From assembly GCA_012269745.1 (NCBI GenBank), contig JAAXJR010000025.1, positions 1 through 33,807 on the forward strand: 33,807 nt of DNA, given 5' to 3'. Positions 1-33,807 of this stretch are shown in pieces. The notes beneath the pieces were generated by a model, which was given only the letters and a program-made list of their open reading frames with translations, was not told the origin of the DNA and searched no databases. Position 1 is the first letter of the stretch, and every line of letters starts with the position of its first letter. The position numbers were made by a program, and so were the translations under genes. The stretch is from Flavobacteriales bacterium (GTDB lineage: Bacteria > Bacteroidota > Bacteroidia > Flavobacteriales > Schleiferiaceae).

Positions 1-869
1 TATTCCTTGCTCTCACGTGTACATTCTAAGATGATGCGGTCCATGAGCTCCAGCTGGTAAGGGGTATGAGCCATCAATTTTGGCGTGGCACCCATGGCTT
101 CATCCATGCTGTGGTAGTGCAATGCAGCTACGGCTACATGAGCAGGCGGCAGGGGATCTAAGGCCACACGAATGTTAGTGGTAATGCCCAGCGTTCCTTC
201 TGAACCGCACATCACGCTTAAGAGTGCATCGGCATCGTTGCCAATTAAATCAATCGCGTACCCCGTATTTCTTCGGTGAATGCTCGCATCTGGGAAATGA
301 GCCTCGAGGTTTTGCGACCACCAAGCATCTTGCCATTGCACTAACCAATCTTCCACTGCCGAAGGAATGTCACGCACGCCGTCGGACTGAATTTCGCCCA
401 TGGCGCGCAGCACCCCGTCCGCGGTGACCAGCTCCAGGCCGAGCAATTTTTCCCGAGTGGTTCCGTAAGAAATGGAGGTGGAGCCTGAGCTGTTATTACC
501 CACCATGCCGCCCATCATACAACGGTTGGAGGTGGAGGTATTGGGGCCGAAAAACAGCCCGTGTTCCTTAACGTGGTAATTGAGTTCGTCGCGGACAACG
601 CCGGGTTGCACCTCTGCCCATTGCTCTTCCACGTTGATGTGAAGAATAGCGTTCATGTGCCTTCCGGTATCTAATACAGTGCCATCGCCTACGACTTGGC
701 CCGCGAGGGAGGTTCCTGCGGCCCGAGGGATCAGTGGCTTACCGGATCTGACCAGTGCGACCACCTCTTCTGCGGAGGCAGGAAAAGCAACGTCCTGTGG
801 TGTTTCCTGATAGATGGAAGCATCCTGCGCATAGGCACGCTTGAGTAGTTCGTCGCTAGGTTTGGTCAT
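1..869 (-). CDS. FAD-linked oxidase, GlcD/YdiJ-like, N-terminal part (3' end outside window)
   Basis: Open reading frame from an ATG at 869 to the window edge without a stop (289 codons seen). The visible part is a PCMH-type FAD-binding domain: PRAAGTSLAGQ near residues 48-58, a QPG turn near 88-90, FGPNTSTSNR near 107-116, a Gly/Asn-rich GGMVGNNSSG stretch near 120-129 and CGSEGTLGI at 221-229. This pattern fits the large FAD plus Fe-S 2-hydroxyacid dehydrogenases (D-lactate or D-2-hydroxyglutarate type, YdiJ-like). Those proteins are usually around 950-1000 residues, so the C-terminal Fe-S half would lie left of the window. The stretch written NNSSG here more often has Cys at the fourth position in relatives I recall. 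It starts 4 bases after the stop of the PaaH-like gene and is probably cotranscribed with it. The family is secure; the substrate is not known. Confidence 0.85.
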   Translation of the reverse strand, partial: MTKPSDELLKRAYAQDASIYQETPQDVAFPASAEEVVALVRSGKPLIPRAAGTSLAGQVVGDGTVLDTGRHMNAILHINVEEQWAEVQPGVVRDELNYHVKEHGLFFGPNTSTSNRCMMGGMVGNNSSGSTSISYGTTREKLLGLELVTADGVLRAMGEIQSDGVRDIPSAVEDWLVQWQDAWWSQNLEAHFPDASIHRRNTGYAIDLIGNDADALLSVMCGSEGTLGITTNIRVALDPLPPAHVAVAALHYHSMDEAMGATPKLMAHTPYQLELMDRIILECTRESKE

Positions 870-873
870 GCTA

Positions 874-2070
874 TTAGACCATAAAATTATCAGTAAGCTG
901 TCCTTCGCCCAGTTCGGCGTTGCCTGAATTCAGGTGGCGCAGCAGTGGACACGGGCGGTAGCGGTCGTCACCATAATGTTTGTGGCAGCGCTTCAGGGTT
1001 TCTAGGACTTGGTCCCAGCCCATCTCACGGCCCCACCTAATAGGTCCTTTCGGGTAGTTCACACCTTTGGTCATGGCCAGGTCTACGTTCTCTGGATCTG
1101 CAATGCCTTGCCACACGGCGTCCAGTGCTTCGTTGATGATCATACACAAGATGCGCTCCACGATCTTTTCACTCAATAGCGGATCAATCTCTGCAGCTTC
1201 TTGGGCGACCACGGCTGCATCCATGCCCGAGGCATAATTGTAAAAACCGCGCCCTGTTTTACGACCAAGCAATCCAGCTTCTTTTAGGCGCTTCTGGGTA
1301 ATGGAAGGACGGAAACGTGGATCGTAAAAGAATTGACCCCAAACGGTCTCAGTAACGGTATAATTGACGTCGTGACCGATCAAATCTGTGAGTTCGAAAG
1401 GTCCCATTCTAAAGCCAATGCTTTTTACGGCTGCATCGATTTCTGCGACGCTCGCCACACCTTCTTCGTAAAGTTTAATGGCCTCGCTGTAGAACGGACG
1501 TGCCACCTTATTGACAATGAATCCTGGGGTGTCTTTCGCCATAACGGGCGTCTTACCCCAGCTGCTCATCAGTTCGAGCATGGTTTCGCCGAATTCTTCG
1601 CCGGTCTTCACACCGGGAACAATCTCTACCAGGGGCATCAACGGTGCTGGGTTGAAAAAGTGCAAACCGCCGAAACGCTCAGGGTGTTTTAAATCTGCTG
1701 AAAGCGCTGCTATGCTGAGGCTTGAGGTGTTTGTACAGAGCCAGGCGCTTTCTGAAATCAGCGGCTCCACCTGCGCAAACAAGTCCTTTTTTACTTCTAG
1801 GTTTTCGATGACGGCTTCTACGATGAGGTCGGCGCCAGATACGGCACCAAGCTCCTGAGACCAGCGCATTCTACCCAAGGTAGCCGTGCGCTCCTCCTCG
1901 CTCATACGTCCTTTTTCGACCAAGCGGCCAAAGATCTTTTCGATAGAGGATTTGCTCCGGTCAGTGGCTCCCGGGAAGCTATCATAGTACACAACTTCAC
2001 AACCATTCTGTGCGGCAATCTGACCAATCCCAGTGCCCATGGCACCTGCTCCTAATACGGCTACTTTCAT
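874..2070 (-). CDS. paaH: 3-hydroxyacyl-CoA dehydrogenase, PaaH-like
   Basis: A 398-residue NAD-dependent 3-hydroxyacyl-CoA dehydrogenase that would oxidise 3-hydroxyacyl-CoA to 3-ketoacyl-CoA in the cytoplasm. The Rossmann fold begins at residue 1 with GAGAMG at 7-12. The active-site region GLHFFNPAPLMPLVEIV lies around 135-151, with the likely catalytic His at 137 and the Ser of TNTSSLS near 117. Two C-terminal 3HCDH helical domains follow (DTPGFIVNKVARP onward, then a second half after about residue 285), making it longer than the roughly 285-residue single-domain enzymes and closer to PaaH types. It starts 1 base after the stop of the PaaG-like gene, so the two are translationally close. 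That pairing suggests phenylacetate catabolism or a related acyl-CoA pathway. General beta-oxidation or butyryl-CoA metabolism remain possible. Confidence 0.9.
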   Translation of the reverse strand: MKVAVLGAGAMGTGIGQIAAQNGCEVVYYDSFPGATDRSKSSIEKIFGRLVEKGRMSEEERTATLGRMRWSQELGAVSGADLIVEAVIENLEVKKDLFAQVEPLISESAWLCTNTSSLSIAALSADLKHPERFGGLHFFNPAPLMPLVEIVPGVKTGEEFGETMLELMSSWGKTPVMAKDTPGFIVNKVARPFYSEAIKLYEEGVASVAEIDAAVKSIGFRMGPFELTDLIGHDVNYTVTETVWGQFFYDPRFRPSITQKRLKEAGLLGRKTGRGFYNYASGMDAAVVAQEAAEIDPLLSEKIVERILCMIINEALDAVWQGIADPENVDLAMTKGVNYPKGPIRWGREMGWDQVLETLKRCHKHYGDDRYRPCPLLRHLNSGNAELGEGQLTDNFMV

Positions 2071-2071
2071 T

Positions 2072-2842
2072 TTATTCTCCCTTAAATTCAGGTGTACGCT
2101 TTTCTAAGAATGCCTGTACGCCTTCATTAAAATCATGTGTTTTGCTCGCACGAACCTGCAATGCCTCTTCTAGATCGAGCTGTTTCTGCAGATCGTTGGT
2201 GTAGGCTTTGTTCAGGGCGGCCTTTGTGAGCGCCAGTCCTTTTGTAGGCATCTGAGCCATCTTTAATGCTAGGCTACGGACTTGTCCTTCATACTCATCC
2301 TCAGTGAAGACTTGGTAAATCATTCCCATGTGTAAGGCTTGGTTGGCAGGCACTTTATCGCCCGTCATCATTAATGCACTAGCACGCTGGAACCCTACTA
2401 ACCGTGGTAAGGTGAAGGTACCTCCGCTATCTGGTATAAGCCCAATTTTACTAAAGGCCTGAATGAAGCTGGCCTTTTCGTGCGCTACAACGATATCACA
2501 CGCTAGGGCGATATTCGCTCCAGCACCTGCTGCGACGCCATTGACCGCGGCAATTACAGGTTTCGGCAGCTTGCGAATGGCCAAAATGATAGGGTTGTAA
2601 TGCTCACTGACGATGGTGCTGAGCTCTGGACCATTTGGGTCAATGGCTTCGGCTAAATCTTGTCCGGCACAGAAGGCTTTTCCATTACCGGTAATGACTA
2701 CGCAACGAATGCTGGTATCATAAGCCGCCTCTTTTAGTGCCGATTGCACGCCTAGGGCTAATTCTCTATTGAAGGAATTAAATTTATCTGGTCGGTCAAA
2801 GGTGATGGTCATTACACCTTCGGCGATGCTGGTTTGTATCAT
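2072..2842 (-). CDS. paaG: Enoyl-CoA hydratase/isomerase, PaaG-like
   Basis: Crotonase-fold protein of 256 residues from the ATG at 2842. An in-frame ATG at 2863 would add seven residues, but the family start (MIQT..., then ITFDRPDKFNSF) fits 2842, and a TACCTTGG element just upstream would overlap the longer start. Oxyanion-hole segments are AFCAGQDL at 57-63 and NGVAAGAGAN near 101-110. IGLIPDSGGT at 133-142 carries an Asp (138) where many hydratases have Glu, which is the pattern of PaaG, the isomerase acting on ring-epoxide phenylacetyl-CoA to give oxepin-CoA. A PaaH-like dehydrogenase follows after 1 base, which supports a phenylacetate-type assignment. No paaABCE or paaZ is present here, so a general enoyl-CoA isomerase role is the alternative. 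Confidence 0.87.
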   Translation of the reverse strand: MIQTSIAEGVMTITFDRPDKFNSFNRELALGVQSALKEAAYDTSIRCVVITGNGKAFCAGQDLAEAIDPNGPELSTIVSEHYNPIILAIRKLPKPVIAAVNGVAAGAGANIALACDIVVAHEKASFIQAFSKIGLIPDSGGTFTLPRLVGFQRASALMMTGDKVPANQALHMGMIYQVFTEDEYEGQVRSLALKMAQMPTKGLALTKAALNKAYTNDLQKQLDLEEALQVRASKTHDFNEGVQAFLEKRTPEFKGE

Positions 2843-2908
2843 GCTTCTTGGGTTTACCCCCAAGGTACTGCACTAAATGCTTTCGGTCAACCGATTTTAA
2901 CCTCAGTT

Positions 2909-3904
2909 TTACAGCTTGATGGAACGCATCATCGCTTCCATTTCTAGGACTACATTGCGTTTTTTTGCAGTAGGCCCATAGAGCAAACTTTCAACCGTTA
3001 GGATACGATCGTTTTTCTCGTCGTAGATGGTGTAGGATAGGAACGGTCCGCCCATGAAATCGCCTTCCATGCGCCATAACCCGCGTGTTTCGAGCGCGAA
3101 CATCCCACTGATTTCAGTAGTTTCAATGGACGGCGGGATCATCAGCTCAGTTTCCATATAAGAGCCTTCATGAGTGCCCTCAAAGTAGTTTTTTCCGATG
3201 CTGTCGCGGTGGGCGATAATATCATCAACGCTTACCATGCCTTCTGTCATTGGGCGCTCGCTCACAATGACGTACTGGATGGTTTTTACAGTTTTCGTGG
3301 CAAAAATTTTCAACGCTTCCTTGTCCAGGGTAGGATCGAATCCTTTGTGAAGCAGCATGCTTTTAATGCCGATTTTCTTCAGATTCTCATGCGTATAAGC
3401 ATAGGCACTCTTGCGCAACCTACCTTGAATAACAGACATGTCGTGCTGCTGAAAAGCATCGATCACTTGCTTGGCGCTACCTTTGATTTCTTTGGTGATG
3501 GCCTTCTCCGTAGGTGCAGTGATGCGCACAATGCGCTGCGGACGTGCCCACAGATCTTTCTGCATTTTCACGAAGGAGGTATCGCTCTTCTCCACCCACA
3601 TGATGCTTTTGGTCTTCTGCAAAATCTTGTTGACGTCTTTAGGCTCTACGCGCGAAGCATCAAAGTAGGCTTCAGATTGCGGTAGACCCTCTTGGTCCGC
3701 AAGGTATATTTCACGGAATGCTTCCCCAGCAGGACCTTCCCACAACTCATCCGGCATGACCAATAATAATTCACTGTGTGTACCGCTTGCTGGTGGTAAG
3801 ATGCGTGTGTCCTTCTTAGATCCATCACCTTTTTCCGAGGAAGAACATGAGGCCATGGTGAAGACAAAAGCGAGCGATAAAAGTGAAAATAGTTTACGGG
3901 CCAT
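2909..3904 (-). CDS. DUF4837 family lipoprotein
   Basis: A 331-residue protein from the ATG at 3904. An upstream in-frame ATG at 3955 adds 17 residues that would precede the signal peptide, so 3904 is preferred. Residues 1-20 form a lipoprotein signal (MARKLFSLL... ending MASC, lipid-anchored Cys 20). After the Ser-rich start comes LPPASGTHSELLLVMPDELW, the opening typical of the Bacteroidota-specific DUF4837 family, and the rest resembles that family to the C-terminal MEAMMRSIKL. Function is unknown; location is expected to be a periplasmic membrane face. It lies 57 bases downstream of the lytic transglycosylase, and the order tatA, gatA, transglycosylase, DUF4837 is one I associate with Bacteroidota genomes. 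A TACTTTAG element 16 bases upstream of the ATG could be a -7 box. Confidence 0.87.
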   Translation of the reverse strand: MARKLFSLLSLAFVFTMASCSSSEKGDGSKKDTRILPPASGTHSELLLVMPDELWEGPAGEAFREIYLADQEGLPQSEAYFDASRVEPKDVNKILQKTKSIMWVEKSDTSFVKMQKDLWARPQRIVRITAPTEKAITKEIKGSAKQVIDAFQQHDMSVIQGRLRKSAYAYTHENLKKIGIKSMLLHKGFDPTLDKEALKIFATKTVKTIQYVIVSERPMTEGMVSVDDIIAHRDSIGKNYFEGTHEGSYMETELMIPPSIETTEISGMFALETRGLWRMEGDFMGGPFLSYTIYDEKNDRILTVESLLYGPTAKKRNVVLEMEAMMRSIKL

Positions 3905-3961
3905 AGTTGAAGTATTTACTCTAAAGTAGTCAAAAAGTAAGCCAAAAGGGCCCATTCGGAT

Positions 3962-5236
3962 TTAGAGACGTCTCGGATAAACTATGATACGCTGACCCAC
4001 GCGAATCATATCGCTTTTTAGGCCGTTCCAGCGTTTAATTTCGCTGACGCCAACTCCGTATTTTCCAGCGATGTGCCCTAAGGTTTCACCACTCTTTACG
4101 CGGTGAACCGTGCGCTCGTTCATCTGGGTGAAATCTGGCATGCTGCTTGCGCGAGACTCAAAGTAACTCTCAGCAATCTGATAGATGGAATCTTTACCAA
4201 TACGGAAGTGGTTAGCGGCATCTTTAGGCAAGCTTAGGAAATACTCTTGGCCCTTTACGACAGGCACAATTTTGTACTTGTACTGCGGATTCAAGAATTC
4301 CATCAACGCTTCATCGACCCCTAATTTCTCTTGAATCTGCTTGAAATGTACTTGCTGGGTGATGCGAACTGTATCGGTTTCCATGTAATAAACTGGAATA
4401 TCTGCAGGACCTATGCCGTACAGATGGCCGTATTCCATCGCATAAGTCGCTGCGATAAAGAGCGGAACGTAGGCAGAGGTCTCGCGTGGGAGGAAGGGGC
4501 GAATTTCCCAGTAGGAGGTTTTCCCACCACTACGGCGAATGGCCTTACGGACATTACCCGGCCCTGAATTATAGGCAGCGAGGACGAGGTTCCAATCTTC
4601 AAAGACATCGTACATTTTAAGCATGTACTGGCAAGCAGCCTCGGTGCTTTTTAATGGGTCGTTGCGATCGTCGACGTAGCTGTTGACCTTGAGGTCGTAG
4701 ATTTTTCCGGTACCGTACATGAATTGCCATAAACCGGTGGCACCCACATACGAGCGTGCCTTGGGATTGAGTGCGCTTTCAACCACCGCGAGGTATTTAA
4801 TCTCTAGGGGCATGTCGTACTTGTCGAGGTGCTCTTCAAACATGGGGAAGTAGTACTGCCCATGAGCCATCATTCGAGATAATCGAGCAGTGCCATACTT
4901 AAGGTAACGTTCGAGGTAACGCTTGACAACAGGATTGTACGCCATTTCAAAAGGCGTTCGCGCGTCCAATTCTGCCATGTAGTATTCGAAAATACTATCC
5001 GTTAACGGCAATGGGGTGATGGTATCTACTTCAGGCAGGCTGTGGAAGGCAAACATGAGGTGTTCACTGTCCAATCTCGCTAGTCGCTCGTCGAGTTCAT
5101 GTAAGGCTGCTGAATCTAAATCTGTGGTGGGAGCTAGGATGGAATCGGCTACCACTACGGAAGAATCTGCTGCCGTTTCTTGACCAAAGGCAGAGAAGGC
5201 CAGTAAGCTGGCAAAGACTAGGGAAAATATGCGCAT
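3962..5236 (-). CDS. Lytic transglycosylase with SLT and LysM domains, MltD-like
   Basis: A 424-residue secreted peptidoglycan lytic transglycosylase. The start at 5236 is chosen because MRIFSLVFASLLAFSAFGQ is a clean signal peptide and lies 2 bases after the gatA stop; an upstream in-frame ATG at 5257 overlaps gatA. The SLT domain covers about residues 130-240 with the catalytic Glu in LAVVESALNP (about Glu 153), GLWQFM near 168-173 and AAYNSGPGNV near 221-230. One LysM module ends the protein (HRVKSGETL to VGQRIIVYP), for peptidoglycan binding. MltD of Proteobacteria usually carries more LysM repeats; a single one is common in Bacteroidota versions. Expected role is cutting glycan strands during growth or envelope assembly. 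Confidence 0.9.
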   Translation of the reverse strand: MRIFSLVFASLLAFSAFGQETAADSSVVVADSILAPTTDLDSAALHELDERLARLDSEHLMFAFHSLPEVDTITPLPLTDSIFEYYMAELDARTPFEMAYNPVVKRYLERYLKYGTARLSRMMAHGQYYFPMFEEHLDKYDMPLEIKYLAVVESALNPKARSYVGATGLWQFMYGTGKIYDLKVNSYVDDRNDPLKSTEAACQYMLKMYDVFEDWNLVLAAYNSGPGNVRKAIRRSGGKTSYWEIRPFLPRETSAYVPLFIAATYAMEYGHLYGIGPADIPVYYMETDTVRITQQVHFKQIQEKLGVDEALMEFLNPQYKYKIVPVVKGQEYFLSLPKDAANHFRIGKDSIYQIAESYFESRASSMPDFTQMNERTVHRVKSGETLGHIAGKYGVGVSEIKRWNGLKSDMIRVGQRIIVYPRRL

Positions 5237-5238
5237 TT

Positions 5239-6597
5239 TTATTGCTTTTGAATCCACTGTGCGATGGCCAACGTGTCCATATCTGAACCGTTTGCACCCA
5301 TCACTTGAAGCCCGATAGGGAGCCCTTTTGGATCCACACCGATAGGAATACTAACGGCCGGAGTACCGGCAATATTGGCTTGAACAGTGAAAATATCTTC
5401 CAGGTAGTTCACTGTTGGATCGCTTACTTCGCGGCCCAGTTCAAAGGCGGTAGAAGGCGTCGTAGGACAAAGCAACACGTCGTATTCACTCAAAGTCTTA
5501 TCTGTCCATTCCTTCACCATACGGCGAACCGCTTGCGCCTTGCCAAAGTATGCGTCGTAATATCCTGCACTCAATACGAACGTACCGAGCATAATTCTGC
5601 GTTGCACCTCTTTACCGAAACCGGCACTACGGCTTTTCTTGTAGACGCTCTCTAGGTCGCTTACATCTTCCGCACGGAATCCTGCGTGAACACCGTCGAA
5701 ACGGGCGAGGTTCGAGCTCGCTTCAGCGGTGGTGAGAATATAGTAAACGGGAACGAGCGCGTCGAGCAGCTCAAATTCTACAGGCTCTACAATACAGCCC
5801 GCATTTTCGAGCAATTCAAGCTGCGCTTGGAAGGCTTTCTTGATATTAGCATCCACCTTTGGGTGGTCTACGGCAGTTTTTAGGTAAGCTACTTTTTTTG
5901 GAGCTTCTTTTGATGCAGGAGCCATAGGTTGTTGTATGGCGGTAGCGTCGAAATCGTCCGCGCCGGCCATGACTTCCATAACCTTAGCGGCATCTGCAAC
6001 GTTGGCAGCAAATGGACCAATCTGGTCAAAGCTTGAGGCATAAGCGATCAAGCCGTGGCGGCTAATTCTTCCGTACGAAGGTTTAAAACCTACCGTTCCT
6101 GTAAATGCTGCGGGTTGACGGATAGAGCCACCAGTGTCTGAACCCAGGGCAACGTGGCACAACCCTGCGGCCACTGCAGCGGCAGATCCGCCCGAAGAAC
6201 CACCTGGAACCTTTGTTGGGTCTACAGGGTTTTTCACTGCGCCAAAAGCGGAGTTTTCATTGGCCGATCCCATGGCGAATTCGTCACAGTTGGTGCGTCC
6301 AATAAAAACGGCGTCTTCTGCCAACAGGCGTTCTACGGCTGTGGCAGAGAATTGGCTTTCAAAGCCTTCTAAAATCTTCGAGGCAGCGCTTACTTTGTGT
6401 CCACGGTAACAGATGTTATCCTTTAGGGCGATGACCATTCCGGCCAATTTCCCTGCTGTTCCTTGAGCGATCTTTTCGTCTACTTGCTGTGCTTTTTCGC
6501 GCGCCTCGTCGGCCCATACTTCCAAGAAGATGTTTAGATCTTTCGTTTGCTCAATTTTGGACAAAAAAGTCTCAACCGCTTGTGCAGTGCTGCTCAT
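5239..6597 (-). CDS. gatA: Glutamyl-tRNA(Gln) amidotransferase subunit A
   Basis: Amidase-signature protein of 452 residues. The catalytic triad can be placed exactly: Lys 59 (ALKDN), cis-Ser 134 (PGGSSGG) and nucleophile Ser 158 (DTGGSIRQP), with the same spacings (75 and 24 residues) as in characterised GatA proteins. GRTNCDEFAMGS near 100-111 is the GatA signature that separates it from generic amidases. It makes ammonia from glutamine, which GatB uses to convert Glu-tRNA(Gln) to Gln-tRNA(Gln). gatB and gatC are not in the window, as is usual in Bacteroidota where the three genes are dispersed. It starts 18 bases after the tatA stop and ends 2 bases before the transglycosylase start, so it sits inside an operon. 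Confidence 0.95.
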   Translation of the reverse strand: MSSTAQAVETFLSKIEQTKDLNIFLEVWADEAREKAQQVDEKIAQGTAGKLAGMVIALKDNICYRGHKVSAASKILEGFESQFSATAVERLLAEDAVFIGRTNCDEFAMGSANENSAFGAVKNPVDPTKVPGGSSGGSAAAVAAGLCHVALGSDTGGSIRQPAAFTGTVGFKPSYGRISRHGLIAYASSFDQIGPFAANVADAAKVMEVMAGADDFDATAIQQPMAPASKEAPKKVAYLKTAVDHPKVDANIKKAFQAQLELLENAGCIVEPVEFELLDALVPVYYILTTAEASSNLARFDGVHAGFRAEDVSDLESVYKKSRSAGFGKEVQRRIMLGTFVLSAGYYDAYFGKAQAVRRMVKEWTDKTLSEYDVLLCPTTPSTAFELGREVSDPTVNYLEDIFTVQANIAGTPAVSIPIGVDPKGLPIGLQVMGANGSDMDTLAIAQWIQKQ

Positions 6598-6615
6598 AAT
6601 CGAATGATTTCGGGC

Positions 6616-6792
6616 TTATTCTTTTGTATCTTCAGTAGTGTCGTCTGCTACGCCGTCCTTGAATTCCTTCACGCCACGACCTAGTCCACGCATTAGCTCA
6701 GGGATCTTACGGCCACCGAACAAAAGCAGTACAACTACAAGAATCAAAATCATTTGGTTGGGACCCATGATCCCTAGAAATGCTGTGTTCAT
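6616..6792 (-). CDS. tatA: Sec-independent (Tat) protein translocase subunit TatA, 58 residues
   Basis: A short gene read directly from the minus strand, ATG at 6792 and TAA at 6616-6618. The product has a short N-terminus, one membrane helix at about 11-26 ([14 protein letters not shown]), the conserved FGGRKIPEL hinge at 25-33 and an amphipathic helix ([14 protein letters not shown]) at about 34-47, then a short acidic tail (DDTTEDTKE). This is the minimal TatA/TatE layout; TatB would have a longer tail. It forms the pore of the twin-arginine translocase with TatC, which is not in this window. The next gene, gatA, begins 18 bases downstream. TACTTTAG at 6812-6819 (minus strand) may be its -7 promoter element. 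Confidence 0.92.
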
Positions 6793-6845
6793 TTACTTGA
6801 ATTTTGAGCGACTAAAGTACCGATTTTTTGCCGGATAACCCGCGG

Positions 6846-8903
6846 CTAATATTCGAGCAATTCTCTGAGCTTCGCTTCTACTTTTTCTGCATTCGGGAGC
6901 ATGGTTTGTTCTAGCGTGCTATTAAGCGGAATAGCAGGCACATCTTCGCTTCCCATGAGCATCACAGGCGCATCCAAACTCTCAAAACAATCCGACTGTA
7001 TGGCTCCTTGAATAGCGCCTGCAAACGATGGGGTAGCGCTCTCCTCAGTTAAAACGAGAACTCTTCCATGCCTACGGCTTTGATCCATGACTAGATTGCG
7101 GTCCCAAGGCGCCAATGTTCGCAGGTCAATAATGCTCACCTTCCCATCGAAGGCTTTCGCGGCTTTCTGCGCCCAGTACACACCCATACCGTAAGTAATA
7201 ACAACGGCAGCTTCACCATTATTTACCTTTTCTGGCGCTGCTTCAAGCGCGATGCGGCCCTTGCCGAATGGAATGACATAATCTGCGCTTGGCTCTGGGG
7301 TTTTTGCTCCTTCGGTACCTGGAATTTTACTCCAATACAGCCCTTTGTGTTCAAAGATGACTACAGGGTTAGGGTCGTAATAGGCGCTTTTCATGAGGCC
7401 TTTTAAATCGGCCCCGGTAGAAGGGTAAGCGATCTTTATCCCACGAATGTTAGTCACCACACTTTCGATGGAAGAAGAGTGGAAGGGTCCACCAGATCCG
7501 TAGGCGCCAATAGGCACGCGAATGACCGTGCTCGTTGGCCATTTTCCATTACTGAGGTAATAACTGCGGCTGACCTCAGTGAACAATTGGTTCATCCCGG
7601 GCCACAGGTAATCGGCAAACTGAACCTCTACAAACGGTTTTAGTCCAGCGGCTGCCATCCCCACGGTTGATCCTATGATGAAGGCCTCTTGAATAGGAGT
7701 GTTAAAGACGCGCTCGTCGCCAAAAGTCTGGGCCAATGTGGCTGCCTCACGGAATACACCGCCTAATCTGCCGCCAACATCTTGGCCGTACAGGAGGGCT
7801 TCTGGATGCTCAGCCATGAGCTCTTTAATGGCAAAGAGTGCCGCATCTACCATGACAGTGGGCGCTGCATCTTTTGGTGCGCGTTCGCCTTTTTCCTCGG
7901 TGATAGGAGTAGGGGCAAACTGGTGATTAAACAGATCCTCGGGTTGTGGGTCTGGCATGCTCAAGGCATCCTTGTATTGTGCTTCCACAAAGGCCTGTGC
8001 TTCCTTTTCCCATTGGTCCAATTCCTTTTCGCTAATGCCCGCTTCTATACATTCTTCACGAAGTACCGGATACGGATCGCGTGTTGCAGCTTCTTCGAGA
8101 TCGTCTCTGTACCATTCCTTTCGTACGCCGGAGGTGTGGTGATTGAGTAGCGGTACATCACAACGAACCAAAAATGGTCTGCGCTCAGTGCGCATGATCT
8201 CAATGACTTCTTCTAGCGCTTCATAACACTCTTTGAAACTTGAACCGTTGAGGTCTCTCGTTTCTATGCCTGTAAATCCCTTGGCATATTCCACTGCATT
8301 GCTGTGGTGCACCTCTTCGCGGTTCGCGCTGATGTCCCAACCGTTGTCTTGAACAAACATGAGCAGCGGAAACTGCTTGAGCGCGGCCATATGCAATGCT
8401 TCAGAGATTTCACCCTCGGTCATTGCACTATCGCCAATGCTACAAACTGCAATGGCACCTTTTTCTTCTTCAGAAACCAAGTCTTGATGCTCTCGGTATT
8501 GTATACCCATAGCAACGCCAGCGGTTGGAATGGCTTGCATTCCGGTTGCCGAGCTCTGATGAGGGATTTTAGGCTTATCGTCGTCCTTCAGGGAAGGGTG
8601 GCTGTAATAGGTACGACCTCCTGAAAATGGGTCGTCAATTTTCGCCAAAAGCTGAAGCATTAAGTCTTTTGGGGTCATCCCAATACCTAGCAGTATGCTG
8701 TCGTCACGGTAGTACGGCGCAACGTAGTCCTTTGGCTCTAATTGCAATGCCAATGCGAGCTGTGCTGCTTCGTGGCCACGGCTGGTGGCGTGTACGTATT
8801 TTGAGGTTGTGTCCTTTTCGCGCTCGTACAATTCAGCCATACTCTTGGCGGTGGCCATGAGCTTGTAGGCTTTGAACCATGGAATGGTCGGGCTTTTGGG
8901 CAT
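6846..8903 (-). CDS. Branched-chain/2-oxoacid dehydrogenase E1, fused alpha and beta subunits
   Basis: A 685-residue fusion of E1 alpha and E1 beta of a thiamine-diphosphate 2-oxoacid dehydrogenase complex. The alpha half (about 1-330) has a SRGHEAAQ motif near 41-48, YYRDD near 64-68 and the ThDP/Mg motif GDSAMTEGE at 157-165 closing with QDN at 185-187. The beta half starts near residue 350 (PTVMVDAALFAI) and includes LYGQDVGG, FNTPIQEAFIIGSTVGMA and the C-terminal transketolase-like domain. It decarboxylates a 2-oxoacid and passes the acyl group to a lipoyl-E2, which is not encoded here. Branched-chain 2-oxoacids are the likely substrates from the overall pattern, though pyruvate or others cannot be excluded. 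It lies 46 bases downstream of the PaaD-like gene. Confidence 0.9.
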   Translation of the reverse strand: MPKSPTIPWFKAYKLMATAKSMAELYEREKDTTSKYVHATSRGHEAAQLALALQLEPKDYVAPYYRDDSILLGIGMTPKDLMLQLLAKIDDPFSGGRTYYSHPSLKDDDKPKIPHQSSATGMQAIPTAGVAMGIQYREHQDLVSEEEKGAIAVCSIGDSAMTEGEISEALHMAALKQFPLLMFVQDNGWDISANREEVHHSNAVEYAKGFTGIETRDLNGSSFKECYEALEEVIEIMRTERRPFLVRCDVPLLNHHTSGVRKEWYRDDLEEAATRDPYPVLREECIEAGISEKELDQWEKEAQAFVEAQYKDALSMPDPQPEDLFNHQFAPTPITEEKGERAPKDAAPTVMVDAALFAIKELMAEHPEALLYGQDVGGRLGGVFREAATLAQTFGDERVFNTPIQEAFIIGSTVGMAAAGLKPFVEVQFADYLWPGMNQLFTEVSRSYYLSNGKWPTSTVIRVPIGAYGSGGPFHSSSIESVVTNIRGIKIAYPSTGADLKGLMKSAYYDPNPVVIFEHKGLYWSKIPGTEGAKTPEPSADYVIPFGKGRIALEAAPEKVNNGEAAVVITYGMGVYWAQKAAKAFDGKVSIIDLRTLAPWDRNLVMDQSRRHGRVLVLTEESATPSFAGAIQGAIQSDCFESLDAPVMLMGSEDVPAIPLNSTLEQTMLPNAEKVEAKLRELLEY

Positions 8904-8949
8904 TTCTGTGATGTATTTGGGTGCTCTAATTTACGGCCTTTCCCCGAAC

Positions 8950-9510
8950 TTAAAGACACTTGAAGTATTCAAAGGGCTCCAAGCAAGAATTGCAAGCATA
9001 TTGGCTCTTACATGCTGTACTTCCATGCCTGCTCAACATACGCGTATTATCACTTTTACATTTGGGACAATTCACTTTTGGAGCCTCCGCAAACAAAATT
9101 CGTTTGTCGGCACTTTCCTTGACCGGTGGTGCAATGCCATAGTCCTCCATTTTCTTACGCCCCTCTTCAGAAATCCAATCTGTGGTCCACGAAGGTTGGA
9201 GCTGTTGTTCTACCACGAAGGGTAATTGCATCACGTACATGGCTTCACGAATGTCCTGTTCCATGCGGTCCATGGCTGGACAGCCCACGTAGGTGGGACT
9301 GATGGTGATTTTATAGACGTAGTGGGCGTTGGCTTTCGGTGCATCGGGATGCGCTGAATGGAATTGGTCCAAAGCATCCTTAAAACGCTCATCTGATGTT
9401 TCTAGAACATCAACCGCGCGTAAAATTCCCATGTCGTGCAAGCTCAATACGGGGATCTCAGGATCTTTGACCCTTCCGAGATGCTCGTATATTTCCTTGC
9501 TTCTATCCAT
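8950..9510 (-). CDS. paaD: PaaD-like protein (phenylacetyl-CoA epoxidase accessory subunit)
   Basis: A 186-residue protein with an N-terminal MIP18/DUF59 domain: VKDPEIPVLSLHDMGIL at 14-30 and SPTYVGCPAMDRME at 71-84. The C-terminal part holds a zinc-ribbon-like set of cysteines: CPKC at 148-151 and CNSC at 173-176, plus C167 and C185, ending in EPFEYFKCL. This two-part layout is that of PaaD (PaaJ), thought to help maturation of the metal or Fe-S centres of the phenylacetyl-CoA epoxidase PaaABCE. No paaABCE genes flank it. Its ATG abuts the rseP stop with no gap, so it is translated from the rseP message or very tightly coupled to it. PaaG and PaaH lie about 6 kb further along the same strand. 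Confidence 0.85.
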   Translation of the reverse strand: MDRSKEIYEHLGRVKDPEIPVLSLHDMGILRAVDVLETSDERFKDALDQFHSAHPDAPKANAHYVYKITISPTYVGCPAMDRMEQDIREAMYVMQLPFVVEQQLQPSWTTDWISEEGRKKMEDYGIAPPVKESADKRILFAEAPKVNCPKCKSDNTRMLSRHGSTACKSQYACNSCLEPFEYFKCL

Positions 9511-10836
9511 TTATCCAAATAATGCGCGGATAACATCATTTCCGTTGGCGAAAATCAGGAGCGCGAGCAATAGGAAGAATCCAATCATCTGCGCGATCTC
9601 AAGCACCTTGATCGATGGTTTTTTACCCGTAATCATTTCAATTACCGTGAAGACCACATGTCCACCATCAAGTGCTGGGATAGGTAGGATGTTCAAGAAT
9701 CCGAGCATGATGCTCAAGAAGGCAGTAAACTCCCAGAAATGTCTCCAGTCCCAAGCTTTTTCATACTGCTGTAAGATGGTCAAGAAACCACCCACTTCCT
9801 TGTACGCTTCAGTTTTTGGATTGAAAATGAGTTTGAACTGACGAATATAGCCGTCGAGCTTGGCAGCAACCTCATCTCCAGCCCCAGAGAGGGCAGAAGC
9901 AAAGTCGTATTTCTTGTTTTTGATCTCGTAGTATTTGAATACTGCAGTAGTGTTATAAACATCCAAGCGGCCCGATTCAGGCAACGTAAAGGTCAAAGTA
10001 TCTGCCCTTCCATCACGGTAGTAGGCAAGATCCACTTCCTCACCGGCGTAATCTGGCAGCACCGATTTGTACTGATCGAAGAACAACATCTCTTGGCCGT
10101 TTAATCCAACGATGCTATCGCCAACTTGCAGTCCAAGGGCCTCGCCGAAGCTGTTTTCAGCGAAGGAGCCCACCACGTACGGCATTCTTGGCTTGATGAG
10201 TCCAGGGAACTTCTTGTCCTTGATCATTTCCTCAATAAATTCCACGGCAATCGGAATGCGTACTTCGCGGCCATCTCTTTCAACTACCAAATCTTCTCCT
10301 TGGCTCAACAAGATTTCCAAGGCAGTTTCGCTGTAGCTCTCTGGTGTGTAATCGCCGATTCGTAGAATCTTATCCCCATTTTCAAGACCCATCTCAAGGC
10401 CTATTTCGTTGGTCCAAATACCATTAACCAAAGAGTCGTTTGGCAAATAGTCCTTGCCATAACCCATGAGAAGGAAGACATAGATAAAGTACGCGGTAAG
10501 GAAGTTCATGAACACACCACCTGTTAGAACAATAATGCGCTGCCAAGCTGGCTTCGCACGGAATTCCCACTCTTCAGGCTCTTCGCTGAGGTTTTCGGTG
10601 TCCATGCTTTCGTCCACCATCCCTTCAATCTTCACATAACCACCTAGAGGAATCCAACCAATTCCCCATTCCGTCTCGCCAATCTGCTTTTTGATTAAAG
10701 AGAATTTATAGTCGAAGAAGAGGTAGAATTTTGACACCTTAATGCCAAAGTATTTGGCAGGCAAAAAGTGACCGAATTCGTGAATGACGATAAGGAGAGA
10801 AAGTCCCAAAAGGAACTGTGCGATTTGGATCAGCAT
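9511..10836 (-). CDS. rseP: Site-2 intramembrane metalloprotease RseP
   Basis: A 441-residue M50 (site-2) protease. The zinc motif HEFGH is at 19-23 in the first membrane helix, and the third ligand motif LNILPIPALDGGH is at 381-393 with Asp 390. Two PDZ-like domains occupy roughly 140-200 and 222-290 between the catalytic helices; GGVFMNFLTAYF near 106-117 and the C-terminal segment 417-430 are further membrane helices. Members cleave anti-sigma factors and remnant signal peptides within the inner membrane. No sigma/anti-sigma pair is in the window, so the substrate is unknown. A TACTTTTA element 28 bases upstream of the ATG may be a -7 box. The paaD-like gene follows directly. Confidence 0.94.
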   Translation of the reverse strand: MLIQIAQFLLGLSLLIVIHEFGHFLPAKYFGIKVSKFYLFFDYKFSLIKKQIGETEWGIGWIPLGGYVKIEGMVDESMDTENLSEEPEEWEFRAKPAWQRIIVLTGGVFMNFLTAYFIYVFLLMGYGKDYLPNDSLVNGIWTNEIGLEMGLENGDKILRIGDYTPESYSETALEILLSQGEDLVVERDGREVRIPIAVEFIEEMIKDKKFPGLIKPRMPYVVGSFAENSFGEALGLQVGDSIVGLNGQEMLFFDQYKSVLPDYAGEEVDLAYYRDGRADTLTFTLPESGRLDVYNTTAVFKYYEIKNKKYDFASALSGAGDEVAAKLDGYIRQFKLIFNPKTEAYKEVGGFLTILQQYEKAWDWRHFWEFTAFLSIMLGFLNILPIPALDGGHVVFTVIEMITGKKPSIKVLEIAQMIGFFLLLALLIFANGNDVIRALFG

Positions 10837-10933
10837 GCTGGTATGAGCTCTTTAATGAGGCTGTAAAAGTAACGCCTCACAGCTTAGAGTGTTTATCTCT
10901 TTGCACTGCGAGGCGCCAAAAATGTTGTTAAAA

Positions 10934-12127
10934 TTAGTTTTCGAGTACGCCGAGCTCTTTTCCAACCTTCGTGAAGGCGGAAATGGCACGATCTAAATGT
11001 GCTTTATCATGTCCAGCGCTTAATTGCACTCGGATGCGCGCTTGCTCTTTGGGAACTACAGGATAGAAGAAGCCAATGACATAGATACCTTCTTCAAGCA
11101 ATCGATCCGCAAATTTCTGGCTAAGTGCAGCATCGTATAACATGATAGGAACGATGGCGCTATCTCCATCTTTGTAATCGAACCCTGCTGCCTTGACCCC
11201 TTCTTTGAAGTAGTTGATGTTCCACTCGAGCTTATCACGGAGCTCAGTGCTTTCACTAAGAAGGTTAAATACTTCAATAGAGGCGCCGACAATGGTTGGT
11301 GCTAGAGAGTTAGAGAACAAATACGGTCGCGATTTTTGACGCAGCATCTCAATAATCTCCTTGCGTCCAGTGGTGAAGCCGCCCATGGCGCCGCCTAAGG
11401 CCTTGCCCAGAGTTCCGGTGATGATATCCACGCGACCCAGTACGTTTTTAAGCTCTACGGTTCCTCGACCAGTCTTGCCTATGAATCCAGTGGCATGACA
11501 TTCGTCTACCATCACTAGTGCGTTGTACTTATCGGCGAGGTCACAAATCTTGTCCAGCTGTGCCACGTAGCCGTCCATAGAGAAGACGCCGTCGGTGACT
11601 ATAATTTTGAATCGGGCACCCTCAGCAGCTTGAAGTTGCTTTTCAAGATCCGCCATATCATTGTTGGCATAGCGATAACGCGCGGCCTTACATAAGCGAA
11701 CCCCATCAATGATTGAGGCATGGTTCAAGCTGTCGGAAATGATTGCATCCTCAGCAGTAAGGAGAGGTTCAAACACACCGCCGTTTGCGTCAAAAGCTGC
11801 AGCATAGAGGATAGTATCCTCCGTGTGAAGGAATTCGGCAATCTTAGCTTCTAGCTCTTTGTGGATGTCCTGAGTGCCACAAATGAAACGCACTGAGCTC
11901 ATTCCAAAACCATGCGTGTCGAGGGTTTTGTGCGCAGCTTCTAAAACACGCGGATGCGAGCTTAGTCCGAGGTAGTTATTCGCACAGAAATTCAGCACTT
12001 CTTCGCCCTCCGTAGTCTTGATGACTGCATCCTGAGGGGTTGTGATGATGCGCTCTTTCTTAAACAGGCCGGCTTTTTCTATTTCGGCCAATTCATTTTG
12101 TAAATGGTCTTTTAAGTCTCCGTACAT
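10934..12127 (-). CDS. kbl: Glycine C-acetyltransferase (2-amino-3-ketobutyrate CoA ligase)
   Basis: A 397-residue PLP enzyme of the alpha-oxoamine synthase family. The PLP-binding Lys is Lys 242 in [10 protein letters not shown]; the supporting residues DECHATG (Asp 208, His 211) and NHASIIDG (His 136) are present. The N-terminus ([20 protein letters not shown]) and the [13 protein letters not shown] segment match Kbl better than 8-amino-7-oxononanoate synthase or serine palmitoyltransferase. It interconverts 2-amino-3-ketobutyrate plus CoA with glycine plus acetyl-CoA, the second step of threonine degradation. Threonine dehydrogenase (tdh), the usual partner, is not in the window. It sits alone between the isomerase-like lipoprotein and rseP, with a 97-base gap to the latter. 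Confidence 0.94.
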
Positions 12128-12156
12128 CTAGGTTGTATTTGGGTATAGTTATTTGC

Positions 12157-13068
12157 TTATTCCATGTAGGCTTGTCCCGCTGCCCAATCGATGCTCTCTT
12201 TCAAACAGTCTAAAGCGCGGTCCGCACTACATACATCTTGCTCTATATAATAATGCTCCATGCCGCTTAGTTCAGCGTTGGCAAAAATACGTTCCCAATC
12301 GATCACTCCTTGCCCCACTGGAACCTGAGTTAATGTATCAGCAGCAAAATCTTTCACGTGCCACAACGGGAACATACCTGGGTATTTCTCAAACCATTGC
12401 ACCGCATCTTCGCCGGCAAAAGCTACCCAGTGGATGTCCATTTCAAAGACCACGCCTTCTCCTTTTAAGTTTTGGATGAGGTAATCGTAAGGTACTGTGC
12501 CGTCCTCGAGCGCTTGGAATTCAAAATCGTGGTTGTGCCAAGCAGCTACTAAGCCTCGCTCTTTACATGCGGCGCTCAGTGCCTTTAAATAATTTGCAAG
12601 GTGCTCGTATCCTTTTGCATTGCGCCAGGCATCGCTCATCCAGGGGATAATGACCCATTTTTGACCCAATGCTTCAGCGGCATTAAGGATATCTGGTATG
12701 GAAGAAGTGTCCAGAGGGCCCACTTCATTCATTGCAAGTTGCATGGGTAAATAATGACCGCTAGGAGAGCTCAAGGATGCACTGTCGATGGTCTTTTTAA
12801 ATTGCTCCGGACTTTGACCGAAGAAAGTTCCTTGCATGTAGCCGAAAGATTCAACTTGGACATATCCCATATCATGAGTGGCCTTTAGCGCAGCATCAAT
12901 AGCCGAATCGCTCGACATTTCTTCTCGAATGGTGTAGAGTTGATAGCCCTTTTTATAAGTAGCCATAGTTTTAGGAGTTTCTTCGACAGTAGTGTCTGAA
13001 GTACTGTTATTACAAGAGAGGAGTGTTACAGCGCCCAACAAAGCAGCCAATATTGCGTTAGATTTCAT
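12157..13068 (-). CDS. Sugar phosphate isomerase/epimerase-like TIM-barrel lipoprotein
   Basis: A 303-residue protein with a lipoprotein signal ending LLSC (Cys 19), then a short linker and a xylose-isomerase-like TIM barrel (AP endonuclease family 2). YQLYTIREEM opens the barrel, and metal-site candidates are the acidic and His residues in VQVESFG, AAWHNHDFEF, FEMDIHW and LWHVKDF, ending in YYIEQDV. Such lipoproteins are common in Bacteroidota and usually act on sugars or inositols; this one's substrate cannot be told from sequence. It is divergent from the Hsp15-like gene with only 53 bases between starts, and 29 bases precede kbl downstream. Confidence 0.85.
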   Translation of the reverse strand: MKSNAILAALLGAVTLLSCNNSTSDTTVEETPKTMATYKKGYQLYTIREEMSSDSAIDAALKATHDMGYVQVESFGYMQGTFFGQSPEQFKKTIDSASLSSPSGHYLPMQLAMNEVGPLDTSSIPDILNAAEALGQKWVIIPWMSDAWRNAKGYEHLANYLKALSAACKERGLVAAWHNHDFEFQALEDGTVPYDYLIQNLKGEGVVFEMDIHWVAFAGEDAVQWFEKYPGMFPLWHVKDFAADTLTQVPVGQGVIDWERIFANAELSGMEHYYIEQDVCSADRALDCLKESIDWAAGQAYME

Positions 13069-13121
13069 ATTTAGGTTTTATTCAGGCCTTAAAATACCCG
13101 AAATGTTTCAAATTTGCTCTT

Positions 13122-13484
13122 ATGAGAATTGACAAATTTCTTTGGTGTGTCCGATTGTTCAAAACCCGCAGTCTCTCTGGCGAGAATGTCCGCTCTGGAC
13201 GTGTCCTCATGGATGAATTGCCCGTAAAAGCTTCCCGTGAAATCAAAGTAGGCGATACGGTGACTATCAAGCGTCACGGTTTTGATCAGGTTTTCGAAGT
13301 GCTCTCTATTCCCAAAAGTCGAGTCAGCGCAAAGCTGGTTCCTGACCTTATTAAGGACGTGACTCCGCAAGATGAACTAGAAAAACAGGAATTTTTGCGC
13401 CTTGCCAGAAATGTAACCCGTAAAAAGGGGTTAGGTAGACCTACTAAGAAAGACCGTCGAGATTTGGACGATTTCACGATATAA
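13122..13484 (+). CDS. hslR: RNA-binding S4 domain protein, Hsp15-like
   Basis: A 120-residue basic protein that opens with the S4 fold (MRIDKFLWCVRLFKTRSLS, then GRVLMDELPVKASREIKVGDTVTI at about 26-49). The Lys/Arg-rich tail (RNVTRKKGLGRPTKKDRRDLDDF) is characteristic of Hsp15 relatives. In E. coli, Hsp15 binds free 50S subunits carrying nascent chains and helps recycle them. The gene is monocistronic by context: divergent from the lipoprotein gene on the left, and 173 bases from susC on the right. A CAAATTTG sequence ends only 5 bases before the ATG; if it were a -7 box the message would be almost leaderless, but I do not trust it enough to list it. Confidence 0.88.
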   Translation: MRIDKFLWCVRLFKTRSLSGENVRSGRVLMDELPVKASREIKVGDTVTIKRHGFDQVFEVLSIPKSRVSAKLVPDLIKDVTPQDELEKQEFLRLARNVTRKKGLGRPTKKDRRDLDDFTI

Positions 13485-13559
13485 ATCCAGGCCTTCAAGA
13501 CGCTGTCCAGTGTCGTCAAGTGTTGATTTTAGTGGTTTAGGGCCGAAATCTGTGCTTTC

Positions 13560-13578
13560 TGTCCGGTTTTTGTCCGGT
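13560..13578 (+). repeat. Two direct copies of TGTCCGGT, 11 bases apart, upstream of susC
   Basis: TGTCCGGT occurs at 13560-13567 and again at 13571-13578, separated by TTT, giving an 11-base period, about one helical turn. The pair ends 8 bases before the candidate -33 element of the susC promoter, a fitting place for an activator. A related TGTCCAG lies at 13504-13510, and TGTCCGG recurs at 24593-24599. The sequence is seen directly; its role as an operator is inference. Confidence 0.4.
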
Positions 13579-13586
13579 AACGAACA

Positions 13587-13617
13587 TTGTTTACCTAATA
13601 TAAGTTCAAGACTTTTG
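13587..13617 (+). promoter_or_regulatory. Candidate promoter of the laminarin (susC) operon
   Basis: A TTG at 13587-13589 and GACTTTTG at 13610-13617 are separated by 20 bases, close to the Bacteroidota consensus (TTG or TTTG, about 19-21 bases, TAnnTTTG; one mismatch in the -7 box). Transcription would begin near 13624, giving a leader of about 34 bases before the susC ATG at 13658. Confidence 0.45.
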
Positions 13618-13657
13618 AGTGTACATCGAACACTTTTAAAATAACTATCGGTCGATT

Positions 13658-16600
13658 ATGATTAACAACAAACACATTTTGTCGCTAGCAGCAACGTTTG
13701 TTCTTGTGCTTTCATCCTTTACGATGACTGCCCAGTACAAAGGTGTAGTACTTGATGCGGCAGACAATTCCCCCTTACCTGGTGCAGTAATCACCGCCGG
13801 GCAAGAATCTGCCATGACAGACATGGACGGACGCTGGTCTCTGGATGCAGCGCAAGGCACAGAGGCTACAGTGTCTTTTGTCGGATACGTTAGCAAATCT
13901 ATTGTCTTGGGAAGCACGAAGGAGCTAACTATCAAACTTGCTTACGACCAAGCAGCGTCCACTCTTGATGAAGTAGTAGTTGTAGGTTATGGTGTACAGA
14001 AGAAATCTAATGTGACTGGCGCCATCTCTAGCGTTAAGGCGGAGGATCTGGAAGATTTGCAATTGCCACGTTTGGAGACTGCTCTTCAAGGTAGAACTTC
14101 TGGTGTTCAAGTATTGCAAAACTCTGGTCAGCCAGGTGCTGCCTCAGTAGTTAGGATTCGCGGTACATCTTCTATCAATGGCTCGAACCCTCTTTATGTT
14201 GTGGATGGAGTAATCATTGGTGGTGGAATTGACTTCCTTAACCCTAATGACATTGAAACTATTGAAGTGCTTAAAGATGCGGCTTCCGCTGCAATCTATG
14301 GTGCTCGTGGTGCAAACGGTGTAATTATCGTTACTACTAAAAATGGTGCTCGTGCGAAAGGCATGGAAGTGACCGTTAGTAGTTACACGGGTGTTCAAAA
14401 CTCTTGGAAGCAACTCCCAGTATTGAACGCTAAAGAATATGCAACCCTTCAAAATGAAATGGCTGCGGCTGCAGGTCAAGCATTGCCTTACCCAGATGCA
14501 GCAACTTTAGGAGAAGGAACTAACTGGCAAAGCCACGTGTTCAATCCAAATGCCATTATGCGCAGCACTGACTTCAGTATCGCTGGGGCTTCTGATAAAG
14601 GTTCTTACTTCTCGTCTGTAAGCTTATTCGATCAAGACGGTATTGTAGCAGCGGGTAAATCGAACTTCCAACGTTTGGCAGCTCGTTTGAACACAACCAC
14701 AAACGTGAATGACAGATTCACTGTGGGTTGGAATGTAGCATATACGCACAACGAGAGCCAGACAGTAGCGGAAAACACAGAATTTGGTTCGCCACTAGGT
14801 CGTGCTTTGAATATTGACCCTTTGACTCCTCTGTACGAGACTGATCCATCTAGATTATCTCAGGCGCCTTACACATCAGGTGGTGTTTTGAGAAGCAATC
14901 TAGTTCGTGATGAGAACGGTATCTACGGTATCTCAAGCCGTGTAACTTCAGAAATCATCAACCCTGTTGCAGCCTACCAAATTGCGAACAACTACGGTTG
15001 GTCAGATAAGATTGTAAACAATACATATGCTGAATATGAATTGGCTCCAGGTCTAAAAGCCCGCACAAGCATGGGTATTGACCTAGCGTTCTACGGTGGA
15101 AACGGCTTCACGCCATCACACTACTTAAACGCAACGAACTTCTTAGATACTAACCTTGTCTACAGCAACTTCAACAGAGCGATGACTTGGATCTGGGATC
15201 AGACTATTACTTATACTAAAGACTTCGGTGATCACCACTTTGATGGTCTTGTAGGTCACAGTGCTCAGGAAGTGAACGGTCGTTACCTAGGTGGTAGCAA
15301 GCGTGATGTTCCTGTAAATACTTACGACGGTGCTACTATTGATTATGCTCGTAACGAAGTGAGTGAGCAGGTATATGGTGGTTACTGGGAGCGCTACGCT
15401 ATTGAGTCGTACTTCGCTCGTGCAAACTACGATTACAAAGGAAAATACGTAGCAACTGCAGTAATGAGAGCGGATGCTTCTTCAAACTTCGGTGCTAACT
15501 ATCGCTGGGGTTACTTCCCATCTCTCTCTGCAGGTTGGAACATCCATAAAGAAGATTTTTGGGTCTACGACAACGTAAATGAGTTGAAAGTGAAAGCAGG
15601 ATACGGTTTGAACGGTAACGATGCTGCTGGATCATTGGAATATGCATCTACAATTGTAGGTGGTCGTTCGTACACGTTCGGACGCAACGAGGTTTTGGTA
15701 AACGGTACAGCTCCTGCCCAGGTAGCGAATCCAGATTTGAGATGGGAATCTGTAAGCCAATTCAACGTAGGTATGGAGTTGCGTGCATTTGACTGGTTAA
15801 CAGTGAATGCGGACTTCTTTAACCGTGTAACTAACGATATGAAGACGCGTCCACCACTACCAGATTACATTGGTAATGATGCGCCGACGGCAAACATTGG
15901 TTCTATGTTGAACCGTGGTGTTGACCTTGAATTAGGTTACGACCGTTCATTCAGCAAAGACTTTAGGTTCTCAGCTAGCGCTAACGTGAGTTTCTTGAAG
16001 AACGAAGTGACGTTATTGGGTAATGAAGCTGGTTTCTTGACCGGTCAGCGTTGGGGTCCTCAAGGATTGGAAATTACTCGTATCACTGAAGGATTGCCTA
16101 TTGGTTACTTCTACGGGTACCAAACTGACGGAATCTTCCAAACTCAAGACGAGGTCTTCGCTCACACCGGTGGTGAAAATGGCGATACGCTTCAGCCAGG
16201 TGCTGTTGCTGGTGACTTCCGTTTCGTAGATGTCAACGGTGACGGTGTTATTGATGCAGATGATAGAACATTCATCGGTAACCCAACCCCAGATATGACA
16301 GCGGGTATTACCGTAGATATGCAATACAAAAACTGGGATTTGAACATCTTCGGACAAGGTGTTTGGGGTAACCAGATTTACAATGCAACACGTCGTTACG
16401 ATTTGCCAACAGCGAACATGACCGGCGCGGCATTAGACCGTTGGACGGGTCCTGGTACATCAAACGATTACCCTCGTCTAACGTTCCAAGACGACAACTT
16501 GAACTTTGCGAGAAGCTCTGACTTCTACGTGGAGGATGGTAGCTTCTTTAGAATTAAGAACCTACAGATAGGATACAACGTAACAGGTGCTATGGCTGAG

Positions 16601-16768
16601 AAGATGATGCTTCGCAAGATGCGTATCTACTATGCAGGTACAAACTTGTTAACGTTCACGAAGTACTCAGGTTTCGATCCTGAGATTGGTGCCGGCTTCG
16701 GTGTAGACCGCGGTATCTACCCACAAGCACGTGTACACAGCATTGGAATTAACGTCACTTTCAAATAA
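13658..16768 (+). CDS. susC: SusC/RagA family TonB-linked outer membrane protein
   Basis: A 1036-residue outer-membrane importer. It has a signal peptide (about 1-26, ending MTAQ), a CarboxypepD-regulatory-like domain (about 28-95), the SusC signature DEVVVVGYG at 104-112 and a plug domain with LQGRTSGVQVL and VRIRGTSSINGSNPLYVVDG. The rest is a beta-barrel that ends in an aromatic-terminated strand (SIGINVTFK). An acidic loop DVNGDGVIDADDRTF late in the barrel is usual for the family and may bind calcium. It would import oligosaccharides with the SusD lid protein encoded 9 bases downstream, driven by TonB. The GH16 laminarinase in the same operon indicates beta-1,3-glucan as substrate. Codon choice looks strongly biased, as expected for a highly expressed protein. 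Confidence 0.95.
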   Translation: MINNKHILSLAATFVLVLSSFTMTAQYKGVVLDAADNSPLPGAVITAGQESAMTDMDGRWSLDAAQGTEATVSFVGYVSKSIVLGSTKELTIKLAYDQAASTLDEVVVVGYGVQKKSNVTGAISSVKAEDLEDLQLPRLETALQGRTSGVQVLQNSGQPGAASVVRIRGTSSINGSNPLYVVDGVIIGGGIDFLNPNDIETIEVLKDAASAAIYGARGANGVIIVTTKNGARAKGMEVTVSSYTGVQNSWKQLPVLNAKEYATLQNEMAAAAGQALPYPDAATLGEGTNWQSHVFNPNAIMRSTDFSIAGASDKGSYFSSVSLFDQDGIVAAGKSNFQRLAARLNTTTNVNDRFTVGWNVAYTHNESQTVAENTEFGSPLGRALNIDPLTPLYETDPSRLSQAPYTSGGVLRSNLVRDENGIYGISSRVTSEIINPVAAYQIANNYGWSDKIVNNTYAEYELAPGLKARTSMGIDLAFYGGNGFTPSHYLNATNFLDTNLVYSNFNRAMTWIWDQTITYTKDFGDHHFDGLVGHSAQEVNGRYLGGSKRDVPVNTYDGATIDYARNEVSEQVYGGYWERYAIESYFARANYDYKGKYVATAVMRADASSNFGANYRWGYFPSLSAGWNIHKEDFWVYDNVNELKVKAGYGLNGNDAAGSLEYASTIVGGRSYTFGRNEVLVNGTAPAQVANPDLRWESVSQFNVGMELRAFDWLTVNADFFNRVTNDMKTRPPLPDYIGNDAPTANIGSMLNRGVDLELGYDRSFSKDFRFSASANVSFLKNEVTLLGNEAGFLTGQRWGPQGLEITRITEGLPIGYFYGYQTDGIFQTQDEVFAHTGGENGDTLQPGAVAGDFRFVDVNGDGVIDADDRTFIGNPTPDMTAGITVDMQYKNWDLNIFGQGVWGNQIYNATRRYDLPTANMTGAALDRWTGPGTSNDYPRLTFQDDNLNFARSSDFYVEDGSFFRIKNLQIGYNVTGAMAEKMMLRKMRIYYAGTNLLTFTKYSGFDPEIGAGFGVDRGIYPQARVHSIGINVTFK

Positions 16769-16777
16769 TAGAGAAAG

Positions 16778-18283
16778 ATGAAAAACATTATCAATACAAC
16801 AATGAAGCCTTTCTTAGCCTTAGCAGTAGTTGCTATGGCAGCAGTAGGCTGTTCAAAAGACTTCCTTCAAACTACTCCAGTAGGTAGAGATTTGGAGGTG
16901 AACTATTACCAAACTGAAGAGCAAGCATTCGAGGCACTTGTGAGTGTTTATGATGTACTTCAGTGGAACGATCAGTATGGATTTAGCATGTACCGTTTCT
17001 TGATGACGGTTGCTTCTGATGATACCTACGCAGGTGGTTCTGATGCTTCAGATCAGCCTTCATGGGTAGCTACAGATAACTTTAGCTGGACACCAAACTT
17101 GGGTCCACAAGCAGGTTTCTGGAGAAAGAATTACAAAGGCATCTATAGAGCGAATTTGTACCTAGAGAAAATCGACGATATCGATGATGCTTCGGAGGCG
17201 TTTAAGACGCGTACTAAGGCAGAGGTTCGTTTCTTAAGAGCGAAATTCTACTTCGATTTGGTACGAAGCTTCGGAAACGTTCCTTTGATCACGAACACTT
17301 TGGATCCATCGGAGTACTACACTATTACTCAAGACGAGCCTTCAGTTATCTACACATTCATCGAGAACGAATTGGAATTGGCTATTGCTGATCTTCCAGT
17401 TTCTGTTCCATCTGTAGAGATCGGCCGTGCTACCAAAGGTGCAGCACAGGCATTATTAGCGCGAGTTTTCTTGTTCATGGACGACGATACTAAAATGGCT
17501 GATGTGGCGACGCTATGTCAAGAAGTGATCAACTCTGGCGAGTACAGCCTTGAGCCAGATTACGGTACCATCTTCACCAAAGCTGGTGAGTGGGGTCCGG
17601 AAAGTGTATTTGAAATTACACACTCTGAAAACTCAACGAGTGATTGGGGTCGTTTCGGATCAGGTCACAGTGAAGGAAACGTTGGTGTTCAGTTCTGTGG
17701 TATGAGAGATTACAACGGTCCAGATTACAGCCCAGGTTGGGGATTCTGTCCTATCACTGAGGATTTGGAAGAATTCATGGAGAATGACCCGCGTTACCAA
17801 CACACGATTATCGATGCTGATAACCTAGCAGGTGCAGAGTACACCCCGGGTTACCAAAACACTGGTTTCTTCATGAAGAAATACGCGCCATTAGCGGGTA
17901 ATTTCCCGCCAGATGGTGAGCCCGCGTTGAACTGGGGAAATAACATTCGCGAGATCCGCTATGCAGACGTTTTGTTGATGGCTGCTGAAGGCCTTGTAAG
18001 AAGCGGTGGTTCAGAAGGAACAGCCCGTTCTTACCTCAACCAAGTAAGATCTCGTGTAAGCCTTCCAGGCCTGGGCCTTTCGGGCACTGCGCTTTTAGAA
18101 GCTATCTACGATGAGAGAAGAATGGAGTTCGCTACGGAAGGACACCGTTATTTTGACCTTATTAGAACAGGTAAAGCAGCTTCTGTACTAGACGGATGGA
18201 CAGACGACAACAAATATTTGCCTATTCCGCAAAACGAAATTGACGCTTCAAACGGAGCATTAACTCAAAACTCAGGATACTAA
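16778..18283 (+). CDS. susD: SusD/RagB family glycan-binding lipoprotein
   Basis: A 501-residue surface lipoprotein with a lipobox ending AVGC (Cys 25). It carries the family opening KDFLQTTPVGRDLEVNYYQTE, a TPR-like helical core with EVRFLRAKFYFDLVRSFGNVPLI and the C-terminal hallmark DERRMEFATEGHRYFDLIRTG. SusD proteins cap the SusC barrel and bind the incoming glycan. It begins 9 bases after the susC stop, and its TAA overlaps the ATG of the next gene by one base (TAATG), a sign of translational coupling. Confidence 0.95.
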   Translation: MKNIINTTMKPFLALAVVAMAAVGCSKDFLQTTPVGRDLEVNYYQTEEQAFEALVSVYDVLQWNDQYGFSMYRFLMTVASDDTYAGGSDASDQPSWVATDNFSWTPNLGPQAGFWRKNYKGIYRANLYLEKIDDIDDASEAFKTRTKAEVRFLRAKFYFDLVRSFGNVPLITNTLDPSEYYTITQDEPSVIYTFIENELELAIADLPVSVPSVEIGRATKGAAQALLARVFLFMDDDTKMADVATLCQEVINSGEYSLEPDYGTIFTKAGEWGPESVFEITHSENSTSDWGRFGSGHSEGNVGVQFCGMRDYNGPDYSPGWGFCPITEDLEEFMENDPRYQHTIIDADNLAGAEYTPGYQNTGFFMKKYAPLAGNFPPDGEPALNWGNNIREIRYADVLLMAAEGLVRSGGSEGTARSYLNQVRSRVSLPGLGLSGTALLEAIYDERRMEFATEGHRYFDLIRTGKAASVLDGWTDDNKYLPIPQNEIDASNGALTQNSGY

Positions 18284-19161
18284 TGAAAGCTTTAAAGTTA
18301 TTTGCAGTCCTAGCCTCTGCATTTGCAATTGCTAGCTGTGAGCCCTCAATACCGGGCAAGACAGAATTAGGTCCGCTTCCTACAGCGGATTACACGATGA
18401 CTTACATCGATTCAAACAATATTCGTTTAGAAAGCCAAAGTACTGGAGAGCCATTCATGTACCAATGGAATGTGGACGGTGTTGGAACTTTTAGCGGCGA
18501 AGTTGCTGAAGTATTTATCCCGAAAATGGGCGTTTATGATATAGAGCATAACGTCTTCAACCAAGGCGGCCACGCTACAGCTACAGGTCTAGTTGAAATC
18601 TTCAAAGACGCAGACTTTATCTGTGCTGGTTCGGCAGAGTACTTGACTGACTGTACAGCTCGTACGTGGAAACTAGCGCCACAAGCAGGTGCATTGTGGG
18701 TAGGTCCACCGGACGGTTCACAGACTTGGTGGGCTATTGGCGCAACTGCAGCTACTGACCGTCCTTGTGCTTGGAACGACGAGTGGACATTCAACTCTGA
18801 CGGTGAAATGATCTATGATACTAAAGGTGATATCTGGGCAGAAACCTACATGGGTGTTGCTGCAGACGGTTGTCAACCAGAATCTGTATTGACTGGAGAT
18901 AAAGCACCTTGGGGTTCAGGAACTCACCAATTTGAGATTCTTCCAGGAGCAGGTCCAAATGGTGAAGACCAAATTAAAGTAAGCGGTCTAGGTGGCTTTA
19001 TAGGTCTTCCTAAAGCTGCAAACACGGGGGAAGTAAGCTCTCCAGTATCATCGATCACTTATACTATTCTAAGTGCTGACGATGACGGTACAACGCGTAC
19101 TATGGAGATTGAGGCAAACTGTACTTCATTGTTGTGGCGTTTCACGCTTTACTCTGAATAA
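18283..19161 (+). CDS. PKD-domain lipoprotein, probable surface glycan-binding protein of the laminarin locus
   Basis: A 292-residue lipoprotein with a signal ending IASC (Cys 19). Residues of about 35-105 look like a PKD-type beta-sandwich (YQWNVDGVGTFSG, then the strand around VYDIEHNVFNQGG). The remainder is rich in Trp, Gly and Cys (CTARTWKLAPQAGALWVGPP, WWAIGATAATDRPCAWNDEW) and appears to be a second beta-rich binding module; TWKL and WTFNSDGEMIYDT resemble segments found in other SusE/SGBP-type proteins. There is no catalytic signature. Its place directly between susD and the GH16 gene points to laminarin binding at the cell surface. The start overlaps the susD stop by one base. Function is inferred from position and composition. 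Confidence 0.8.
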   Translation: MKALKLFAVLASAFAIASCEPSIPGKTELGPLPTADYTMTYIDSNNIRLESQSTGEPFMYQWNVDGVGTFSGEVAEVFIPKMGVYDIEHNVFNQGGHATATGLVEIFKDADFICAGSAEYLTDCTARTWKLAPQAGALWVGPPDGSQTWWAIGATAATDRPCAWNDEWTFNSDGEMIYDTKGDIWAETYMGVAADGCQPESVLTGDKAPWGSGTHQFEILPGAGPNGEDQIKVSGLGGFIGLPKAANTGEVSSPVSSITYTILSADDDGTTRTMEIEANCTSLLWRFTLYSE

Positions 19162-19166
19162 GATTC

Positions 19167-20327
19167 ATGAAAGGAGCAACTAAGTCTTTACCAGTATTTC
19201 TAGCAATCGCTTTAGCGAGTTGCGAATCTGCCCCTACGCCTACTTTATCCGCTGCGGATATGGTAGTTGAAGAAGGTACGGCCAACAATACTGTTTCTTT
19301 CCAGGTCAGCTTAAACGATCCTGCGCCTAAAGAGGTGACTTTCGATTACTCAACTGTGGAATTGACCGCGCTTGAGAACGAAGATTTCATACCAACCTCC
19401 GGTACAGCAACAATCGCTAAAGGCGAGAGCACGACCAATATTGATATTACCCTTGTTGGTGATGAGGAGAACGAGGGCGATGAAAACTTTTGGATTTCGT
19501 ATTCTAACGGAACTAATGTTAACATCCCTGAGCCTTTCAATACCATCACCATTGAGAATGACGATTTCAACTATGATCCGTCAGATTCAGGGTATACTAC
19601 GCCTAATTCATACCCAGGTTTTAATCTAGTATGGTCGGATGAATTTAGCGGTACTTCGCTAAACACGGATGATTGGAACTATGAGACCGGGGCTTCGGGT
19701 TGGGGTAATGAAGAAAGCCAATTCTACCGCTCGGGTAACAACAATGCTAAAGTGGAGAATGGCTACTTAATCATTACAGCTAAAGAAGAAAGCTTTGGTG
19801 GTGCGCCGTTTACTTCGGCACGTTTAACCACTGAAGGGAACCAGAGTTTCCAATACGGACGTATAGACATCCGAGCTCGTCTTCCATACGGTCAAGGTCT
19901 ATGGCCGGCACTGTGGATGTTGGGAGATAACTTCAGTACTGCTGGTTGGCCATCTTGTGGCGAACTTGATATTATGGAGTTGATTGGTGGCGATGGTGCA
20001 AATGATAGAACGGTACATGGAACCGCGCACTGGGCAGGCAACGGCGGTGCACAAGCAAGTCATACGGGTGCACGCAGTTTACCTTCGGGAAAATTTGCTG
20101 ACCAGTTCCATGTATTCTCTGTGATCTGGGACCAAAATTCAATCAAATGGTACATTGATGACGTTCAGTACCATAGCTTGAACATTGGTTCATTGACTGC
20201 GTTCCATCAGCCGTTTTTCTTTATTTTCAACATTGCTGTGGAAGGTGATTGGCCAGGTCCAGTTGGACCAAATACCCAATTCCCTCAATTCATGGTGGTG
20301 GACTATGTACGAGTTTTTCAATCCTAA
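19167..20327 (+). CDS. GH16 endo-beta-1,3-glucanase (laminarinase) lipoprotein with N-terminal Calx-beta domain
   Basis: A 386-residue lipoprotein with a signal ending LASC (Cys 19). Residues of about 24-134 form a Calx-beta domain (VVEEGTANNTVSFQVSL, DFIPTSGTATIAKGE, ITIENDDF). The GH16 catalytic domain runs from about 152 to the end: GFNLVWSDEFSG, WGNEESQFY, YGRIDIRARLPYGQGLWPALWML and the active site GELDIMELIG with nucleophile Glu 266, Asp 268 and acid/base Glu 271. The ExDxxE form with the extra Met is that of the laminarinase-type GH16 enzymes. It would hydrolyse beta-1,3-glucan at the outer surface for uptake by SusCD. It is the only glycoside hydrolase of the locus. It starts 5 bases after the preceding stop. 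Confidence 0.94.
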   Translation: MKGATKSLPVFLAIALASCESAPTPTLSAADMVVEEGTANNTVSFQVSLNDPAPKEVTFDYSTVELTALENEDFIPTSGTATIAKGESTTNIDITLVGDEENEGDENFWISYSNGTNVNIPEPFNTITIENDDFNYDPSDSGYTTPNSYPGFNLVWSDEFSGTSLNTDDWNYETGASGWGNEESQFYRSGNNNAKVENGYLIITAKEESFGGAPFTSARLTTEGNQSFQYGRIDIRARLPYGQGLWPALWMLGDNFSTAGWPSCGELDIMELIGGDGANDRTVHGTAHWAGNGGAQASHTGARSLPSGKFADQFHVFSVIWDQNSIKWYIDDVQYHSLNIGSLTAFHQPFFFIFNIAVEGDWPGPVGPNTQFPQFMVVDYVRVFQS

Positions 20328-20353
20328 TTACTAACCATAAATAAATGCTTAAC

Positions 20354-21697
20354 ATGAAAAAAATCTACGCTTTATTGATGTTGTGCTTGCCTATGCTAGG
20401 TTTTGCACAAAAAGATGTTACGTTTATCGTTGATATGCGTGACTATTCAGGTTCGTACACAACTGTTAACCTCAATGGTGACTTTAACAGCTGGTGTGGA
20501 ACTTGTAACCCAATGTCTGATCCAGAAGGTGATTCTGTTTGGACTGTAACTCTTCCTTTGACTTCAGATTCAATCGAGTACAAGTTTACTCTTGACGGTT
20601 GGACTGGTCAGGAAAACTTGACTTCAGGTTCTGCTTGTACTAAAACTACTGGTATCTACACAAACCGTTTTGCGGTATTGAATGGCGATACAATTCTTCC
20701 AGGTGTAGCTTGGGAATCTTGTGCTGCTAAAGCTGGTCAGGTGTACATGACTTTCCAAGTAAACATGGAGTACACTGCAGTTGATTCAACTGGTGTGTTC
20801 TTGGCTGGTGGTACTGGTTTCGCTACTCCAGGTGTAAACGAAATGTATCCTATCGGCGATTCTGTTTACTCTAAGACACTTCCAGCTGATACTGGTTTCT
20901 ACAGCATGTTTACATTCTTGAGCGCAAACGACCCATCTTGGGGTGCTAAGGAGAACATCGTAGGTAAGCCATGTGCTGCTGGTACGTACAGTGACCGTGA
21001 TATGGTAGGCTACAGCGCTACTAACGGTTTGATGGGCGACTTCCACTACCGTACATGTTTCGGTGAGTGTACTACTGACGGTACTTGTCCAGTTCCTGCT
21101 ACTCCAGTAAATGTAACGTTCCAGTCTGACCGTAACTCAATCTTGGGTACGTTCACTACTGCATACATCTCTGGTACTATGAACGGTTGGTCAGGTGATG
21201 CAGATATGATGTCTGACGATGACGGTGACGGTGTTTACACTGCTACTTTGTCTTTGTTGCCAGGTTCTTATGAATTTAAGTACACTGCTGATAGCTGGGC
21301 GATCCAAGAAAACTTCGATCCTGCAACTGCAGATTCAGTATGTACTTTGACTACTGGTATCTACACAAACCGTTTCATCACAATTGGCGCTGCTGATACT
21401 ACACTTGACGTACAATGTTGGGAAGAGTGTGGTCCATGTGCTACTAACATCGGTATCGAGGAAGAGGCTGCTTCATTTGTAGTTAAGCCAAATCCAGCTT
21501 CTGATGTATTGTTCATCGAGAACACAACGGGTACTACTTCTAACGTAGCAGTATACAGCATCACTGGTGCTCGTGTAATGGAAGCTACTTTCGAAGCTGA
21601 GGCTCGTCTAGACGTTGCTTCTTTGCCACGCGGTATGTACATCGTACGTGTACAGAACGGCTTGACTGAGAAAGTTGTACGTGTAGCATTGAAATAA
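20354..21697 (+). CDS. Secreted three-module carbohydrate-binding-like protein with T9SS sorting domain
   Basis: A 447-residue protein from the ATG at 20354 (MKKIYALLMLCLPMLGFAQ signal peptide); an ATG three codons earlier is less likely. Residue numbers here follow the longer form. Three beta-sandwich modules follow at about 23-126, 133-238 and 254-364. The first and third share NGDFNSW/NGWSGD, DGDGVYTATL-type strands, YKFTLDGW/YKYTADSW, QENL/QENF and TTGIYTNRF, which resembles CBM48/AMPK-type glycan-binding sandwiches. The second is diverged. Cysteines are plentiful, likely as disulphides. The end (378-450, KPNPASDVLF to KVVRVALK) is a type A T9SS C-terminal domain, so the protein is exported to the surface or released. 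No catalytic residues are evident. It closes the laminarin operon, followed by a terminator. A glucan-binding role is inferred. Confidence 0.82.
   Translation: MKKIYALLMLCLPMLGFAQKDVTFIVDMRDYSGSYTTVNLNGDFNSWCGTCNPMSDPEGDSVWTVTLPLTSDSIEYKFTLDGWTGQENLTSGSACTKTTGIYTNRFAVLNGDTILPGVAWESCAAKAGQVYMTFQVNMEYTAVDSTGVFLAGGTGFATPGVNEMYPIGDSVYSKTLPADTGFYSMFTFLSANDPSWGAKENIVGKPCAAGTYSDRDMVGYSATNGLMGDFHYRTCFGECTTDGTCPVPATPVNVTFQSDRNSILGTFTTAYISGTMNGWSGDADMMSDDDGDGVYTATLSLLPGSYEFKYTADSWAIQENFDPATADSVCTLTTGIYTNRFITIGAADTTLDVQCWEECGPCATNIGIEEEAASFVVKPNPASDVLFIENTTGTTSNVAVYSITGARVMEATFEAEARLDVASLPRGMYIVRVQNGLTEKVVRVALK
20645..20670 (+). repeat. First copy of a 26-base identical direct repeat (module 1)
   Basis: These 26 bases, encoding the end of module 1 (TTGIYTNRF), are identical to 21350-21375 in module 3, 705 bases (235 codons) away. 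The identity extends through synonymous positions. Confidence 0.75.
21350..21375 (+). repeat. Second copy of the 26-base direct repeat (module 3)
   Basis: Identical to 20645-20670, in the same reading frame and at the same place within the repeated module. It suggests a duplication of the module that is recent or kept alike by gene conversion, or a shared strong codon bias. Confidence 0.75.
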
Positions 21698-21730
21698 TAT
21701 TCACTTACCTTTTGGTTAGTAAGTAAGTGT

Positions 21731-21758
21731 AGGGGGACCCGTTTCGGGTCCCCCTTTT
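21731..21758 (+). terminator. Intrinsic terminator of the laminarin operon
   Basis: GGGGGACCC at 21732-21740 pairs perfectly with GGGTCCCCC at 21746-21754 (a further G-C pair closes a TTT loop), followed at once by TTTT at 21755-21758. It lies 34 bases after the stop of the T9SS protein and 20 bases before the regulator's ATG, so it separates the structural operon from the regulator. A second weaker inverted repeat, CACTTAC/GTAAGTG (21702-21708 and 21723-21729), precedes it. Confidence 0.9.
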
Positions 21759-21777
21759 ATTTGGTAACTTGCGCGCC

Positions 21778-24591
21778 ATGCGTAGGATATTCATTCTTTT
21801 AGGTTTTGTCCTGTCTCTGTCCGGTTATGGTCAAGAGGCACGCTTGATTGATGCAAATCAAGGGCTTAACAACCCTACTGTTTACGACATTGTCCAGGAT
21901 CCTTGGGGTTTTGCTTGGATAGGAACTAGAGACGGTCTTTACCGTTACAATGAGGGTAGAGCGACTAACGTCTCATTCCTTGATTCAACTAAAGAGAGAA
22001 GGTCTAATAACGTACAGAGTTTATTAGTTACTAGCGACTCTTTGCTATTCATAGGCCTCCAGCTTGGGGGTGTGGTAAGTATAGATCTGAGCACTTTGAG
22101 TATACGTCCCGATCAAACTTGTCCGCAGCTTCCATCAGATTATTCAATTATTTCATTGTACGAATCTTCGGATGGTACTATTTGGGCGGGAACCAGTGGC
22201 AATGGAACATATTATTTGGAGGAAGGTGCCGACCGCTGGCAGCAATTGATTGCTAAAATTCACGGAGCTGATATTGCTTTCTGCTTTGATTTTGCGGAGC
22301 AAGGCGATACGCTATGGTTGGCTACCTCTGGAGCCAAGATTCTATATGTCTTGCAATCTAGTAAGGCTATTTTATCTGCCATCATTGATGGTAATGCTGG
22401 TTCTTTTCGTAAGTCCGTAGATGTGAAGGGGCGAAATGTGGTATTCGGAGTAGAAGATCAGGGTCTATTTAGATTGAATACGGCAAATGGGGTTTTTGAA
22501 TTGGACCAGCGAACTGCAGACATAGGTCCGAGAGATGTTCGCTTTGAAGCAGGAAGTTTGTGGGTGAGTACTGATGGAGAGGGTTTGTACCAATTTTCAG
22601 GTGATCACCTGTATCATTGGTCAAAGTATCAGTCACAATTAGGTTTTGCTTCCGATCAGTTCTACGGCATACATAATGTAAGTGATCAGCTATGGCTGGG
22701 TACATTTAATTCAGGTATCACGGTCATTCCGGTAAACGAACGAGTGGTAAGAACCTTGCCTAAGCACGATGATTTCTCTTATACAGGTTTTCAAAGTTCT
22801 ATTGCTCTTTTGGATGATGATGGTCTTTGGGTAGGCTACGATGGAGACGGTTTAACGAAGTATACTACCTCAAGCGAAGGTTATGAAGTCGAAAGAATTC
22901 TACCTGAGAACATACCAAGAGTAGTGACTAGTTTAAATACGTTTAAAGATGAGTTGTGGGTCGGAAGCTTATCGGAAGGACTTTTCATATTGAATAAAGA
23001 TGGCGAGTTAAAAAGGCGATTCCTTGCATCATCGGGTATTGCATACGGGCTTGCCAATAGCAACATCTGGTCCATGCAGCAGACTTGGGGGGATAGTCTT
23101 TGGATTGGTACACTTTCAGGTTTGCAATACTGGAATGGCGAGGAGTTCATTTCGCCATTCACGGAACCATGGCGTGTTGGTCGTAATATCATGGATCTTG
23201 AATTCACTGGTAAGGAGCTTTGGGTGGGCTCAGAGTTCATGGGCTTACATTCTATTGATAGAAATGGTGGAATTTTTACGGTCAATTTAAATAACAGTGT
23301 CTTAGACCTTGCCTCCTACGGCGATCAATTGCTTATTGGTACGGAGGGTGCAGGAATCCTGACCTATCGCCAAGGGGTTTTGGATACGGTCATGAAGAAC
23401 TCTAATTACATTAACTGTTATGCTATAGCAGCAGGTGAGCATTATATCTACGCAACCACCTCGTTGGGATTGGGAAGGATACGTCAGAGTGGTGATTCTT
23501 GGGATTTTGAATTGATACGAGAGATTGATGAATTGCAGATAGGCCTTCCTAATAGAAAAGCATTAGCCTTACGCGGTGAGGAGTTGTTCGTGGGTGGTAC
23601 TAAAGGGGTTGCGGTAGTAAATGTCAATGATATCAACAGCTCAGAAATACCCGATATTCTTCTAACGGAAGTATATGCCGATAACGAACAGCAGTCCATT
23701 GACTTAAGAAAGAATTCTTCTGAGCTCGACCGTCGAATAAGATTCGAGGCGGGAACGAAATCGCTTCGCTTCAATTTCGAGTTAATGTCAGTCTCTTTTC
23801 AACGAGGAATCTCTTTCAGTTACCGACTGAATTCTAGCGCTGATCAATGGAACGAACTTCCGTTGGGTTCGAGATTGGTAGATTTATCAGAATTGGACCC
23901 CGGTAAGTATACCATGGAAATCAAGGCATCAAAATCTGGCGCCGATTCTAAAGTGCTCGCCTTTGAGTTTATTATTGAGGCCTATTTCTGGCAAGAGTTA
24001 TGGTTTAAGCTCCTCCTGTTCATAGCTATTTCATCTCTTATTGGAACTGCGGTATTCTTCTATCAGGACAGAAAATATCGAGGAACAAGGCTCAAGCTGG
24101 TAGAAACGGAACGTGAGCTTCTAAAGGCAAAGGCTGCAGAACTAGAGGTTAAAACGGAGAAACAAAAGACAGAACTGAGCTTCCAGTTGCTTAAAACATC
24201 CAGTCGCCTTGAGCTTCTTCAATCGTTCAAAGAGCGTTTAATTAAAGAGAGTGAAAAGAAGGGTAGAAGTGAAGAGGTGTTGAAATTCCTCAAGGGAATG
24301 ACCCGGGAACTTAATCGCGAGCTCCAAAGTGAAAACTATTGGGATCACTTCGAGCGCAACTATCGTGAGCTTCATGAAGACTTTTCTGCCAAGCTTAAAG
24401 AGGATTATCCTGGTTTGACTAAGGGTGAAATTAGATTGAGTTATTTGCTTCGTCAGCAGATGAGCAACAAAGAAGTTGCAAACGTGCTCAACGTTAGTCC
24501 GGCCGCAGTTGAAAAGGCTAAGTACCGCTTGAAGAAGAAATTAGGCCTGGAAAAAGGCGATTCTCTGGACGAATTCATCCAAAAAATTTAA
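21778..24591 (+). CDS. Membrane-tethered beta-propeller / triple-Tyr / LuxR-type HTH transcriptional regulator
   Basis: A 937-residue protein from the ATG at 21778 (a TTG three codons upstream is possible). The signal peptide is MRRIFILLGFVLSLSGYGQ. About ten propeller blades of the Reg_prop type follow, with recurring LWVG/IWAGT motifs (for example DPWGFAWIGTRDGLYRY near 41-57, then LWVSTDGEGLYQF, LWVGYDGDGLTKY and LWVGSEFMGLHSI). A Y_Y_Y-type beta-sandwich lies at about 665-735, one membrane helix at about 742-764, a coiled coil at about 775-830, and a C-terminal HTH at 880-937 (LTKGEIRLSYLLRQQMSNKEVANVLNVS). There is no histidine kinase or receiver domain, so it is not a hybrid two-component system. 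It probably senses glucan fragments in the periplasm and controls the upstream susCD operon. That target is inferred from adjacency. Confidence 0.9.
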   Translation: MRRIFILLGFVLSLSGYGQEARLIDANQGLNNPTVYDIVQDPWGFAWIGTRDGLYRYNEGRATNVSFLDSTKERRSNNVQSLLVTSDSLLFIGLQLGGVVSIDLSTLSIRPDQTCPQLPSDYSIISLYESSDGTIWAGTSGNGTYYLEEGADRWQQLIAKIHGADIAFCFDFAEQGDTLWLATSGAKILYVLQSSKAILSAIIDGNAGSFRKSVDVKGRNVVFGVEDQGLFRLNTANGVFELDQRTADIGPRDVRFEAGSLWVSTDGEGLYQFSGDHLYHWSKYQSQLGFASDQFYGIHNVSDQLWLGTFNSGITVIPVNERVVRTLPKHDDFSYTGFQSSIALLDDDGLWVGYDGDGLTKYTTSSEGYEVERILPENIPRVVTSLNTFKDELWVGSLSEGLFILNKDGELKRRFLASSGIAYGLANSNIWSMQQTWGDSLWIGTLSGLQYWNGEEFISPFTEPWRVGRNIMDLEFTGKELWVGSEFMGLHSIDRNGGIFTVNLNNSVLDLASYGDQLLIGTEGAGILTYRQGVLDTVMKNSNYINCYAIAAGEHYIYATTSLGLGRIRQSGDSWDFELIREIDELQIGLPNRKALALRGEELFVGGTKGVAVVNVNDINSSEIPDILLTEVYADNEQQSIDLRKNSSELDRRIRFEAGTKSLRFNFELMSVSFQRGISFSYRLNSSADQWNELPLGSRLVDLSELDPGKYTMEIKASKSGADSKVLAFEFIIEAYFWQELWFKLLLFIAISSLIGTAVFFYQDRKYRGTRLKLVETERELLKAKAAELEVKTEKQKTELSFQLLKTSSRLELLQSFKERLIKESEKKGRSEEVLKFLKGMTRELNRELQSENYWDHFERNYRELHEDFSAKLKEDYPGLTKGEIRLSYLLRQQMSNKEVANVLNVSPAAVEKAKYRLKKKLGLEKGDSLDEFIQKI

Positions 24592-24619
24592 TTGTCCGGC
24601 ATCTGTCTTGCTTTAAATA

Positions 24620-24649
24620 TTTGGCTTGTAAGTAATTATCGCACCTTTG
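24620..24649 (+). promoter_or_regulatory. Candidate promoter before the small lipoprotein gene
   Basis: TTTG at 24620-24623 and CACCTTTG at 24642-24649 are separated by 18 bases, near the Bacteroidota consensus with one mismatch in the -7 box. Transcription would start around 24656 and meet the hairpin at 24686 within about 30 bases. Confidence 0.4.
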
Positions 24650-24685
24650 TAAAAGTGTTACCGATTGCCAAAACTGCGCATCATT

Positions 24686-24727
24686 AAAGCGAGGTATGCT
24701 TCCGTGAGGAAGCGCCTCGCTTTTTTT
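24686..24727 (+). terminator. Strong hairpin with T-tract between the regulator and the small lipoprotein
   Basis: GCGAGG (24689-24694) pairs with CCTCGC (24715-24720), and after a small internal bulge GCTTCC (24698-24703) pairs with GGAAGC (24708-24713), loop GTGA. The flanking AAA (24686-24688) pairs with the start of a run of seven T at 24721-24727. It can act as the terminator of the regulator gene (stop at 24591) or as an attenuator in the leader of the lipoprotein gene (ATG at 24755). Confidence 0.85.
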
Positions 24728-24754
24728 ATCTTCACACCTGAAATCTCTCTTCCT

Positions 24755-25156
24755 ATGTACAGGCTTTTAGGCGCTTTCTCTGTTGCACTTTTATTGGGTT
24801 GTTCAACAAACTCTGATTGTCAAGACTCTGAACTATCGCAGTTAGGAATTACCGGTGATTGGGAAATCTATCAACGTACGGATACAGTAACACTTTTACC
24901 GGTTTTTATTCAAGACGAAGATTTAAGGCTGTTGGACGATTCCATTTGTGATGATCTCCAGGGCCTTTGGGACTACAACGCTCTAAGCAGCGAGAATGGC
25001 GGTGAGTTTGCAGTGGACACTGTTATGGGTGAGATCACCTTCTTTACTCCTACTTACAGCTTTCGTTGGGAGTACGTAGTCGTGGACTATGATAATTTAG
25101 TCTTTCGATACAATGACGGGGGTGTAGAAATCAAGGAGCTTTGGCGACGCAAATAA
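24755..25156 (+). CDS. Small lipoprotein, lipocalin-like, unknown function
   Basis: A 133-residue protein from the ATG at 24755, chosen because MYRLLGAFSVALLLGC is a clean lipoprotein signal. The open frame extends 30 codons further upstream, but that part covers the terminator hairpin and is unlikely to be translated. The mature part has a GDWEIYQRTD start and alternating strands (GEITFFTPTYSFRWEYVVVDYD, LVFRYNDGGVEIKELWRR). This resembles the lipocalin-like lipoproteins common in Bacteroidota, whose ligands are mostly unknown. It converges on the M61 peptidase gene, whose stop lies immediately next to its own. No function can be given. Confidence 0.72.
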   Translation: MYRLLGAFSVALLLGCSTNSDCQDSELSQLGITGDWEIYQRTDTVTLLPVFIQDEDLRLLDDSICDDLQGLWDYNALSSENGGEFAVDTVMGEITFFTPTYSFRWEYVVVDYDNLVFRYNDGGVEIKELWRRK

Positions 25157-27031
25157 TTAGTTGCTGAACCAAAGGAGTTGAAGTGTAGCTGCTTTAGTGC
25201 TCATATCCTTTGCTTCACGGATATAATGACTTTTAGAGCCTTCCACAGTTCTAACGGTATAAGGTAGTTTGATTTCGTTTCCATCACGCATCACCGTAAG
25301 CTCTATCGTTTCACCTGGGTCTAGCGCCTCTGGGCCATCGAATAGCTTGTCGTCTAGGATGCTGACCTTATCGCCCTTTTGGAATCCTACGAAGTCGTCT
25401 TTACCCACCTTCTTGATGGTCATCTGTTGGCCGACAATGAGGCGACTACGCTTGACATCATTATCATTTACAGGGTGAGCGATTAATTCCCCTTCAAACC
25501 TCCTGTCATAATCCACGCCTACTTTCGCGAGATATTCTTTTACGGGAAGCTGCTCACGGCCAGTTACATAGTCATCGAAGAATTGCTGAAGGTCCGGGTG
25601 AACCAAACTGACAAACTCTTCGATGATTTCATCGTCATGAAAACTTTCGTTTGGCCCGTATTTATCGCGAAGGGTTAAGATAATATCGTGAAGGTCCTTC
25701 TCACCTTTGGTCAATTCCATGATTCGGATATCGAGCAAGGCTCCCATGAGGGCGCCGCGCTGGTAGACTTGGCCGTATTGTTTTTTATAGGGCTTCTCGA
25801 GGACATTTTCACTCATTTCGGTAAAGGACATCTTTTCGGTTGGGTAACGCGCTGAACTGCGAATTTTGCCTTTGAGTACCTTGGTAAGGTATTCGTCTTT
25901 GGTGATCACGCCTCCTTTGACTTGGCTAATGCCCGCGAAATATTCAGTGATGCCTTCGTAGAGCCAGAGGTGCTTGCTCATCTTAGGCTCGATGTAGTTG
26001 AAATTCCCAATCTCTTCGCTGTGTAGTCCAAGCGGAGTGAGGATGTGAAAGAATTCATGGATACAAACATCTGCCATGCCGTCAAGTACTGTGGTGCCGC
26101 CAAAATCTGGTAGGTAGTACACAGAGCTGTTTCCATGTTCAAGCGCGCCGAAACCTTTACCGGCAAGTTTACGAACGGCTTTAATGATGGTTCCTAATTT
26201 AACCTCGGTTCCATTGAAGAGACTTTCGAATTCGGTGTGGTCTTTTATGTAGAAGATAAATGCGTAGTTGTCTACGGGAAGTTCACCTTGCAAGAACGCT
26301 TCGATGGCCTTCATACTTGTTTCTACTTGCTCGTAAATTTCTCTAGATAGTTCGCGGCCGTTTTCAGTAAATACGCCAATGGTCACCTTGGCTCCACCAA
26401 GCATGAACGAGGTAGTATCTGGTTTACTTACCATCACTGGACAGTCGAGGAAGTGGTGGTAATCGCGGGCGTAGAAGTTTTGTGTATTGCCGTAGGAGTA
26501 GCTTTCCATGGCGCTAATGCCATAGAGGCTAGGGCTTTTATTGACTTCAAGGGAAACGGGTAGGTCTTCAAGTCCTTCGAAAAACCCGAAGTAGCCGGCG
26601 GCGTTTAAGAGGAAATTTCTGCGCTCTTGGTTGTTGGTGCCTGCGGGTTCGAAGACTTTGTTCTTGCGGATTTTAGCATCGAAGCTGTCTTCGGCCCAAT
26701 ATTCTAGTTTGGCCGGTTTGCCCTTGATGGTGTAGGTGTTCTTTTTCTTGGCTACTTTGAGTGTTTTACCAAAGGCGTCATAGGCTTTGAAATCGTGAAT
26801 AAATCTGCCGTAATCTAAAGTGGCATAGGTGCCTGGAATGGTTGCGGGGAAGTTGAATTTGTAGTTGCCGTCGAAAGTCTCACCGAGATTAGTCATTGAG
26901 GCATCTACAGTCACTTTGACGCGGTCGTCAACGACATTGGTGAGGTCGATTTTGTAGGTGTGAGAGCCAGTTTTCTGTGCGAATGAAAAGGTGGAAAGAA
27001 AAAGGGCTAGGAAAAGGAATCGGGTCTTCAT
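25157..27031 (-). CDS. M61 family (glycyl aminopeptidase-like) secreted metallopeptidase with PDZ domain
   Basis: A 624-residue secreted peptidase with signal peptide MKTRFLFLALFLSTFSFAQ. The N-terminal beta domain (about 25-190) is of the M61 type. The zinc site is HEFFH at 325-329 with the third ligand Glu 359 in WLYEGITEY. A C-terminal PDZ-like region lies at about 520-600 (IVGQQMTIKKVGKDDFVGFQKGD, then GETIELTVMRDG). Members are broad-specificity aminopeptidases active in the periplasm or at the surface. It faces away from the opsin gene's end, with the opsin terminator between them. A TATCTTTAG sequence (27052-27060, minus strand) 20 bases upstream of the ATG may be its -7 element. Confidence 0.9.
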   Translation of the reverse strand: MKTRFLFLALFLSTFSFAQKTGSHTYKIDLTNVVDDRVKVTVDASMTNLGETFDGNYKFNFPATIPGTYATLDYGRFIHDFKAYDAFGKTLKVAKKKNTYTIKGKPAKLEYWAEDSFDAKIRKNKVFEPAGTNNQERRNFLLNAAGYFGFFEGLEDLPVSLEVNKSPSLYGISAMESYSYGNTQNFYARDYHHFLDCPVMVSKPDTTSFMLGGAKVTIGVFTENGRELSREIYEQVETSMKAIEAFLQGELPVDNYAFIFYIKDHTEFESLFNGTEVKLGTIIKAVRKLAGKGFGALEHGNSSVYYLPDFGGTTVLDGMADVCIHEFFHILTPLGLHSEEIGNFNYIEPKMSKHLWLYEGITEYFAGISQVKGGVITKDEYLTKVLKGKIRSSARYPTEKMSFTEMSENVLEKPYKKQYGQVYQRGALMGALLDIRIMELTKGEKDLHDIILTLRDKYGPNESFHDDEIIEEFVSLVHPDLQQFFDDYVTGREQLPVKEYLAKVGVDYDRRFEGELIAHPVNDNDVKRSRLIVGQQMTIKKVGKDDFVGFQKGDKVSILDDKLFDGPEALDPGETIELTVMRDGNEIKLPYTVRTVEGSKSHYIREAKDMSTKAATLQLLWFSN

Positions 27032-27086
27032 AAATCAAAGGCTATTGAAGTCTAAAGATAAGTGCCTTTGAAATATGGTAGGTAGA

Positions 27087-27124
27087 TAAAAATAGAAACC
27101 CCCACCGAAGCCGCGGTGGGGGTT
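27087..27124 (-). terminator. Intrinsic terminator of the proteorhodopsin gene
   Basis: An 11-base perfect stem (27097-27107 pairs with 27114-27124, C5/G5-rich core) with a 6-base loop. On the minus strand it is followed by the T-rich tail TTCTATTTTT (27096-27087). It begins 22 bases after the opsin stop codon and isolates the opsin message from the M61 peptidase gene. Confidence 0.88.
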
Positions 27125-27146
27125 CCAAACACTCTGAAACGTATGA

Positions 27147-27926
27147 TTAAGCCGCCTCTTCTTTCGTGCTTACAGCAAGAGAGTAGATAACTAGACCAAA
27201 TCCGATTTTGTTAACTGCATCACCGATGTTGTATACAACGTCCATGTATGCAGATGCAGCAGCTGGATCAGAAACTAATTGCATTCCGAACAAACCACCT
27301 GGTGTACCCAAGATGTAACCTAATGGGTAGATTGCCCATCCTACTAATACGAACCAGAAAAGAACTTTTACTGCTTTCGCAACTGCAGGACCAGCGTTGG
27401 CTGCCAACTGTGCAACTTCTCCTTTCCACACGAGGAATACGATGTAGAAGTAAGCAGCACCAGAAAGAACACCCCACATAACTGAAGACTCACGGTAGAT
27501 AGTCTCACCGAAGTAACCAGTTACAAGCATAATTACAGACGCAGCGATAAGTTTCCATAGAAGACTCATCTTAGCACCAGCTTTCTTCGTGATCAAGTAG
27601 AACTCAACACACATTAGTGGTACTGTTAGCGTCCAGTCAACGTAACGGAAGAATGTTGGAGATTCTCCAGTTTCGAAGTGGTAGCTTCTCATGTAGTAGT
27701 AGTGTACGAACGCGATGAACGTAATCAAACCACTTACCAATAAAGAAGTACGCCATTTTTTATCTACGTTCCACATTTCGAAGAAGAAGAACACAGATGC
27801 TGCCATCATAGCCATACAGCCTACGAAGAACGTAAACGAAGTAATGGTTGTGATGTCAGTGTAGGCAGTTAAATCTACTGCCGAATTGCTAGCACTCACG
27901 CTAGCCAATAAAGTTGTCAGTGACAT
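27147..27926 (-). CDS. Proteorhodopsin, light-driven outward proton pump, green-tuned
   Basis: A 259-residue, seven-helix microbial rhodopsin. Numbering matches the reference proteorhodopsin up to helix C: His 75, Arg 94, proton acceptor Asp 97, Thr 101 and proton donor Glu 108, i.e. the DTE motif of outward proton pumps (RYVDWTLTVPLMCVEFY). Position 105, the spectral tuning site, is Met, the residue usual in Bacteroidota opsins and associated with green absorption. The retinal Schiff-base Lys is Lys 240 in GDAVNKIGFG (Lys 231 in the reference), with Asp 236 four residues before it; the 9-residue shift comes from a longer segment between helices F and G (GTPGGLFGMQLVSDPAAAS). Codon use is strongly biased. 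It is divergent from the CrtY-Blh fusion, which would supply retinal, with 212 bases between starts. It is not a DTG chloride pump or an NDQ sodium pump. Confidence 0.97.
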   Translation of the reverse strand: MSLTTLLASVSASNSAVDLTAYTDITTITSFTFFVGCMAMMAASVFFFFEMWNVDKKWRTSLLVSGLITFIAFVHYYYMRSYHFETGESPTFFRYVDWTLTVPLMCVEFYLITKKAGAKMSLLWKLIAASVIMLVTGYFGETIYRESSVMWGVLSGAAYFYIVFLVWKGEVAQLAANAGPAVAKAVKVLFWFVLVGWAIYPLGYILGTPGGLFGMQLVSDPAAASAYMDVVYNIGDAVNKIGFGLVIYSLAVSTKEEAA

Positions 27927-28007
27927 GGTGTATAAAAATTAAAGGTTATAACTACCACTTAACTGCCCTACTGTAATTTTGTTCATGCTTGTTTAAAAAT
28001 AAGTGTA

Positions 28008-28037
28008 AAAACCTAAACATCTACTGTAAATCAGCAA
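28008..28037 (-). promoter_or_regulatory. Candidate proteorhodopsin promoter
   Basis: On the minus strand TTG (28037-28035) and TAGGTTTT (28015-28008) are separated by 19 bases, matching the Bacteroidota consensus except for the last base of the -7 box. The leader would be about 75 bases. The rest of the AT-rich 27927-28138 gap should also hold the promoter of the divergent crtY-blh gene; the best plus-strand -7 match is TAATTTTG at 27974-27981, but no -33 element fits it. Confidence 0.4.
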
Positions 28038-28138
28038 TTTGCATGCATGTTTAATACAATTAAACTCTTTTGGGGAAAACAAAAGTTCTGTAAAATGGTT
28101 TTTAAAATAAAAGGTCTAGTAGACATTTAATAGAAATC

Positions 28139-30109
28139 ATGTTCAGTTTCGGTTTAATTGGTTTGGGTGCTGCAAATTCACTGCTTCTTCTTCGGATGGA
28201 GAAGGCAGGAGTTCTTGATGGTGCTGCAGGAATAATCTTCGATCCGAATTTTAAAGCCACTAACGATAAGACGTATTGCTTTTGGGCGAATCCCGATGAT
28301 GAGATCGTTCATGATTTAAAGGCGAGTATAGGGCACAGTTGGTCTCATGTCGTAGCTGGGGATAACCTTCAAAGGTTCTCTTCCATGAAGTATTACATGG
28401 TCGAGAGCATTACTCTTTACAACAAAACGAGAGAACTTTTGGAGCGCCATCCCAATTTGAAACGGTCTGCCGAGCAGGTAATGGATGTTGTGGATTACTC
28501 TGTATATATAGATGTTATGACAGAACTGGGGTCGTATCAAGTATTAAAAGTATATGACAGTCGTCCTCCTCAAATTAACGAAGTCATAGGCAAGACGGTT
28601 TGGCAAAGCTTTGAAGGATGGAAGGTCAGATTCGATGAACCTACCTTTGAGGAGCGTACCATGAGGTTGATGGATTTTAATATCCCACAAAACGGCTTCA
28701 CCCAGTTTATGTATGTTCTCCCTACAAGTACTACGGAGGCCTTGATTGAAGTGACGCGCTTTGGGCAGGAGATGCTTTCAGAAGAATTGGCTAAAGATTT
28801 ATTGCGCAATTATCTGTTGACTTACAACGCATCATATTCAATCCGTGAAGTGGAGCAGGGGGTTATTCCCATGTCGCAAAATGCTGAGCAATTTCACAGC
28901 AGCCCCAAAGTTATTTCGACAGGTGCACGCGCTGGGAAATTAAAATCAACGACGGGATATGCCTTCAAGGCGATGTATGACCATGCGAAAGAATTGGTTG
29001 CGAATGAAAGTTTAAATAAGAATACAAATCCGTGGTTTGGTATGCCTTCACGTGGCGGTGGCCGATTCGCCTTTTATGACTTCCTTCTTCTATTCATTCT
29101 TAAGTTCCGACCGCACTGGGGCAAGAGCATCTTTACAAGGTTGTTTGCCATTAAACCAAGCGAGGAAGTATTCACCTTTTTAGATCAAAGAAGTACCCCT
29201 GGCTGGGAACTAGGCATGTTTACCAGGCTGAATAAGCGCAAATTTATCTGGAGTCTAATTTTCTCTTCTTTCGCATTTATGTTATCCAAGCCGCAGCGGT
29301 GGGTTCCGGTGGTATTTTCAATTTTTGCATTGGGGATCAATCGTTTTGCGCCCGGTTATGGAACTAGCTTAGGCTTAGGTGTACTGATTTTCTTGTTGTT
29401 CGCAGTTGGTATTCCTCACGGCGCATTGGATGGATTTTCCCATTCGAGAAAGCTGAATTTACCCGCGTTCATTGCGCGCTATTTGGGGATCATGGCTATG
29501 GTTGTTTTACTCTGGCTAATAAGTCCAGTTGCTGGATTAATCTTTTTTCTCATCTACAGTGCGTGGCATTTTGGTGAAACCGATTTAGTCGAATGGCAGC
29601 GCGCCAACATAGGATTGTCAATGCTGTGGGGAACCCTGTTGCTGGGGATCATCTTGTTATCACATCTCCCTGAGGTCAATACCCTCATGGGTTATATGAA
29701 AATTCCCGAGTGGCCTATTTCTGAAGTTCTGGCTCCTTCGTTGGTGCAATTGTTTTTCTTTTTAGGCGCTATGATGGCTTTGTGGTTCCGTTCAGCGGCT
29801 TGGGGCCTATCGTTAGTTGCATTGGCTTTGGGTACCCAGTTGCCCTTGGCATTGAGCTTTGGTATTTACTTTGTTCTTCAGCACAGTTTGACCGGCTGGA
29901 GTCACTTGAAAACTAATGAGAATTGGACGCACAGTGGGATGTTCGTACGAGCATTGCCCTTCACCGCTGGAGCAGTAATCATTTTTTTGGTACTGTTTCA
30001 GTTCGACCGTTCTTCGCTGTGGCAGTGGTCGAGCTATTTCCTCATATTCCTGAGTGCACTCAGCTTACCGCACATCTATTTTATGTCGCGGCTCTACAAG
30101 GATATTTAA
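28139..30109 (+). CDS. Fusion protein: CrtY-type lycopene beta-cyclase + Blh-type beta-carotene 15,15'-dioxygenase
   Basis: One uninterrupted 656-residue frame with two enzyme halves. Residues 1 to about 380 are a complete CrtY-type lycopene cyclase: the dinucleotide motif GLGAANSLLLL at 8-18 (compare GGGLANGL in other CrtY), TNDKTYCFWANP at 41-52, EERTMRLMDF at 171-180, FMYVLPTSTTEALIEVT at 190-206 (Glu 204 aligns with the catalytic Glu of this class), EQGVIPM at 239-245 and STTGYAFKAM at 270-279, then the usual CrtY C-terminal region to about 375. Residues of about 385-656 are a membrane-embedded Brp/Blh dioxygenase: GIPHGALDGF at 424-433, WHFGETD at 476-482, QHSLTGWSHL at 581-590 and SLPHIYF at 642-648, with candidate iron-ligand His 427, 477, 582 and 645. 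Together they would turn lycopene into beta-carotene and then retinal for the divergent opsin. An in-frame stop at 28103 with no ATG after it fixes the start. Confidence 0.94.
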   Translation: MFSFGLIGLGAANSLLLLRMEKAGVLDGAAGIIFDPNFKATNDKTYCFWANPDDEIVHDLKASIGHSWSHVVAGDNLQRFSSMKYYMVESITLYNKTRELLERHPNLKRSAEQVMDVVDYSVYIDVMTELGSYQVLKVYDSRPPQINEVIGKTVWQSFEGWKVRFDEPTFEERTMRLMDFNIPQNGFTQFMYVLPTSTTEALIEVTRFGQEMLSEELAKDLLRNYLLTYNASYSIREVEQGVIPMSQNAEQFHSSPKVISTGARAGKLKSTTGYAFKAMYDHAKELVANESLNKNTNPWFGMPSRGGGRFAFYDFLLLFILKFRPHWGKSIFTRLFAIKPSEEVFTFLDQRSTPGWELGMFTRLNKRKFIWSLIFSSFAFMLSKPQRWVPVVFSIFALGINRFAPGYGTSLGLGVLIFLLFAVGIPHGALDGFSHSRKLNLPAFIARYLGIMAMVVLLWLISPVAGLIFFLIYSAWHFGETDLVEWQRANIGLSMLWGTLLLGIILLSHLPEVNTLMGYMKIPEWPISEVLAPSLVQLFFFLGAMMALWFRSAAWGLSLVALALGTQLPLALSFGIYFVLQHSLTGWSHLKTNENWTHSGMFVRALPFTAGAVIIFLVLFQFDRSSLWQWSSYFLIFLSALSLPHIYFMSRLYKDI

Positions 30110-31329
30110 GCCAATTTCTTACGCAGGGTAATGTGTGTGATTTCTGGCCACATACCTACGCGTCCTGGGAAAGCTAAGAATCCGAATCCTCTGTTTACGT
30201 GCAAAACCTGACCGTCAGCTTCAGGATACAACCCAGCCCATTTTGGGTATTTGAATTTCACCGGCGACCATTTGATCCATCCAGGGATCTCAATACCAAA
30301 CTGCATCCCATGTGTATGACCACTTAGGGTGAGGTGTACTTTCTTATCGTGCTGCTTCACCTCTGCATCAAAGTGCGAAGGGTCGTGGCTCAATAGCACA
30401 GTGAAGGCATCTTTCGGAATACCATTTAGTGCCTGCTGCAAATCACCGTATTGCGGGAATGGGGGCAGACCCCAATTCTCTACACCAGCTAGATAAAGGC
30501 GCTGGCCGTTGCGCTCGAAGAATCGACTCTCGTTAAGGAGGAGGTCCATGCCCATCTCGGCATGAATTTCCTTAAGTCTATTTAGGTTTTCCACCTTGGC
30601 CTGCGCAGAGGGGAAGCGCCAATAATCACCATAGTCGTGGTTTCCTAGGATGGAGAACACGCCGCTTTTTCCCGTTAATTTCTTAAAGGTGTCTATCCAC
30701 GGTTCTGCTTCGGTGGCCACGTTGTTGACCATATCTCCGGTGAACATCACGGCGTCGGCGCCTAGTTCATTGACCATCTGAACACCGTATTCCACCTTTT
30801 CCTTGTTGTCGAAGGAGCCACTGTGAATGTCAGAGATTTGCGCAATGGTAAAGCCGTCAAATTCATCCGGCAAGTCCTCAAATTCCAAGGTATGGCTAAT
30901 GACGCGATAGCGGTAGCGCCCTTTCCAAATGCCGTCGATGATGCCAATAAATGGGATAGCTGCGAGGCCCAGTGCAATCTGAGAGATGAAGGTTCGGCGC
31001 CCGGGTAGGGTGATAGGCTGGGTGGTGGCGGCACGGAAAAGGAATTGGCCCAAACGGGTGATGTCCTCTATCAATAATGGAATGATGGCGACCAGTTTTG
31101 GAACGGCCAACAAGATGCTCGCGCCCATGAGAACGCCGAGGTATTTATAATCTACTTTACCGCTGCTCATCAGCACGGAAATGCTAACGCTTAGGATGAT
31201 GTAGGCTAAGGTGATGCCCCAATAAATCCAGGGTGTGGCGGTAGAACGGAAGACGGTTTTGAAAGCTTGATAGGCGTAGAGGTCTATGGCAAGTACAAAT
31301 CCCAGGGTAAAGAGGATTCTAAAGATCAT
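30106..31329 (-). CDS. Membrane-anchored metallophosphoesterase, YkuE/YaeI-like
   Basis: A 407-residue protein from the ATG at 31329, where MIFRILFTLGFVLAIDLYAY begins the first membrane helix; the frame is open to 31440, with ATGs at 31362 and 31440 as alternatives. Several membrane helices fill the first 120 residues, then IALGLAAIPFIGIIDG, followed by the calcineurin-like domain: SDIHSG, FTGDMVNN, GNHDYGDY, LLSHDPSHF and SGHTHGMQF supply the metal ligands in the usual order. Relatives of this layout (YkuE, LpxG-like UDP-2,3-diacylglucosamine hydrolases) act at the membrane on lipid or nucleotide diphosphates; the substrate here is not known. Its 3' end overlaps the end of the crtY-blh gene by four bases in a convergent arrangement. 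Confidence 0.88.
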   Translation of the reverse strand: MIFRILFTLGFVLAIDLYAYQAFKTVFRSTATPWIYWGITLAYIILSVSISVLMSSGKVDYKYLGVLMGASILLAVPKLVAIIPLLIEDITRLGQFLFRAATTQPITLPGRRTFISQIALGLAAIPFIGIIDGIWKGRYRYRVISHTLEFEDLPDEFDGFTIAQISDIHSGSFDNKEKVEYGVQMVNELGADAVMFTGDMVNNVATEAEPWIDTFKKLTGKSGVFSILGNHDYGDYWRFPSAQAKVENLNRLKEIHAEMGMDLLLNESRFFERNGQRLYLAGVENWGLPPFPQYGDLQQALNGIPKDAFTVLLSHDPSHFDAEVKQHDKKVHLTLSGHTHGMQFGIEIPGWIKWSPVKFKYPKWAGLYPEADGQVLHVNRGFGFLAFPGRVGMWPEITHITLRKKLA

Positions 31330-31442
31330 AATATCTGAATGTATACTGAGTATCAACGCCATAACAAGCGTATTGTTTTCCGAGGACAAAACTCGGTATT
31401 TAAGTGGGAAGTAGCTAACTTCCGATTTCAATATTTCCACTT

Positions 31443-33807
31443 ATGGGTCAAGATACTCCTGCAGCTGAAAAGAAGCTGTTTTTGTTAGATGCGTACGCGC
31501 TTATTTTCCGTGCCTACTTTGCTTTTGCTAAGAATCCAAGAATCACTTCGGGCGGTTTAGATACTTCTGCGATTTATGGTTTTACCAGCGCGCTGTTGGA
31601 CTTGTTAAGCAAGGAGAATCCGTCACACATTGCGGTATGTTTCGATTTGCCTGAGCCTACAGAGCGCCATGAGATTTTCCCGGAGTACAAGGCCAACAGG
31701 GATGCGACGCCGGAGGCCATTAAGCTCGCGGTGCCTTACATCCATAAGATTTTGGAGGCGTTTAAAATTCCTGCATTGGGTGTGCCTGGGTACGAGGCAG
31801 ATGATGTTATTGGGACCTTAGCGAAGAAGGCGGAAAAGGAAGGTTTTACGACCTATATGATGACCCCGGATAAGGATTTTGGCCAATTAGTTTCAGAGAA
31901 CATCTTCATGTACCGTCCGGCACGTGGGGGCAACCCTCCGGAGATTTGGGGCGAGGCTGAGGTTTGTGAGAAATTTGACCTAGACAACGTCTTGCAAGTT
32001 GTGGATTACCTGGGTATGATGGGCGACGCGGTGGATAATATCCCGGGACTTCCGGGCGTGGGTGCGAAGACGGCGAGCAAGCTGTTGAAGCAATACGGCT
32101 CGTTGGAGGAAACGTTGGCGCATGCCGATGAGATTAAGGGGAAATTAGGCGAGAAGATCCGCGACAATGCCGAGCTGGGTATTTTGTCGAAGCGATTAGC
32201 AAGAATTATTACGGAGGTACCTATCGATTTAGCGCCTGATACATTGACCAGGGACCCGTGGGATCAAGACGGGTTGATGGACATTTTCGAGGAGCTTGAA
32301 TTTAGAACGCTTGGACGCCGATTAGGGCTGAAGCGAAGCGGAGAAGAATCGGCTGAAGAAACAGCGAAGCCTACCAAGAAAGTCAACCTTACTTCCAACG
32401 ATCAAATGAGTTTGTTCGGTGGAGACGATGCGCCGACACAAGAGGCTGCTGTGGTCAGTTCAAGAAACTCAGTGGCCAATTCCGACCACCTTTATCAACT
32501 AGTTGAAACTCTCGAGGAGGCAAGGCAGTTGGCCTACTTATTGGCTGAAAAGTCTTCGGTGGCCTTTGATACTGAGACGACCTCTTTGGACGTCTTGGAT
32601 GCGGAAATCGTAGGCATGAGTTTTTCGTATGCTTCCGGTAAGGCGTATTATGTTCCGGTGCCGGCGGATCGCGCCGAAGCTGAGCAGTGGATCATGGCAT
32701 TCAAACCTTTTTGGGAGAGCGAAGGCGAAAAAATTGGCCAGAACATCAAATACGACATCAGCGTATTGATGAACTACAATGTTGAGGTCAAGGGGCCATT
32801 GTTTGATACGATGATTGCTCATTATTTGATCCAGCCAGATATGCGTCACAACATGGACATTCTCGCGGAGACCTATTTGAACTACGAGACCATATCCATT
32901 GAATCTGTCCTTGGTAAGAAGGGGAAGAATCAGAAAAATATGCGCGATATCGAACCAGCTGCTGTGCTCGATTATGCGGCCGAAGATGCAGATATCACGT
33001 TCCAATTAAAGCAAATTTTTGAGCCAAAACTATCCGAAACGGGTGTCGACAAGGTCTTCCACAACATTGAGATGCCGCTCGTTCCGGTGCTCGCGCGCAT
33101 GGAGCGTGAAGGGATTCGCATAGATGTAGCCGCACTGAACACGTACAGCGAGGAGCTGGGAGAGACCATTGTTCGCTTGGAGCGCGAAATTATTGAAATG
33201 GCCGGCCGACCGTTCAACGTGGGTTCTCCGCGTCAATTGGGTGAGGTGTTGTTCGACGATCTGAAGTTGTCCGACAAGCCTAAGAAAACGAAGACCGGCC
33301 AATACGCAACTTCGGAAGCCATTTTGGAGGGTTTGCGTAAGATTCACCCGATCATTGAACATATCTTGAACTTCCGCGAATTGAAGAAGTTGAAGAGCAC
33401 GTATGTGGATGCATTGCCGGAATTAGTGCACGGGAAGACGGGTAGAATTCATACCAGCTTCAATCAGACTGTGGCTGCTACGGGCCGATTGTCTTCGACC
33501 AATCCGAACCTTCAAAATATTCCGATTCGAACTGAAAACGGCCGTAAGGTCCGCGCAATGTTCGTCCCGGCTGACGAAGGTCACACGCTAATGGCGGCAG
33601 ATTACAGCCAGATTGAGCTGCGTGTTATTGCAGCATTAGCGGGAGACGAGGCTATGATTAGTGCCTTTAAAAACGGAGAAGATATCCACCGTGCCACAGC
33701 TGCTAAGGTGTTTGAGGTGGCTCCTGAGGAAGTGACTCGCGAGCAACGTTCCAATGCGAAAACGGTCAACTTTGGGATTGTCTACGGGGTAAGCGCTTTT
33801 GGATTGA
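31443..33807 (+). CDS. polA: DNA polymerase I, N-terminal 788 codons (3' end outside window)
   Basis: Open frame from the ATG at 31443 to the window edge. All three domains begin here. A 5'-nuclease covers about 1-290 (FLLDAYALIFRAYFA, GYEADDVIG, TPDKDFGQLV, GLPGVGAKTASKLL). A 3'-5' proofreading exonuclease starts near 370 with intact carboxylates: Asp 376 and Glu 378 (FDTETTSLD), the Asp of NIKYDISV, and Tyr 511/Asp 515 (YAAEDAD). The polymerase domain has motif A DYSQIELR from Asp 720 and the O-helix Arg 769, Lys 773, Phe 777 and YG. The linker at about 315-340 (QMSLFGGDD) resembles a clamp-binding peptide, which is my inference. The frame runs off the edge at GVSAFGL, so the missing part is roughly 140-150 residues. 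The enzyme fills gaps and removes RNA primers. Confidence 0.97.
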   Translation, partial: MGQDTPAAEKKLFLLDAYALIFRAYFAFAKNPRITSGGLDTSAIYGFTSALLDLLSKENPSHIAVCFDLPEPTERHEIFPEYKANRDATPEAIKLAVPYIHKILEAFKIPALGVPGYEADDVIGTLAKKAEKEGFTTYMMTPDKDFGQLVSENIFMYRPARGGNPPEIWGEAEVCEKFDLDNVLQVVDYLGMMGDAVDNIPGLPGVGAKTASKLLKQYGSLEETLAHADEIKGKLGEKIRDNAELGILSKRLARIITEVPIDLAPDTLTRDPWDQDGLMDIFEELEFRTLGRRLGLKRSGEESAEETAKPTKKVNLTSNDQMSLFGGDDAPTQEAAVVSSRNSVANSDHLYQLVETLEEARQLAYLLAEKSSVAFDTETTSLDVLDAEIVGMSFSYASGKAYYVPVPADRAEAEQWIMAFKPFWESEGEKIGQNIKYDISVLMNYNVEVKGPLFDTMIAHYLIQPDMRHNMDILAETYLNYETISIESVLGKKGKNQKNMRDIEPAAVLDYAAEDADITFQLKQIFEPKLSETGVDKVFHNIEMPLVPVLARMEREGIRIDVAALNTYSEELGETIVRLEREIIEMAGRPFNVGSPRQLGEVLFDDLKLSDKPKKTKTGQYATSEAILEGLRKIHPIIEHILNFRELKKLKSTYVDALPELVHGKTGRIHTSFNQTVAATGRLSSTNPNLQNIPIRTENGRKVRAMFVPADEGHTLMAADYSQIELRVIAALAGDEAMISAFKNGEDIHRATAAKVFEVAPEEVTREQRSNAKTVNFGIVYGVSAFGL

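Follow-up and report, generated by a model that had tools for sequence, protein, structure and literature searches.

A CrtY-Blh fusion protein widespread in Bacteroidota, a candidate lycopene-to-retinal enzyme set aside for rhodopsin

The stretch of DNA that we analysed (hereafter the window; 33,807 nucleotides from a Flavobacteriales bacterium) encodes, divergently from a proteorhodopsin gene, a CrtY-type lycopene cyclase and a Brp/Blh-type carotene dioxygenase that are fused in one polypeptide. This observation had been made from the letters of the window alone; it was right, and it is more general than the original prediction could know. A search for relatives gathered 111 distinct complete fusion proteins from Bacteroidota, a set that excludes L027, L135, L220, L221, L330 and L339, which are truncated or split. 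The architecture, its conservation, its linkage to rhodopsin and the presence of a second cyclase could be demonstrated at the sequence level, and from these we infer both enzyme activities and a split of the pathway. Very probably, the protein is a bifunctional, membrane-bound enzyme that leads from lycopene to retinal and is reserved for the rhodopsin branch.

Table 1. Features of the fusion locus, with positions in the window.
Feature	Position	Strand	Basis
Proteorhodopsin, 259 aa, divergent from the fusion	27147..27926	-	PF01036, 146 bits
Spacer separating the rhodopsin gene from the divergent fusion gene, 212 nt	27927..28138	.	gene coordinates
crtY-blh fusion gene, 656 aa	28139..30109	+	open from ATG 28139 to TAA 30109, stop-free
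CrtY half, residues 1-375, FAD-dependent lycopene beta-cyclase type	28139..29263	+	PF05834 match
Blh half, residues 385-656, membrane-embedded	29291..30106	+	PF15461 and TIGR03753 matches
Junction, residues 366-403	29234..29347	+	model pLDDT 87-96; profile-match spacing
Glu204 in ALIEVTRF, candidate catalytic acid of the cyclase	28748..28750	+	invariant in 68/68 aligned fusions

The unbroken frame that had been predicted held up in domain searches. Pfam profile PF05834 (Lycopene_cycl) matched residues 7-355 with 120.3 bits against a cut-off of 23.4, covering positions 5-361 of 380 in the profile, and PF15461 (BCD) matched residues 419-652 with 90.1 bits against a cut-off of 28. The NCBIfam profile for Brp/Blh, TIGR03753, scored 116.2 bits, above its cut-off of 95.25. 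Both Pfam profiles also exceeded their cut-offs in all six additional fusions scanned. The CrtY half stayed under the NCBIfam cut-offs of TIGR01790 (77.2 of 209.5 bits) and TIGR01789 (48.3 of 215.2 bits), which were also missed by 6/6 stand-alone Bacteroidota CrtY proteins and by 2/2 other fusions scanned. PF18916, the profile of CrtYc/d-type cyclases, was not found in the fusion, whose cyclase half belongs to PF05834; the PF18916 protein of this genome is encoded on another contig. When the source genome was searched with the fusion as query, the only match was the frame itself. The proteorhodopsin that had been predicted beside it was likewise recovered (Table 1) and shows, as read by eye, what we take to be the D-T-E pattern of a proton pump, and the spacer between the two genes presumably carries the promoters of both. 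Downstream, a metallophosphoesterase gene (30106-31440, minus strand) is convergent with the fusion and overlaps its stop codon by 4 nt; a similar frame occupies this position in congener loci.

Structure prediction, which the original prediction had named as a check, yielded a confident and continuous AlphaFold2 model of the full fusion (pLDDT 88.6, pTM 0.79), with a poorly predicted stretch at residues 295-306. At the junction, the last helix of the CrtY half (366-383) turns straight into the first helix of the Blh half (385-403). The fold of the CrtY half was nearest to geranylgeranyl reductases (3oz2: rmsd 4.2 over 348 aligned residues, Z 23.2). Modelled alone, the Blh half reached a pLDDT of 93.3 and a pTM of 0.90 and had no match in the PDB at E <= 0.001, which is no proof of a new fold; a sequence search of solved structures returned four weak matches, with neither a cyclase nor a dioxygenase among them.

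His427, 477, 582 and 645 of the Blh half were present in 86, 86, 86 and 85 of 86 fusions, respectively, and each was found in all 40 stand-alone Blh proteins compared. Two more were much more frequent in the fusions: His509 (86/86 fusions vs. 12/40 stand-alone Blh) and His589 (81/86 vs. 3/40). The Blh domain had been called complete, a description that stands for the first four His and fails for the HxxxH pair, whose second His is absent from the source protein (position 586 is Gly). Fusions show QHSxxGWxH or similar in place of HxxxH, a motif found in only part of the stand-alone Blh proteins; one of the two nearest of these has GWxH, the other GWxD. In the CrtY half, Glu204, presumed catalytic as in other CrtY enzymes, is invariant, as is much of the neighbouring core, in the 68 aligned fusions (68 of 86 distinct fusions entered this alignment, and 62 of 88 rows the Blh alignment). 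Across CrtY, junction and Blh, dN/dS was 0.02-0.08 in six genome pairs, with dS high to saturated, and by these comparisons both halves and the junction are under purifying selection.

Among 24 genomes of the same genus, the fusion was complete in 22, contig ends cutting the remaining two. Both domains shared one frame in 78/78 loci of named public assemblies, which came from the best 80 of 281 stretches encoding relatives, overlap partly with the same-genus genomes and include two frames that reach a contig end. All but one of these loci (77/78) are titled Bacteroidota, and the titles include Schleiferiaceae, Cryomorphaceae, Crocinitomicaceae, Chitinophagaceae and Saprospiraceae. One MAG is titled Streptomyces griseus (L075), yet its fusion groups amid those of Bacteroidota, and the label looks wrong. 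In surveys of 395 genomes each, which counted full-length open-frame matches, complete fusions were found in 23 genomes of the order, 33 of the class and 5 of the phylum; the source genome is in each survey and the samples overlap. Occurrence in the genus, order, class, phylum and public assemblies ruled out that the fusion is unique to the source genome. Viral carriage was rejected, a search of viral_contigs having returned no relative. At one locus (L330 1057-3167; G1041, contig C30), CrtY (403 aa) and Blh (a frame of 360 aa) are encoded in two frames that overlap, which may reflect either an erroneous frameshift or a gene that split recently; the same-genus relatives are fused. Considering that the source genome is a draft of 87 contigs, one might suspect that two genes were joined here through an error of assembly or sequencing. 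A single-contig genome (G073) carries the same frame, however, and the congeners and public loci ruled this reading out with near certainty: an architecture that is unbroken in relatives is neither chance nor an assembly join.

A rhodopsin gene lies within 600 nt of 55 of the 90 distinct fusions, and for the remaining 35 none was found in the flanking stretch examined. In 22/90 it is upstream, on the opposite strand and within the same distance. At the level of genomes, rhodopsin was present in 56/61 fusion-bearing genomes vs. 15/35 fusion-free family mates (Fisher p 3e-7, with kinship uncorrected; the genomes are related, so that the cases behind this and similar associations are not independent). 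These counts treat G346 and G772, one genome entered twice, as one (57/62 as entered), and five of the 62 entered had no rhodopsin that we could find. In another genome (G046), two rhodopsin genes flank the fusion (L212 7764-11864, contig C37), and remnants of a second CrtY with an internal stop lie beyond the second rhodopsin (81045-81663 of C37); from its sequence, this locus looks like a duplicated rhodopsin-fusion unit minus one enzyme copy.

The source genome also encodes a cyclase of the CrtYcd type (PF18916, TIGR03462) on contig C75, directly adjoining a gene for a CrtZ-like hydroxylase. CrtYcd was found in 59 of 79 distinct fusion-bearing genomes, the source genome included (60/80 as entered, before the genome entered twice was merged), and in 8/8 clusters examined its neighbour is a CrtZ-like gene. 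CrtD and CruF are encoded near it in four clusters (G017, G013, G073 and G046) and CruF in a fifth (G440). Within the family of the source genome, Schleiferiaceae, CrtYcd occurred in 28/31 fusion genomes vs. 4/13 fusion-free genomes with CrtY (Fisher p 2e-4, kinship uncorrected). The four fusion-free carriers (G029, G044, G052 and G381) have an adjacent crtY-blh pair; CrtYcd was not found in G030, G032 and G060, which have crtY and blh without a fusion, nor in G025, G037, G038, G051, G059 and G302, in which no adjacent blh was seen. With CrtYcd present in most fusion genomes, and next to a CrtZ-like hydroxylase in the clusters examined, the fusion has the look of a cyclase set aside for retinal and distinct from the pigment branch.

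The CrtZ-like protein (L288 8255-8728, 157 aa) has four His boxes, whose pattern we take to be that of CrtZ, and is 44% identical to a PF04116 member; it had no match in Pfam or NCBIfam, and surveys using these collections may miss the CrtZ-like protein beside CrtYcd. A PF04116 search of the source genome returned two matches, one a PF04116 protein of 354 aa and the other a CarF-like lipid desaturase, and the conclusion drawn from it, that this genome has no CrtZ, was overturned by the protein on C75. Other carotenoid genes of the source genome encode, on contig C13, CrtB together with a desaturase of the CrtI type (732 bits, cut-off 640) and, on contig C5, CrtD and a CruF-like hydratase. On C13 (L255 4786-9152), the genes for this desaturase and for CrtB, with one for a NUDIX (idi-like) protein, adjoin an ECF sigma factor gene and also a gene for a CarH-like, B12-binding MerR regulator, an arrangement from which light control of these genes is possible. 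The CarF-like lipid desaturase (PF10520; L254 9986-10606) is encoded near crtD-cruF on C5, and likewise in L289 (G017) and L290 (G013). In G073, a rhodopsin gene heads a crtD-cruF-crtZ-crtYcd cluster (L292 9431-13555), ~1.3 Mb away from the fusion; a rhodopsin beside xanthophyll-type genes perhaps indicates a carotenoid antenna.

CrtYcd was not found in 20 of the 80 fusion genomes entered. In three f37 fusion genomes, neither CrtYcd nor a second CrtY was found and a CrtZ-sized PF04116 protein is present; for one of them, G681, the check for a second CrtY scored 3 of 7 first-look candidates. For the other 17, the absence concerns CrtYcd and, in most of them, says nothing on a second CrtY. Six fusion genomes of the class survey have a separate CrtY (G1126, G886, G891, G1001, G877 and G1108, the last with a fusion that a contig end truncates). 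The separate CrtY of four of these six entered the last CrtY tree, from which the stand-alone CrtY proteins L329 and L338 were dropped by identity thinning, and clustered there with CrtY of flavobacteria rather than with the fusions. The simplest reading of these gene contents is a division of labour, with CrtYcd or a second CrtY serving pigments and the fusion serving retinal; the three f37 genomes misfit this split.

In the pathway that we propose, the N-terminal CrtY half would cyclise both ends of lycopene to give beta-carotene, in an FAD-dependent reaction at the cytosolic face, and the C-terminal Blh half, as an iron-dependent membrane dioxygenase, would cleave beta-carotene at the 15,15' position into two retinals. 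These retinals would then load the neighbouring proteorhodopsin, and general carotenoid pigments would be made apart, via the unrelated CrtYcd beside the CrtZ-like hydroxylase. The fusion would set the two enzymes at a 1:1 ratio and keep the cyclase at the membrane, by the cleaving enzyme, and it would probably shorten the path of beta-carotene. Since the CrtY helix runs into membrane helices in the model and the CrtZ-like hydroxylase is a possible rival for beta-carotene, a private stream to retinal makes sense. Of the original interpretation, a conserved two-enzyme fusion beside a proteorhodopsin is supported, and direct hand-over of beta-carotene and an otherwise peripheral cyclase stay conjectural. 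Channelling of beta-carotene is plausible, and true channelling between the halves is speculative. In its broadest form, the proposal would define a widespread bacterial class of lycopene-to-retinal enzymes in which beta-carotene is passed between two sites of one membrane protein, and in which two cyclases are retained so that pigment and rhodopsin chromophore avoid competing for beta-carotene; as a whole, this we hold to be tentative and rather doubtful.

It is quite possible, if somewhat short of an even chance, that the frames of two overlapping operon genes were joined neutrally, in which case both enzymes work and tethering brings co-expression only. As the original prediction had assumed, crtY and blh are separate genes in the fusion-free relatives examined. 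Where stand-alone genes form same-strand pairs, crtY comes before blh in 25/25 and overlaps it in 19/25, and the close pair of G032 overlaps by 11 nt in different frames, so that a small indel could fuse the two. A neutral join is at odds, however, with a junction under constraint equal to that of the halves (dN/dS 0.035-0.076; a seventh genome pair was saturated and gave no value), with a gap between the CrtY and Blh profile matches that is held to 15-41 residues in the 111 distinct fusions, and with a fused form that persists down to 33% identity with the source protein. The separations seen amount to the one split frame of G1041 and perhaps G032. A Met occurs near the junction in 65/87 fusions, its best-shared column reaching at most 31 of 68 aligned, and an internal start there may yield free Blh. 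As to origin, the first sampling placed the fusions in a single clade, in the CrtY tree as in the Blh tree (SH-aLRT 99 and 95; the contig-truncated fusion L027 was left out of one of the two). In the enlarged sampling, the fusions of G877 and G1001 grouped with stand-alone genes of Schleiferiaceae family mates in both trees, which weakened a strict single origin; a one-clade constraint was not rejected for CrtY (p-AU 0.39) and was marginally rejected for Blh (p-AU 0.036). The trees, whose rows were thinned by identity, are compatible with one origin and a later split in the G032 line, or with two fusion events.

An unlikely alternative, that the cyclase half works for pigments as well as retinal by also providing mono- or bicyclic carotenoids, would accommodate the three f37 genomes, which have a fusion and CrtZ-sized PF04116 proteins and in which no other cyclase was found, and it gains from the ability of CrtD and CruF-like enzymes to accept half-cyclised products as substrates. 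It is countered by the second cyclase of most distinct fusion genomes and by the CrtZ-like neighbour of that cyclase in every cluster examined. That one half is inactive and serves as a scaffold or membrane anchor might be suspected from the missing second His of HxxxH and from the low NCBIfam scores of the CrtY half. We consider this highly improbable: purifying selection on CrtY and Blh is similar, the family-wide His and the CrtY core residues are kept, and the GWxH form is already present in a stand-alone Blh among the two nearest.

Rhodopsin phototrophy needs retinal, and the fusion bears on how carotenoid precursors are divided between pigments and retinal. If a natural one-protein lycopene-to-retinal enzyme does operate alongside a pigment cyclase, this division would become testable in E. 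coli, and retinoid engineering would gain a ready-made part if the lycopene-to-retinal activity is true. Genome surveys in which blh or crtY is tallied as a gene of its own may misinterpret fusion-bearing organisms.

The architecture had been thought undescribed. For bacteria this agrees with the open-access literature, in which we found no CrtY-Blh fusion, most subscription papers and all preprints lying outside the search; none was found in passages of PMC10284914, PMC5877348, PMC5459899, PMC9227343, PMC10016063 and PMC9239080, and a term search of PMC4110020 gave nothing. For life at large, the claim has to yield to a protist protein with a cyclase of another family, described below. A bacterial retinal-pathway fusion adjoining proteorhodopsin is known from Verrucomicrobiota, whose CrtIB joins phytoene desaturase and synthase, which catalyse earlier steps, whereas crtY and blh are listed as separate (PMC10284914). 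The separate crtY/blh pairs of the family mates G029, G032, G044, G052, G060 and G381 share homologous domains, gene order and presumed pathway with the fusion, but encode two polypeptides from adjacent, overlapping genes. The Blh of the uncultured marine bacterium 66A03 is a stand-alone protein in which mutants of His188 and His192 retained <5% activity (PMC9227343); these two His are four residues apart, whereas the source fusion has Gly at the second place, His192 being mapped to position 586 by spacing alone. The closest precedent is the four-domain CrtI-CrtB-CrtYc/d-Blh protein of the protist Thecamonas trahens, whose Blh domain is placed by its describers next to a cluster that spans several bacterial phyla as well as haloarchaea, as its sister (PMC10016063). 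It likewise holds a lycopene cyclase and a C-terminal Blh in one polypeptide that is thought to serve retinal formation, but it is eukaryotic, has four domains and uses a CrtYc/d cyclase rather than the CrtY of PF05834 (PMC10016063).
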